DNA of 56,177 nt from an uncultured Pelagibacteraceae bacterium (GTDB lineage: Bacteria; Pseudomonadota; Alphaproteobacteria; Pelagibacterales; Pelagibacteraceae): NCBI GenBank assembly GCA_902592935.1, contig CACJGD010000004.1, positions 1-56,177 of the forward strand, written 5' to 3'. Shown piece after piece: positions 1-56,177 of the stretch (positions are counted from its first letter, which is position 1; every line of letters begins with the position of its first letter). The notes under the pieces were generated by a model. That model saw nothing but the letters and a program-made list of their open reading frames with translations, did no database searches and was not told where the DNA came from. Made by a program: the position numbers and the translations under genes.

Positions 1-1
1 T

Positions 2-652
2 CAAAGATCTTATGATGTTGAAGGTATGCATATTGGTACAGTAGCAGCAGGAAGAATTGGTTTAGACGCTTTAAGAAAAATGAAACCTTTTGATGTTCAT
101 CTCCATTATTTTGATAGACATAGATTACCAGAAAAAGTTGAAAAAGAGTTAAATTTAACTTTTCATGACTCAGTTGAATCTATGGTTAAAGTTTGTGATG
201 TTGTTACAATTAATTGTCCACTACATCCTGAAACTGAACATCTTTTTGATGAAAAAATGATTAATAAGATGAAAAAAGGAGCTTATATCGTAAATACCGC
301 CAGAGGAAAAATTTGCGATAAAGATGCAATTGCTGCAGCGCTTAAATCCGGTCAATTAAGTGGTTATGCTGGAGATGTTTGGTTTCCTCAGCCTGCACCA
401 AATGATCATCCTTGGAGATCGATGCCTCATCACGGGATGACGCCACATACTTCTGGAACATCTCTATCAGCACAAACTAGATACGCAGATGGTGTTAGAG
501 AAATACTGGAATGTTTTTTTGACAAAAAAGAAATCAGAAATCAGTATCTTATAGTTAAAGATGGAGAGCTTGCAGGTATGGGTGCTCACTCATATAGTAA
601 AGGGACTGCAACTGACGGTTCAGAAGAAGCTGCAAAGTATCAAAAAAAATAA
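2..652 (+). CDS. fdh: NAD-dependent formate dehydrogenase, metal-independent (C-terminal part)
   Basis: Oxidises formate to CO2 with NAD+ in the cytoplasm; a member of the D-2-hydroxyacid dehydrogenase family, needing no metal. The gene is cut by the window edge: the frame is open from base 2 and the first visible ATG (26) is internal, lying just before the Rossmann glycine motif (GTVAAGRIG). Also seen are the NCPLHPETEH stretch, the NTARGK motif and the catalytic His in TPHTSGT. The C-terminal tail with GAHSYSKG and GSEEAAK is characteristic of true formate dehydrogenases of the Pseudomonas sp. 101 type and is absent from general D-lactate or glycerate dehydrogenases. A terminator follows directly. 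The product is firm; the missing N-terminal half cannot be judged. Confidence 0.95.
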   Translation, partial: QRSYDVEGMHIGTVAAGRIGLDALRKMKPFDVHLHYFDRHRLPEKVEKELNLTFHDSVESMVKVCDVVTINCPLHPETEHLFDEKMINKMKKGAYIVNTARGKICDKDAIAAALKSGQLSGYAGDVWFPQPAPNDHPWRSMPHHGMTPHTSGTSLSAQTRYADGVREILECFFDKKEIRNQYLIVKDGELAGMGAHSYSKGTATDGSEEAAKYQKK

Positions 653-660
653 ATTCTTAT

Positions 661-697
661 AAAAAAGCGATTTATATCTTTTATAAGTCGCTTTTTT
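661..697 (+). terminator. Intrinsic terminator after formate dehydrogenase
   Basis: An A-rich arm (661-670, ending GCGA) pairs with a T-rich arm (688-697, starting TCGC). The stem continues inward as TTATA/TATAA (672-676 with 682-686) around a five-base loop. The T run at the 3' side makes it a rho-independent terminator for the plus strand. It separates the NAD enzyme from the fdhD operon. Confidence 0.85.
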
Positions 698-742
698 AAA
701 GAAAATTCACATCAATAATTCATAAACTTATTTTTTTCATTC

Positions 743-770
743 TTTCATATTTTTAAAGTTAAAATATACT
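743..770 (+). promoter_or_regulatory. Candidate fdhD promoter giving a leaderless mRNA
   Basis: A good -10 hexamer, TATACT, sits at 765-770, only six bases before the fdhD ATG at 777. The expected transcript start therefore falls on or next to the start codon. The -35 region (about 743-748, TTTCAT) is poor. No Shine-Dalgarno-like sequence is visible. This is an inference from spacing. Confidence 0.4.
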
Positions 771-776
771 GCTCGA

Positions 777-1619
777 ATGAATTCTGAATACAAAGTATTA
801 AAATTTAAATCTGAAAATTTAGATAACTTTAATGATCATATATCTATAGAGGAACCTGTAGAAATAATAATTAGATATAAAGATAAGGAAATTTGGGTTG
901 AAAAAACTATTTCAGTTACGATGAGAACTCCAGGAGATGATGAAGATTTAGTACGAGGTTTTCTTTTTAATGAAAAAATAATTGAAAAAATTGATTATAT
1001 AGAAAAAATTGAGCTCACTGGTAAACCTACAGAACAATACGGTCTAAAAAATAAAATTATTGTTACAATTAATAATTCAGATAACATTGATGTCGATAAA
1101 ATAAAAAGAAATTTTCTAACAAACTCATCTTGTGGTGTTTGTGGCAAAAGTTCTTTAGATGCTTTAGAAATTATTAAAAAAGACAAAATTTTAAAATCTA
1201 ATCCAAAAATATCAAAAGAGGTTTTAATGAGCTCACCAAAAAAGCTTCGTCAAAATCAATCAGAATTTTCAAAAACTGGAGGTATTCATGCAAGTGGATT
1301 ATTTACTGCTCAAGGAGATATAGTTGCCATTAAGGAGGATGTTGGTCGTCATAATGCTTTAGATAAACTTATTGGTTATTCTCTAAAAGAAAATTTACTT
1401 GATAACACTTCACAATTTTTAGCTTGTTCCGGTAGACTTAATTTTGACCTAGTACAAAAAGCACTTATGGCAAATATTGGGATTTTAATAGGTGTTGGTG
1501 CGCCAACTAGTCTTGCTATTGATTTAGCAAATAAGTTTGACATGACATTGGTTGGTTTTGTAAAAGAGGATAGCTTTAATATTTATAGTAATCAAGATAG
1601 GATTATAATAAATACTTGA
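777..1619 (+). CDS. fdhD: Formate dehydrogenase accessory sulfurtransferase FdhD
   Basis: FdhD passes sulfur from cysteine desulfurase to the bis-MGD molybdenum cofactor and is needed for active molybdenum formate dehydrogenase. The 280-residue protein has the usual family length. It carries the active-site CxxC in the SCGVCGK stretch (around residues 118-124), the TGGIHASG segment and the EDVGRHNALDK motif. It lies 26 bp upstream of the FDH subunit genes in the same direction and probably opens their operon. The proposed start gives a leaderless message. Assignment is confident. Confidence 0.95.
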   Translation: MNSEYKVLKFKSENLDNFNDHISIEEPVEIIIRYKDKEIWVEKTISVTMRTPGDDEDLVRGFLFNEKIIEKIDYIEKIELTGKPTEQYGLKNKIIVTINNSDNIDVDKIKRNFLTNSSCGVCGKSSLDALEIIKKDKILKSNPKISKEVLMSSPKKLRQNQSEFSKTGGIHASGLFTAQGDIVAIKEDVGRHNALDKLIGYSLKENLLDNTSQFLACSGRLNFDLVQKALMANIGILIGVGAPTSLAIDLANKFDMTLVGFVKEDSFNIYSNQDRIIINT

Positions 1620-1645
1620 GCTATTAAAAAAGGGTAAAGGGTAAA

Positions 1646-3301
1646 TTGTCAAAAAATATAAGTAATCTATCAGGTAGAATTGGACTTAAAGAAAATCTGT
1701 TTAAGCAAATATCTGAAAATACATTGAGCGATAAACCGCAAGATATCAAAGAAATTGCTAAAAAACATAACCTTGGGGTTTCAACACTTCATGGAGCTGA
1801 ATCATTTTATGAATTTTTAAGACCATCTCATAGAGAAAAGAAAGCTTTTGTTTGCAATGGTAGTGCATGCATGTGCGCTGGCACACAAGAGAAGTTAAAA
1901 GATACTTTAAAAGAAAAACTTGGTGACGATAAAGTTGGAGAAATGTTTTGCCTGGGACATTGTTATGAAAACCATGCATTCCATTATGATGGAGAAAATT
2001 ATGCTGGGAAGGATATAGAAAAAATTGACCTAATAATTAAAGGTGAAGAAATTAAACAAGAGAAATTTTTCTCAAAAAGTTTTGCTACAACAAGTTTTTT
2101 AATGGATGATAAACTTTCATCAACTAACCAATTTAAAGATCAATTAAATAAATTTTTAAAAACTGATAAAAAAGAAATTGTTAAATCGCTTTTAGATTCT
2201 AATTTAACTGGTAGAGGTGGTGCAGGGTTTCCAACAGGAATGAAATGGGATTTTTGCAGTAAAGCAAAAGGAGAAAAAAAGTACGTTATCTGTAATGCAG
2301 ACGAAGGTGACTCTGGTGCTTTTTCAGATAGATATTTATTAGAAGACCAGCCTCTAAAAGTTATTTTTGGAATGGTAATGTGTGGATTTGTAATAGGAAG
2401 TGATGAAGGAGTTTTATATATTCGTGGAGAATATCCAAAATCTATTGAAGCCATCAATGGAAGTATCAATGAACTTAAAAAGTTAGGTCTTCTGGGTGAT
2501 AATATTTTGGGAACTGATTTTTCATTCGATCTTGGGATTTGTATCGGACAAGGTGCATATATTTGTGGAGAAGAAACAGCTTTGATTGCATCTATTGAAG
2601 GAAGAAGAGCAGAAGTTGATGTTAGACCTCCTTTTCCTGTTACAGAAGGATTGTATAAAAAACCAACTGTTGTTAATAATGTTGAAACTTTAGCAGCTGC
2701 TACCGGAATTTTAATAAATGGTTCTGAAAAATTTTCATCTATAGGAAATAAAAAATCTGCAGGCACTAAATTGGTTTGTTTGGATAGTTTCTTTAAAAAC
2801 CCAGGTGTTTATGAAATTGATATGGGAACGCCAATGAAAAAAATATTTAATGAAATTGGTGGAGGATACAAAGAACCATTAAAAGCTTTTCAAATCGGTG
2901 GGCCACTTGGTGGTGTAGTTCCATTAAGTGAAATAGAAAATCTGAATTTAGATTTTCAGGAATTTACTGCAAAAGGTTTCATGTTGGGTCATGCTAGTGT
3001 GGTGAGTATTCCTAAAGATTTTTCTATGGCAGAATACATTCATCATCTATTTGAATTTTCTGCTGAAGAATCATGTGGAAAATGTTTCCCTGGAAGACTT
3101 GGATCTTACAGAGGTAAAGAGATGTTTGACCAAGCTAAAAAGAAAACTGCAAAAATACCTTTGAAATTGCTTGAAGAATTGCTTGTTACAATGAAAAAAG
3201 GTTGTTTATGCGCTTTATGCGGAGCTATTCCTACTCCTATTCAAAACATCCTAAAATACTTTGGGGATGAAATGAAAAATGATATGGTTAAAGATAATTA
3301 A
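1646..3301 (+). CDS. fdsB: Formate dehydrogenase NADH-side subunit, NuoE-NuoF fusion
   Basis: Electron-transfer subunit of the cytoplasmic NAD-dependent molybdenum formate dehydrogenase: it takes electrons from the catalytic subunit and reduces NAD+. The first ~150 residues are NuoE/FdsG-like, with a helical start and a full [2Fe-2S] set (CxxxxC in FVCNGSAC, CxxxC in FCLGHC). Residues ~160-551 are NuoF-like, with the glycine-rich FMN/NADH region (GRGGAGFPTG), the ADEGDSGAFSDR stretch, GAYICGEETALI, and a C-terminal [4Fe-4S] motif beginning SCGKCFPGR. At 551 residues it is longer than NuoF alone, and no separate FdsG gene lies in this operon. It starts with TTG after an AAAGG-type ribosome site and abuts fdsA, whose ATG lies at 3301. 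Confidence 0.92.
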   Translation: MSKNISNLSGRIGLKENLFKQISENTLSDKPQDIKEIAKKHNLGVSTLHGAESFYEFLRPSHREKKAFVCNGSACMCAGTQEKLKDTLKEKLGDDKVGEMFCLGHCYENHAFHYDGENYAGKDIEKIDLIIKGEEIKQEKFFSKSFATTSFLMDDKLSSTNQFKDQLNKFLKTDKKEIVKSLLDSNLTGRGGAGFPTGMKWDFCSKAKGEKKYVICNADEGDSGAFSDRYLLEDQPLKVIFGMVMCGFVIGSDEGVLYIRGEYPKSIEAINGSINELKKLGLLGDNILGTDFSFDLGICIGQGAYICGEETALIASIEGRRAEVDVRPPFPVTEGLYKKPTVVNNVETLAAATGILINGSEKFSSIGNKKSAGTKLVCLDSFFKNPGVYEIDMGTPMKKIFNEIGGGYKEPLKAFQIGGPLGGVVPLSEIENLNLDFQEFTAKGFMLGHASVVSIPKDFSMAEYIHHLFEFSAEESCGKCFPGRLGSYRGKEMFDQAKKKTAKIPLKLLEELLVTMKKGCLCALCGAIPTPIQNILKYFGDEMKNDMVKDN

Positions 3302-6069
3302 TGAGTTCAGAGAAAAGAAAAATTGCTTATATTGACGGAAAACCGTATGAAATCGGTCCAAATCACTCCTCAATTTTAAAATTTGTAAAAAGTTATGTGG
3401 GTGAAAAAAAAGTTCCTACCTTATGTGATGATCCAAATTTAGCACCTTATGGAGCTTGTAGAGTGTGTTCGGTAGAAGTTGCTTTAGAAAAAGATGGCCC
3501 TACAAGAGTAGTTGCTTCTTGCCATACTCCAGTTGCTGAAAATCAACATATCTTTACTTCAAATGAATCCTTGAAAGATCTAAGAAAAAATATTGTTGAA
3601 TTAGTATTAACAGATCATCCAATGGAATGTGATACTTGTGAGGTAAATAACAACTGTGAATTACAAACAGTAGCAAACGATTTAGGAGTATCTGATCACA
3701 GATATAACAGTCCAAAACAACATAAAGGAATTCCAAGAGATACATCTCATGATTACATGAGAATGAATTTAGACAATTGTATCAATTGTGGAAGATGTGT
3801 CAGGGCTTGTGATGAAATTCAAGGTTCATTCGTTTTAACAATGAGTGGAAGAGGATTTGAATCAAGAATAACAACTGATAACGACATGATGTTTGGAGAT
3901 AGTTCATGTGTTTCTTGTGGTGCTTGCGCTCACACTTGTCCAACAGATGCTATCTCAGATGTTTTTCAATCAAAGTCTGCTGCAGTAGATAAAAAAGTTA
4001 GAACAACTTGTTCATACTGCGGTGTTGGTTGTAATTTAGAGGCTTCAATTAAAGATGATAAAGTTGTAGCTATTGATACGCCTAAACAAACAGAAGTTAA
4101 CGCTGGACATACGTGTATTAAAGGAAGATATGCGTTTAGTTTTTATGATCATCCAGACAGATTAAAAACACCTTTAATTAAAAGAAATGGAAAATTTGAA
4201 GAAGCTTCTTGGGATGAAGCTTATGATTTTATCAAAAAGGAAATGAACAGAATTACAAAAGATAATGGTCCAGATGCCTTTGCTGGAATTTCCTCTGCGA
4301 GATGTACAAATGAAGAAAATTATGTTTTCCAAAAAATGATTAGAGCTGCAGTAGGAACTAACAGCGTAGATTGTTGTGCAAGAATTTGTCATTCACCAAC
4401 AGCTTGGGGAATGCAGCAAACTTTTGGAACAGGAGCGGCGACTAATTCAACAGAAGATATCTATCATGCAGATTTATTTTTAGTTATTGGAGCTAATCCA
4501 ACTAATGCTCATCCTGTAACGGGTGCAAAAATAAAACAGCAAGTCATGAAAGGTAAAAAATTAATTGTGCTTGATCCAGTTACCACTGAACTAGCTAAGC
4601 TTGCTGATTATCATATTAAACTAAGACCAGGAACTAACGTTGCAGTTCTAAATATGATGTTGCACTTTATTATTAAATCAAAACTTTATAATGTAGATTT
4701 TGTAAGAGATAGAACTGAAGGCTTTGATAATTTCTTAAAAGAAATTGAAAGACAAGATGTAGATCAATTAGCAAAAGTGGCTGGAGTAGATAAACAATTA
4801 GTTAAAGAAGCAGCAATTGCATATGCTACTGCAAGAAATTCAATGGAGTTCCATGGTTTAGGAGTTACTGAACACGAACAAGGATCTAAAACTGTAATGT
4901 TAATTGCAGATCTAGCAATGATTACCGGAAACATTGGAAGAAAAGGTGTTGGAGTTAACCCTTTAAGAGGTCAAAACAATGTTCAAGGTGCAGCAGATAT
5001 GGGATGTCAACCACACCAGGGTGCTGGATATTTTCCTGTGGCTGATGAAAAACATCAAGAATTCTATACAGAAAAATATGGAGTAACTCACCCAACTAAG
5101 CCAGGATTAAAAATTCCTCAAATGTTTGAAGCTGCAATAGATAAAGAGCTTAAAGGTTTATGGATTATTGGTGAAGATATAGTTCAAACTGATCCTAATA
5201 GCGCTCATGTTATAGAGGCTATGAACTCATTAGAGCTTCTAGTTGTTCAAGAAATATTTATGAGTGAAACGGCAAAATTAGCGACTGTTGTTCTACCAGG
5301 TACAACTTTCTTGGAAAAAGATGGAACTTTTACAAATACTGAGAGAAGAATTCAAAGAGTGAACAGAGCTGTGCCTCCTCTACCAGGCACTAAACCTGAT
5401 GGATTAATTGTAACTGAAATGATGCAAAAATTAGGTTTTGACCAACCAACTTATGACGCTGATCAAGTTCTAGAAGAGATTGCTGATATAGTTCCTTTCT
5501 TTAAGGGAGTTACTAGAGAAAGATTAGGAAAATTTGGATTACAATGGCCAGTTCAAGAAGATGGAACTGATACTAAAATTTTACATACTGAAACTTTTAA
5601 ATTAGGTAAAGGTAGACTTAAAAACTTTGATTGGAAAGAGTCATCAGAAATTGAAGCAAATAAAAAAGATTATCCTTTAATTTTAACAACAAGTAGAGTT
5701 TTACAACATTACAACGCCGCAACAATGACTAGAAGAACAAAAAATATAAATATTGTTGATGAAGATGTTTTATTAATTCATCCTAAAGATGCAGAGTATA
5801 GAGATCTTAATACAGGCGATATTGGAAGACTTTATTCAGGCAGAGGTGAAGTTGCTTTAAAAGTAGAGGTAACAGATAAAGTTAAAGAAGGAATAGTATT
5901 TACTACATTCCATTTCCCAGAGCATATGGTTAATATGGTTACAGGTCATGGTAAAGATGAGGAAACAATGTGTGCAGAATACAAAGTATCTTCTGTTGAA
6001 GTACAAAAAATCTCTAATCAGTTCAAAACAGAGGTTAAACCAAAAGAAAATCTAGCTGAAGTTAGTTAA
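3301..6069 (+). CDS. fdsA: NAD-dependent formate dehydrogenase, molybdenum catalytic subunit
   Basis: Catalytic subunit that oxidises formate to CO2 at a bis-MGD molybdenum centre. The N-terminal ~230 residues resemble NuoG: a [2Fe-2S] domain (DPNLAPYGACRVC), a His/Cys-ligated cluster (HPMECDTCEVNNNC), and two ferredoxin-type clusters (CINCGRCVRAC, CVSCGACAHTC). Next come the domain-entry cluster (CSYCGVGC) and the molybdopterin oxidoreductase domain. The predicted metal ligand is Cys363 followed by His364 (ARICHSPT), so this is a cysteine, not selenocysteine, enzyme. The C-terminal dinucleotide-binding domain is intact. The 922-residue length is close to FdsA of Rhodobacter. No FdsD or FdsC gene follows; selO comes next after 5 bp. 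Confidence 0.95.
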   Translation: MSSEKRKIAYIDGKPYEIGPNHSSILKFVKSYVGEKKVPTLCDDPNLAPYGACRVCSVEVALEKDGPTRVVASCHTPVAENQHIFTSNESLKDLRKNIVELVLTDHPMECDTCEVNNNCELQTVANDLGVSDHRYNSPKQHKGIPRDTSHDYMRMNLDNCINCGRCVRACDEIQGSFVLTMSGRGFESRITTDNDMMFGDSSCVSCGACAHTCPTDAISDVFQSKSAAVDKKVRTTCSYCGVGCNLEASIKDDKVVAIDTPKQTEVNAGHTCIKGRYAFSFYDHPDRLKTPLIKRNGKFEEASWDEAYDFIKKEMNRITKDNGPDAFAGISSARCTNEENYVFQKMIRAAVGTNSVDCCARICHSPTAWGMQQTFGTGAATNSTEDIYHADLFLVIGANPTNAHPVTGAKIKQQVMKGKKLIVLDPVTTELAKLADYHIKLRPGTNVAVLNMMLHFIIKSKLYNVDFVRDRTEGFDNFLKEIERQDVDQLAKVAGVDKQLVKEAAIAYATARNSMEFHGLGVTEHEQGSKTVMLIADLAMITGNIGRKGVGVNPLRGQNNVQGAADMGCQPHQGAGYFPVADEKHQEFYTEKYGVTHPTKPGLKIPQMFEAAIDKELKGLWIIGEDIVQTDPNSAHVIEAMNSLELLVVQEIFMSETAKLATVVLPGTTFLEKDGTFTNTERRIQRVNRAVPPLPGTKPDGLIVTEMMQKLGFDQPTYDADQVLEEIADIVPFFKGVTRERLGKFGLQWPVQEDGTDTKILHTETFKLGKGRLKNFDWKESSEIEANKKDYPLILTTSRVLQHYNAATMTRRTKNINIVDEDVLLIHPKDAEYRDLNTGDIGRLYSGRGEVALKVEVTDKVKEGIVFTTFHFPEHMVNMVTGHGKDEETMCAEYKVSSVEVQKISNQFKTEVKPKENLAEVS

Positions 6070-6074
6070 TTAAA

Positions 6075-7520
6075 ATGACCATTGGTTGGCATTTTGATAA
6101 TACATATTCAAAGTTATCAAATACTTTTAAAGAAAATATTAAACCAACTCCTGTTCATGATCCTGAATTAGTAATTTTAAATGAGGAACTAGCATCTACT
6201 TTAAATTTAGATTTTTCAAAAACAGATAAAAAAAAATTATCAGAAATATTTTCTGGTAACTCCATACCGGAAGAAACTAACACCATTGCGCAAGCATATG
6301 CAGGACATCAATTTGGACACTTTGCTATGTTAGGGGATGGTAGAGCAGTTTTGTTGGGCGAACATTTAGTTAACAATGACAATCGTTTTGATATTCAGTT
6401 TAAAGGTTCAGGAAGAACTTCTTTTTCTAGAGGTGGTGATGGAAGAGCGGCTCTGGGACCTATGCTTAGAGAATATATTATCAGCGAAGCGATACATTCA
6501 TTAAATATTCCAACTACCAGAAGCCTTGCTGTAGTAAAAACAGGAGAAAAAGTTGTAAGAGAAAATCTTTTACAAGGTGCTATATTAACAAGAGTTGCAT
6601 CAAGTCATCTTCGAGTTGGAACATTTCAGTATATTGCTGCAACTCAAAACACTGAAAATTTAAATACTTTAGTCGACTACACAATAAACAGACATTATCC
6701 AGAAATTAAAAAATCAAATTCAAAAGCTTTAGACTTATTAAATCTCGTAATGGAAAAGCAATGCCAGCTAGTAATTAACTGGATGCGTGTTGGATTTATT
6801 CATGGAGTTATGAATACTGATAATATGACAATTTCAGGTGAAACTATTGATTACGGTCCTTGTGCATTTATGGATCATTATGATCCAAAAACTGTATTTA
6901 GCTCAATCGATAAATTTGGAAGATATGCCTTTTCTAATCAACCACCAATTACAAAGTGGAATTTAGCAAGATTTGCCGAATGTTTGATCCCTCTAATTCA
7001 TAAAGATGAAGATACTGCAATAAAATTAGCTACAGTTTTAATAGATAATTTCCAAAATATTTATGAAGATAAGTGGTTAAATATGATGAGAGATAAGCTT
7101 GGTCTATTTGGTGAGGATAAAAATGATAAAAAATTAATTAATGATTTATTTAATTGGATGGAAAAAAATAAAGCAGATTACACAAATACTTTTTGTAATC
7201 TAATGGATGTCAATTTAGATGAAATTTACAAAAATAATGATTTTATCAATTGGAAAAATGAATGGAAAAAAAGATCTGAGTTAAATAATTCAACTAAGGA
7301 AAAACAAACTAAACTTATGAAAAAAAATAATCCAACTGTTATTCCTAGAAATCATAAAGTAGAGGAGGCTTTAGCTGAAGCAGACAAAGGAAGTTTAGAT
7401 AAAATGAAAAAATTATTAGCTATTTTAAAAAATCCTTATGACAATCAGAATAATATTGAAGAATACCAAACGCCTGCTCCATCGAGCAATGAAAAATATC
7501 AAACTTTTTGTGGAACTTAA
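6075..7520 (+). CDS. selO: Protein adenylyltransferase SelO (YdiU/UPF0061)
   Basis: A pseudokinase-fold enzyme that transfers AMP from ATP to Ser, Thr or Tyr of proteins and is linked in bacteria to oxidative-stress response. The protein (481 residues) matches the usual YdiU length. Family signatures are seen: AQAYAGHQFGHFAMLGDGRA, the FKGSGRTSFSRGGDGRAA loop, GAILTRVASSHLRVGTFQY, the HGVMNTDNM catalytic stretch and the metal-binding DYGPCAFMDHYDP. It starts 5 bp after fdsA, so it is probably co-transcribed with formate dehydrogenase. It meets the next gene tail to tail with one base between. Confidence 0.94.
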   Translation: MTIGWHFDNTYSKLSNTFKENIKPTPVHDPELVILNEELASTLNLDFSKTDKKKLSEIFSGNSIPEETNTIAQAYAGHQFGHFAMLGDGRAVLLGEHLVNNDNRFDIQFKGSGRTSFSRGGDGRAALGPMLREYIISEAIHSLNIPTTRSLAVVKTGEKVVRENLLQGAILTRVASSHLRVGTFQYIAATQNTENLNTLVDYTINRHYPEIKKSNSKALDLLNLVMEKQCQLVINWMRVGFIHGVMNTDNMTISGETIDYGPCAFMDHYDPKTVFSSIDKFGRYAFSNQPPITKWNLARFAECLIPLIHKDEDTAIKLATVLIDNFQNIYEDKWLNMMRDKLGLFGEDKNDKKLINDLFNWMEKNKADYTNTFCNLMDVNLDEIYKNNDFINWKNEWKKRSELNNSTKEKQTKLMKKNNPTVIPRNHKVEEALAEADKGSLDKMKKLLAILKNPYDNQNNIEEYQTPAPSSNEKYQTFCGT

Positions 7521-7521
7521 A

Positions 7522-8625
7522 TTATAGAACGTAGGGCTCTGGCCTGGCAGTTTTACCTAAAACTCTCTCAACTGCAAAATCACTTATATCAATTGTTTGG
7601 TATGATCCTGTTGTAATTAATTCGGTCAACGCTCTACCAATACCTGGCGCCTGCATTAATCCTCGACCTGTAAATCCAGAAGCCATGTAAACATTGTCAT
7701 ATTTTGGATGTTTACCAACGACTGCATTGTTATCTAATTTATTGCAATCATAGTAACCTGCCCATCCACCAGTTAATTTTAATTCTTCAAAAGCTGGTAT
7801 TCTCTTGGCAAGAGCTGGCCACACTAATTCTTCAAAATCATTCCAAGCAGGCTCTAAATCTTCTGCATCAAATACAGAAATAGGTGATCCTGCTAAATAT
7901 TCTCCTCCTTCTGGTCTCCAATAAACACCGGTTGTTAAGTCTCCACTTAGTGGCATCTCTTTTATATATGTAGGGCATTTAACCCTAAAAACTGTATGCT
8001 TTTGAGGAACAACAGGGACATCTTCTAACAACTCTTTTGTCCAACAACCAACTGCAGAAACAATCGTTTTAGCATTTATCTCAGAAATACTTTTTACTTC
8101 ACCTTTAATAAATTCAGCTCCAAGCTCTATTGCTTTACTTTTAAGAGCGGTATGAAACATAAATGGATCAATCCATCCTTCACTTTGATTATCTGTGTAA
8201 GTTGCTGTCTCAATCCCTTCACTATTCACATAAGGGAAAACTTTTGATAATTCTGATCCTTTAATATTTTTTGTTCCTGCATCACATTCTTTATGATTTT
8301 CTAATGCTCTATATTGTTCTTCAGCATGTTCAGGGCCAAACATTAAAAGATATCCATTGGTTACCATACTAGCTGTAGGATTAGGATTTTTTTCTGTTTT
8401 TAATAATTCTGGTATTTGAAAAATAAATTCTCTTGCAAATTTTCCTAACAAAATATTTTCTTTTTGAAAAAATTGTCTTCTAAAGCCACCTAGAGACAAT
8501 GGAAATGAAGCTGTTTTATAAGTAGGATCCCTTTCAATAACTTTTACTTTTCTCCCCTCTTTGGATAAAAAATAAGCTGTTGCTGCCCCAATTATTCCAC
8601 CACCGATTACTACAACATCATCCAT
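7522..8625 (-). CDS. FAD-dependent oxidoreductase of the DAO family
   Basis: Probably oxidises the C-N bond of an amino acid or N-methyl amine such as sarcosine or dimethylglycine; the substrate cannot be told from sequence. The N-terminus has the Rossmann FAD motif GGGIIGAATAYFLSKEG followed by an acidic residue (VIERD) closing the nucleotide site. The C-terminus has the DAO pattern with YMASGFTGRGLMQAPGIGRAL. The length of 367 residues fits single-subunit sarcosine or glycine oxidase-like members. It lies 2 bp from tspO on the same strand. The DAO fold is sure; naming a substrate would be guessing. Confidence 0.85.
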   Translation of the reverse strand: MDDVVVIGGGIIGAATAYFLSKEGRKVKVIERDPTYKTASFPLSLGGFRRQFFQKENILLGKFAREFIFQIPELLKTEKNPNPTASMVTNGYLLMFGPEHAEEQYRALENHKECDAGTKNIKGSELSKVFPYVNSEGIETATYTDNQSEGWIDPFMFHTALKSKAIELGAEFIKGEVKSISEINAKTIVSAVGCWTKELLEDVPVVPQKHTVFRVKCPTYIKEMPLSGDLTTGVYWRPEGGEYLAGSPISVFDAEDLEPAWNDFEELVWPALAKRIPAFEELKLTGGWAGYYDCNKLDNNAVVGKHPKYDNVYMASGFTGRGLMQAPGIGRALTELITTGSYQTIDISDFAVERVLGKTARPEPYVL

Positions 8626-8627
8626 AT

Positions 8628-9110
8628 CTAATTTAATATAATTAAGCTTGTATTCAGGATTAGTGCAAAGCTACACCAAAGTAAATATGGAATCATTAAG
8701 TAGGCACTCAACATCTTGACGCGTTTAAACCTTAAAATAAGATTAATTATCAATGCTATTAGTAAGATTAATACTAAAAGCGCTAAAACCATATTATGGA
8801 AAACAAAAAAAACTACACTCCAAGTTGTATTAAAAACTAAATGAATAAAATAAATATAAACAGTATTCATATCTCTATTTTTTGTATGCCAGTAAAGCCA
8901 TATTGCAACTGTCATCAATATATACAAAGTGGTCCAAACAGGTCCGAATATCCAATCTGGTGGATTAAATATTGGTTTATTTAGTAATGAATACCATGGC
9001 TCTTTAAATGTAATGGTAGCTAAACCTCCAATCAATGAAGCAGAGAATGTAATAGCAAGAAACAATATAAATGTTAAAAATTTATTTTTAAACATGTTAG
9101 ATATATACAT
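8628..9110 (-). CDS. tspO: TspO/MBR family tryptophan-rich sensory protein
   Basis: Small membrane protein with five predicted transmembrane helices that binds porphyrins and related ligands. In Rhodobacter it affects tetrapyrrole metabolism and photosystem gene expression. The 160 residues contain the family hallmark KPIFNPPDWIFGPVWTTLYILM, plus FNTTWSVVFF and a PYLLWCSFALILN segment near the end. Two starts are possible: ATG at 9110, or an internal ATG at 9095 that gives the shorter N-terminus before the first helix. Neither has a clear ribosome site. It is divergent from the SDR gene with only a few bases between. Confidence 0.9.
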   Translation of the reverse strand: MYISNMFKNKFLTFILFLAITFSASLIGGLATITFKEPWYSLLNKPIFNPPDWIFGPVWTTLYILMTVAIWLYWHTKNRDMNTVYIYFIHLVFNTTWSVVFFVFHNMVLALLVLILLIALIINLILRFKRVKMLSAYLMIPYLLWCSFALILNTSLIILN

Positions 9111-9118
9111 AACAAAAA

Positions 9119-9877
9119 ATGAGTAAAAAAACTATTTGGATTACAGGCGGTAGTACTGGTATTGGCAAAGCTTTAGCAATTAAGTTTGTAAGTAAGGGAT
9201 GGAATGTTGCTGTATCTGCAAGAAGAGCTGAATTACTAAATGAGCTTTCAAATTCTTATGAAAATATTTCAAGTTTTCCTTTAGATGTAACAGATAAAGA
9301 AAAATGCAAAGAAGTATTTAATGAAATTAAAAACAAATATGAAAATATTGATATTTGTTTTTTTTCAACCGGAACATGGGATCCAAAAAAAGAAAAAGAT
9401 ATTGATGTAGAACAAATGGAAGATGTCTTTAAAGTAAATTTTTTTGGAACTGTAAATACCATTAAAGCAGTTGAGCAATACTTTAGAGATAAAAAAAATG
9501 GAATAATTACTATTGTTTCATCAATTGCAGGATATAGGGGGTTACCTAATTCAACTGGATATGGACCATCTAAATCTGCATTAAATAACTTAGTTGAGAG
9601 CTTGTACTTTGATTTTAAAAGATACAATGTGCGTGTTTGTTTAGTCTCTCCTGGATTTATTAAAACACCAATGACAGATAAAAATGATTTTAAAATGCCT
9701 TTTTTAAAAACTCCTGAGTATGCTGCAGATCAAATTTATGAAGGTCTAGTTAACAAAAATATATTTGAAATACATTTTCCAAAATCACTTACAATTACAT
9801 TAAAACTATTGAGTTTTTTACCAAGTAAAATTTATTTTGGTTTAGTTGGAAAACTAACGAAATATCAAAAAAAATAG
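9119..9877 (+). CDS. Short-chain dehydrogenase/reductase
   Basis: Classical SDR of 252 residues. It has the cofactor-binding TGGSTGIGKA motif near the N-terminus, an R-R after beta-2 that suggests NADPH preference, the catalytic Ser in IVSSIAG, the YGPSK active-site Tyr/Lys pair, and the SPGFIKTPMT stretch. The substrate is unknown. It is the only plus-strand gene among minus-strand lipid-modification genes, and SDRs of this kind often accompany the COG2907, DUF1365 and cyclopropane-synthase-like genes found next door. A role in the same fatty-acid modification is possible but unproven. It ends one base before the DUF3833 gene, tail to tail. Confidence 0.88.
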   Translation: MSKKTIWITGGSTGIGKALAIKFVSKGWNVAVSARRAELLNELSNSYENISSFPLDVTDKEKCKEVFNEIKNKYENIDICFFSTGTWDPKKEKDIDVEQMEDVFKVNFFGTVNTIKAVEQYFRDKKNGIITIVSSIAGYRGLPNSTGYGPSKSALNNLVESLYFDFKRYNVRVCLVSPGFIKTPMTDKNDFKMPFLKTPEYAADQIYEGLVNKNIFEIHFPKSLTITLKLLSFLPSKIYFGLVGKLTKYQKK

Positions 9878-10426
9878 TTAATCTTTTACAAATACGACTG
9901 TTAACTCAGCTACTTTAAAACCAAATTTAGTCATTATTGCTCTATTAATTGCAACTCTATCATCTTGTTTAAAAATCCAATCATCGAAAGTTATTTTTAA
10001 TTCTTTACCTTTAACTGGAACTAATAAAACATATTCAAATTTAAACGCTGGTCCGTAAGAATATCCTATTGCTTTACCTACAACATCCCCTGCTGTTCCT
10101 TCATAATTGTGCTCATCAATTTTATTTATTGTCCATTCTCGGTCTTGAATTTCACCATCGTCCCAATTGAATTTTTCTTTAAGAATTAATTGTTTTCCAT
10201 CCCAAGTTCCATTTAGGTCTGCAGAAAATTGTCTTGTAACTTTTCCTGATCTATTTTGTAGAACACCCCAAGCCTTAACATTTCCAGATAAATATTCCTC
10301 AATAATTAATCTTGGTTTTTTGTTTTTAAAGTCTTCTGGTTTCATAGCACTATTATTTGAGCAACTTGTAATTAAGAATAATGAAATTATCAATGAAATT
10401 GACTTAATTATTTTTATATGTCGCAT
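9878..10426 (-). CDS. DUF3833 family lipoprotein
   Basis: Predicted lipoprotein of unknown molecular function. The start at 10426 is preferred to the in-frame ATG at 10438 because a GGAG ribosome site sits six bases upstream of it (10433-10436). The protein opens with basic residues, a hydrophobic stretch and a lipobox ending LITSC, so cleavage and lipidation at that Cys are expected. The rest is a beta-rich domain with the family pattern (FNWDDGEIQDREWTI, DWIFKQDDRVAINRA). DUF3833 genes usually sit with cyclopropane-synthase-like genes, as here. Confidence 0.85.
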   Translation of the reverse strand: MRHIKIIKSISLIISLFLITSCSNNSAMKPEDFKNKKPRLIIEEYLSGNVKAWGVLQNRSGKVTRQFSADLNGTWDGKQLILKEKFNWDDGEIQDREWTINKIDEHNYEGTAGDVVGKAIGYSYGPAFKFEYVLLVPVKGKELKITFDDWIFKQDDRVAINRAIMTKFGFKVAELTVVFVKD

Positions 10427-10443
10427 AAATATCTCCATTATTT

Positions 10444-11622
10444 TTATTTGTTTTGTATTGAAAATTGTATCAGATCAATATTTTTTGACTTAAATCCTGC
10501 TTCACAATAAGAAAGGTAAAACTCCCACATTCTTTTAAATGTTGAGTCAAAACCTTGATTTTTTATTAAATCCCATTTTTTTAAAAACTCATTTCTCCAT
10601 ATAGCTAATGTATTTGCATAATGGTCAGCATAAGAAATATATGAATTAATAATTAAGTCGTTGTCAGAAACATATCTATTAATACTATTTTTATTTGGTA
10701 AAAAACCACCTGGAAAAATATATTTTTGAATAAAATCCTGTTTGTTTTTGTATCTATCAAATAACCTATCATCGATGGTAATTGCTTGAATAGCAGCTTT
10801 TCCACCATCAGATAAGTTATTCTTTATAGTTTTAAAATATCCCTCTAAATAATTTTGACCAACAGCCTCGATCATCTCTATAGAAGCAATTGAATTGTAT
10901 TTGCCTTTAAGATCTCTGTAATCTTTTATTTCAATATTAACTTTTTCATTTAAACCACAATTAAAAATTCTTTCTTTTGCGTATTCAAATTGTTTTTTTG
11001 ATATTGTAATACAGTCTAGCTTAACATCGTATTTTTTGCCTAGATACTCAGCAAAACCTCCCCAACCACATCCTATTTCTAAAACTTTGTCACCATTATT
11101 TGGTTTAATTAGATCAATTAATTTTTGATATTTGTTATTTTGAGCATCAGAAAGATTTTTTGATTTATCATCAAAAATAGCACTGGAGTATGTAAGTGTG
11201 CCATCTAACCAAAGAGAAAAAAAATCATTGCCAAGATCGTAATGCTTGGCAATATTTTCTTTACTACGGCTTTTTGTATTTTTTATTATTTTATTTTTAA
11301 CAAAATTAATTATTGGAAAATCAAGAAGGCCTGAAAATTTATGTACCACTTCTATATTTCTCGCAGTTAATTCAATTAAATTTGATAAGTTGTCAGTTTC
11401 AAATTCACCTCTCATGTAACTCTCAGCAAATCCAATACTACCACCTCTAATTAAATTATAATTAAAATCTGGTTTTTTTATTAAGATATTTGCATGTAAT
11501 TTTTCATTTGAATTTCCAAACTTTAATACTTTTTCATCACATGTAGTTAATTCAAGATAACCATGGCTTATATTATTAAGAAATTTAAAAACTAATTTAT
11601 CTGCTGCGTTATTTAAAAACAT
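10444..11622 (-). CDS. cfa: Cyclopropane-fatty-acyl-phospholipid synthase-like methyltransferase
   Basis: SAM-dependent methyltransferase that modifies double bonds of acyl chains in membrane phospholipids, giving cyclopropane or methylated acids. The N-terminal ~120 residues are the family's lipid-facing domain. The SAM-binding motif VLEIGCGWGG lies at residues 180-189. Typical family blocks follow: HYDLGNDFF, GTLTYSSAIF, IEMIEAVGQNY, and the FPGGFLP stretch. At 392 residues it is a normal length. In alphaproteobacteria a relative in a similar gene group makes methylated furan fatty acids, so the product may be a methyl or furan lipid, not a cyclopropane one. It abuts DUF1365. Confidence 0.92.
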   Translation of the reverse strand: MFLNNAADKLVFKFLNNISHGYLELTTCDEKVLKFGNSNEKLHANILIKKPDFNYNLIRGGSIGFAESYMRGEFETDNLSNLIELTARNIEVVHKFSGLLDFPIINFVKNKIIKNTKSRSKENIAKHYDLGNDFFSLWLDGTLTYSSAIFDDKSKNLSDAQNNKYQKLIDLIKPNNGDKVLEIGCGWGGFAEYLGKKYDVKLDCITISKKQFEYAKERIFNCGLNEKVNIEIKDYRDLKGKYNSIASIEMIEAVGQNYLEGYFKTIKNNLSDGGKAAIQAITIDDRLFDRYKNKQDFIQKYIFPGGFLPNKNSINRYVSDNDLIINSYISYADHYANTLAIWRNEFLKKWDLIKNQGFDSTFKRMWEFYLSYCEAGFKSKNIDLIQFSIQNK

Positions 11623-12386
11623 TAATTTTCTACTGTTAAATTATTTTTAATTTTAAATTTTTTCTTAATAAATTTTATTCCTTTAATCCACAATTTAAAC
11701 GCTTCAAAATGTATCGCAGAGATAATTTTAAATGTCATTAAAGGGTGTTTTAGATAAGAATTCATTAAGTTTTTACTTGTCAATTCAGATCTTTCGCCAT
11801 CTTGAGACGCGAAAAGAATTTTTCCTTCTTGATCATATTGATCTATTACAACCGATAACTTCTGCTCTGGATTTAATATCCTAAAAAAATAATTACAATC
11901 CATTTCAATAAATGGTGATACATGAAATTTTTTTGAGCAATTATTTTGAATTAATTTATTTTGACTCTCCACTTTAAAAACATAAGTATGTTGCTCATCA
12001 AATGTATTTTTAACTTCATATAAAATAGAAATTAAATTATCATTTTTATCATATACAAAAAAAATACTTAGTGGATTAAAAACATAACCTAATATTCTTG
12101 GATAACATAAAAGTTTAACTTTTATATTTTCTGTACTGATTTCATTGCTAATTAGATTTTTTTTTACCCACTCAAAAAGAGATGACCCATCACGTTCTCC
12201 ATGATCTTTCTCATAAAAACTAATTAGATTAAATTTATTGAAAGAAAAAAATTTTAATTTTTTATTAAGTTCATTAAGTTCTGACAGATCAATTAATATT
12301 GAAAATACTTTATATTTAAAAAAATGTTCTTTTGGTTTGAATCTCTTATGGATTACATTTCCATTATATATACAAGAATTAAACAT
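11622..12386 (-). CDS. DUF1365 domain protein
   Basis: Conserved protein of 254 residues, biochemical role unknown. It shows the DUF1365 opening (IYNGNVIHKRFKPKEHFFKYKVF), the CYPRILGYVFNPLSIFFVYD block, and KFHVSPFIEMD. The family is almost always found beside a COG2907 amine oxidase and a Cfa-like methyltransferase. Here it overlaps the oxidase gene by 8 bp and abuts the methyltransferase. A function in acyl-chain modification is inferred from that linkage only. Confidence 0.9.
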   Translation of the reverse strand: MFNSCIYNGNVIHKRFKPKEHFFKYKVFSILIDLSELNELNKKLKFFSFNKFNLISFYEKDHGERDGSSLFEWVKKNLISNEISTENIKVKLLCYPRILGYVFNPLSIFFVYDKNDNLISILYEVKNTFDEQHTYVFKVESQNKLIQNNCSKKFHVSPFIEMDCNYFFRILNPEQKLSVVIDQYDQEGKILFASQDGERSELTSKNLMNSYLKHPLMTFKIISAIHFEAFKLWIKGIKFIKKKFKIKNNLTVEN

Positions 12387-13617
12387 TAAGGTTTTTCAGC
12401 ATTTCAATAGATGATTTTATTCCATCTTCATGAAATCCGTAACCAAAATAACTCCCACAAAAAAGTAAATCTTTTTGGTTTTGTATTTTAACAAGCTCTG
12501 ATTGGGCATCTAATGCTTTTTGATCATAATAAGGATGTGTAAATTTTACTTTTCTCAATATTTTTTTCTCATCAATTTTGAAGTAAGGATTTAGTGTTAA
12601 GAAAATATTTTCATCACAATTTAAATTTTGTAATAAATTTAACCAGTAGGTTATTGAATTTTTCTCTAAATTCTTGTCATCTATTGATGAATTCCAAGAA
12701 GACCAAGCTTTTTTATTTTTTGGCATGGCCCGCTGATCTGTATGTATGTAAGCTATATTTTCTTTGTAGCTAAAATTCGAGAGAATATTTTTCTCATCAT
12801 CAGTTGGATTTTCAATTAACTTTAAGGCTTCATCAGCATGTGTCGCCAGAACTACTTTTTCATAATCAAAAAATTCACTTTCTCCACCATAATATAAATC
12901 TAATCCTGATGATTTCCTTTTTATTTTTGTAACTTTATAATTTTTATAATGTTCACCGCTTATTTGCGAAAGTATTTTACTTACATAAGTTCTGCTTCTA
13001 TTAGTTACCGTGTACCACTGTGGTCTGTTTTTTAATTTAAACAAACCATGATTTTGAAAAAATCTTAGAAAAAAACTAATTGGCATTTTGCTCGCTTCAT
13101 AAGGAGGCATAGACCAAATTGCAGATACCATTGGTATTATATGATAATCAACAAATGTTTTAGATAATTTATTGGCTTTTAAATATTCGCCTAGAGTAAT
13201 TTTATCATTAGATATATTTACTTGATCACTTTTTTTATAGAATTTAATTATGTCAAAAAACATTTTTAAGAACTCTAAGTTTAATAAATTTGATTTATTT
13301 GAGAAAATTCCACTCAATCCTTTTCCGCAATATTCAAAATTTGTGTTATCTACTGAAACTGAAAAAGACATATTGCTTTTTTCAATTTGAATGTCATTTT
13401 CATTAAAAAAATTAATTAAATTTGGATAAGTTTGAAAATTAAAAACAATAAAACCAATGTCTACTGAAACTTTTTTTTCATCAAGAAATAAATCTATTGT
13501 ATAAGAATGTCCACCAAAATGGTCTTCTCTCTCAAAAAGATCTACCTGATGTTTTTTTGATAAATAATAAGCAGCACTTAATCCAGAAATTCCTGAGCCA
13601 ACAACAGCAATTTTCAT
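12379..13617 (-). CDS. FAD-dependent amine oxidase/desaturase-like protein (COG2907)
   Basis: NAD(P)/FAD-binding protein of 412 residues. The start shows the dinucleotide motif VGSGISGLSAAYYLSKKH followed by the second-strand acid (DLFERED), then GGHSYTI. Further on are the VDIGFIVFN and the C-terminal FCGSYFGYGFHEDGI blocks typical of COG2907, related to phytoene desaturase and amine oxidase flavoproteins. Linked with DUF1365 and the Cfa-like enzyme, it is likely the redox step of a fatty-acid modification. It begins only 6 bp after gcvP, so it may be read from the glycine-controlled transcript. Confidence 0.88.
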   Translation of the reverse strand: MKIAVVGSGISGLSAAYYLSKKHQVDLFEREDHFGGHSYTIDLFLDEKKVSVDIGFIVFNFQTYPNLINFFNENDIQIEKSNMSFSVSVDNTNFEYCGKGLSGIFSNKSNLLNLEFLKMFFDIIKFYKKSDQVNISNDKITLGEYLKANKLSKTFVDYHIIPMVSAIWSMPPYEASKMPISFFLRFFQNHGLFKLKNRPQWYTVTNRSRTYVSKILSQISGEHYKNYKVTKIKRKSSGLDLYYGGESEFFDYEKVVLATHADEALKLIENPTDDEKNILSNFSYKENIAYIHTDQRAMPKNKKAWSSWNSSIDDKNLEKNSITYWLNLLQNLNCDENIFLTLNPYFKIDEKKILRKVKFTHPYYDQKALDAQSELVKIQNQKDLLFCGSYFGYGFHEDGIKSSIEMLKNLNV

Positions 13618-13623
13618 TAATTA

Positions 13624-16494
13624 TTATGCTGCATCTTCTTTAAACTCATCCATACTTGGACAAGTACAAAAAATATTTTTATCTCCGTATACGTTATCAA
13701 CTCTTGCAACAGGAGGCCAAAATTTATTTGCTTTTAAGAATTTTGCTGGATATGCAGCTTGCTCTCTAGAATATTTATGATTCCATTCATCTGAGGCTAA
13801 TTCAATATCAGTATGAGGTGCATTTTTAATTGGATTATCAACTTTATCAAATTTTCCTGACTTGATCATATCTATTTCTGATTTAATGCTAATCAAAGTA
13901 TCACAAAATCTATCCAGTTCAGACAAGCTTTCACTTTCAGTTGGTTCAATCATCATTGTACCTGCTACTGGCCATGACATTGTTGGTGCATGAAAACCAT
14001 AATCGATCAATCTTTTAGCTATATCTTCTTCAGTAATCCCTGTTTCACTTTTTATTGAACGTATATCAATTATGCATTCATGGGCTACGTTTCCGTTTGA
14101 GCCTTTATAAAGAATTGGATAATGGTCTTTAAGTCTATGAGCTATATAATTTGCATTTAAAATTGCAACTTGCGTTGCTAATTTTAAACCTTCAGAACCC
14201 ATCATTTTAATATACATCCAAGAAATTGATAAAATACTTGAACTTCCCCAAGGTGCTGCTGAAACTGCTCCTATTCCTGTTGCAGGTCCACAGTCTTTAA
14301 CAACTGGATGATTAGGTAAATAAACCTGTAAATGTCTTTTACATGCAATTGGTCCCATTCCAGGTCCTCCACCGCCATGTGGAATACAGAATGTTTTGTG
14401 TAAGTTTATGTGGCAAACATCTGGACCAAAATTTCCAGGTCTTGCTATACCAACAAGCGCATTTAAATTTGCACCATCCATATAAACTTGACCACCATGT
14501 TTATGAATTAACTCACATATATCCGTAATTTTTTCCTCAAATACTCCGTGAGTAGATGGATAAGTGACCATTAATGCACCAAGATTTTCAGAATGCATTT
14601 CAGCTTTTTTCTTTAAATCTTTAAAATCAACATTTCCTTCTTTATCACAATCAACAACAACAACTTTCATTCCAACCATTTGTGCACTAGCAGGATTAGT
14701 TCCATGTGCTGAACTTGGTATTAAACATATATTCCTGTTTTCTTCGCCTCTATCTAAATGATACTTTCTAATAACCATTAATCCTGCATATTCCCCTTGA
14801 GCACCTGCATTTGGTTGAAGCGAAACACCAGAAAAACCGGTAATTGATCTAAGCCAATTTTTAAGATCAGTGAATAAATCTCTATATCCTTCCATCTGCT
14901 CAATAGGCACAAATGGATGAGGCTCTGCTAATTCTCTCCATGAGATAGGTATCATTTCTGCTGTAGCATTTAATTTCATAGTACATGAACCAAGTGCAAT
15001 CATAGTTCTATTAAGAGCTATATCTTTATCTTCTAATTTTTTTAAATATCTAAGCATCTCAGTTTCTGAATGATATGAATTAAAAACAGGGTGCTCTAAA
15101 TATTTTGAAGTTCTTAATAAATTTTTTGGAAGATTGGGTAAACTTACTGTTGGATCTTCTTTTTTAATTGATTCTGCTGCATTAAAAATTTTTAGTAATT
15201 GATTTACTCTATAAACATTTTTCTTTTCATCGAAAGAAACTGCTAGCATTTCAGAATTTACTTTTCTGATATTTACTTTTTGATCTAAAGCATTTTTATA
15301 GATTTGATCAGTTTTATCTTTAGTAACAATTGTAACCGTATCAAAGAAATGATCTGAATAAATTTCATATCCTGATTGTTTTAATTTATCTGCAAAGTTT
15401 TTAGCTAATTGAGAAACTCTCTCAGCAATAGTTCGGATACCATCTGGACCATGATAAATAGCATATGCTGCTGAAACAATTGCTAATAAAGCTTGGGCAG
15501 TACAAATATTACTTGTAGCCTTATCTCTTCTTATATGTTGTTCCCTAGTTTGTAATGATAATCTGTATGCTTTGTTCCCGTGTCTATCAACAGATACACC
15601 AACAATTCTTCCTGGCATAGATCTTTTGTATTCGTCTTTAGTTGCAAAGAAGGCTGCATGAGGCCCACCGTAGCCCATTGGAATTCCAAATCTTTGAGAA
15701 CTTCCTACAGCAATGTCTGCTCCTAGTTCTCTTGGTGTTTTTAACTTGGCAAGTGCTAATAAATCACAAGCTAAAATTGCTTTACCATTTTTTTTATGAA
15801 TTTTACTTATTGCTTCACTTGGATCTTTTATATCTCCTAGTGTTCCCGGATATTGTAATATACCACAAACTAAATCTTCTTTTAATTGATCTAATACTTT
15901 ATCTTCATCACCAACAAGTACTTTTAATCCCATTGGTTCTGCTCTTGTTTGAATTACATCGATTGTCTGTGGGTGACAATTTTCTGAGACAAAAACTAAA
16001 TTACTATCTTTTTTATTTAATCTATGACTTAACCCCATTGCCTCTGCAGCTGCTGTTCCTTCATCTAATAAAGATGCATTTGCAATATCCATTCCTGTGA
16101 AATCAACTATCATTTGTTGGAAATTAAGTAACATCTCTAATCTTCCTTGAGCCACCTCGGGCTGATAAGGTGTATAAGAAGTGTACCAACCTGGATTTTC
16201 TAAAATATTTCTTAGAATTACGTATGGTGTATAAGTGCCGTAGTAACCCATTCCTATGAAGTTAGAGTAAATTTGATTTTTTTTTGAAATTGCTTTTAAT
16301 TTTCTTAATGCTTCATATTCTGAATTTGACTCACCAATATTTAATTCGTCTTTCAATTGGATTTTTTCTGGAACTGTACTTTTGATTAAATCATCTAGTG
16401 ATTTGTAATTAAGTTCCTTAAGCATTTTATTTTGATCTTCATCTGAAGGTCCGATGTGTCTTTTTAAAAAATCTTTTTGAGAATTATGTAACAT
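13624..16494 (-). CDS. gcvP: Glycine dehydrogenase (decarboxylating), P protein
   Basis: PLP enzyme that decarboxylates glycine and passes the aminomethyl group to the lipoyl arm of GcvH. The 956-residue chain is the fused type (alpha plus beta in one polypeptide). N-terminal signatures include the RHIGP start, the GMGYYGTYTP block and LLDEGTAAAEAM. The C-terminal half has GSCTMKLNA, QPNAGAQGEYAG and the PLP-lysine region HKTFCIPHGGGGPG. Its ATG overlaps the gcvH stop (TAATG), so translation is coupled. With GcvT, GcvH and lipoamide dehydrogenase (not in the window) it supplies methylene-THF, CO2 and ammonia. Confidence 0.97.
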   Translation of the reverse strand: MLHNSQKDFLKRHIGPSDEDQNKMLKELNYKSLDDLIKSTVPEKIQLKDELNIGESNSEYEALRKLKAISKKNQIYSNFIGMGYYGTYTPYVILRNILENPGWYTSYTPYQPEVAQGRLEMLLNFQQMIVDFTGMDIANASLLDEGTAAAEAMGLSHRLNKKDSNLVFVSENCHPQTIDVIQTRAEPMGLKVLVGDEDKVLDQLKEDLVCGILQYPGTLGDIKDPSEAISKIHKKNGKAILACDLLALAKLKTPRELGADIAVGSSQRFGIPMGYGGPHAAFFATKDEYKRSMPGRIVGVSVDRHGNKAYRLSLQTREQHIRRDKATSNICTAQALLAIVSAAYAIYHGPDGIRTIAERVSQLAKNFADKLKQSGYEIYSDHFFDTVTIVTKDKTDQIYKNALDQKVNIRKVNSEMLAVSFDEKKNVYRVNQLLKIFNAAESIKKEDPTVSLPNLPKNLLRTSKYLEHPVFNSYHSETEMLRYLKKLEDKDIALNRTMIALGSCTMKLNATAEMIPISWRELAEPHPFVPIEQMEGYRDLFTDLKNWLRSITGFSGVSLQPNAGAQGEYAGLMVIRKYHLDRGEENRNICLIPSSAHGTNPASAQMVGMKVVVVDCDKEGNVDFKDLKKKAEMHSENLGALMVTYPSTHGVFEEKITDICELIHKHGGQVYMDGANLNALVGIARPGNFGPDVCHINLHKTFCIPHGGGGPGMGPIACKRHLQVYLPNHPVVKDCGPATGIGAVSAAPWGSSSILSISWMYIKMMGSEGLKLATQVAILNANYIAHRLKDHYPILYKGSNGNVAHECIIDIRSIKSETGITEEDIAKRLIDYGFHAPTMSWPVAGTMMIEPTESESLSELDRFCDTLISIKSEIDMIKSGKFDKVDNPIKNAPHTDIELASDEWNHKYSREQAAYPAKFLKANKFWPPVARVDNVYGDKNIFCTCPSMDEFKEDAA

Positions 16495-16874
16495 TAGCTA
16501 GCACTCTCCTTTGCAAATTTATCGTATTCTTCTTTGTTCATTAAGCTATCCATTTCAGATTGATCTTTCATTTTAAGTTTAAAAAACCATGCTGAGCCCT
16601 CTGGATCTTCATTAATTTTAGAAGGATCATCTACAATAGCTTGATTAGTATCTACTACTTCGCCACTAACTGGAGTATAAACATCACTAGCAGCTTTCGT
16701 GGACTCTACTACTCCTGCTGTACCATCTTTTTCAACATTAGATCCTTTTTCAGGAAGTTCTGCAAAAACTATGTCACCAAGCATTTCTGTTGCATGTTTT
16801 GTAATTCCTATTGTGGCTACATCTCCCTCTAAAGTAATCCACTCATGTTCTTTAGAAAATTTTACTTCACTCAT
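16494..16874 (-). CDS. gcvH: Glycine cleavage system H protein
   Basis: Lipoylated shuttle protein of the glycine cleavage system. The 126 residues hold the lipoyl site Lys60 in the [10 protein letters not shown] motif, with the hairpin around it (TAGVVES and [10 protein letters not shown]). It carries the aminomethyl intermediate from GcvP to GcvT. Both ends overlap neighbours by one base: gcvT upstream and gcvP downstream. That points to coupled translation from the riboswitch-controlled transcript. Confidence 0.97.
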
Positions 16875-17977
16875 TAATTTACTCCTTTCACATAATTTTT
16901 TTTATAAAATGGTAATGCACAAACATTTGCTGGATGTTTTTTCCCTCTTACCTCAAGCAAAATTTTAGTATCAACTTTCGAAAACTCTTTATCAACATAA
17001 CCCATCGCTATAGGACCGTTTACACTTGGTCCAAACGTTCCACTAGTTATCTCACCAATTTGTTTATCTGTATCATTAAATATTTTTGTTTTTTCTCTTG
17101 CAATCAGCCTACCCTCAGGCTTAATCCCTACTCTTATTTGGCTTGCTCCATCTTGTATTTGGTTCATAATTTTTTTCGATCCAATAAAACCTCCATTTGA
17201 TAATCTAGATTTTGAGATTGCCCATCTAAGGTTTGCCTCAACTGGTGTTTTATTAATATCTAGTTCGTGACCATATAAACATAATCCAGCTTCTAATCTC
17301 AAGGTATCTCTTGCCCCAAGTCCTATAAGTTGTGCTCCCTTTTGTATTAAATTTTCAACAAATTTTTCAACTTTATCGTTAGAAATTGAAATTTCAAATC
17401 CATCCTCCCCTGTATAACCTGATCTTGTGACAAATAATTTTTGACTATCAGAATCGAACCAATTTCCTGTCATAAAATTTAATTGATCAACCCCATTTAT
17501 AACTGAGTTTAAAATTTCAACAGACTTAGGCCCTTGAATTGCTATCAAAGATCTATTGTTGTCTAAATTCATTTTAAATTTTGAACCTAGTAAATTAGAT
17601 AAAATTTCAAAATCTTTATCTTTGCAAGCAGCATTTAAGATAATTAAATACCCCTCCTCTATTTTAGTAATAATTAAATCATCATAAATTCCAGCATCTT
17701 CATTCATTAAAAAACTATACTTAGAGCAGTTTTGTTTTAGATTTTTTAAATCTAATGGAAAAATCTTTTCTAATTCTTCTGTTAAACTTTCATCACCATA
17801 TATAAATAATTGACCCATATGAGATACATCAAATATTCCAGAATTCGATCTTGTGAATTTATGTTCTTCAATAATACCTTTGCTATACTGAATGGGCATT
17901 TCGTATCCCGCAAATTCAACAAATTTAGCGTTGTTACTTTGATGAAGTTTATTTAGCGATGTTTTTTTTATTTCCAT
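16874..17977 (-). CDS. gcvT: Aminomethyltransferase, T protein
   Basis: Transfers the C1 unit from the GcvH lipoyl arm to tetrahydrofolate and releases ammonia. The protein (367 residues) has the family pattern: [21 protein letters not shown], a folate-contact region with [19 protein letters not shown], and [21 protein letters not shown]. It is the first gene of gcvTHP. Control is by the tandem glycine riboswitch whose 3' edge runs into its start codon. No strong ribosome site is seen; the nearest purine run is AGAG five bases before the ATG, inside the switching helix. Confidence 0.97.
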
Positions 17978-18131
17978 ATTAACTCTACTGTGCCCCCTCT
18001 GTCTTGTTGCCTGAGAGATTTGCTCCTTCGGCGAGAATAATTCTCTTTCCAGAGTTAATATGTACGGTCCTTTTGCCTGAGAGTTTCCGGGGTGGTTGCT
18101 CCTTCGGCGCTACAAAAGTAGTCTCTCCCGT
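17976..18131 (-). ncRNA. Tandem glycine riboswitch of the gcvTHP operon
   Basis: Two glycine aptamers lie in tandem on the minus strand. Aptamer 1 (about 18067-18131) starts CGGGAGAG, has GCCGAAGGAGCAA, and closes with CUCUCAGG and P1 UACGG/CCGUA. Aptamer 2 (about 17996-18056) repeats the core (GGAAAGAG, CGCCGAAGGAGCAA, CUCUCAGG) with P1 CUCUG/CAGAG. The leader then runs straight into gcvT. An 11-base sequence at 18051-18061 is a perfect complement of 17976-17986, which includes the first two bases of the start codon. It would compete with P1 of aptamer 2, suggesting translation is ON with glycine. Glycine riboswitches on gcvT are known in SAR11. Confidence 0.95.
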
Positions 18132-18170
18132 ATATAAATTTATAGCACATTTAAAATGTTTATGTGAAAT

Positions 18171-19043
18171 TTATTTAGCTACATTTTTGACAAGTAATGG
18201 AGACAAAAACTGTATAACCACCGCTGTTATAACTACCGCTCCACCAAAAAGCACTGTAAGTGGCGGGTTTTCGTTTGCAAACATCCATGCCCACAAAGGT
18301 CCTAGGACAGCTTCAGTTAACATAATTATTCCAACAAATGCTGAAGGAGTTGATCTTGCTCCAATTGTTATAAGTATAAAACCAAGTCCAACTTGAAAAA
18401 ATCCTGCAATAAAACCTAAAAAAATATCGTTTGTTGAAACAATAATACTTGGTGACATAAACAAACCTATTAATGTTGCAAAAATTCCAGCAACGAGTTG
18501 TAAAGGTATCATATCAACTTTAGGATATTTTCTAACAATTAAAATTAAGATCGCAAATGATATTGGCATAATGAATGCAACTAAGTTTCCTGTCATTTGA
18601 CCTGGTGTTAGTGAAGTTCCCAACATTAAAATTATTCCAACTACTGCTGTAACAATGCAAGTTAATGTAATTTTTGAGATTTTTTCTTTTAGAAATACAT
18701 AGCCAAAAATTGCTAAAAACAAAGCTTGAGTTTGAATTATAAAGTTTGCATTGGCTACTGTTGTTTCGTACATAGCAAATACATAGCTAGCAAATCCAAT
18801 GGATAAAACTATACCTCCAAATAAACCTGGAATCCCAGATTTATAAAGAGCACTGAAAATTTTTCCTTTGTAAGTGAATATTAAAAAAATTTTAATTACT
18901 CCAATAAAGAAAAGTGATCTCCAAAATAATATTTGCCAAAGTGTAGATCCTTCAAAAGATTTTACTATTAAGCCACCAAAACTTAGCGCACATGCTCCTA
19001 AAAAAACTAAAAGAGGGCCTGGTATTTTTGATAAAAAATTCAT
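18171..19043 (-). CDS. EamA/DMT family transporter
   Basis: Integral membrane protein of 290 residues with about ten hydrophobic helices arranged as two EamA repeats; exporters of amino acids or other metabolites are common in this family. The repeat starts (GPLLVFLGACALSFGGLIVK; later the second half) and the TEAVLGPLWAWMF block are visible. It abuts pxpC (TAATG-type overlap at 19043), so it belongs to the 5-oxoprolinase operon, and it is followed by the glycine riboswitch leader. A role in moving an amino acid related to 5-oxoproline is a guess from that position. Confidence 0.85.
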   Translation of the reverse strand: MNFLSKIPGPLLVFLGACALSFGGLIVKSFEGSTLWQILFWRSLFFIGVIKIFLIFTYKGKIFSALYKSGIPGLFGGIVLSIGFASYVFAMYETTVANANFIIQTQALFLAIFGYVFLKEKISKITLTCIVTAVVGIILMLGTSLTPGQMTGNLVAFIMPISFAILILIVRKYPKVDMIPLQLVAGIFATLIGLFMSPSIIVSTNDIFLGFIAGFFQVGLGFILITIGARSTPSAFVGIIMLTEAVLGPLWAWMFANENPPLTVLFGGAVVITAVVIQFLSPLLVKNVAK

Positions 19044-19987
19044 TAAATTTGAGAAAGAAAATTTTGAGTTTCCATTTCATATAACTTAAATAGAGTCTCT
19101 GCATCCGATAAATTAATCTCTTTAAATTTTATTTTTGATCCTGGTGCCATTTGTACCAATCGATCATAATCAGCACTTGCAACTGCACCAATTTTTGGAT
19201 AGCCACCAACAGTTCCATGATCTGAGAGCATTATTATTGGATTGCCGTCAGCAGGTACCTGAATAACACCTTTGATTAATCCCTCTGATTTAATATTGGT
19301 ATTAACGATATTCTCTATTTTAGGACCCTCAAGCCTCATACCCATTCTGTCTGAAAGTTTTGACACAATAAATTCTTTCTCATAAAATATTTTTTTACCT
19401 TCTTCAGAAAAGTAATCAAAATTGGTACCTTTGATCACCCTTATGTTTTCTATTTTAGTATTGATGTAATTAGTTTTTTTAATATCCTTAATTGAATTTA
19501 TTTTTTTAAGATTAATTCTTTGCCCTAAATCTAATTTTTTTCCATCATTGGATCCAATATTTGCTTTCGTATTTATAGAACAACTATTCCATTGAAATTT
19601 TAAATCGAGTTCTCCACCTAATGCTAAATATCCATAAACTGATTTATTTGTAGAAACAATATTTATCTCATCTCCATTTTCAATTTGATAGCTTTGATAG
19701 CAATTACCCTCAATTTCAGTATCTTTTTTTTTAATTGAAAAAATTACATCTCCGGTAACTGCAAAATTAATTCTTTCTCCTGAATACTTTAAATGTGGAC
19801 CTTGATATGCAAACTCTATAACTGCTGAGTCTAATTTATTATTAACAAGTTTATTAGCTATAAGATAATTCCTATTGTCCATAGCACCACTAAATGGAAT
19901 GCCAATATGATATAGATGATCTCTGCCTTTGTCTTGAAAGGTAGTATTAATTCCAGGTCTGATTATATCGAAATAATTATTACTCAT
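19043..19987 (-). CDS. pxpC: 5-oxoprolinase subunit C (KipA family)
   Basis: Subunit of the ATP-dependent prokaryotic 5-oxoprolinase PxpABC, which opens 5-oxoproline to glutamate. The 314 residues show the KipA/AHS2 hallmarks: GINTTFQDKGRDHLYHIGIPFSGAMD near the start, NRYLIANKLV-type helix, a KGTNFDYF segment, DRMGMRLEGP, and the closing block with GVIQVPADGNPIIMLSDHGTVGGYPKI. It overlaps pxpB by 8 bp, a sign of coupled translation and complex formation. The assignment rests on family motifs and neighbours. Confidence 0.93.
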   Translation of the reverse strand: MSNNYFDIIRPGINTTFQDKGRDHLYHIGIPFSGAMDNRNYLIANKLVNNKLDSAVIEFAYQGPHLKYSGERINFAVTGDVIFSIKKKDTEIEGNCYQSYQIENGDEINIVSTNKSVYGYLALGGELDLKFQWNSCSINTKANIGSNDGKKLDLGQRINLKKINSIKDIKKTNYINTKIENIRVIKGTNFDYFSEEGKKIFYEKEFIVSKLSDRMGMRLEGPKIENIVNTNIKSEGLIKGVIQVPADGNPIIMLSDHGTVGGYPKIGAVASADYDRLVQMAPGSKIKFKEINLSDAETLFKLYEMETQNFLSQI

Positions 19988-20654
19988 TAAAATTTTTATA
20001 CTGATCTAGAGTAATTTCTTTAAAAATTACTGTATCTCCTGGGTTAATTAGATTTGGTTTATCTTCTTTTGAACTATCAAAGACATTCAAAGGAGTATTT
20101 CCTAGAATATTCCATCCACCTGGACTTTCAAATGTATAAATATTTGCGAATTGCTCAGTTAATGCAACAGACCCCTTGGGTACTTTAACCCTAGGAGTTT
20201 CTAAACGTTGAGCTCGCATATTTTCATCTAAGTCACCAAGAAAAGGCATGCCAGCAATAAAACCTGTCATGTAGCAGAAATATTCCTTATTTAAAAAATT
20301 CTCTAAAATTTTTTCTCTACTTAATTTTAATATTTCTACCAATCTTTTAATATCCAAGGAGAAATTTTCGTGACAACAAACTGGTATTTCCAATTTTTTG
20401 GAGTTTGTTTTTTCTGAGTCATCAATATTAATATTTTCGATAAATTTTTTAACTTCTTTAAAATTTGTTTTTTTTAGATCATAAGAGATAATTAATTTAT
20501 TATATGAAGGTGTTAAATTATTGATCCCTTCGAATTTTTTTTCTTTAATGGTTTTAAAATATTTTATAACTTTTGAGTTAATTGATTTTTTTACTTCGTT
20601 TCCAAAATCACAGTACAAAGCTGCATCACCAAGATTTGATATATTTTTTATCAT
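19980..20654 (-). CDS. pxpB: 5-oxoprolinase subunit B (KipI family)
   Basis: Partner of PxpA and PxpC in ATP-dependent cleavage of 5-oxoproline; older annotations call it allophanate hydrolase subunit 1 or KipI. The 224 residues include GDAALYCDFG at the start, the IPVCCHENFSLDI block, the signature FCYMTGFIAGMPFLGDLDE, RLETPRVKVPKGSVALT, and TFESPGGWNILGNTPL. First gene of a minus-strand operon pxpB-pxpC-eamA. It is divergent from pxpA with a few dozen bases between the coding regions, so the two promoters must lie very close together. Confidence 0.93.
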   Translation of the reverse strand: MIKNISNLGDAALYCDFGNEVKKSINSKVIKYFKTIKEKKFEGINNLTPSYNKLIISYDLKKTNFKEVKKFIENINIDDSEKTNSKKLEIPVCCHENFSLDIKRLVEILKLSREKILENFLNKEYFCYMTGFIAGMPFLGDLDENMRAQRLETPRVKVPKGSVALTEQFANIYTFESPGGWNILGNTPLNVFDSSKEDKPNLINPGDTVIFKEITLDQYKNFNE

Positions 20655-20681
20655 TACATGTTATACTTAACATTACAGACT

Positions 20682-21461
20682 ATGGAAATTAATATAAATT
20701 GCGATTTAGGAGAAAAATCAAAACATCATTCAAATAAGTATGATCCAGATTTACTAGAAATAGTTAATTCTGCCAATGTCGCATGTGGCTATCATGCGGG
20801 TGATGAAGAATCTATGAAACAAGTGGTTCAAATTTCAAAAAAAAATGGTGTTAGTATTGGAGCACACCCTTCATTTAATGACCCTGAAAATTTTGGAAGA
20901 CAAAGAATGTATCTTCCACCTAATGAGGTCAGGCAATTGATTATTAATCAATATGAAATTCTTCAAAAAATTGCTCAAGATCACGGAGAGAATGTTACTC
21001 ATATAAAACCACATGGTGCTTTAAACAACATGGCTTGTGAGGATATAGATTTAGCTAGCACTTTAGCAAAAGTCATAAAAGAGATTAGTAAAGATTTAAT
21101 TTATCTAGTTCCAACTGGATCTAAAATGGAAGAAGCGGCCAAAAAACTAAACATGCGTATAGCTTGTGAGATTTTCGCAGATAGAAATTATGAGGACGAT
21201 GGCAACTTGGTTTCTAGAAAAAAATCACATGCTCTAATTACGGATCCAGACGAAGCCAAAAAACACGTATTAAATATGGTTAAAAATCAGTCACTTAATT
21301 GTCACAGTGGAAAGCAGATACCTTGTGAAATAGACTCGGTATGCATACATGGGGATAACGAAAGTTCGTTGTCTACGGCAATATCAATTAGAGAAAACCT
21401 GATAGAGAACGGATTAAAACTAAAACCTTTAAATAAAATGGAGAAATTTATAAATGATTAA
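20682..21461 (+). CDS. pxpA: 5-oxoprolinase subunit A (LamB/YcsF family)
   Basis: Third subunit of the ATP-dependent 5-oxoprolinase. The start at 20682 is chosen because it gives the family's invariant opening (MEININCDLGEKS); an upstream ATG at 20658 would add eight unusual residues and crowd the divergent promoter. Other signatures are ANVACGYHAGDE, GVSIGAHPSFND, the FGRQRM stretch, HIKPHGALNN, EIFADRNYEDDGNLVSR and CIHGDN near the end. The protein has 259 residues, normal for the family. Its end overlaps the following TPR gene by 8 bp. Confidence 0.94.
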   Translation: MEININCDLGEKSKHHSNKYDPDLLEIVNSANVACGYHAGDEESMKQVVQISKKNGVSIGAHPSFNDPENFGRQRMYLPPNEVRQLIINQYEILQKIAQDHGENVTHIKPHGALNNMACEDIDLASTLAKVIKEISKDLIYLVPTGSKMEEAAKKLNMRIACEIFADRNYEDDGNLVSRKKSHALITDPDEAKKHVLNMVKNQSLNCHSGKQIPCEIDSVCIHGDNESSLSTAISIRENLIENGLKLKPLNKMEKFIND

Positions 21462-21939
21462 AAAAATATTTGTATTTTTGATCTTAACGTTATTTACAAC
21501 AAACTCTTTTTCTGCAGGATCAGACTCTACCTCTAAAAAAGTAAAATCTAATTATGATAAGGCAGTACAATCAATAAAGTTTGCAAAAAAATATGAAGCA
21601 AAAGGAAAACTTGAAAAGGCAAAAAAAAGATATGCTAAGGCTCAAAAACTACTTTTGAAGTCTAATTCAGAAAAACCTAATAAAGCTGATACTTTAAATT
21701 ATTTAGGTTTCACTACTCGAAAACTTGGTGATTATGAAAATGGCGAAAAATATTATCTACAAGGTCTAGCAATTGAACCTAATCATATAGGTATAAATGA
21801 ATATTTGGGTGAATTATATGTTGCAACCAACAGACTAGATTTAGCTAAAGAAAGATTAAAAATATTAGAAAACTGTAACTGTAAAGAATATAAAGAATTG
21901 AAACAAATTATTGATGGTACAAAAAAATCAAAATATTAA
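21454..21939 (+). CDS. Exported tetratricopeptide-repeat protein
   Basis: Small protein of 161 residues with a signal peptide (first ~20 residues, ending FSAG) and two to three TPR-like units (around residues 30-60, 70-105 and 105-140; see the NYLGFTTRKLGDYENGEKYYLQGLAIEP segment). It is probably a periplasmic protein-protein interaction module. It overlaps pxpA by 8 bp and may share its message. Its stop codon overlaps the stop of dctM on the other strand (TTAA). Nothing specific about its partner can be read from the sequence. Confidence 0.8.
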   Translation: MIKKIFVFLILTLFTTNSFSAGSDSTSKKVKSNYDKAVQSIKFAKKYEAKGKLEKAKKRYAKAQKLLLKSNSEKPNKADTLNYLGFTTRKLGDYENGEKYYLQGLAIEPNHIGINEYLGELYVATNRLDLAKERLKILENCNCKEYKELKQIIDGTKKSKY

Positions 21940-23246
21940 TTAATATTTTGAACCATTTGTTGTGGCATCCATAAAGCTATCTCTGGAAAGATAACTACAA
22001 GAATTACTGCAAGGATCATTAACAGAAATAATGGGAATGCACTCCTTGCAATAAATCCCATGTCTTTGTTAGCCATTCCTTGCAATACAAATAAATTAAA
22101 TCCTACAGGTGGTGTGATTTGAGCCATTTCAACTACAATAACTAAAAATATTCCAAACCAAATCATATCAAAACCAGCTTGTCTTATCATTGGCTCAATG
22201 ATTGCCATTGTTAGTACTACTGCTGAAATTCCGTCAAGAAACATTCCAAGAATTATATAAAAAATCATTAATACAAAAATTAATACATAAGGTGATAACT
22301 CCATATTTTGTATCCAGATAGCTAGATTTCTTGGAAGACCAGTAAACCCCATGGCTAATGATAAAAATGTAGAGCCAGCTAAAATAAAAGCAATCATGCA
22401 AGATGTTTTGGTTGCTCCTAACAAGGATTGTTTAAATGTTTCAATAGTTAAACTCTTTTGAAAGTAAGATAAAATTAAAGCCCCTACTACTCCTAAAGAA
22501 GCAGCCTCTGTTGCTGTTGCAACTCCTGTGTATATTGATCCAATCACAGCTGATATTAAAATAATTACTGGTAATAATTGTTTAGATTTTTTTATTTTTT
22601 CTAAAAAGGAGAAATTCTCTACATACTTTGGCATGCTTTTTTTATTTATTAAAGACCAGATGATCACGTAGGACATAAATATAAGTGCAATCATTATCCC
22701 TGGAATAATTCCTGCAATAAACAGCTTTGCAATAGACTCTTGAACTGTTACTCCATAAATAATTAGTATTATTGAAGGAGGTATAAGAAGTCCTAAAGTT
22801 CCTGAGCCAGCTAGGCTGCCTAACAAAATTTTTTCTGGATATTTTCTTTTTCTTAGTTCTGGAATAGACATCTTGCCTACTGTTGCAACAGTTGCTGCTG
22901 AAGAGCCTGAAATTGCAGCAAAAAGTGCACAACCAACAACATTTACATGAATTAATCCACCAGGTAATTTTTGCATCCATGGTGATAGTCCAGCAAATAA
23001 ATTTTCAGATAATTTAGTCCTAAATAATATTTCGCCCATCCAAACAAACAATGGTAAAGCTGTTAATGTCCATGATGATGAGGTTCCCCATATTGTAGTT
23101 GCCATGGCATCCCCAACTGGTCTTGAAGTAAATAATATCATTCCAATTGTTGAAACTCCAATCATGCTTATAGCTACCCAGATGCCAGATCCAAGAAAGA
23201 ACAAAAGTACACTTATAAAAAATATTATGAGAAATATTTCAGTCAT
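21936..23246 (-). CDS. dctM: TRAP transporter large permease (DctM)
   Basis: Large membrane subunit of a tripartite ATP-independent periplasmic transporter; it couples uptake of an organic acid to the sodium gradient. The 436 residues form about 12-13 transmembrane segments with family blocks: the GSGIWVAISMIG start, GCALFAAISGSSAATVATVGKMSIPELRKRKYPE, GSLAGSGTLGLLIPPS, and the C-terminal ITPPVGFNLFVLQGMA. It overlaps dctQ by 8 bp, so the two membrane subunits are translationally coupled. Confidence 0.95.
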   Translation of the reverse strand: MTEIFLIIFFISVLLFFLGSGIWVAISMIGVSTIGMILFTSRPVGDAMATTIWGTSSSWTLTALPLFVWMGEILFRTKLSENLFAGLSPWMQKLPGGLIHVNVVGCALFAAISGSSAATVATVGKMSIPELRKRKYPEKILLGSLAGSGTLGLLIPPSIILIIYGVTVQESIAKLFIAGIIPGIMIALIFMSYVIIWSLINKKSMPKYVENFSFLEKIKKSKQLLPVIILISAVIGSIYTGVATATEAASLGVVGALILSYFQKSLTIETFKQSLLGATKTSCMIAFILAGSTFLSLAMGFTGLPRNLAIWIQNMELSPYVLIFVLMIFYIILGMFLDGISAVVLTMAIIEPMIRQAGFDMIWFGIFLVIVVEMAQITPPVGFNLFVLQGMANKDMGFIARSAFPLFLLMILAVILVVIFPEIALWMPQQMVQNIN

Positions 23247-23727
23247 TCTTACTTAAAATTTTTAAAATAAATTTATGCAAAACAGCTATAAAAAAAATTA
23301 AAGATCCAATGGCAACGCTAGTTTGAGGAATCCATATTAAGATCTCGTCTGCACCTTCGCTTCTCTCTTGAAAATCATAAGAGATTAATAACATTTTCCA
23401 TAAGTAAAAAGACAAATATCCTGAAAAAATTGTTGCTACGATCAAACACCATATTTCTAAAAATCTTTTATAAGATGAAGAGGTTTTTTCTAAAAAAAGA
23501 GTAATTCGAATATGTCCACCTTCAACGAAAGTAAAGGCTAAAGCGTAAAAGGAAGCTGCAGCCATGCAGTAACCTGAGTACTCAGCTAAACCTCTTATGT
23601 AAAAACCAAAAATTCTTGAACAAATTCCAATTAAAATAAAAACTGCAACAAGTATTAAAAAAAAAGCAGCTAAATATCCTGAAAATTTATAGAGCTTATT
23701 TAGATTATTATTTATTGATTGAAACAT
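23239..23727 (-). CDS. dctQ: TRAP transporter small permease (DctQ)
   Basis: Small membrane subunit of the TRAP transporter, 162 residues, with four predicted transmembrane helices. The family pattern is seen in the GLAEYSGYCMAAASFYALAFTFVEGGHIRI stretch (arginine at the end of helix 2) and in the WIPQTSVAIGSLIFF block of the last helix. It lies between dctP and dctM and is separated from dctP by a hairpin that should lower its expression relative to the binding protein. Confidence 0.93.
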   Translation of the reverse strand: MFQSINNNLNKLYKFSGYLAAFFLILVAVFILIGICSRIFGFYIRGLAEYSGYCMAAASFYALAFTFVEGGHIRITLFLEKTSSSYKRFLEIWCLIVATIFSGYLSFYLWKMLLISYDFQERSEGADEILIWIPQTSVAIGSLIFFIAVLHKFILKILSKND

Positions 23728-23732
23728 TTAAT

Positions 23733-23768
23733 AAAAAGGCCAACTTACTACAAGTTGGCCTTTTTTTT
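23733..23768 (-). terminator. Hairpin between dctP and dctQ (partial terminator)
   Basis: A perfect 9-bp stem (GGCCAACTT at 23738-23746 with AAGTTGGCC at 23752-23760) around a five-base loop, flanked by A5 and T8. Read on the minus strand it follows the dctP stop and ends in a U run. It would act as a partial terminator or 3' stabiliser, giving more binding protein than permease. Its 3' arm lies 10 bases upstream of the dctQ start codon. Confidence 0.85.
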
Positions 23769-23776
23769 AAGACTAT

Positions 23777-24748
23777 TTATTTGTAAGCAGATAAAACTGC
23801 AGCACCTCTGTCTCCAGCTTTTGCTTTCCATTCCTCAGACATTGTTGCTCCAACTTTTTCAAAATGTTTTTTCAAAGCTGAATTAACTTCGCCTACTTCC
23901 ATTCCAGCATCTGCTAAAGCTTTCTTGTCTCCAGTATTACCTTGTTTAGATAATTCCCAACCTTTTTCTTCAGCAATTGCTGCTTGGTTCATAACTAAAT
24001 CTTGAGTTGCTTTATCAAGTTTATTCCAAGCTGCTTTATTAGCGATAATCATATTTTTTGGAAACCATGCTGCTATATCATAAAAATATTTAACACCATT
24101 TTCCCAAATCTTACTATTTTTACCAGTTGTGGGAGAAGTAATCATACTTTCCACTGCACCTGTAGAAAATGCTTGGCTAATTTCAGCTGCCTCAATTTTA
24201 GTTGGTGCCATTCCAGTTAATTCCGCAATTCTAATTGTTGCAGAGTTATATGCTCTAAATTTTAATCCATTTAGATCACCAACTTTTTTAATTTGTTTTT
24301 TACTGTAAAGTCCTTGAGCAGGCCATGGCACTGCATAGAGAAATACCAATCCTTTTTCATCAAGACTTTTAACAATATATGGTTTAGAAGCTTCATATAA
24401 TTTCATAGCATCGTCATAAGTAGTTGCTAAGAAAGGTAATGAGTCAATTTCATATAAAGGATCTTCTTTTCCAAGAGCTGACATAAATCTTTCACCGATA
24501 GGTGCTTGACCTGTTCTTACAGCTCTGAAAATTTCACCGCCTTTAAATAATGAGCCACCTGGGTGTGTAACAATTGTAAGTTTTCCACCACTTTTTTCAG
24601 TTACATTCTTTGCAAATTCTGTTGCATTAGCAGAATGAAAGTTTCCAGCACCATAAGCCAGTGCCATATCCCATTTTTCAGCCAAAGAAACATTTGCAAA
24701 TAATAATACTGAAGTAATTATAGATACAAATAATTTGAATAATTTCAT
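23777..24748 (-). CDS. dctP: TRAP transporter substrate-binding protein (DctP)
   Basis: Periplasmic binding protein of the TRAP system. Signal peptide of about 23 residues (ending SLAEKW). The 323-residue protein has the DctP fold with the conserved substrate-contacting Arg in GLKFRAYNSAT (around residue 165) and the SQAFSTGAVESMITSPTTG region. It has one of the best ribosome sites in the window, AAAGGAGGAT at 24751-24760. The ligand is not certain. The binding pocket and the pxp genes beside it allow 5-oxoproline, known for some DctP proteins of Bordetella, but other acids are equally possible. Confidence 0.93.
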   Translation of the reverse strand: MKLFKLFVSIITSVLLFANVSLAEKWDMALAYGAGNFHSANATEFAKNVTEKSGGKLTIVTHPGGSLFKGGEIFRAVRTGQAPIGERFMSALGKEDPLYEIDSLPFLATTYDDAMKLYEASKPYIVKSLDEKGLVFLYAVPWPAQGLYSKKQIKKVGDLNGLKFRAYNSATIRIAELTGMAPTKIEAAEISQAFSTGAVESMITSPTTGKNSKIWENGVKYFYDIAAWFPKNMIIANKAAWNKLDKATQDLVMNQAAIAEEKGWELSKQGNTGDKKALADAGMEVGEVNSALKKHFEKVGATMSEEWKAKAGDRGAAVLSAYK

Positions 24749-24822
24749 CTATCCTCCTTTTTAAAAGGCATATTTAATTATTTCCTAAAGGCTAAATCAA
24801 TAAAAATTTAACTTCGGTCTGA

Positions 24823-24850
24823 TTGAAAATTTTACCGATTGTACTATTAT
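24823..24850 (+). promoter_or_regulatory. Candidate promoter of the TerC-family gene
   Basis: TTGAAA (24823-24828) and TATTAT (24845-24850) are separated by 16 bases, close to the sigma-70 consensus. Transcription would start near 24857, a few bases before the TTG codon at 24860. The more upstream TTG (24839) would then be outside the message. Confidence 0.5.
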
Positions 24851-24859
24851 ATCTTCATT

Positions 24860-25471
24860 TTGATCGAAGAACTCATAATTCTAACCAATATAATTTTTAT
24901 TACAATTATATTAACAGCAGATAATGCTGTGATCGTTGGATCTATTGCTTCAAATTTTGTTCCAAAAAATAGGAAACAAATAATTCTTTGGGGCGTAATT
25001 GGAGCATTTGTTTTTAAAATATTTTTTGCAGTCTTTGCAACGTTTTTATTTGAATTCTATTTTATAAAAATTTTAGGTGGTTTATTATTAATTTGGATAG
25101 TAAACGATTTAAGAAAAGATTTATTGGATATTAAAAAAGTAAAGCCTACTAATAAAAAGGGGAAAGAACCTTCGTACATTAGTAGTATTGGAAAAGTTTT
25201 ATTTGCAGATATCATGATCAGTTTTGATAATGTTATAGGTGTAGTTGCAGCAGCAAAAGGCTATTTTGGATTTATGATATTTGGACTAATGTTGTCAGTT
25301 GTACTGACTGGTGCTTTGGCAACATATATGGCCAATTATATACAAAGACATATTTGGATAGCTTATATTGGTTTGATATTTATTTTAATTGTTGGTCTGC
25401 AATTAGTAATTGGTGGGTTAGTTGATCTTGAAATTTTAAATATTAATGAAGAATTTAAAAAATACTTTTAA
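24860..25471 (+). CDS. TerC/YjbE family integral membrane protein
   Basis: Multi-spanning membrane protein (about seven helices) of the TerC family, members of which are linked to manganese export or metal homeostasis. Seen are ILTADNAVIVGSIASNFVP (the conserved Asp-Asn of helix 1), DIMISFDNVIGVVAAAKG (the second Asp-Asn motif) and a cytoplasmic lysine-rich loop between the halves. The start is uncertain: the frame is open from a TTG at 24839, but the promoter position and the family N-terminus favour TTG 24860. There is no ATG near. The TerC family is sure, the ion is not. Confidence 0.85.
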   Translation: MIEELIILTNIIFITIILTADNAVIVGSIASNFVPKNRKQIILWGVIGAFVFKIFFAVFATFLFEFYFIKILGGLLLIWIVNDLRKDLLDIKKVKPTNKKGKEPSYISSIGKVLFADIMISFDNVIGVVAAAKGYFGFMIFGLMLSVVLTGALATYMANYIQRHIWIAYIGLIFILIVGLQLVIGGLVDLEILNINEEFKKYF

Positions 25472-26245
25472 TTAATAAGAGTTTTTTTTATTTGGAAATT
25501 TAATTTTTCTAACTTCTTTTGAATAATTTGAAACAGCTTTAGAAATTTCGTTCCTGATATTGGTGTATTTTTTTACAAACCTATAATTCATTTGATTTAA
25601 TCCAATTAAATCGTCAAAAACTAATATTTGACCATCACAATATTTTGAAGCACCAATTCCAATTGTTGGTACTTTAATGTTGTGGGTTACAAGCTTTGCT
25701 AAAGAAGTTTCAACACATTCTAAAACAATAGAAAACACTCCAGCTTTTTCTAATAATAATGCATCTTTTAAAATTCTATCTCTCTCAATTTTTTTTTTGC
25801 CTTTAAATTTAAAAGTTTTATCTGACTGAGGAAGCAACCCTAAATGCCCCATAACTGGAATTTTATTTTTAACTAAAGTTTTAATTATTTCATAAATTTT
25901 TTTTCCACCCTCTAATTTGACAGCACCACACTTAGTTTTTGAAATTATTTTTTTTGCATTTTTTAAAGCTTCTTTTGAATTTCGATAAGTGTTATACGGC
26001 ATGTCAACAACCATTAAGGCTTTTTTAATTCCCATTCTTACACTTTTAGAATGTTCAATCATCATTTCTAAAGATACTTGTCTCGTAGATTTATAGTTGT
26101 ATAAAACAGAGGCAAGAGAGTCTCCAACAAGAATGATATCACAATAATTATCTAAAATAGATGCTACGTTTTTTGAGTAAGCAGTTAAACTTACAATCTT
26201 TTGTTTATTTTTTTTTTTAATTAAATCTGAAATTTTTTTTTTCAT
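25472..26245 (-). CDS. panB: 3-methyl-2-oxobutanoate hydroxymethyltransferase
   Basis: Transfers a hydroxymethyl group from methylene-THF to 2-oxoisovalerate, the first committed step to pantothenate. The 257 residues show LTAYSKNVASILD, the metal-binding VGDSLASVLY, VVDMPYNTY, the VKLEGG substrate stretch, MGHLGLLPQS, and the VPTIGIGAS block with the FDDLIGL motif. panC and panD are not in the window. It consumes C1 units made by the glycine cleavage system nearby. It lies 4 bp after gloA in the same direction. Confidence 0.94.
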   Translation of the reverse strand: MKKKISDLIKKKNKQKIVSLTAYSKNVASILDNYCDIILVGDSLASVLYNYKSTRQVSLEMMIEHSKSVRMGIKKALMVVDMPYNTYRNSKEALKNAKKIISKTKCGAVKLEGGKKIYEIIKTLVKNKIPVMGHLGLLPQSDKTFKFKGKKKIERDRILKDALLLEKAGVFSIVLECVETSLAKLVTHNIKVPTIGIGASKYCDGQILVFDDLIGLNQMNYRFVKKYTNIRNEISKAVSNYSKEVRKIKFPNKKNSY

Positions 26246-26249
26246 CGAC

Positions 26250-26669
26250 CTACCAAGAGCCGGTATTTTCCATTGAAGCCCAAGGTTCTTTAGGTTCTAG
26301 ATTTCCTTCTTGAAGTATTTCAATTGAGATTTTGTCTGGCGATCTAACAAAAGCCATATGACCATCTCTTGGAGGTCTATTAATAGTGTATCCCATATCC
26401 ATTAATCTTTTGCATGTTTCATAAATATTATCTACTCTATAAGCAAGATGACCAAAATTTCTTGAACTTTCACCAAATTCATCACCATCCCAATTATAAG
26501 TTAATTCTATTTCTGCTTTTTCATCATTAGGTGCAGCAAGAAAAATTAGAGTAAATCTACCTTTATCGTTCTCCATTCTTCTTGTTTCTTTTAAACCGAG
26601 TCCATCACAAAAAAATCTTAAAGACTCATCCACGTCTTTAATTCTAATCATTGTATGTAAATATTTCAT
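26250..26669 (-). CDS. gloA: Lactoylglutathione lyase (glyoxalase I)
   Basis: Detoxifies methylglyoxal as the glutathione hemithioacetal. The 139-residue VOC-fold protein has the four metal-ligand positions: His in YLHTMIRI, Glu in IELTYNWD, His in NFGHLAYRVDNI and Glu in SIEILQ. These, with the glutathione-binding RDGHMAFVRSPD stretch, favour true glyoxalase I over a general VOC protein. The gene lies between guaA and panB in a tightly packed minus-strand run. Confidence 0.9.
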   Translation of the reverse strand: MKYLHTMIRIKDVDESLRFFCDGLGLKETRRMENDKGRFTLIFLAAPNDEKAEIELTYNWDGDEFGESSRNFGHLAYRVDNIYETCKRLMDMGYTINRPPRDGHMAFVRSPDKISIEILQEGNLEPKEPWASMENTGSW

Positions 26670-26691
26670 AATCTTAATTTATAATTAAAAA

Positions 26692-28254
26692 CTACTCTAA
26701 TTCAATAGTACTAGGTGGCTTTGAGGTAACGTCATACACAACTCTATTTATACCTCTAATACTGTTTACTATTTTATTTGATATAGTTTGCATAAAAGAC
26801 TTTTTAAATTCATAATAATCTGCTGTCATTCCATCCTCTGATGTAATTGCTCTTAACAAACATAAATACTCATAAGTACGATTATCTCCCATTACCCCAA
26901 CAGTTTTAACTGGCAACAATGCTGCGTAGGCTTGCCAAATATCATGATAAAGACCATGATTTCTTAAAGATTGAATAAAATAATAATCAGCCTCTTTTAA
27001 AATTTTAATTTTTTCTTTTGTTACTATACCTGGCATTCGAATTGCTAATCCTGGTCCAGGAAACGGATGTCTAGAAATGATTTCCTTATTTAAATTTAGC
27101 TCTAATCCTAATTTTCTCACCTCATCTTTGAATAAAAATTTTAGCGGTTCTACTAATTTTAAATTCATTTTTTTTGGTAACCCTCCAACATTGTGATGAG
27201 ATTTTATTTTAGAGGTTTGACTTCCAGTAACCGATTTACTCTCAATTAAATCTGGATAAAGAGTACCTTGAGCTAAAAATTTAACATTTTTGATTTTCTT
27301 AGCATATCGCTCAAAAATTTTAATGAATAAATTACCAATTATTTTTCTTTTTTTCTCAGGATCAGAAACATTTTTTAATTTTTTTAAAAATTCGTTTTCG
27401 GCATTTACATAAATCAAATTCATTTTTAAGCGCTTCTTAAATGTCTGAACTACTTGCACTTCCTCATTTTTCCTTAAAAGACCTGTGTTTACAAAAATAC
27501 AATAAAGTTTCTTACCAATAGCTTTATTTAGTAATTGAGCAACTACACTACTATCCACACCTCCCGATAATGCACAAATAACTTTATTATTTCCAACTTG
27601 TTTCTGAATGTCTTTAATAAGCTGATTTTTTTGATCCTTAGAGGACCAATTTCTTTTAATTTTACAAATTAAAAAAATAAAATTACTTATTAATTTCTTT
27701 CCATTCTCTGTATGAGTTACTTCAGGATGAAATTGTACTCCATAATATTTTTTCTTTTTATTTTCAACGATTGCAAATTTTGAATTAGTGCTTGAAGCAA
27801 CAACTTTAAAATTCTTAGGAAGTTTTGAAACTTGATCAGCATGGCTCATCCAAACTTGTTTGGATTTTTTATTTCCAAAAAAATTAGTTATTAAAAGACT
27901 TTTATTTTTTTTATAAACATTAGCTAGACCAAATTCTCTATGCTTTGATTGTTTTACTCTTCCACCATTAAGTTTTGATAAAATTTGATGTCCAAAACAT
28001 ATTCCAAGAATTGGGATATCAAGTTGTAAAATTTTTTTATCAAATGAATACTTATTTATTTGATAAACATTTAATGGACCGCCAGATAATACTATTCCTT
28101 TAATACTGCTATTTATGTATTTTAGTTTTATTTTTTTGTGACTAACTATTTCTGAAAAAACACCTAATTCTCTTACTCTTCTTGCAATTAATTGGGTAAA
28201 TTGAGAACCAAAATCTATTATTAATATTTTATTAAGATTTTGATCAAGACTCAT
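26692..28254 (-). CDS. guaA: GMP synthase (glutamine-hydrolysing)
   Basis: Makes GMP from XMP with glutamine and ATP. The N-terminal glutamine amidotransferase has the nucleophile Cys in LGICFGHQ and the His/Glu pair in [10 protein letters not shown]. The ATP pyrophosphatase domain begins with the PP-loop [10 protein letters not shown], and the C-terminal dimerisation domain has the [19 protein letters not shown] and [14 protein letters not shown] signatures. The protein (520 residues) is full length. It follows guaB and a TPR gene in one operon, overlapping the TPR gene by 11 bp. Confidence 0.97.
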
Positions 28255-28687
28255 TATTTTTAGGTTCTATATTTTTTAATGACTCTTTAATATTTTTGTT
28301 TTCATCACATAAATTTTTACAAACTTTCACAAACCTATCTGATAGATCTTTTACTTTTTCATAATTAGATTTTTCTAAAGCAATTTTCATTAACATTAAT
28401 AAAGCTTCCTCGTTGTCAGGCTCAATTAAAAGTGTTGTTTCTAAATTGTATTCTTCTTTTCTTTGATTTTCTTCGTGATTGTAAATTTTAGCTAAATATA
28501 AATATGAATTTGCGTCTTTTGGATTAAAAACTATATTTCTCTCAAATAAAAAACGAGCATCTTCATATTTTTCTTTTTTAAACAATTTTAAAGCTTCATT
28601 AAAAAAATTTTCTTTACTAAAAGACACGCTGTTAAAAGAAGCTGTTAAAAGTATTAATCCTATTAATTTGAAAAACTTATTCATCAA
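28244..28687 (-). CDS. Exported TPR-like protein between guaB and guaA
   Basis: Protein of 147 residues with a signal peptide (about 25 residues, ending SVSFSKEN) and TPR-like helices around residues 30-110 ([40 protein letters not shown]). Two cysteines (KVCKNLCDE) lie close to the C-terminus. It overlaps both guaB (4 bp) and guaA (11 bp), so it is translationally coupled to GMP synthesis enzymes even though it is exported. No specific function can be named. Confidence 0.75.
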
Positions 28688-29760
28688 TATTTGCTATCGT
28701 TTTTTACCACATCTACATTATGAACCATACTTTCATAAAATCCAGCTTTTGTAATTTTCACAAATTGTGGTTTATTTCTCAATTTAATGATAGTTTTTGA
28801 TCCAAGATAACCCATGGAAGACTTCAATCCACCAATTAATTTATAAATAATACTCCCCACGTCTCCTTTATATTTTACAAAGCCTTCAACGCCTTCAGGT
28901 ACATATTTTGAGGAATCTTTTTGTTTTTTTTGAAAATATCTATCAGCTGATCCTTTATTCATAGCTCCAACAGAACCCATCCCTCTAAAACTTTTGAAAA
29001 GTTGTCCATTTTTTCTAATTAATTTTCCTGGAGTTTCACTTGTGCCCGCAAATAGCGAGCCAATCATTACAGCATCGGCTCCCGCGGCAAATGCTTTTGC
29101 TAAATCACCAGAATATTTTATTCCACCATCTGAAATTATTTTAACATTTTTATTCTTTAAACCATTTCTTATAGCTAAAATTGCACTTAATTGAGGAACC
29201 CCTATTCCAGCAACTAATCTTGTTGTACAAATAGAGCCTGGCCCTATACCAATTTTAATTAAATCCACGCCTAAATTTATAAGGAATTTTGCAGCTTCTG
29301 GTGTTGCAATATTCCCAGCACATAAAGCAATTTTATTATTCTTTATTTTTTTTATATATTTGATTATTTCAGCAACCTTCTTTGTATGGCCGTGTGCTGT
29401 GTCTACTACAATTAAATCTATACCTTCTTTAATTATTTCTTTAGCTCTAATAAATTCATTTGATGATGCACCTACAGCTGCTCCAACTATTAGTTTTTGT
29501 TTTTTAACCTTTTTTATCTCTGATAATTGTTTTTTAATATCAAGGTTTCTATGAATTACACCAATACCACCAGCTTTAGCTATAGCTATTGCCATTCTGC
29601 TCTCTGTGACAGTATCCATCGCAGATGATAAAAGTGGAATTTTAAGTTTTAAATGGTTAGTTAAAGATACACTAGTGTCTGTATCAGAAGGTAATATTTC
29701 TGAGTACTTTGGAGCTAATGTAACATCATCAAAGGTAAGTGCTTCTTTTATAGGAACCAT
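28684..29760 (-). CDS. guaB: IMP dehydrogenase lacking CBS domains
   Basis: Oxidises IMP to XMP with NAD+, the rate-setting step of guanine nucleotide synthesis. The TIM barrel is complete: [14 protein letters not shown] start, the [15 protein letters not shown] block, NAD-site GAAVGAS, the loop [11 protein letters not shown] with catalytic Cys178, [11 protein letters not shown], and the flap region RGMGSVGAM. At 358 residues it is about 120-130 shorter than usual: the two CBS domains that normally lie between HRNL and VGAAVG are replaced by a short lysine-rich link (about residues 75-90). Catalysis should be intact, but allosteric control by nucleotides through the CBS pair is gone. Confidence 0.93.
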
Positions 29761-29797
29761 AATCTTTTATATATGATTCCTTTTTATTTTAAAGTGT

Positions 29798-30409
29798 CTA
29801 TCTAACTTTTCTACAAATTATAAAACTTTCCTTAGAGTCTTTCCTGCTTGATTTTGGTTTAAATACCTTAACTTCTTTAAAATATTTTTTTCCTTCTGCG
29901 ACGATTTCGTTAAAAGTACCACCCATGAAAATTTTTGAAATAAAATAACCATTATCTTTCATAAGATCTTTTGCAAATTTCATAGCTTCTATGCATAATT
30001 CTCCGGTTTGTATTGAGTCAATATTTTTAATACCAGTTGTGTCAACGGCCATATCAGACATTACAACATCAACTTTTTCATTTAGATTTTTTTTAATCTC
30101 ATCTTGTGTTTTAACGTCAGTGAAATCTCCCTGGATTTGTATGCTTTTACCTATTGGTTCCATTTTTTTTAAGTCAATAGAAATCAATTTTCCACTTTTT
30201 GCTGCTTTAAAAGCATATTGAGACCAACTCCCTGGTGCTGCACCAATGTCAATTATAGACAATCCACCCTTAAAAACTTTAAATTTTTCATCAATTTCTA
30301 TCAATTTATAAGCAGATCTAGCTCTATATCCATCAACCTTTGATTGTCTAACATAGATATCTCTTCTCTGTTTATTTACCCAGTTTTTTGAAATTTTATT
30401 TTTTTTCAT
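29798..30409 (-). CDS. rlmE: 23S rRNA (uridine-2'-O-)-methyltransferase RlmE
   Basis: SAM-dependent methyltransferase for U2552 of 23S rRNA (FtsJ/RrmJ), important for 50S assembly. The 203 residues include RARSAYKLIEIDEKF, SAM-binding IIDIGAAPGSWSQYA, the acidic D at the second strand (ISIDLKKM), and the catalytic K-D-K-E tetrad: Lys in AYKL, the Asp in VVMSDMAVDTTG, the Lys of FISKIFMGG, and the Glu of KESFIICRK. It lies 6 bp after the glycosyltransferase gene. Full length and typical. Confidence 0.95.
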   Translation of the reverse strand: MKKNKISKNWVNKQRRDIYVRQSKVDGYRARSAYKLIEIDEKFKVFKGGLSIIDIGAAPGSWSQYAFKAAKSGKLISIDLKKMEPIGKSIQIQGDFTDVKTQDEIKKNLNEKVDVVMSDMAVDTTGIKNIDSIQTGELCIEAMKFAKDLMKDNGYFISKIFMGGTFNEIVAEGKKYFKEVKVFKPKSSRKDSKESFIICRKVR

Positions 30410-30415
30410 AAGGTA

Positions 30416-31387
30416 TTAAATTAAATTTAATACATCTTGTTCGGTAATCTTTGAAATATCCTTCGAATTATAAAGTATTTTACTATCTAAAATATTAATA
30501 TTATTTTTTTTAGGAGCAAATTTTTTTGAGTTAGTAGGCCCAAATAGAATGATCATAGGAATATCAGCTAAACCCATCATATGCATTACACCATTGTCTA
30601 TAGTTATTGCTTTTTCTAATTTTGAAGACAAAGCGGTTACTAATGGTGGGCCTGATAAATGCGAGTCAAGTTCGGGAAAAATTACATCTTCAACCTCCAT
30701 TTTAATTTTATTTATTAATTGAGAGTATTGTTTTTCAACAAAAAAGACTGGTTTTTTATTTAATTCTTTTAATTTTTTAGCCACACTAATAAATTTATTA
30801 ATTGACCATGTTTTTTTTCTATATTCATTTCCCTGAGTAACAGAAAATCCAACATAATTATTTTTTGGAAGAAGTCTATTTGCTTCATCGAAAAATTTTC
30901 TTTCTATTGAGTTAGTATTATATTTAATTAAAGGAATTTCAGTATCTAATAATTTTTCTAAATTTGATAAAATATTTAAATTGTTAAATTTTGTTGAAAT
31001 AAAATTTTTACTTTTCGAAGAAAACTTAAAATTAAATGTGGATGAATAAAATTGTTTTGTTGGAATTTGTTTTAAAATTAAAGTATTTCTTAATTTTGAT
31101 TGTAAATCAATAATCAAATCAAAATTATCTATTGAATTTTTATTTAATATTTTTTTTTTTGAACAAAATAAATGCCATAGTCTAAATCCAAAATAAATTA
31201 TATCTGTCTTGAATTCATTTAAAGGAATATTATAATCTTTAAGTGAATTATTAAAATGATTTTTATGAGAGGATAAATAAAAAATATTATAAATTCCAAA
31301 TTTATTTTTTAAACTATTAATAATATCAAATAATTGAATGCTGTCACCTAATCCACCTCCTGAATTATAAATTAGAATTTTCATCAA
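30416..31387 (-). CDS. Glycosyltransferase family 9 (heptosyltransferase-like)
   Basis: Protein of 323 residues resembling ADP-heptose:LPS heptosyltransferases. The start has the glycine-rich GGGLGDSIQ motif after a hydrophobic strand. The C-terminal Rossmann domain has the FSVTQGNEYRKKTW stretch and the family signature around DNGVMHMMGLADIPMIILFGPTNSKKF. Such enzymes add a sugar to a lipid-linked or LPS-core acceptor; the donor is unknown. It is followed by rlmE and preceded by another glycosyltransferase and pssA, so a role in envelope glycolipids is reasonable. Confidence 0.82.
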   Translation of the reverse strand: MMKILIYNSGGGLGDSIQLFDIINSLKNKFGIYNIFYLSSHKNHFNNSLKDYNIPLNEFKTDIIYFGFRLWHLFCSKKKILNKNSIDNFDLIIDLQSKLRNTLILKQIPTKQFYSSTFNFKFSSKSKNFISTKFNNLNILSNLEKLLDTEIPLIKYNTNSIERKFFDEANRLLPKNNYVGFSVTQGNEYRKKTWSINKFISVAKKLKELNKKPVFFVEKQYSQLINKIKMEVEDVIFPELDSHLSGPPLVTALSSKLEKAITIDNGVMHMMGLADIPMIILFGPTNSKKFAPKKNNINILDSKILYNSKDISKITEQDVLNLI

Positions 31388-31412
31388 TATAGATTATATA
31401 TAATTCTTATTT

Positions 31413-32318
31413 TTAATTTTTTTTATTAAATCTTAGCTTCATCTCTATAATTTCATCTTCAGTTGTTTCAATTTTGGAAATAAAATTTTTATTACTTCTA
31501 ATTTTGTCATTATGTTTTCCAGCAAAATGAACAATACCGATTTCATGATTTGGTAAATATGGTTCAACTAAAGTATTTTTATCTTTATGAAATTTTAAAA
31601 TTTCAATAAATGTCCAATTACAATAAGCTGGCAATATTTCAACTGGTAGACCGTCACAATAAATAGTGACATTCATTGCTATCTGTTCTGATCCCCATAT
31701 TTTTCCAGATGAAAGTGATTTTTTTAAATTCTTTTGCCAAATTTTCCAATGAGGTGCTTCTTTTTGTAAAGCAAATACGCCAATATTAAGATGAGGTTTT
31801 AAGGCGACTTCTCGAGCAATTTTCTCAGAAAAACCGGATGACTTTGCATGTTTATAATTTTGAGATTTAATCCTGGCAAAACTTCCTAAAAACCATTCGG
31901 CTCTTAAAACTCTACCATAAGCCCTATCTGCTGAAGTTGCAATTGACAGCTTTCCTTTACTACATCCCTCAAAGTAAAGTTCTATTGCTTTCCAAGAATT
32001 AACCCACGCATCAGCATCTATCCATAAATATTTTTTATAATTAGGAAAGTATTTAGGTAAAAAAGCTCTAGAAACTTGACTTTTAAGCCATTCCTTTCCT
32101 TGAACCTTAAATTCAGGTACTTCAATATCCCAGTCAGCTGATTTTATTTCGTCTACTTTATTTGAGAGCTGTTTTTTCTGATCATCAGTTAAACCTGCAT
32201 CTAGTATACAAATAGCAATATTTTCACTCTGTTTAAAATACTTTATAGAGTCAATCAATTCATCTAATAATTCATAATATTTTGAGTCTGCTAGTGATAT
32301 AATTACATTTTCTTTCAT
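31413..32318 (-). CDS. Putative glycosyltransferase with DxD motif (GT8-like)
   Basis: Protein of 301 residues with a GT-A style nucleotide-sugar fold. An N-terminal strand (ENVIISLADSKYYELLDELI), a long helix, and the metal-binding DxD in KYLWIDADAWVNSW (around residue 100) are seen. A second conserved region has NIGVFALQKEAPHWKIW and GSEQIAMNVTIY, and a late HFAGKHND stretch resembles the C-terminal His motif of GT8 enzymes. The donor and acceptor are not known. It abuts pssA (one-base overlap), so it is probably expressed with phospholipid genes. Confidence 0.7.
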   Translation of the reverse strand: MKENVIISLADSKYYELLDELIDSIKYFKQSENIAICILDAGLTDDQKKQLSNKVDEIKSADWDIEVPEFKVQGKEWLKSQVSRAFLPKYFPNYKKYLWIDADAWVNSWKAIELYFEGCSKGKLSIATSADRAYGRVLRAEWFLGSFARIKSQNYKHAKSSGFSEKIAREVALKPHLNIGVFALQKEAPHWKIWQKNLKKSLSSGKIWGSEQIAMNVTIYCDGLPVEILPAYCNWTFIEILKFHKDKNTLVEPYLPNHEIGIVHFAGKHNDKIRSNKNFISKIETTEDEIIEMKLRFNKKN

Positions 32319-33127
32319 TAAAGAATATCTTCAAGATCATCTTCGTCATCTTTTAAGTTTTGATCCTCATATTGTTTTTTCAATTTTTGATAATGAAAAA
32401 AACTTATTGGAAGCATAAACAAATATATAATCACAGTAATAAATAATACTTTAAATGGATAAATTAGTAACAAGCCAAAAAATAAAACAATTCCAAATAA
32501 CAAAAAAATAGTTGCTTTTCTTTGAATTACTATTTTTTTAAATGAATAACTTGGAAATTTACTTATAAGTAATAATGATGTAGTAATAAAAAAAATTGGA
32601 ACAAGAATACTGTAATTTATTTGAAAATATTCGAAACTAGACATACTTAAAATTAAAGGAGTTAAAACTAGAATTCCACCTGCAGGAGATGGAACACCTT
32701 CAAAAAAATTGTCCTTCCATGATGGTGTTTGGCTAGTATTGACATTAAATCTAGCTAATCTTAATGCTACACAAATTACATAAATAAGGCATAATAACCA
32801 TCCAAATCTGCCCAATGTATTTAATTTCCAAAAATACATAATAAATGCTGGAGCTACACCAAAACTAATCATATCTGTCAATGAATCGAGTTCTTTTCCA
32901 ACTTTTGATGTTGCATTAATTAATCTTGCAATTCTTCCATCTAGCCCATCTATAAGTGCAGCAAATATAATTGCTATTATTGCAAATTCAAATTTCCCAT
33001 CCAAAGCAAATCTGATTGATGATAAACCTATACAAACCCCAATAAGAGTTAGCATGTTAGGTAAAATCACTCTTGCATTAGTTTTTTTATCCGTAACAAT
33101 TTTTAAATTGTTTTTTGGTTGTTCCAT
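32318..33127 (-). CDS. pssA: CDP-diacylglycerol-serine O-phosphatidyltransferase
   Basis: Makes phosphatidylserine from CDP-diacylglycerol and serine. The 269-residue membrane protein has about six to eight helices. The CDP-alcohol phosphotransferase signature is complete: the DGLDGRIAR...GKELDSLTDMISFG region around residues 60-95. Its product is decarboxylated by Psd, whose gene lies just upstream (2 bp between), so the two form the phosphatidylethanolamine pathway. The C-terminus is acidic (DDEDDLED). Confidence 0.95.
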   Translation of the reverse strand: MEQPKNNLKIVTDKKTNARVILPNMLTLIGVCIGLSSIRFALDGKFEFAIIAIIFAALIDGLDGRIARLINATSKVGKELDSLTDMISFGVAPAFIMYFWKLNTLGRFGWLLCLIYVICVALRLARFNVNTSQTPSWKDNFFEGVPSPAGGILVLTPLILSMSSFEYFQINYSILVPIFFITTSLLLISKFPSYSFKKIVIQRKATIFLLFGIVLFFGLLLIYPFKVLFITVIIYLFMLPISFFHYQKLKKQYEDQNLKDDEDDLEDIL

Positions 33128-33129
33128 AA

Positions 33130-33777
33130 TTAATTTTTAGCCAGTAATGTTTCTCCTGAAATTGCTGTTTGACCAACTTTAACTAGTGGTTCATAATTTT
33201 CATAATAAACGTCTGCTCTACTACCAAATCTAATCATCCCAATTCTATCACCTTGATTTAATTCCTGATTTTTATTTGTTTCGCAAACAATTCTTCTCGC
33301 AACTAAACCTGCAATTTGAACAACTACGATATCGTTACCATGCTTATCTTTTATTTTATAATAATTTCTCTCATTGTCTTCACTTGCTTTATCTAAAGAT
33401 GCATTCAAAAATTTACCTGGTTTATATAAAATATCCTCAATAATACCTGAACACGGTGTTCTATTCACATGGCAGTCAAAGACATTCATAAAAATACTTA
33501 TTTTTTTAAATTTTTTATTTTCTAATCCAAGTTCTTTTGGACCATCTACCTCTTCAACTTTAATCACTTCTCCATCTGCAGGGCTAACTAAATAACTATC
33601 ATCTCCAATGATTGTTCTTTCTGGATCTCTAAAAAAATAATAAACCCAGATAGTTAGTAATATTCCAATTAATCCTAAAAAATTATTAATAATTAGAAAA
33701 ATAATAGTTATGAATACAGCTATTACTATAAACTTGTATCCTTCAGTGTGAATTTTTGGAAATATCTTACTAAACAT
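33130..33777 (-). CDS. psd: Phosphatidylserine decarboxylase proenzyme
   Basis: Converts phosphatidylserine to phosphatidylethanolamine. It is the short (215-residue) PSD-A type, made as a proenzyme that self-cleaves at a Gly-Ser pair to leave a pyruvoyl serine. Seen are two N-terminal hydrophobic segments, FRDPERTI, the SPADGEV block, the MNVFDCHVNRTPCSG stretch, and the C-terminal IRFGSRADVY, where the usual cleavage site Gly-Ser sits. First gene of the psd-pssA-glycosyltransferase-rlmE run, divergent from icd. Confidence 0.95.
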   Translation of the reverse strand: MFSKIFPKIHTEGYKFIVIAVFITIIFLIINNFLGLIGILLTIWVYYFFRDPERTIIGDDSYLVSPADGEVIKVEEVDGPKELGLENKKFKKISIFMNVFDCHVNRTPCSGIIEDILYKPGKFLNASLDKASEDNERNYYKIKDKHGNDIVVVQIAGLVARRIVCETNKNQELNQGDRIGMIRFGSRADVYYENYEPLVKVGQTAISGETLLAKN

Positions 33778-33853
33778 ATTCTTCTATTTGCTAATTTTCG
33801 ATTAATATGTATATAAAATGGTCAAATTCAATTATTAAGATAATTTTTATTTA

Positions 33854-35068
33854 ATGAGCAAAATCAAGGTAAATAACCCAGTAGTAGAGCTGGATGGCGA
33901 TGAAATGACTCGAATTATATGGGAGTTTATCAAAAATAAATTAATTCTCCCATATTTAGATCTAGGTATTGAATATTATGATTTAGGAATGAAAAGTAGA
34001 GATAATACTGATGATCAGATAACAATAGATTCTGCAAATGCAATCAAAAAAATTGGGGTTGGAATAAAGTGTGCAACAATTACCCCTGATGAATCAAGAG
34101 TAGAAGAATTTGATTTAAAAAAAATGTGGAGATCTCCTAACGGAACAATAAGAAACATAATTGGAGGAACGGTATTTAGAGAGCCAATTATTTGTAAAAA
34201 TATTCCTAAACTTGTGCCCTCTTGGACAGATCCTGTAGTTATTGGAAGACATGCATTTGGTGATCAATATAGAGCAACAGATTTTAAAGTTCCTGGAAAA
34301 GGAAAAATGGAAGTAAAGTGGACATCAGAGGATGGTAAAGATGAAATTAAACATGAGGTATTTAACTTTACAGGTCCTGGTGTTGCCTTATCGATGTACA
34401 ATTTAGATAAGTCAATCGAGGATTTTGCAAGATCTTGTTTCAGCTATGGGTTAATTAAAAAATGGCCTGTTTATATGTCTACAAAAAATACAATTCTAAA
34501 GAAATACGATGGAAGATTTAAAGATATTTTCCAAGAAATTTTTGAAAAAGAATATAAAGAAGAGTTTGAAAAAGACAATTTAACTTATGAACACAGATTA
34601 ATTGATGACATGGTTGCATGTGCAATGAAGTGGAGTGGTAAATATATTTGGGCATGCAAAAATTATGACGGAGATGTTCAGTCTGATACTATGGCTCAAG
34701 GTTATGGGTCTTTAGGATTAATGACAAGTACATTGTTAACCCCAGATGGAAAAATAATGGAGGCAGAAGCTGCACATGGTACAGTAACAAGACATTATAG
34801 GATGCATCAACAAGGAAAAGAAACCTCAACAAACCCAATAGCGTCTATTTTTGCTTGGACTAGAGGATTGGCTCATAGAGGTAAGTTAGATAATAATGAC
34901 TCACTAATTAAATTTGCACAAACTTTAGAAAAAGTTTGCATTGAGTGTGTGGAAAGTGGATCAATGACAAAGGATTTAGCAATTCTTATTGGTCCTGATA
35001 GTAAGTATTTAACTACTAATCAGTTTTTAGACGAGATTGATGGAAATTTGAAAAAAAAATTAAACTAA
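33854..35068 (+). CDS. icd: Isocitrate dehydrogenase (NADP+)
   Basis: Oxidises isocitrate to 2-oxoglutarate and CO2 in the TCA cycle. The 404 residues are of the homodimeric, eukaryote-like class: [14 protein letters not shown] start, [11 protein letters not shown], the isocitrate-binding [20 protein letters not shown], the catalytic Tyr/Lys region, and [21 protein letters not shown] with [13 protein letters not shown] for NADP. It is a single gene between divergent psd and convergent alaS, whose end overlaps its end by 9 bp. Confidence 0.97.
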
Positions 35069-37726
35069 ACTCTTAAGCTTTTCAAAAGCTTCTTCAATTT
35101 TAGTTTGATCCTGTCCACCAGCTTGAGCAAAGTCTTTTCTTCCTCCACCGCCTTTACCACCAATTATTTCAGATCCAACTTTAACAAATTGAACTGCATC
35201 AAACTTGTTTGTTAAATTGTCAGTTACTCCAACAGCTAATCCAACCTTGTCATCTTTATTAGCAAATACAACCACAACACCTTCATCTAAATCTTTTTTA
35301 CCTTTGTCTACAAGTTTTCTTAATTCTTTTGGAGGCAATCCATCTATTTTTTGCAGTCTTAATTTAACTCCATTAATTTCTTCGTCTTTAATAATATTTT
35401 TTGATTTATCCTCTAAAATTGCATTTACTGAAATAGTCTCTAGTTGTTTATTTAAATTTTTAATCAAAGTTTTTTGATCATTTTCATCTAAACTTGGTTT
35501 TCCTCCCAATTTAATAATTTGCTGACTTAAATCTTTAATTGTTTCCTCATCTTTTTCTGCAGATAGATTTGATAATTTCTCTTTGTTTTGTAGGTATTCC
35601 TCTAACTGCTTGTCTCTTAGTGCCTCAATTCTCCTTACTCCTGCAGCAATAGAAGATTGGCTGACAATCTTAAATTTACCAATATCTCCAGTATTTTTCA
35701 CATGTGTTCCACCACATAATTCAGTAGAAAAATACTTGCCATCCTCATCTCCCATCGAAAGAACCCTTACTTCATCTCCGTATTTTTCACCAAATAATGC
35801 CAAAGCACCGTTTTCAACCGCTTCATCAGGTGTCATTAATCTAGTTTTTACATCAGATTTTTTAGAGACCATTGTGTTTACAAAGTCCTCTATTTTATCA
35901 ATTTCTTCATTCAAAATTGGCTTCATGTGGCTAAAATCAAATCTTAATCTACTTGGCTCTACTAAAGATCCTTTTTGGGTTACATGAGTACCGAGAACTC
36001 TTCGTAAAGACTCGTGCAATAAATGAGTTGCTGAGTGATAAGCACGTGTATTATCTCTTCTTTCAACATCAATTTTTAATTCCACACTTTGCTGCAGTTT
36101 TATAGATCCACTCTTTACCTTTCCATAATGTACAAATAAATCACCTAATTTTTTTTGAACATCTGTTACTTCAAATTTAAAATCATTCGAGACTATTTCG
36201 CCATTATCACCAACTTGTCCACCTGACTCGCCATAGAAAGGAGTCTGATTTACTATAATCATTCCCTCATCATTTTCTTTTAACTGATCTACCTCTTTGT
36301 TGTCTTTTAAAAGAGATAATACGACACCTTCAGCTTGATTAGTCTCGTATCCTAAAAATTCAGTTGGCTCAATTTTATCTTTTATTCCAAACCAAATATC
36401 TTCAACGGCTGCATCACCAGAACCTTTCCAATTTTTTTTAGCAAGCTCTCTACTTTCTTTCATCAAAGATTGAAATTTTTCAGTATCAATTGACATTGAT
36501 TTGTTCCTTAAAATATCTTCTGTCAGATCTAATGGAAAACCATAAGTATCATATAATTTAAAAGCTACCTCACCTGGCAAAACTTTATCTATTTTAGATA
36601 TTTCGTCATTTAAAATTTTTATTCCTCGATCTAAAAGAACTAAAAATTTTTCTTCTTCCATTTTTAAAGTTTCTTTAATTAAAGACTCTGCTCTAACTAA
36701 TTCTGGATAATTTCCAGACATTTCATTTTTAAGAGTGTCAAACAAATTATAAAAAACTGGTTCTTTAGATCCAAGTAAATGAGAATGTCTCATACCTCTT
36801 CTCATAATTCTTCTAAGAACATATCCTCTTCCTTCATTCGAAGGCAAAACCCCTTCTGCAATTAAAAAAGAACTTGCTCTTAAGTGGTCAGCGATGACTC
36901 TGAAACTTGCTAAATTAGATTTGTCAGATTTAACTTTTGTAATTTCAGATGCAGAACCAATTATTTTTTTAAAATGATCTGTTTCATAGTTGTCATGTGA
37001 ACCTTGCAATAAAGCTGCAATTCGCTCTAATCCCATTCCAGTATCAACTGATGGTTTTGGAAGATTTATTCTTTTGTCTTTTGTAACTTGTTCAAACTGC
37101 ATAAAGACTAAGTTCCAAATTTCTATAAATCTATCGCCATCCTCATCTTTAGAACCAGGTAAACCTCCTGGTAAATGATCTCCATGATCAAAAAAGATTT
37201 CTGAGCAAGGGCCGCATGGACCTGTCTCACCCATTGACCAAAAATTATCAGAAGTTGCTATCCTTATAATTCTATCATCCCTAAAACCCGCTATTTTCTT
37301 CCAAAAATTGAATGCTTCATCATCCTCGTGAAATACTGTTACGTAAAGCCTGCTTTTATCTATTCCAAAATCTTTAGTTATTAAATCCCAAGCATAATGA
37401 ATTGCTTGCTCTTTAAAATAATCACCAAAAGAAAAATTTCCTAACATCTCAAAGAAAGTGTGGTGCCTTGGTGTGTAACCAACATTTTCTAAATCATTAT
37501 GCTTACCACCTGCCCTTACACATTTTTGTGAAGTGGTAGCTCTAACGTAATCTCTTTTTTCTAATCCTGTAAAAACGTTTTTAAACTGAACCATCCCAGA
37601 ATTTGCAAACATCAATGTAGGATCATTATTTGGAACTAAATTACTAGACTCAACAATCTTATGATCATTCTTTTCAAAATATTTTAGAAAAGTATTTCTT
37701 ATTTCATTGAGTGTTTTGTCTGCCAT
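35060..37726 (-). CDS. alaS: Alanyl-tRNA synthetase
   Basis: Charges tRNA-Ala. The 888-residue protein contains the catalytic class II domain ([21 protein letters not shown], the [26 protein letters not shown] block, and GMGLERIAA), the tRNA recognition region, the editing domain with zinc-ligand HxxxH ([12 protein letters not shown]) and CGGTHV, and the C-terminal C-Ala domain ending in the glycine-rich [13 protein letters not shown]. All parts are present. It stands between recA and the convergent icd gene, an arrangement also reported from Pelagibacter. Confidence 0.97.
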
Positions 37727-37772
37727 ATTTTTAAAATACAGCTTTTTTATTTTATGTCTAGATATCGAAGGG

Positions 37773-37801
37773 AAAAAAGGCGCTTAATTTAAGCGCCTTT
37801 T
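37773..37801 (-). terminator. Intrinsic terminator downstream of recA
   Basis: Perfect stem with GGCGCTT (37779-37785) and AAGCGCC (37791-37797) around AATTT, with A6 on one side and T4 on the other. On the minus strand it follows the recA stop by about 20 bases and ends in a U6 tract. It isolates recA from alaS. Confidence 0.9.
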
Positions 37802-37819
37802 ATTAATAAAGATGACCTA

Positions 37820-38974
37820 TTAATTCGTTTTAGATGGAGGAGTAGCTTCTGCTTTTGCAGCTTCTTCTTTTTCAGCTACTTTCTTTTCTTTCTCTAATTT
37901 CTCAGGATCAATTGGATTTCCTTCTATTTTCTTAGAAATCACACCTGCTTTTTCTCTAATTGCCATTTCAATTTCTGCAGCAACTTTAGGGTTTTGAGCC
38001 AGATAAGTCTTAGCATTTTCTCTACCTTGACCAATCTTCTCACCTTTATAAGCATACCATGCACCTGATTTTTCAATTATATCTGCTTTAGAACCAAGAT
38101 CGACTAGTTCACCCATCTTGCTAATTCCTCTTCCATACATCAAGTCAAACTCAACAACTTTAAATGGTGGTGCTACTTTATTCTTAACTACTTTTACCCT
38201 TGTAGAGTTACCAATAATTTCATCTTTATCTTTGATAGCACCAATTCTTCTAATATCCATTCTTACCGATGAGTAAAACTTAAGTGCGTTACCACCTGAT
38301 GTTGTTTCTGGACTTCCAAACATAACTCCAATTTTCATTCTAATTTGGTTAATGAAAATCATCATTGTGTTTGTATTTGAAATTGAACCTGTTAATTTTC
38401 TTAAAGCCTGACTCATTAATCTTGATTGAAGACCAACATGATGATCTCCCATCTCACCTTCAATTTCAGCTTTTGGAGTTAAAGCTGCAACAGAGTCAAT
38501 TACGATTACTGAAATAGAGCCTGATTTTACTAGTGTATCAGCGATTTCTAAAGCTTGTTCACCAGTATCTGGTTGTGAAATTAAAAGTTCTTCTGTATTT
38601 ACGCCCAGTTTTTTTGCATACACTGGATCTAATGCATGCTCTGCATCTACGAACGCACAAATGCCTCCAGCTTTTTGAGCTTCAGCAACAACTTGTAATG
38701 CTAAAGTTGTTTTTCCAGATGACTCTGGTCCATAAACCTCAATAATTCTTCCCTTTGGTAATCCACCTATCCCTAAAGCTAAATCAAGGCTTAAAGAACC
38801 TGTTGAAACAGACTCGATATCCATAGCTCTCTTTTCACCAAGCTTCATTACAGAGCCTTTTCCAAAATTATCTGTAATCTGAGCTATTGCAGCATCCAGT
38901 GCTTTATTCTTTTCTTTAACATCCATTTCTTGATCTTTAGTAGATTTAACTACTTTTAGGTTATTTTTCGTCAT
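37820..38974 (-). CDS. recA: Recombinase RecA
   Basis: DNA strand-exchange ATPase, also the co-protease that triggers LexA and UmuD cleavage. The 384 residues have the Walker A motif GPESSGKTT (residues 82-90), Walker [11 protein letters not shown], the L1/L2 DNA-binding loops ([13 protein letters not shown], and the [27 protein letters not shown] region) and a charged, alanine- and lysine-rich C-terminal tail. A candidate SOS operator lies about 50 bp upstream, and a strong terminator follows. Standard full-length gene. Confidence 0.97.
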
Positions 38975-39024
38975 TTTTTGCCTCTTTTTTTAAATTTTTT
39001 GTCACTCGAATCATGAATATAAAT

Positions 39025-39039
39025 GTACACATTTTGTTC
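39025..39039 (-). promoter_or_regulatory. Candidate SOS (LexA) box upstream of recA
   Basis: On the plus strand, GTAC-N7-GTTC, one mismatch from the alphaproteobacterial direct-repeat operator GTTC-N7-GTTC. It lies between a candidate -35 (TTGCTA, minus strand) and a weak -10 (TACATT), where a repressor would block polymerase. A similar 15-base word is found before umuD. lexA itself is not in the window. Confidence 0.55.
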
Positions 39040-39081
39040 TCATTAGCAATATAATTATTTTATACGAAAAAAATCAAATAT

Positions 39082-40374
39082 TTACTTAAGTTTTAAATAT
39101 TGGCTATTTAGTAAGCCTACTGATTTAAGCAAGTTATATTGAGCCATAAGATAATCTCTCTCAGAATTCACTAAAGAAAGTTGTGCTGAAAGTAAAAGTG
39201 AATTTGATTGAATAACGTCTAAAGTTGTTCTCGATCCTCTTTCATACTCTGCTGCAATTCCCTCGTTGGCAATTTCTGCTGATTTTAATTGAACCCTCAC
39301 AGAATTTAAAAAACTTTTGGATGACTCTAAACTTGACCACGCACTTGCGACGTTAGTTTCATTAGTTTTAATAGCATGATCTAATAATAATCTTTTTCTA
39401 TTTGTTAAATTTGTATTTTTGCTAATTTTATATTTCTTTTTTCCGCCAGAATAAAAAGGCCAGCTAACTGTTGCTTTTAATATGTCTTTATCTCTTTCTG
39501 CAACAGTCGAACTTAGATCGTCAGTGTAAGATTTCTCTAATGATACTGAAGCAGTTGGTTTTAAATCTGACTCTGAAATTGCTATATCTTTTTCAGACTT
39601 TTCTAAATCTAGTTTTGCAATCAGTATATCTGGATTATTCTGTTTTGATAAATCTATTGCTTCACTTAAAGTTTTTGGAATATTAACAATTGCATTTGAA
39701 CTTTTCTTTAAATTATTTGGATCATTTATTTTTCCTATAATATTTTCATAATTAAGTTTGTTAATTAATAAATCGCTTTTTGACTTTGCAAATTGTGCTT
39801 GTGCGCCAGCAAGAGAGGATTCTGACTGTGCCACATCTGTATTTGTAATTTGTCCTCTATCTCTTCTAATTTTATCATTTTCAACTTGTCTAATTAAAAG
39901 ATTTAAATTTTTTGAATTAATATTAAGTTTTTCTCTTGATAAAATTAAATTTGTAAATGCATTTATTGCATCATGCAATACTTCTTGTTCTTTTTTAATT
40001 AATTGTGCTTTTGCTAAAGTTAATGAAACTTTATTTTTTTCAAGTGTTAGATCTCTACCATAATCTAGTATCGTTTGTTCTATCTTTAAAGATGTTGTAA
40101 ATGGATCAACATCATTTTTAGTAGCTGTACCACCATTCTGATTTTTTAATGTATTAGTATTTTCAAAACTTTTTGAGCCACTTAGTGTAACAGAAGGTTT
40201 GTAATCAGCTTCAGAAATTTTAATATCCTCCTCAGAAACTTTTATATTTTCCCTTTCAGCATTTAATTGAATATTATTTTGATAGGTTAAATTTAATGCA
40301 TCGAAAAGTGTGACTGCAAAAGCATTACTCAAATAAAATAATGATGCGATTACTATTATGAATATTTTTTTCAT
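39082..40374 (-). CDS. TolC family outer membrane protein
   Basis: Outer-membrane channel for type I secretion or efflux. The 430 residues start with a signal peptide (about 20 residues, ending AFAVTLFDAL). Two related halves of heptad-rich helices follow, with conserved TolC features: SEADYKPSVTLSGS and ISESDLKPTASVSLEKS as the two beta-strand segments, and ERGSRTTLDVIQSN near the C-terminus. Partner membrane-fusion and transporter genes are absent here. It overlaps the kinase-like gene upstream by 4 bp. Confidence 0.9.
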   Translation of the reverse strand: MKKIFIIVIASLFYLSNAFAVTLFDALNLTYQNNIQLNAERENIKVSEEDIKISEADYKPSVTLSGSKSFENTNTLKNQNGGTATKNDVDPFTTSLKIEQTILDYGRDLTLEKNKVSLTLAKAQLIKKEQEVLHDAINAFTNLILSREKLNINSKNLNLLIRQVENDKIRRDRGQITNTDVAQSESSLAGAQAQFAKSKSDLLINKLNYENIIGKINDPNNLKKSSNAIVNIPKTLSEAIDLSKQNNPDILIAKLDLEKSEKDIAISESDLKPTASVSLEKSYTDDLSSTVAERDKDILKATVSWPFYSGGKKKYKISKNTNLTNRKRLLLDHAIKTNETNVASAWSSLESSKSFLNSVRVQLKSAEIANEGIAAEYERGSRTTLDVIQSNSLLLSAQLSLVNSERDYLMAQYNLLKSVGLLNSQYLKLK

Positions 40375-41300
40375 TTTGATTTATATACAGCAGTTTTAAT
40401 TTGATGGTTACTGTTTAAATTTAAAATTATAGAAGCGTATTTGTGCGTAGTTTTGAACATATTTTGGGTAATTCTTTGGTAGGTTTGCATAAAATTAATA
40501 ACATCTCCTTTACTCATTATCTTATGACCACCTTTCTTCTTTGTTTTTAACCATAGTTTATGTTCCTGCTTTAATCTCCACTTTTGTAGTAAATTAAAGT
40601 TTTTTGCTTTTAAGTAAATCATACAATTTAACTGAGAATATAGCTTTTTATATTTAGTTTTTAATTGCTGATTAACATATTTTCTCCAAACAAGTTTATG
40701 ATCATTTGTCTTTTCCATAGAATTAATAGATTTTTTTAATGTCTTTTTAGTTTCCGCTCTTGCTCCAACACACCATCCTTCAAAAATAATAACATCTGGT
40801 CTTTTATTGATTTTATTCCATTTATTTTTAGGAAATCTGTCATCAATTGCCTTATTAAAATTTGGTAATTTCATATTTTTAAATTTTTTTGCTTTTGATT
40901 TTTTAAAGAAATCTAGCATCATGTTAATATCATGTGTACCTGGAACACCTCTAGTTAATAACATTGGGTGTACTTTTTTTGATAAAACTATTCTTTCTTT
41001 TCTGGTTTTATAAAAATCATCAATAGAAATCTTAAACACTTTTAATTTAAAATACTTTTCTAATATTATCTTTATTATTGAACTTATGGTTGTTTTGCCT
41101 GTTCCCTGTCCCCCAGCTAATCCAACAAAATAAGGTTTTTTATTCTCTGCTTTTTTTACAATCCAAAAACATATTGGGATTAAAAAATTCTTAATCATCC
41201 CCTCTTTATTGCCAAACTTTTCAGTTGATGTTTCTTGTGATTTAATAAATTTAAAACAATCTTTTTTAACTTTTTTAAAACACTTTTCAGATAATTTCAT
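40371..41300 (-). CDS. D-glycerate 3-kinase-like P-loop kinase
   Basis: P-loop kinase with Walker A GGQGTGKTTIS, related to plant glycerate kinase and the uridine kinase/phosphoribulokinase group. Later motifs agree: SIDDFYKT, HPMLLTRGVPGTHD, FNKAIDDRFP, and VIFEGWCVGARA. If it is a glycerate kinase it would make 3-phosphoglycerate from glycerate, a step from glyoxylate or serine catabolism. The ATG at 41300 gives the better start; an in-frame ATG at 41345 would run into the upstream GFA gene. The glycerate role is inferred from family. Confidence 0.75.
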   Translation of the reverse strand: MKLSEKCFKKVKKDCFKFIKSQETSTEKFGNKEGMIKNFLIPICFWIVKKAENKKPYFVGLAGGQGTGKTTISSIIKIILEKYFKLKVFKISIDDFYKTRKERIVLSKKVHPMLLTRGVPGTHDINMMLDFFKKSKAKKFKNMKLPNFNKAIDDRFPKNKWNKINKRPDVIIFEGWCVGARAETKKTLKKSINSMEKTNDHKLVWRKYVNQQLKTKYKKLYSQLNCMIYLKAKNFNLLQKWRLKQEHKLWLKTKKKGGHKIMSKGDVINFMQTYQRITQNMFKTTHKYASIILNLNSNHQIKTAVYKSK

Positions 41301-41307
41301 TGAACTT

Positions 41308-41673
41308 TTACTTTTCTTGATCCATTGGATGGTTAAGCCCGTCAAAGAAAGCTACCTCTTTTAAATCTTCTACTTTAACTTCATCCACACAACCTAAATT
41401 AAATCCAGTCATAGCCGGTGCACTTCTTGGATTGTGATGAGTATAAATTCCACATTCAGTACAAAAGTAATGGTTAGCAACTTTAGTATGATACTGATAA
41501 AGTTTTAATTTATCTTCTCCTTTAGTAACTTTAAAATCTTCATTTTTAACCATACCCATTGTTGCATTTTTTCTTTTACAAATAGAACAATTACATCTTA
41601 CAATTTTTGCTAATTCATTAACTGTAGCATTAATTTCTGCTTCAACAGCTCCACAATGACAATTTAATTTCAT
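41308..41673 (-). CDS. GFA family protein (glutathione-dependent formaldehyde-activating type)
   Basis: Small zinc protein (121 residues) of the Mss4/RABIF fold. The metal-binding cysteines are in the CHCGAVE start, RCNCSICKRK, and FCTECGIYTHH. Family members include S-hydroxymethylglutathione synthase, but most GFA proteins have unknown substrates. A link to formaldehyde would fit with the formate dehydrogenases elsewhere in the window, but that is only suggestive. It is part of a minus-strand row of small enzymes (cupin, VOC, GFA) before the kinase-like gene. Confidence 0.82.
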   Translation of the reverse strand: MKLNCHCGAVEAEINATVNELAKIVRCNCSICKRKNATMGMVKNEDFKVTKGEDKLKLYQYHTKVANHYFCTECGIYTHHNPRSAPAMTGFNLGCVDEVKVEDLKEVAFFDGLNHPMDQEK

Positions 41674-41686
41674 AGTTCCCTCTAAT

Positions 41687-42070
41687 TTATTTTAAATTTT
41701 TTTTTGCTGCAATCTTATTTCCATCCATATCTCTTATATAAGCATAATAATTACCATCACTTCTTACTCCTGGCGCACCTTCATCAACAGCTCCTTTGGA
41801 AATTGCAATTTCATAAAATTTTTCTACTGCCTCTTTAGACTCTGCTAATAGTGTTATTTGTGTTCCATTGCCAAAGGTTGCTGGCTCATTGTTTACAGGA
41901 TCTGTTACGTAGAATTGAGCCTTATCAGGCTCACTTAAATGAGCATAACCAATATATTTTTCTGTTATTACAATTTTTTTTAATTTTAATGGCTCTAAAA
42001 TAGCATCATAGAACTCACTAGATTTTTTATAATCATTAGAACCAACCATTACAAAATCTAAAATATTCAT
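41687..42070 (-). CDS. VOC (glyoxalase-like) family protein
   Basis: 127-residue vicinal-oxygen-chelate protein: two beta-alpha-beta-beta-beta units are recognisable (ILDFVMVGSNDYKKSSEFYDAIL and the later EKFYEIAISKGA half, ending GNYYAYIRDMDGNKIAA). Unlike glyoxalase I, the typical metal-binding His/Glu set is not evident at the usual places, so an enzymatic role cannot be assigned. It lies between cupin and GFA genes on the same strand, spaced by 13-16 bp. Confidence 0.78.
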   Translation of the reverse strand: MNILDFVMVGSNDYKKSSEFYDAILEPLKLKKIVITEKYIGYAHLSEPDKAQFYVTDPVNNEPATFGNGTQITLLAESKEAVEKFYEIAISKGAVDEGAPGVRSDGNYYAYIRDMDGNKIAAKKNLK

Positions 42071-42086
42071 GATTTATATTTATTTA

Positions 42087-42437
42087 CTATTCTCCCCATT
42101 TTCCATGAAACTCATAAACTACCGCAGGTTTATCGCCTACTACCCAACCATCATGACCTGGTTCAATTGAATATGCATCACCAGCTTTATAAGTTAATTC
42201 AGTTCCATCATCATGTTTTGCGCAAACTGCCCCTGAAACAATTACGCCAAGATGTTTTGCTTTGCAGCTATCTGTGCCAACTGTTGGCTTAATGTCTTGT
42301 GACCATTTCCAACCTGGTTGTAAAACTAATCTCATAACTCTTTGATCTCCTACTTTCACAATATCTATTTTGGCATTTTTAAAATTCGTGTTACTTTCGT
42401 CTGGATTGTCAAAAGTTTTGACTTCAATTGAACTCAT
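42087..42437 (-). CDS. Cupin-domain protein
   Basis: 116-residue single cupin. The second half has the beta-barrel signature with KHLGVIVSGAVCAKHDDGTELTYKAGDAYSIEPGHDGWVVGD; the usual His-rich metal site is partly kept. Function unknown. It has a good ribosome site (AAAAGGAG, about 8 bases before the ATG) and opens a minus-strand row with the VOC and GFA genes, divergent from umuDC. Any regulator binding in the intergenic region could serve both directions. Confidence 0.78.
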   Translation of the reverse strand: MSSIEVKTFDNPDESNTNFKNAKIDIVKVGDQRVMRLVLQPGWKWSQDIKPTVGTDSCKAKHLGVIVSGAVCAKHDDGTELTYKAGDAYSIEPGHDGWVVGDKPAVVYEFHGKWGE

Positions 42438-42522
42438 TATTTTTCTCCTTTTATAATTAAATTAGAATTTTAAACTATCCTTGGTTGGAGTTATCCACAA
42501 GCACACAAAATGTAGTTTCGAT

Positions 42523-42549
42523 GTTCACGTTTTGATTCACTTTTGATTC
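42523..42549 (+). promoter_or_regulatory. Candidate SOS operator(s) upstream of umuDC
   Basis: Three TTCA-centred repeats follow one another at 11-12 base steps. The first 15-base word (GTTCACGTTTTGATT, from 42523) matches the recA-upstream word at 11 of 15 places. The second (ATTC-N7-ATTC, 42535-42549) is a perfect direct repeat with the spacing of alphaproteobacterial LexA boxes. A weak promoter (TTGATT at 42543, TACAAA at 42566, 17 apart) overlaps it. Confidence 0.5.
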
Positions 42550-42591
42550 AATTACGGACTCAAAATACAAACTCTTGAGTGTATTGTATAA

Positions 42592-43017
42592 ATGGTCTAT
42601 AAATTAGAACAAAACAAGAACATGAAACTAACAATCCCTTATTATCTACATAAAGCAGGCGCTGGTTTTCCTTCCCCTGCTACCGACTATATCGAAGAAG
42701 ATATTGATCTGAACATGCATTTAATAAGAAATGTTCCAGCAACTTTCATCATCAGAGTTCAAGGTAAATCAATGATCGATGTTGGAATTAATGATGGTGA
42801 CTTATTAGTGGTCGATAAAAGTTTAAAACCAAAAAACTTTTCAACTGTGATTGCAAATGTTCATGATGAGCTTGTAGTTAAAACTTTAGTTCAAGAACAA
42901 GATAAAAAATTTTTAACCTCTGGATCTAAAGAATTTTCTGACAGAATTTTAATTAATGAAGAACAAGATATTTTCATTTGGGGAGTTGTTACTTATGTCA
43001 TCCATTCTACGTACTAA
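42592..43017 (+). CDS. umuD: UmuD-like translesion polymerase accessory protein
   Basis: S24 self-cleaving protein that becomes UmuD' after RecA-stimulated cleavage and joins UmuC in DNA polymerase V. With the ATG at 42592 the numbering equals E. coli UmuD: cleavage site Ala24-Gly25 in the AGFPSPA motif, nucleophile Ser60 (GKSMID) and Lys97 (VVKTL). This agreement supports that start over the internal ATG at 42622. E. coli has Cys at position 24; here it is Ala. Its last 23 bases overlap umuC. Confidence 0.93.
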
Positions 43018-44272
43018 AAAAATAGCACTAATTGATTGTAATTCTTTTTACGTTTCTTGTGAAAGATTATTTAATCCAAAAATAAGAAGAAAGCCTGTTG
43101 TTGTTTTATCTAATAATGATGGTTGTATCATTTCAAGATCAAATGAAGCAAAAGCTTTGGGAATTAAAATGGGGGAACCTTATTTTAAAGCAAAAGATAT
43201 TATTCTTAAAAATAAAGTTGAAGTTTTCTCATCTAATTATTCTTTATATGGAGATTTATCTAGAAGAGTGATGCGAACTCTTAAACGATTTAATTCGGAA
43301 ATAGAAGTTTATTCAATTGATGAGGCATTTTTAGATTTATCAAACTTTCCCGATAGTGAAGTGGAAAAAGTTGGAAAAGAAATTAGAGAAACAGTTTTAC
43401 AATGGACTGGTATTCCAACTAGTATTGGAATAGCAAATACAAAAACTTTAAGTAAAATTGCAAATCATATTGCGAAGAAAAAACAATCAGGAGTTACCAG
43501 TTTAATTGGTATAGAGAATTTAGATCCTATTTTAGAAAAAGTCGAAATTAATGATGTCTGGGGTGTTGGTAGACAGTTAACTAAGTTTTATCAAAAGCAT
43601 GGAATTTATAATGCTAAGCAATTAAAGAATAAGTCTAATACCTGGATCAAAAAATCTTCAAATGTTTTAAGTTCAAGAACTGCAATGGAACTTAGAGGAA
43701 TTTCTTGCATAGGTTTAGAAACAACCACTGCTAAAAGAAAGAGCTGTGTTGTCTCAAGATCATTTGGAAAAAGAATTGAAACATTTAAGGAATTAAAAGA
43801 AGCAGTTGCAAATTATTGTTTAAATGCTTCAGAAAAAATTAGATCAGAGTCGTTGGTTGCAAAAGCAATTACAGTTTTTGTTAGAACAAGTCCTTTCCAA
43901 AGAAACTTTGGATATTATTCAAATGCGAAGACAGTTGATTTTCCAATTGCAACAAACAATAGTATCGAAACAGTTAAAACAGCAGTTTCAATATTAGAGA
44001 GTATTTTTAAAAATGGGTATCGTTATCAAAAAGCAGGAGTGATGCTGACAGGATTGTCAAATGCTAGTGATAAAACGAATTTATTTACATCTGAAAAAGA
44101 TGAAAAAATTAATAGCTTGATGCGATCAATTGATAACACTAATCATCGATACGGAAGATCTACCTTGAGTGTTGCAAGTGCTGGAGTTCATAAGAAGTGG
44201 AATATGCGAAGACAGTATTCTTCTAAAATTGATACAGCTGATTTTTATTGTTTGCCAACAATTAGAGCTTAA
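42995..44272 (+). CDS. umuC: DNA polymerase V catalytic subunit UmuC
   Basis: Y-family error-prone polymerase for translesion synthesis. The start ATG at 42995 is chosen since it leads directly into the conserved [20 protein letters not shown]; an in-frame ATG 39 bases earlier adds an unrelated segment. The active-site acids are in [10 protein letters not shown] and [12 protein letters not shown]. The helix-hairpin-helix region ([26 protein letters not shown]) and the little-finger domain (426 residues in all) follow. Coupled with umuD by overlap; SOS control is likely. It ends tail to tail with ureG. Confidence 0.94.
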
Positions 44273-44281
44273 ATCAAAACT

Positions 44282-44893
44282 CTATAGTCCACCTGATGAA
44301 AATAAGAATTTAGCAACATCTTCAACACCAATTTGCTTTTTCATCTGGCAAAAAACATAAGGTAAACCATTTCGGGCCCTTTTTACGTCTTCTTTCATAG
44401 TTTCAAGATTAACTTCTACATGAGGAGCTAAGTCTGTCTTATTAATAATTAACAAGTCTGACTTTTGAATAGCAGGACCACCTTTTCTAGGGATATCTCC
44501 ACCCATACCAACGTCAATAACATAAATAGACAGATCGACTAATTCTGGACTAAAAGTTGCTGCTAAATTATCTCCACCAGACTCGATTAAAATCAGATCA
44601 AGATCAGGAAATTTTTTTTTCATGTTTTCTACAGCAAGCATGTTGATTGAGGCATCTTCACGTATTGCAGTATGTGGACACCCTCCTGTTTCAACTCCTT
44701 TAATTCTCTCAAGAGGTAAGGCTTGGACTTTCATTAAAAATTCTGCATCCTCTTTTGTATAAATATCGTTTGATATTACAGCCATAGAAATTTTGTTTGA
44801 TAAAAATTTACACAATTCAGCTGTTAAACTTGTCTTCCCTGCACCAACGGGTCCACCTATTCCAACTTTTAATGGTCCATTTATATTTTTCAT
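44282..44893 (-). CDS. ureG: Urease accessory GTPase UreG
   Basis: SIMIBI-class GTPase that delivers nickel to apo-urease in the UreDFG complex. The 203 residues have the P-loop [14 protein letters not shown], the metal-binding CPH motif in [16 protein letters not shown], the [15 protein letters not shown] stretch, and [10 protein letters not shown] for guanine recognition. Last gene of the urease operon, overlapping ureF by 4 bp. It ends 9 bp from the convergent umuC stop. Confidence 0.96.
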
Positions 44894-45570
44894 GTTTTAT
44901 AAATTCGTGTTTTTAAATTTTCATGCTTGATACTATAGATGTCACTATTAAAACAAATTCCACCTAAGTCTTCTAAATTTAAATTTTCACTTTCTTTTTC
45001 TATTTCTTTAATTAAATCATAAGTCTGAATTATACAGTCTTGACCAATTTTTTGTCCAATTGGTATATGTTTAATACAAACATTTATTAGATTTGATACA
45101 AAAGATTGTAGATAAGATATTATCGTTAGGTTTAAAGGTATACCAAAGTGTTTAGCAGCTTTAGCAACTGCAATTGGATAAGCAGTGTTTTCCTCAATTT
45201 TAAAATCCCAACTATCAGATAAAACTTTTCTAAATGCATTTCCCATTTCAATAGTCTCTATTTTTCTTTCCTTACTTGGACAAAGTGATAGAGCAAGTTC
45301 ATTAAAGTCTTCTCCTTGATAGGTATATTTCATTAAAATTACATCATTTTTACCAGTTCCATGTTTTAAGATACATTTTAAATAATCCAAAATATCCTCT
45401 TTTGACTTAATTAAATTATCATTAATCATTGCCTCTAATCCATGAGAATATGAAAAACTTCCAACAGGAAATGAGGGTGAAAACCAAGTTTGAAGAATTT
45501 GTAAAGACTCTTTTAAATCTTTTTTATTTTTTAATTTAGTGTTTATGGCTATGGGTCCTACCAATTCCAT
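44890..45570 (-). CDS. ureF: Urease accessory protein UreF
   Basis: All-helical protein of 226 residues that acts with UreD and UreG in nickel insertion, checking GTPase activity. It has the family opening [21 protein letters not shown], the GHG-like and NAFRKVL stretches, and the [35 protein letters not shown] block near the C-terminus. It overlaps ureE by 35 bp if the ATG at 45570 is used; a start nearer the conserved LQTWFSP segment could shorten this. Confidence 0.93.
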
Positions 45571-45979
45571 ATGCTCCTCCCTCTGGTTTAAAAGGTCTTA
45601 AAACTTGCTTAACCTTTCCTCCTAATTTTAATATCATTTTTTTTATTACTTCATCATACTGAATAAAAATTCTATCTTTTTCAATTTGGCAAGGCATATG
45701 TCTATTTCCAATGTGCCATATAAGTTGCATTAAATTTTTTCCTTTTATTTCAAGTAAACTTTCTTTTTTGTTTTTGATTAAAATCAAATTTCCACTTTGA
45801 AGTCTAAACGCTTGATTTTCTGAAAGTGATTTTGTCTCTGGTAAATTGACTAAAAATTCAAAACCATTATCTGAAACAAGTTTTTTTCTTCTTAAAAATC
45901 TCTCATCATAAGATAAAGATATGTGATCTTTTGCTTTATTTTTGGCTATTTTATTAACTATTAAAAAACAATTATCCAT
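45536..45979 (-). CDS. ureE: Urease accessory metallochaperone UreE
   Basis: Nickel-binding chaperone that brings Ni2+ to the urease assembly complex. The 147 residues have a peptide-binding N-terminal domain and the metal-binding domain with LIWHIGNRHMPCQIE, whose His is the conserved interface ligand. The C-terminus is short and His-containing (THSHKH), far less His-rich than in Klebsiella UreE. It lies 4 bp after ureC. Confidence 0.93.
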   Translation of the reverse strand: MDNCFLIVNKIAKNKAKDHISLSYDERFLRRKKLVSDNGFEFLVNLPETKSLSENQAFRLQSGNLILIKNKKESLLEIKGKNLMQLIWHIGNRHMPCQIEKDRIFIQYDEVIKKMILKLGGKVKQVLRPFKPEGGAYGIGRTHSHKH

Positions 45980-45982
45980 AAG

Positions 45983-47689
45983 CTAAAACATAAAATATCT
46001 TTGTGCCAAAGGAAGTTCTTTGGCTGGTTCACAAGTAATTATTTCACCATCAGCTTTTACTTCATAAGTCTCAGGATTAACCTCAATTTTTGGACACTTG
46101 TTATTTAAAATCATATCTTTTTTAGAAATGGCTCTTGTATTTTCTACTGGTAATAAGTCTTTTCTAATACTTGCATCTTTTAATGAATTCTTTTCAAGAG
46201 CTAGTTTGCTTGTGAAAATTACAGATGATTTTTCTAAAGAAGTTCCAAATGATGAAAACATAGGTCTAGTGTATACTGGTTGAGGAGTTGGAATTGATGC
46301 ATTTGGATCTCCCATTTGAGCACAAGCTATACTTCCACCTATTAATATCATCTCTGGTTTGGCACCAAAAAATGCTGGGTCCCACAAAACTAAATCTGCA
46401 CGTTTATTTTTTTCAATGGTACCAATATGATTTGAAATTCCATGAGCAATTGCTGGATTAATTGTATATTTTGCTAAATACCTTTTAACTCTAAAATTAT
46501 CATTATCCCCTTTTTCCTCCGGTAAACTTCCTCTTTGAACTTTCATTTTGTGTGCAGTTTGCCAAGTTCTGATGATAACTTCTCCAACTCTACCCATAGC
46601 CTGACTATCTGATGCAATAATTGAAAATGCACCCATATCATGGAGAATATCTTCTGCTGCAATTGTTTCTCGTCTGATTCTACTTTCAGCAAATGCTACA
46701 TCCTCTGGAATCGATTTATCAAGATGATGACAAACCATAAGCATATCTAAATGTTCCTCTATTGTATTAACCGTATAAGGCCTTGTTGGGTTTGTTGAAG
46801 AAGGAATAACATACTCTTCTCCACAAACTTTAATTATGTCTGGTGCGTGCCCACCACCAGCACCCTCTGTATGAAAAGCATGAATAGTTCTTTTATTAAT
46901 TGCTTTAATTGTATTCTCTACGAACCCACTTTCATTTAAAGTGTCTGTGTGAATCATTACTTGCACATCGTTTTTGTCAGCAATATTTAAACAATTATCA
47001 ATTGCTCCAGGAGTGGTTCCCCAATCCTCATGTAATTTTAAAGCTGAAGCTCCTGCTAGAATTTGTTCCTCTAGACCTTCTGGTAATGAAGAATTTCCTT
47101 TCCCAGCAAAAGCTAAATTCATAGAAAAACCATCAGCAGATTGAATCATTCTTTGTATGTGCCAAGGACCAGGTGTACACGTTGTTGCAAGTGTTCCATG
47201 AGCAGGACCAGTACCTCCTCCTAACATAGTTGTAATACCCGAGTGTAAAGCATCATCAATTTGTTGGGGGCATATATAATGAATATGACTATCAAAACCC
47301 CCTGCTGTTAAAATTTTTCCTTCACCTGCAATTATCTCTGTTCCTGGACCAATAATAATATTTACTTTAGATTGAGTATCTGGATTTCCAGCTTTACCAA
47401 TTTCAAATATTTTTCCATCTTTTAAGCCAACATCGGCTTTATAAATTCCATTTACATCAACTATTAAAGCATTGGTAATGACTGTATCAACAGCTCCTTT
47501 TTCTCTGCTGATTTGAGATTGGCCCATTCCATCTCTTATTACTTTTCCACCACCAAACTTTACTTCTTCACCATAGGTGGTTAAGTCGTTTTCAACTTTA
47601 ATAAATAATTCAGTATCTGCGAGCCTTACTTTATCTCCTGTAGTAGGCCCATACATATCTGCATAAGCTGCTTTAGAAATTTTAGCCAT
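45983..47689 (-). CDS. ureC: Urease subunit alpha
   Basis: Catalytic subunit that hydrolyses urea to ammonia and carbamate at a dinickel site. All active-site residues are in place, offset by one from Klebsiella: His135 and His137 (SHIHYIC), carbamylated Lys218 (ALKLHEDWG), His247 (MIHTDTLNE), His273 ([10 protein letters not shown]), flap Cys320/His321 (MVCHHLD) and Asp361 ([10 protein letters not shown]). The 568 residues are full length. It abuts ureB (one-base overlap) in the order ureDABCEFG. Confidence 0.98.
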
Positions 47690-47994
47690 TATAAATTACC
47701 CATAACTTTCTTATTGAACCCGTATATTTTTTTTGATCCATTTATTTCTATAAGCTCAACATCTTTAGATTGACCTGGCTCAAATCTTACAGCAGTTCCT
47801 GAAGGAATATTTAATCTCTTTCCATATGCTAATTCTCGATCAAAAACTAAATACTCATTTGTTTCAAAAAAATGATAATGGCTTCCTACTTGCACTGGTC
47901 TATCTCCAGAATTAGAAATTTTTATCTTTGTAACTTTTGAATCTTTATTTAAGTCTATATCCTCATTTTTTGTAATTACTTCACCTGGCTTCAT
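47689..47994 (-). CDS. ureB: Urease subunit beta
   Basis: Structural subunit of the urease heterotrimer, 101 residues. Family features: the [15 protein letters not shown] start, the beta-barrel block with [53 protein letters not shown], and the closing [10 protein letters not shown]. It lies between ureA (7 bp) and ureC (1-bp overlap). Separate A and B genes are the usual bacterial arrangement, unlike the fused form of Helicobacter. Confidence 0.97.
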
Positions 47995-48001
47995 AATATT
48001 G

Positions 48002-48304
48002 TCATCTAATTGGTTTGTGCACTGTTACTAATTTAGTTCCATCAGGAAAAGTAGCTTCTACTTGAACTTCCTTCACCATATCTGGAATGCCTTCCATGCA
48101 ATCCTTTTTTTTAATAACATGAGCTCCCGCCTCCATCAGTTCTGCAACACTTTTACCCTCTCTAGCTCCCTCAACTACGAAATCTGTTATTAAAGCTATA
48201 GCTTCTGGATAATTTAATTTTATACCTTTAGATAATCTATTTTTTGCAACAATTGCTGCAAGGCTTATTAAAAGTTTATCTTTTTCTCTAGGAGTAAGTT
48301 TCAT
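48002..48304 (-). CDS. ureA: Urease subunit gamma
   Basis: Small subunit of urease, 100 residues, of the length expected. It starts [20 protein letters not shown] and contains [29 protein letters not shown] and the [22 protein letters not shown] block, all typical of UreA. It directly follows ureD with no spacer. Confidence 0.97.
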
Positions 48305-49114
48305 TTATATATTCCATACTTTTGGTATCTTTGAACCTTCAAAAAAATAAGATAAAATTTTATCAATTGCAAATTTAAGATTATAACTATCTTTAGATAA
48401 CAGTCTTAGGATCAATTTATTATCCCAATGAGAATAATTTGAAGTTGTATTTTCATTGTTAGTTAAAGTTTCAGATAAATTATCAGCTTTATTTAAAAAT
48501 TTTTCTCCTACAATAATAATTGTCGCAACTGCAGAATTATTGTTTAATGTCGAAAAACTATTCAAATATTTTTTTTCAAATAAACCTGTATTTATTGCTT
48601 CAGAATGAATAAGTTTATCATCAATTTTAATATTCCAAAAATCTGAAAAATATCCCCTTTCAAATTTCTCTTTCATAGAAGTTCGTCCAAAAATTATATT
48701 TTCACAAAGAAGTAAATTTGAGTCTTTTGATAAATTAAAATTAATTTTTCTTTTTAAGTTACAATTATTAAATAAAATTAATTCTTTGGGTAACCAAAAT
48801 AAACTTGAATTATTTAACAAGTTTAAATTAATTTCTAAGTTGGCAGGATTACCAAAACCGCTATAAATTTTTTCTGCTGCTTGAGTTGAAATACAAAGTT
48901 TCGTTCTATCAATTTCAAATTCATAATCATATTCATCTCCAGAAGTAATTCCACCAGCAGTATTGATAAGCATCAACTGTTTTAAATTTTCATGAAAATC
49001 TGGCATCAAAGCTTTTAAAGCTCCTTGCTGAAATAGTTTTTGTAAATTTTGATCTTTTATTTTTATTTCTAAACTACCCTTAGATTTTTCTAGTTTCTTT
49101 TGACTAATATTCAT
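48305..49114 (-). CDS. ureD: Urease accessory protein UreD
   Basis: Scaffold (called UreH in Helicobacter) of the UreDFG nickel-insertion complex; it provides a tunnel for Ni2+. The 269 residues are divergent, but the family marks are clear: GALKALMP, LINTAGGITSGDEYDYEFEI, TQAAEKIYSG, WLPKELILFN, and FGRTSMKEKFERGYFSD. First gene of the ureDABCEFG operon, divergent from the Cys-tailed small protein. A weak promoter may lie in the short region 49115-49190, which is AT rich. Confidence 0.92.
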   Translation of the reverse strand: MNISQKKLEKSKGSLEIKIKDQNLQKLFQQGALKALMPDFHENLKQLMLINTAGGITSGDEYDYEFEIDRTKLCISTQAAEKIYSGFGNPANLEINLNLLNNSSLFWLPKELILFNNCNLKRKINFNLSKDSNLLLCENIIFGRTSMKEKFERGYFSDFWNIKIDDKLIHSEAINTGLFEKKYLNSFSTLNNNSAVATIIIVGEKFLNKADNLSETLTNNENTTSNYSHWDNKLILRLLSKDSYNLKFAIDKILSYFFEGSKIPKVWNI

Positions 49115-49201
49115 TATCTTACCCTAGCACAAAAAAAACCAATTTATAATTTGCCAATTATTACAGCTTGAATTATTTGCCTTTTTTAATAAAAAGGAAG
49201 C

Positions 49202-49423
49202 ATGCAAAACCAAGAAATAGTCAAAATAATTGAAAACCTTAAAGGTAGAAAAAATTATGAGGAAAAAAGAGCCGCTAAATTAGGTTTTGCTTCTCTTTAT
49301 GATTACTTTGAGGATAAAATTTCAAAGAAAGAAAAAGCTCTTGAAGATGGGCAAAAAGAATTAGAAACATCACAAGCTGAAGAACAGCCAAAAGCTGCTA
49401 ACAAAAGCTGCGGTTGCTGCTAA
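49202..49423 (+). CDS. Small Lys/Glu-rich protein with a Cys-rich tail
   Basis: A 73-residue protein with no family I recognise. It is predominantly helical and charged (EEKRAAKLGFASLYDYFEDKI, then KEKALEDGQKELETSQAEE) and ends in a compact SCGCC motif, which could bind a metal or form disulfides. It has no signal peptide. The ribosome site is AAGGA with a short spacer. It is divergent from ureD; a role with nickel or urease would be a guess. Its length, ribosome site and position make it a likely real gene. Confidence 0.65.
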   Translation: MQNQEIVKIIENLKGRKNYEEKRAAKLGFASLYDYFEDKISKKEKALEDGQKELETSQAEEQPKAANKSCGCC

Positions 49424-49442
49424 AATTTTTTTCATTTTAAAA

Positions 49443-50375
49443 TTACTTTGTTGTTCCTATCAATGACACTTCACAATCATCATGTCCTGCAGTGAAACAT
49501 TTTTTTAAAGCTTGTGTTCTTGCTTTACCTTTAAGCTCATCTTCAAATCGAAATTGAACTGAAGGATCTGATTTTCTTGAAACAACAACAAAAAATTTAG
49601 TTGCACCTTGAGACGTATTAACTTTTTTAAATGAAGATTTTTTTTTATTTTTTATAACTAAATTCTTATATGTATACTTAGTTGTACCAGTATCTCCAAT
49701 TCTGTAAATTCCAATTTTAATATATGGTTTTGTTGGTCCATATGGCCCGTCAGTTTTCTTGGTTAACAATGGAACATCGTAGTGATGAAGGATAAATTTA
49801 TCATCAAGATAATATTTAACAGATAAAAATTTTGCTTTTTTTTGATAATCTATTTCAGCTTTAAATCTATAAGTTTTGCTAGTTTCTAATGTAATAAATT
49901 CTAACATTTTACAATTTTCTTGTGAACATTCTCCTTTTGGAAATTTTTGAATAATTTTCCATCCACCATCAACACCAATCCACGACGGAGGAGCACCACT
50001 ATTTCTACCATCATGAATTTGAAATATAGTCGATCTAGCTGATGGAGCACCTTCAATAGTAATATCCGTCTCAAAAATAGTATGTCCGATCGGAAGTTTA
50101 TGAGTTATTTCTTGTCTTCCAGAGTAAGGATAACCTCCAGCAGGTTTTTTATCTGTAGGACAACTTCCAACTTCTCCTTTATCAAGTTTGAAAACTACAT
50201 CTACTAATTTGAATTCATTTTTTGAATACTTTTTACTTTTTCCGTTTACAATTAAAGACTCTTTATCAATTACACCACAAGATATTTTCCATTTGTTTTT
50301 ATTTTTCCACTCATTAGCATATGCTGTAAAACAAAATGATAATATTAAAATAGTTATTATTAAAATTTTTTTCAT
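49443..50375 (-). CDS. Secreted polysaccharide lyase-like jelly-roll protein
   Basis: 310 residues with a signal peptide (about 20 residues, ending TAYANEW). The central domain (about 35-245) fits the concanavalin-like jelly roll of PL7/PL20/heparinase-I-type lyases. Three sites in the right order resemble PL7 alginate-lyase motifs: Arg87-x-Glu89 (GRQEI), Gln119-Ile120-His121 (FQIHDG), and YIKIGIYR (218-225). The last ~55 residues form a separate module with two cysteines (ALKKCFTAGHDDCEV). The polymer is unknown. It overlaps the serine-hydrolase gene by 4 bp. Lyase activity is inferred. Confidence 0.7.
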   Translation of the reverse strand: MKKILIITILILSFCFTAYANEWKNKNKWKISCGVIDKESLIVNGKSKKYSKNEFKLVDVVFKLDKGEVGSCPTDKKPAGGYPYSGRQEITHKLPIGHTIFETDITIEGAPSARSTIFQIHDGRNSGAPPSWIGVDGGWKIIQKFPKGECSQENCKMLEFITLETSKTYRFKAEIDYQKKAKFLSVKYYLDDKFILHHYDVPLLTKKTDGPYGPTKPYIKIGIYRIGDTGTTKYTYKNLVIKNKKKSSFKKVNTSQGATKFFVVVSRKSDPSVQFRFEDELKGKARTQALKKCFTAGHDDCEVSLIGTTK

Positions 50376-51748
50376 TTACCTTTTTTTATAACTGAATAAC
50401 CTATCTTCTTCCAATTGAAGTCTCGATGAATAGCTATTGTTGCAACAATTCTTCCTCTTTCAAAATCTATTGTAAATATTTGGCCACCATAACCATCCAT
50501 TATGAATATGGGTCTATTTTTCATTCCTTTAAGTCCTGTATGGAAAAAACCAGCATAAGATTTTGTGAGACCAAATGAGTCTTTGTTATTTTCCCATTGC
50601 ATATTTTTATTAATTTTTCTCTCAAACAAAGTTTTTAAATATTTTCCTTCACAGGTATCGTTTTGCCAATCATCCAACATAGCTTTTGACATTCTTAAGT
50701 AATCATATCTTGTAGCTAAAAAGGTGCTATGAGTTGATCGATCACCTGGTTCTGACGTCTGAGGTTCAACAAAATACATACCATGTTCAATTCCAACTTT
50801 TTTTCTAAAAATATCGTCAAGTAATTCTTGGTATTTTTCTTCTCCAATTTTGAAAATTAAATAATTCATAATCAAAGGAGGTGGAAAATTATTATAAGCA
50901 TATTTTCTTTTAGATTTTTTTATCTCCTTAAATTCATTCTCGATTGCTTTTTTAATTGTAGTGTTAGAAACGGAGCGCCCTGTTTTTTTATATCTATTGC
51001 TAGGATTATCTTTTGAGAAATATGCCTGGTCTCCAGCTGCCATATTTATAATATCAATAATTTTTTGATTATGATAAATACTATTCTCAATTAAAGGCCA
51101 ATCATCTAATTTGGCATCAATACTCTCAACATATCCTTTGCATATTGCATGTCCGAGAATATAAGATGCTAAACTTTTTCCAACTGATTGGGAATGAAAT
51201 TGAGTTTCATTTGTAAAAACTTTTCCAAATCTATCTTTCGGACTTATTTCATCAATAACAATTTTACCATCTTCATACAAAATATAACTTAGCAATGCAG
51301 TTTTCTGCATTTGTTTTTTAATATATTTATCTTCTCTTAAATCAAACTTGAATTGATATGGGTTATCTGAAGGTTTGATATCACTGTATCTGTCGTTATT
51401 TGTCCAATTTTCATTAACATATAACCAAAAATAATATAGCAAAGTTTCGTGGTTGGGTTTGACTGGTTTACCATTAATTAATTCTGGAATTTCTGAAGCT
51501 TCGTTATAATCATTAACGTCATAATTTCCTGTAATTTTTTTATCTTTATCACATTTGTTATAGTACCAAAGGTGGCTATATTTTTCTAAATCTTTGCATT
51601 TTCCGGTTGGTTCAGCAAATCCTACTTTGTAATATTGAGTAAACTCATTTTTCGCTAACCATTTATTAAATTCCTTAGTAAGTCTTGTTTCTGCGTGTAC
51701 GCTGTTTGAAAATATTATTAAAAATATAACTATTAAAATTCTTTTCAT
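50372..51748 (-). CDS. Secreted serine hydrolase of the beta-lactamase family
   Basis: 458 residues with a signal peptide (ending SVHAETR). It shows the penicillin-binding/class C fold: nucleophile Ser188 and Lys191 in SVGKS, a YxN triad (Tyr285-Asn286-Asn287, KYAYNNFPP), and later conserved blocks (GDRSTHSTFLATRYDYLRMSKAMLDDW, AGFFHTGLKGMKNRPIFIMDGYGGQ). The N-terminal ~130 residues are an extension before the catalytic domain. Members act as esterases, carboxypeptidases or beta-lactamases. Position between two lyase-like proteins hints at a de-acylating esterase, unproven. Confidence 0.8.
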   Translation of the reverse strand: MKRILIVIFLIIFSNSVHAETRLTKEFNKWLAKNEFTQYYKVGFAEPTGKCKDLEKYSHLWYYNKCDKDKKITGNYDVNDYNEASEIPELINGKPVKPNHETLLYYFWLYVNENWTNNDRYSDIKPSDNPYQFKFDLREDKYIKKQMQKTALLSYILYEDGKIVIDEISPKDRFGKVFTNETQFHSQSVGKSLASYILGHAICKGYVESIDAKLDDWPLIENSIYHNQKIIDIINMAAGDQAYFSKDNPSNRYKKTGRSVSNTTIKKAIENEFKEIKKSKRKYAYNNFPPPLIMNYLIFKIGEEKYQELLDDIFRKKVGIEHGMYFVEPQTSEPGDRSTHSTFLATRYDYLRMSKAMLDDWQNDTCEGKYLKTLFERKINKNMQWENNKDSFGLTKSYAGFFHTGLKGMKNRPIFIMDGYGGQIFTIDFERGRIVATIAIHRDFNWKKIGYSVIKKGK

Positions 51749-52921
51749 TTAGAACTGTGTAACCTTTTTTTGATAATGGATATAACAACCGTTATTATCT
51801 AAATCCAAAACATTGGGAAAATTTTCTTTACATTTCTCAATTCCATTATTAGCTGCTGATTCCTTTGTAAAACCTGTATTTTTCAATAAATATTTTTCAT
51901 CTTTTTTATTTTTTATAATTGCTAAAAAATTTCCTTTTAAATCTTGATATTTAATTTCTTTATGAATTTTTTTTGCTTTAATACTTTTTATTACTGTAGC
52001 TCCCTTGGGTTTATTATAAGTAGATGAAACTCTATATTTAAGACTGGTAGCTGAGACTCTCTCTTTTGACTTATAATTACATTTTTTATTGTCCATAACT
52101 TCATTACATTTTTTGCTAATGGTATAATCTTTTATAAATAAAGTAGATGATGTTATAGAATTAGGATCAAAATTTGATAAACGCTCCCAATACCTATAAA
52201 GACCAATTTTTAATGCCATTCCTTTCCCTAAAATTATATTAGGTCCATAACTTTCAATAATTCTGTCATTATCTAACCACATAATAAATTCACCATCATC
52301 TTTATCTGATACTTTTATTTTCATTAAGATTGTACGAAATTTCTTAAATGTACTCTTTCCTCCTAGTTGGAACTTATAGGTTGTTTTTTTAAATCTATTC
52401 GCAGTTGGATCCTTTTTAGTCCAGAAAACCTCTTCTATGAAATGATGTAGAAATTGAAATCTATTTGGAGGTTCGTTTTCATCAGTAGTATACATTATTT
52501 GCATTGATGGAAAAATAATTTCACCATCTTTTTTCGTTCCGACAGTTTGAAATATGTTTGCCGCATGATTTTCACCTGGGTCAATTTTAAAAATATATTT
52601 AACATAAAACTCTTTACCAATTTTATAGTACTTATTTTTCTTATTTTTAAATTCCCATCTTTGAGCTTGTGAATCTGAAACATTCCAATCTTCTGGATGT
52701 CCTTCCATTTCATAATCTAATGTAATACCAATTGCATTATCAGTATTTGAATAACTTAAAATTTTTTCCTCTTTATTTAAAGAATCCTCTGCTTTATAAA
52801 ATTTTTTTGCATCTCCACCAAGTATTTCTTTTTTAAAAATTTTTAAAGGATTATCTTTTGAATAAGAAATATTACATGAAAATAAAGTTATAAAAAAAAC
52901 TGTTAAAATTTTTTTCATCAT
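51749..52921 (-). CDS. Secreted lyase-like jelly-roll protein with C-terminal Cys module
   Basis: 390 residues with a signal peptide (ending CNISYSKDN). The middle (about 60-270) looks like a beta-sandwich of the heparin-lyase/alginate-lyase type: QRWEFKNK (Arg-x-Glu), ANIFQTVGTKK, and ALKIGLYRYW echo the order of motifs in the 310-residue protein nearby, but the QxH site is not kept (FQTV), so activity is doubtful. A C-terminal module (AANNGIEKCKENF...GCYIHY) matches that of the other protein. A lone promoter is seen upstream. Confidence 0.62.
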   Translation of the reverse strand: MMKKILTVFFITLFSCNISYSKDNPLKIFKKEILGGDAKKFYKAEDSLNKEEKILSYSNTDNAIGITLDYEMEGHPEDWNVSDSQAQRWEFKNKKNKYYKIGKEFYVKYIFKIDPGENHAANIFQTVGTKKDGEIIFPSMQIMYTTDENEPPNRFQFLHHFIEEVFWTKKDPTANRFKKTTYKFQLGGKSTFKKFRTILMKIKVSDKDDGEFIMWLDNDRIIESYGPNIILGKGMALKIGLYRYWERLSNFDPNSITSSTLFIKDYTISKKCNEVMDNKKCNYKSKERVSATSLKYRVSSTYNKPKGATVIKSIKAKKIHKEIKYQDLKGNFLAIIKNKKDEKYLLKNTGFTKESAANNGIEKCKENFPNVLDLDNNGCYIHYQKKVTQF

Positions 52922-52997
52922 GCTGTCTTTCTTTTAAAAGTTAACTTTTTTGTTGTCCCTTGATTTAAAAGTCAGCACAACCAGACTTTGAAAATTA

Positions 52998-53025
52998 ATA
53001 TTAACTATTGTGATTATGATGTCAA
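52998..53025 (-). promoter_or_regulatory. Promoter of the lyase/serine-hydrolase operon
   Basis: On the minus strand TTGACA (53020-53025, full consensus) and TAATAT (52998-53003) are 16 bases apart, in the 124-bp gap between the glycoside hydrolase and the 390-residue protein. A 14-base palindrome (AAAAGTTAACTTTT, 52936-52949) lies in the resulting leader, about 14 bases before the start codon. Confidence 0.6.
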
Positions 53026-53045
53026 TTGTAAGAATTGATGGTAAT

Positions 53046-54056
53046 TTAAAATTCTAAAGTTTTTAACGACCCATCTTTATAGGTAAACTCTACTTTTTTT
53101 TCAGAAATACTTTTAATTGATGTAAATCCATCATATTCAGCAATGAATTCATTTAATTTCTTTCTACCTTTTTTGCTCATTTTTTTTCCTGGAGCATTTA
53201 CTCCAACATCGATAATCAGCTCAGCTCCATTTAAAAAAGCTTTTACCCAAGCTTTTACAGGAGCACCACAAGTCATAGCTTCAGTTAACCAAATAGGTTT
53301 ATTTACATCTACACTTTTTAATAAAGCTGCAAATTCATCTACCCATAGCTCTTTATCACACTGTCCGTCTGGCCCACTTATGTGGTGAATATTTGCAATA
53401 TCAAAATGATCTTTAATTTTTGGCAAAGCTGACCTCCAATATTTTTTACTTTCAGGAAACATTCCAGCGGCACCAGCCATAACAATAACTGCATCTGGCT
53501 GTTTTTCTTTAATTACTTTTGAGGAAAAATTAAATATTTCAACAAAATCCTCCTCGCTTCCTTTAAAGAACATTTTAAACTCTGGTTCATTCATAATATC
53601 CCAATATTTTATGGGTTTGGTTAATCCAGGCATGTCATTTGAACCGTCACCATCGTATCGATCTATTAATTTTACAAGAAAATTTTTGTAATCATCCATT
53701 GAACAAGGTTTACTTAAATATTTTGTAAAACGTTTCCCAAAAGGACTTTTAGCTTTTTTTCTTTTGCAAGATTTTTGCTCCCAATTTGCATGAGGCCAAA
53801 TAGTAGCTAATATTGTTTGATTATGTTCTTGAGCATAAACGACATATTTGTCAACTTCTTCCCAAGTAAACTTTCCCTTTTCTTTTTCAATATGATTCCA
53901 AATAAAAGGTCCTGGATGAGGTCTAACCCATTGATTATCTTTACCTCGCATTTTTTCATCTCGCATTTCTGTTAACTCTCCAAATCTAGATTCAGATGAT
54001 GAAGTGTTTGTAATTAAAATAAAAATAAAAAAACTTGTTAAAAAATTTTTTATCAT
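53046..54056 (-). CDS. Secreted glycoside hydrolase (clan GH-A TIM barrel)
   Basis: 336 residues with a signal peptide (about 21 residues). The fold is a retaining GH-A barrel: substrate-near WVRPHPGPFIWNHIEKEKGKFTW at the start, IWPHANWEQ, the acid/base Glu157 in WDIMNEPEF, and the nucleophile Glu259 in PIWLTEAM, spaced by 102 residues as is usual for the clan. Similarity of the early motifs is to GH39/GH5-type enzymes. The substrate is unknown. It starts 8 bp after the Met-rich gene and is presumably co-transcribed with it. Confidence 0.78.
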   Translation of the reverse strand: MIKNFLTSFFIFILITNTSSSESRFGELTEMRDEKMRGKDNQWVRPHPGPFIWNHIEKEKGKFTWEEVDKYVVYAQEHNQTILATIWPHANWEQKSCKRKKAKSPFGKRFTKYLSKPCSMDDYKNFLVKLIDRYDGDGSNDMPGLTKPIKYWDIMNEPEFKMFFKGSEEDFVEIFNFSSKVIKEKQPDAVIVMAGAAGMFPESKKYWRSALPKIKDHFDIANIHHISGPDGQCDKELWVDEFAALLKSVDVNKPIWLTEAMTCGAPVKAWVKAFLNGAELIIDVGVNAPGKKMSKKGRKKLNEFIAEYDGFTSIKSISEKKVEFTYKDGSLKTLEF

Positions 54057-54064
54057 TAAAAAAT

Positions 54065-56177
54065 TTATTTTGGATCTGGTCCTGGTCCTGGATCTCCTGG
54101 TCCACCTGGGCCACCAGGTCCTGGATCTCCTGGGCCACCAGGTCCTGGATCTCCTGGTCCACCAGGTGCTCCCATTGCACCTTCAACAGCACCACCAATA
54201 TCTCCCATAGCACCGCCCATCATATCTCCTCCCATGGCTCCACCTATGTCGCCCATAGGTCCGCCATCAGGTCCGCCCATGGCTCCACCCATGTCGCCCA
54301 TTGGACCCATATCTCCTGGACCAGCTGGACCGCCTGGACCGCCTGCCATTGCACCAGCCATAGCTCCACCCATAGCTCCTGACATTCCTTCTTGCATAGC
54401 ACCACCCATAGCTTTACCCATGTCACCGTCACCCATTCCACCAACTCCCATTGCTGCTCCCATTGCGTGAGAACCCATTGCTGAAGCTGCTACTCCTTGT
54501 GCGGACATGGCTGCTCCCATTGCAGCGCCTGCTAATCCTTCACCTACTTCATTTGCTGCGTTTGCTACTGATCCTATTGCAGCACCAGGGTCTATACCTG
54601 TACCCATTGCAGCTGAAACTTGTCCCAAATTCATTCCACCACTTATTGCACCACCTTCTAAACCTTCAGGTGCTCCTCCCATAATATCTCCCAATTTTGC
54701 ACCTCCTGGAGTTCCAGTTATTCCCATGCTTGCTGCCATTTCAGGATTCATTTGTGCATCTAAATTCATTTCACCCATTCCAACCATTCCACCACTCATA
54801 GCTGCTAGTCCCATGTCACCGCCTTCCATTCCCATTGCGCCACTTAAGCCTTTCATACCTTCTGCTCCCATCGCAGCCATAGTTCCTTGGTTAACTAATC
54901 CAACTTCCATCATATCTCCCATTTGACCAGCAGATAAATTTCCTGTTTTTGCTAAATCAGCAACACCTTGAACAGCTTTGCTTCCAAGGCCAGCAACGTT
55001 AGTTGACATTACGGCAGTAATATCCATTCCTGCCATTCCTGCAGCTCCCATACTTGCAACCATTCCAGGAGTTAATCCTGTCTGTGCAGCCATATCCGCC
55101 ATTCCTAATTTCTCCATTGAACCAACATCCATTCCTGTCATATTCGCCATTGCTTCACCCATTTCAGCTTTTCCCATTTCTTGCATAACGTCTCCCATCA
55201 TCATTCCTGATGATGGTGTATCACCTGTCATCATAGCTCCCATAGCTAAAGCGGTCATTCCTTCAGGAGGAGCCATTGCACCAGGCAAACCTCCAGCTAA
55301 AGCTGGTTTGGCCATGATCATTGCCCCCATCATCATACCGGATTCACTTATATTTTCAGGCATTTCTAACGCTTCTGGTGAAGCCATATTATTTGCGAAT
55401 GAATCTTTCATTTCCATTCCTCTTTGAATAGCATTTTTTTGGCTTGGTGCTTTTCCAGATATAGCTTGGCTTATCATTCCAACGCTTCCAGACATTGCAG
55501 TAGCAATGCCAACTTCAGGATCAGCAAAAGCAGTAGATAAAGTTTCTGCCATTTGTTCCATTCCCATGTCAGCCATTGCTTTTCCAATTTCTTTCATACC
55601 CTCAATACCAGTCATCCCTTTAGCCATATCCGTCATGCCTTCAATTCCTATACTGGCCTCCATACTTTTCATCATATCTTCGCCCATACCTTTTGCGCTC
55701 ATGGTTGCTACTAAAGCACCTGTCATTGTTTGACCCATTTTACCCATTGCCTCTGGATTAGCAGCTAATGTCTCTAGTGCAGCTGTTGCAGCACCTACTG
55801 GCAATGCATCTAAAGCTCCAGCCATCATTGCTGGATTCATTCCCATCTCAGCTACATTCATAGAAGCGAAATCTCCAGGTTTAAAATTTGCCATATCAAA
55901 ATTAGCGGAGCCTGTGATTGCTGTCATATCTACCATTCCTGCAGTCGCCAGTCCCTGCATCGCAGCTCCCATTCCTATGCCTTGTTCATCAAGATTGCCC
56001 ATCATGCCTTTTGCATCAAAACCTGCGGTACCTAATGCATTCATTTGTCCAGCCATTTTTTGTAACGATACAACTTTTCCTGCACCCATTTGTCCAGCAA
56101 TACTAGATAATGCAGCCATTTCTTCAGGAGAAAAATCTTTTGCAAAATCTATTCCTGACATATCAAGAGCATTTGGA
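54065..56177 (-). CDS. Long Met/Gly/Ala-rich repeat protein with collagen-like tail (C-terminal part)
   Basis: Open frame of at least 703 residues with no stop up to the window edge; the ATG at 56161 is probably internal because the frame continues upstream (PNALD) and no ribosome site is seen. By eye about 15% of residues are Met, with many short GM, AM, MG steps, few aromatic residues, no Cys seen and little charge. Loose repeats of the type 'PEEMA..xxMG' and 'MGxxGM' run throughout. The last ~120 residues become Gly/Pro/Asp-rich (GGAMGG, GPMGDMGG, and a GPGDPGPGG tail). No known domain is recognised. The GC content is above that of the neighbours because of Gly, Ala and Pro codons. Confidence 0.75.
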   Translation of the reverse strand, partial: PNALDMSGIDFAKDFSPEEMAALSSIAGQMGAGKVVSLQKMAGQMNALGTAGFDAKGMMGNLDEQGIGMGAAMQGLATAGMVDMTAITGSANFDMANFKPGDFASMNVAEMGMNPAMMAGALDALPVGAATAALETLAANPEAMGKMGQTMTGALVATMSAKGMGEDMMKSMEASIGIEGMTDMAKGMTGIEGMKEIGKAMADMGMEQMAETLSTAFADPEVGIATAMSGSVGMISQAISGKAPSQKNAIQRGMEMKDSFANNMASPEALEMPENISESGMMMGAMIMAKPALAGGLPGAMAPPEGMTALAMGAMMTGDTPSSGMMMGDVMQEMGKAEMGEAMANMTGMDVGSMEKLGMADMAAQTGLTPGMVASMGAAGMAGMDITAVMSTNVAGLGSKAVQGVADLAKTGNLSAGQMGDMMEVGLVNQGTMAAMGAEGMKGLSGAMGMEGGDMGLAAMSGGMVGMGEMNLDAQMNPEMAASMGITGTPGGAKLGDIMGGAPEGLEGGAISGGMNLGQVSAAMGTGIDPGAAIGSVANAANEVGEGLAGAAMGAAMSAQGVAASAMGSHAMGAAMGVGGMGDGDMGKAMGGAMQEGMSGAMGGAMAGAMAGGPGGPAGPGDMGPMGDMGGAMGGPDGGPMGDIGGAMGGDMMGGAMGDIGGAVEGAMGAPGGPGDPGPGGPGDPGPGGPGGPGDPGPGPDPK
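54084..54164 (-). repeat. Tandem repeat coding the Gly-Pro-Asp tail
   Basis: Three copies of a 24-base unit beginning GGTCCTGGATCTCC on the plus strand (54084, 54117 and 54141); the first copy has a 9-base insert. In the protein each unit reads as Gly-Gly-Pro-Gly-Asp-Pro-Gly-Pro in register, so the repeat is part of the collagen-like tail. Confidence 0.85.

Follow-up and report, generated by a model that had tools for sequence, protein, structure and literature searches.

Why would a SAR11 bacterium spend so much methionine on a single protein? 'Ca. Pelagibacter ubique' is unable to use sulfate and relies on sulfur in reduced organic form (PMC5069961), and yet some of its relatives encode a protein with a predicted export signal and about 100 Met residues under strong selection. 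The role of this protein, once known, would tell us on what, beyond the cytoplasm, these marine bacteria spend their sulfur. The case discussed here comes from a 56,177-nucleotide stretch of an uncultured Pelagibacteraceae bacterium, the window, which spans a whole contig. Its last gene on the reverse strand, gene0 (54065..56176), encodes a Met-rich, probably exported protein and runs for 703 codons from the contig end to a stop codon at 54065-54067.

An earlier note, made from the letters alone, had described this frame as long, open, rich in Met and free of Cys, and the composition bears this out (Met 15.4%, Gly 21.9%, Ala 16.8%, Cys 0). Among 412 other ORFs of at least 150 amino acids the mean is 2.8% Met and the maximum 7.1%; this background comes from the loci retrieved and from the end of the window, and it contains many mutual homologues and some sequences from one genome taken twice. 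The gene also stands out in GC content (47% versus 31% for the window) and in GC3 (0.265 versus 0.126-0.207 in eight neighbouring genes), although by our own arithmetic the ATG codons of a Met-rich gene would by themselves account for roughly this GC3 surplus. The label of low complexity holds for a variable Pro/Gly-rich C-terminal tail (54065..54172, reverse strand; GPGDPGPGG... by eye), which differs between orthologues and to which partial collagen-type Gly-X-Y is confined in some of them, again by eye. It does not hold for the remaining sequence, which is position-specific and highly conserved.

As the note had also stated, the N-terminus lies outside the window. The contig end truncates gene0 at its 5' end, and the 703 codons are the 3' part of a gene of about 810-850 codons; judged from full-length homologues, some 110-115 N-terminal residues are missing. 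These homologues were found by a contig scan with exact peptide patterns, which favours close relatives. It returned 30 loci, all in records titled Pelagibacteraceae, in agreement with the suspected SAR11 host. In 29 of them the frame has 12.8-16.0% Met, three of these frames ending at a contig end, and the remaining locus, L035, carries a full-length homologue with only 3.4% Met. A profile search added a second Met-poor, full-length homologue, L049 (2.9% Met). Complete Met-rich proteins measure 808-852 amino acids, with starts placed by script. In full-length homologues the N-terminus is hydrophobic and resembles a signal peptide, usually with ...AKAND at its end, which makes the proposed surface or fibre role plausible. 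Among the tabulated Met-rich proteins Cys is absent and His does not exceed 0.4%.

How widespread is this protein? A gene0 profile matches 15 of 397 Pelagibacteraceae genomes drawn: 13 are Met-rich, G304 is Met-poor, and the match in G195 is a short relative. When 297 genomes were drawn from the whole order, in a set that overlaps the family draw and for which the number of other families represented is not given, 14 had a match, all from the same family. A scan of viral contigs with two patterns confirmed no relative among the 61 stretches that matched a pattern.

Selection on gene0 can be read from its relatives. Across 351 pairs of 27 sequences, dN/dS (Nei-Gojobori) ranges from 0.056 to 0.253 with a median of 0.133, by which estimate gene0 is under purifying selection, and no matching frame contains an internal stop, so that the drift of the frame named in the note as a possible refutation was not seen. 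Its proposal of strong selection with conserved Met is likewise upheld. The 114 columns with a Met majority have a mean conservation of 0.929, and 60% of them are invariant. The corresponding means are 0.856 for Leu, 0.846 for Ile and 0.838 for Val (53%, 22% and 36% invariant). Met thus has the highest mean among the common residues; Gly (0.922) and Pro (0.913) come close, and Leu, Ile, Val and Phe lie below it. Where Met is replaced in these columns, it is chiefly by Ile (86 cases), Leu (35) and Val (23).

The same exchange separates the two forms of the protein. At 117 Met-majority columns, counted in a different alignment from the one used for conservation, L035 has Ile at 31, Leu at 29, Val at 13, Met at 16, a gap at 10 and other residues at 18. 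In a FastTree tree L035 and L049 lie on one side of a single branch and all Met-rich proteins, with 12-16% Met, on the other. Rooted with both Met-poor proteins as outgroup, the tree implies one change between the forms and does not give its direction. More distant second genes of the same arrangement, described below, contain 1.6-3.4% Met in those whose values were seen, which suggests that the Met-poor form came first. The matched homologues are a ready pair for testing the effects of Met versus Ile and Leu in a protein and, together with the start of the neighbouring gene, are of more value for follow-up than any proven function.

What does such an exchange cost? Per residue, the gene0 product in the window contains 3.94 C, 1.10 N and 0.154 S, compared with 5.16 C (sd 0.23), 1.345 N (sd 0.078) and 0.038 S in the background. 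The Met-poor homologues are intermediate in C (4.47 and 4.51) and N (1.18 and 1.21) and equal the background in S; the products of the adjoining genes gene1 and gene2 and of the island cargo around them are not cheap in elemental composition. The low cost in C and N leaves the rise in S unaccounted for. Could the sulfur itself be the purpose? A store of sulfur or methionine, as considered in the note, would suit the need of SAR11 for reduced sulfur (PMC5069961). The signal-peptide-like start weakens this idea, since an exported protein would be a poor store, and so does the outcome of an Rfam search of eight loci at gathering thresholds, which gave no SAM riboswitch and nothing apart from a glycine riboswitch in L035 and, in L008, the SAR11_0636 sRNA. 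A mere store would moreover not need fixed sites, and the Met sites are position-specific. We regard a store as the least probable of the explanations weighed here.

The spacing of the Met residues bears on a second proposal of the note, metal binding, considered here for copper or another soft metal. Met is a soft-metal ligand, a content of 15% is extreme, and pairs at i+3 and i+4, which are known metal spacings, lie at or above chance (z +1.5 and +2.5, i+4 being one of 30 lags). Met-Met and Met-x-Met occur less often than in shuffled sequences (z -2.0 at i+1, -2.3 at i+2), which speaks against clustered Met. Together with the lack of Cys, the scarcity of His and the fact that no metal gene was recognised among the annotated neighbours, this makes a metal binder very improbable. 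The spacing also contains a weak helix-type periodicity of Met. A regular amphipathic helix is not supported, because Met shows no such signal towards Leu, Ile, Val and Phe (z -0.2 at both i+3 and i+4) and hydrophobic pairs are depleted at i+7 (z -2.5).

AlphaFold2 models of one Met-rich and one Met-poor homologue, each built with a 30-row alignment, are both all-helical and poor (mean pLDDT 46.6 and 48.9, pTM 0.33 and 0.31), and in the Met-rich model a pLDDT of 70-84 is limited to the signal peptide, parts of residues 80-110 and residues of about 150-240. Searches with these low-confidence models gave no match at E 0.001 in Foldseek and mostly helical bundles and repeats in VIA-align (best Z 8.6 over 53-59 residues). 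The window frame matched no PDB sequence at E 1. Family libraries were equally silent, in line with the note, which had recognised no domain. The Met-rich protein of L007 had no match in Pfam, NCBIfam or PADLOC and a best E of 0.26 in PHROGs; for the Met-poor protein of L035 the best values were 0.11 (Pfam), 0.1 (NCBIfam) and 0.23 (PHROGs), with none in PADLOC. The literature searched, in which most subscription papers were outside reach, held no account of the protein or of the gene pair to which it belongs.

Are there known Met-rich systems with which gene0 can be compared? The closest in description are MrpX and BcrX of Azospira suillum and Brucella melitensis, Met-rich polypeptides for which a role against oxidants is proposed; BcrX is described as a protein of the MXKDX-repeat type whose gene accompanies MsrQP next to an ECF sigma/anti-sigma pair (PMC8315932). 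By analogy, exported Met could scavenge reactive oxygen or halogen species close to the cell, with or without later reduction. Besides this precedent, the predicted export signal, the counterpart of the described periplasmic location of MrpX, and a Met content kept at 12-16% throughout the Met-rich group favour such a sacrificial sink. By description rather than sequence comparison, gene0 is set apart by its length of about 810-850 amino acids, its Met-poor homologues and a lack of co-occurrence with MsrP, and an MXKDX repeat was not seen by eye in its homologues. Neither MsrPQ nor an ECF sigma or anti-sigma gene was recognised among the neighbours, which are partly annotated and of which few were scanned against families. 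The positions of Met argue against a sink as well, as they correspond to Ile, Leu and Val in a Met-poor homologue and are thus likely packing sites. A second comparison, by description only, is with yeast ataxin-2 (Pbp1), which is reported to have a Met-rich low-complexity domain with redox-controlled phase separation (cited in PMC7402097; PMC11132505); it shares the richness in Met and differs in being intracellular and eukaryotic.

Among 28 hand-picked genomes, MsrP (NF003767) occurs in 6 of 13 Met-rich ones and in 8 of 15 others, so there is no general link to Met-richness; of the seven Met-rich genomes in which it was not found, three are at least 90% complete. Presence follows the clade of gene0 instead. 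The tree contains a clade of 20 tips (local support 0.999) that includes the window gene0, and all five Met-rich genomes matched to it carry MsrP; G000, placed there by the tree and 75% complete, does not. Outside this clade it was found in one of seven Met-rich genomes (G316). We therefore consider a sink for oxidants unlikely, above all in the MsrP-coupled form. Taken as a whole, the interpretation in the earlier note is partly supported.

More can be learned from the gene directly upstream. In the relatives gene0 is preceded by gene1, a gene absent from the contig of the window. Its product of about 215-260 amino acids opens with a signal-peptide-like start and contains a CxxC motif as well as a Lys-rich stretch. 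The distance from the gene1 stop to the gene0 start is -5 to +5 nt in 25 of 26 loci, the exception being L036, where the gene1 frame ends early; in five loci gene0 has a usable TTG start nine nt further downstream. Library searches with gene1 gave weak matches only, with a best Pfam E of 0.0026 in one of 12 members, a best NCBIfam E of 0.017, a PADLOC match to JetC (E 4.9e-4, 16 bits, one of three proteins) that long helices may cause, and a PDB profile match to Vps4 (E 0.029). Gene0 itself has a conserved domain in its N-terminal part, the N-domain. Its C-terminal half (profile positions 123-225) lies at 55868..56176 on the reverse strand, is detected also by profiles built without distant members, and is common to Met-poor and distant second genes. 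It has no convincing family match, with a best Pfam E of 0.0069 in one of ten members and a weak PDB profile match to apolipoprotein A-IV (0.018).

Among 197 family genomes, the N-domain profile and the gene1 profile match 16 each, profiles that include members from some of the genomes they then match, and 15 of the 17 genomes matched by either carry both, adjacent or in a single frame. G000 is without gene1 because its contig ends there, and G050 has gene1 alone; in G195 the gene1 match is split in two, and one part contains an internal TGA. Test profiles without distant members were run on 214 frames for ten distant loci (L101-L110). A Met-rich-only profile recovered four of the ten second genes (E 7e-10 to 1e-5), a profile of Met-rich and Met-poor proteins six (weakest 8e-4), and the gene1 profile eight of the ten gene1 proteins. 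Among the matches listed, G117 has gene1 and N-domain in a single frame of 916 amino acids (E 1.9e-45 and 7.1e-21), and G127 has a frame of 599 amino acids with a strong gene1 and a weak N-domain match (E 7.3e-5), probably a second fusion.

The Met-poor pairs of Pelagibacteraceae thus share gene order, N-domain and signal-peptide-like starts with the Met-rich form, to which L035 and L049 are full-length homologues. They differ in a Met content of about 3%, and the distant ones also in their C-terminal parts. Past the N-domain the distant second proteins among the matches listed look unrelated by eye, with coiled-coil-like parts (about 1,480 amino acids), repeats of about 37 or about 130 amino acids, or short Ala/Ser tails. 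One of them, at L103:4682-6328, appears by eye to consist mostly of tandem repeats of about 37 amino acids (YTQKNMQNLGYSKQEI...). Judged by gene order and profiles, the gene1-gene0 pair is an undescribed two-gene module that is kept in other SAR11.

Our best guess is that gene0, a real and conserved protein, is a surface or matrix polymer. In this reading, to which we give even chances, it would be the large subunit of an exported module, a helical protein assembled with gene1 in which Met is the main hydrophobic residue. The module would be self-contained within Pelagibacteraceae, and both products would enter export through their signal-peptide-like starts. The helical N-domain may cooperate with gene1, as adjacency and fusion suggest, and would be followed by what the models present as a long array of short helices and then by the Pro/Gly tail. 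Most likely, gene0 would form or coat an abundant extracellular or surface structure. With Met taking packing sites held by Ile, Leu and Val in the Met-poor homologue, and Gly and Ala plentiful, the resulting polymer would be cheap in C and N and costly in S. Against this reading, the Met-rich form is accessory (13 of 397 family genomes), which is hard to square with a basic structural need.

A different role could follow from the surroundings of the module. Directly after gene0 lies gene2 (53046..54056, reverse strand), with a signal-peptide-like start and weak matches to GH10 (E 0.0026) and GH35 (E 0.0027) below the cut-off. It occupies this place in 24 of 29 Met-rich loci as well as in the window. 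The order gene1-gene0-gene2 often stands within a variable island that contains PF14099 lyases or alginate-lyase-like, FG-GAP or DUF1800/DUF1501 proteins. In the window the cargo comprises two polysaccharide-lyase-like proteins over the cut-off for PF14099 (51749..52921, E 8.3e-9, and 49443..50375, E 5.9e-8) and a protein of 458 amino acids without Pfam match at E 0.1 (50372..51748), all on the reverse strand. Gene0 might then serve as scaffold or matrix for the lyases and glycosidases of the island, several of which share a C-terminal segment. Elsewhere the gene1-gene0 pair stands without island cargo: the Met-poor and distant pairs are flanked by genes without recognised cargo, which for the distant pairs we take to be of housekeeping type, and in L025, L030 and L031 the flank examined contains no gene2 and none of the cargo clusters. 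A scaffold for the island is therefore quite improbable.

The shared segment is DUF4189-like and occurs at the C-terminus of different island enzymes (two lyase types and an alginate-lyase-like one), according to a profile seeded with those same proteins. Its carriers are both lyase-like proteins of the window (51749-52921 and 49443-50375), L017:10659-12152 and proteins in L012, L016, L018 and L020; two L020 enzymes end in identical last residues. It is possible that the segment is a sorting or anchoring tag. Gene clusters around 48002-49114, which with its neighbours we assume to be urease genes (ureA-like and ureD-like), adjoin the island and recur in L013. A DUF1800-DUF1501 pair, the second member with a weak Tat-signal match, is found at L007:1634-4212 and in other loci beside genes that are presumably glycosyltransferase-like. 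Pairs of this kind have been reported next to chitin synthases of bacteria (PMC5122149).

How is gene1 itself translated? The question arises for the 20-tip clade of the window, in which 18 loci have the 5' end of gene1 and the other two are without that end. In all 18 the gene1 frame contains no ATG, GTG, TTG or CTG before codon 29. The first possible start comes at codon 48 or later in 15 loci, and in the other three it is a TTG at codon 29, behind the most hydrophobic stretch. Coding-type evolution is seen from the signal-peptide end to about the first in-frame ATG, where pN/pS is 0.15 (pS 0.77), compared with 0.12 in the rest of the gene, 0.65 in the hydrophobic part and 1.42, with no sign of residue constraint, in the first ten codons (17 of the 18 loci, L036 left out). 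An ATG in another frame precedes a block TTA GCC AGG by 9 nt (15 loci), 12 nt (one) or 21 nt (two), a constancy of frame that depends on few events. This leader needs a +1 shift to enter gene1 and without it stops at most four codons after LAR in all 17 loci examined. The 9-nt block is present in 18 of 18 loci, 17 of which were seen with it although it was no selection criterion; in two of the locus sets its invariance is true by construction, because it was used to find the loci. Within the block, GCC and AGG are rare synonymous codons (6.7% of Ala and 7.0% of Arg codons in the loci). From sequence comparison, gene1 of this clade thus appears to depend on a +1 ribosomal frameshift close to ATG...TTA GCC AGG, and if confirmed its start would add an example of such frameshifting in a streamlined bacterium. 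Shine-Dalgarno-like strings from a short list precede the leader ATG in only five of 18 loci, which counts against efficient initiation there. A non-canonical start codon of gene1 is a possible alternative; neither ATT nor ATA comes first at any fixed place.

A bolder reading, to which we give somewhat less than even chances, is an exported two-gene system in which an ordinary helical large subunit, rich in Ile and Leu, turned once into a polymer built on Met; its partner in this clade would be made only by a programmed +1 frameshift in the first codons that sets the ratio of partner to polymer. Outside the clade, gene1 starts with an ordinary in-frame ATG in ten loci, a count without the disrupted L025. 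None of 137 family genomes drawn contains the pattern together with its ATG, and in none of them is an assembled gene1 of the clade known to be present. The conserved ATG and TTAGCCAGG, in the other frame, can be inspected at L014:6910-7000 and in 17 further loci (L007-L010, L012, L013, L015-L022, L027, L033, L036). A broken or shortened gene1 frame is seen at L036:6936-7475 and L025:7144-7632, as a result of either assembly error or loss.
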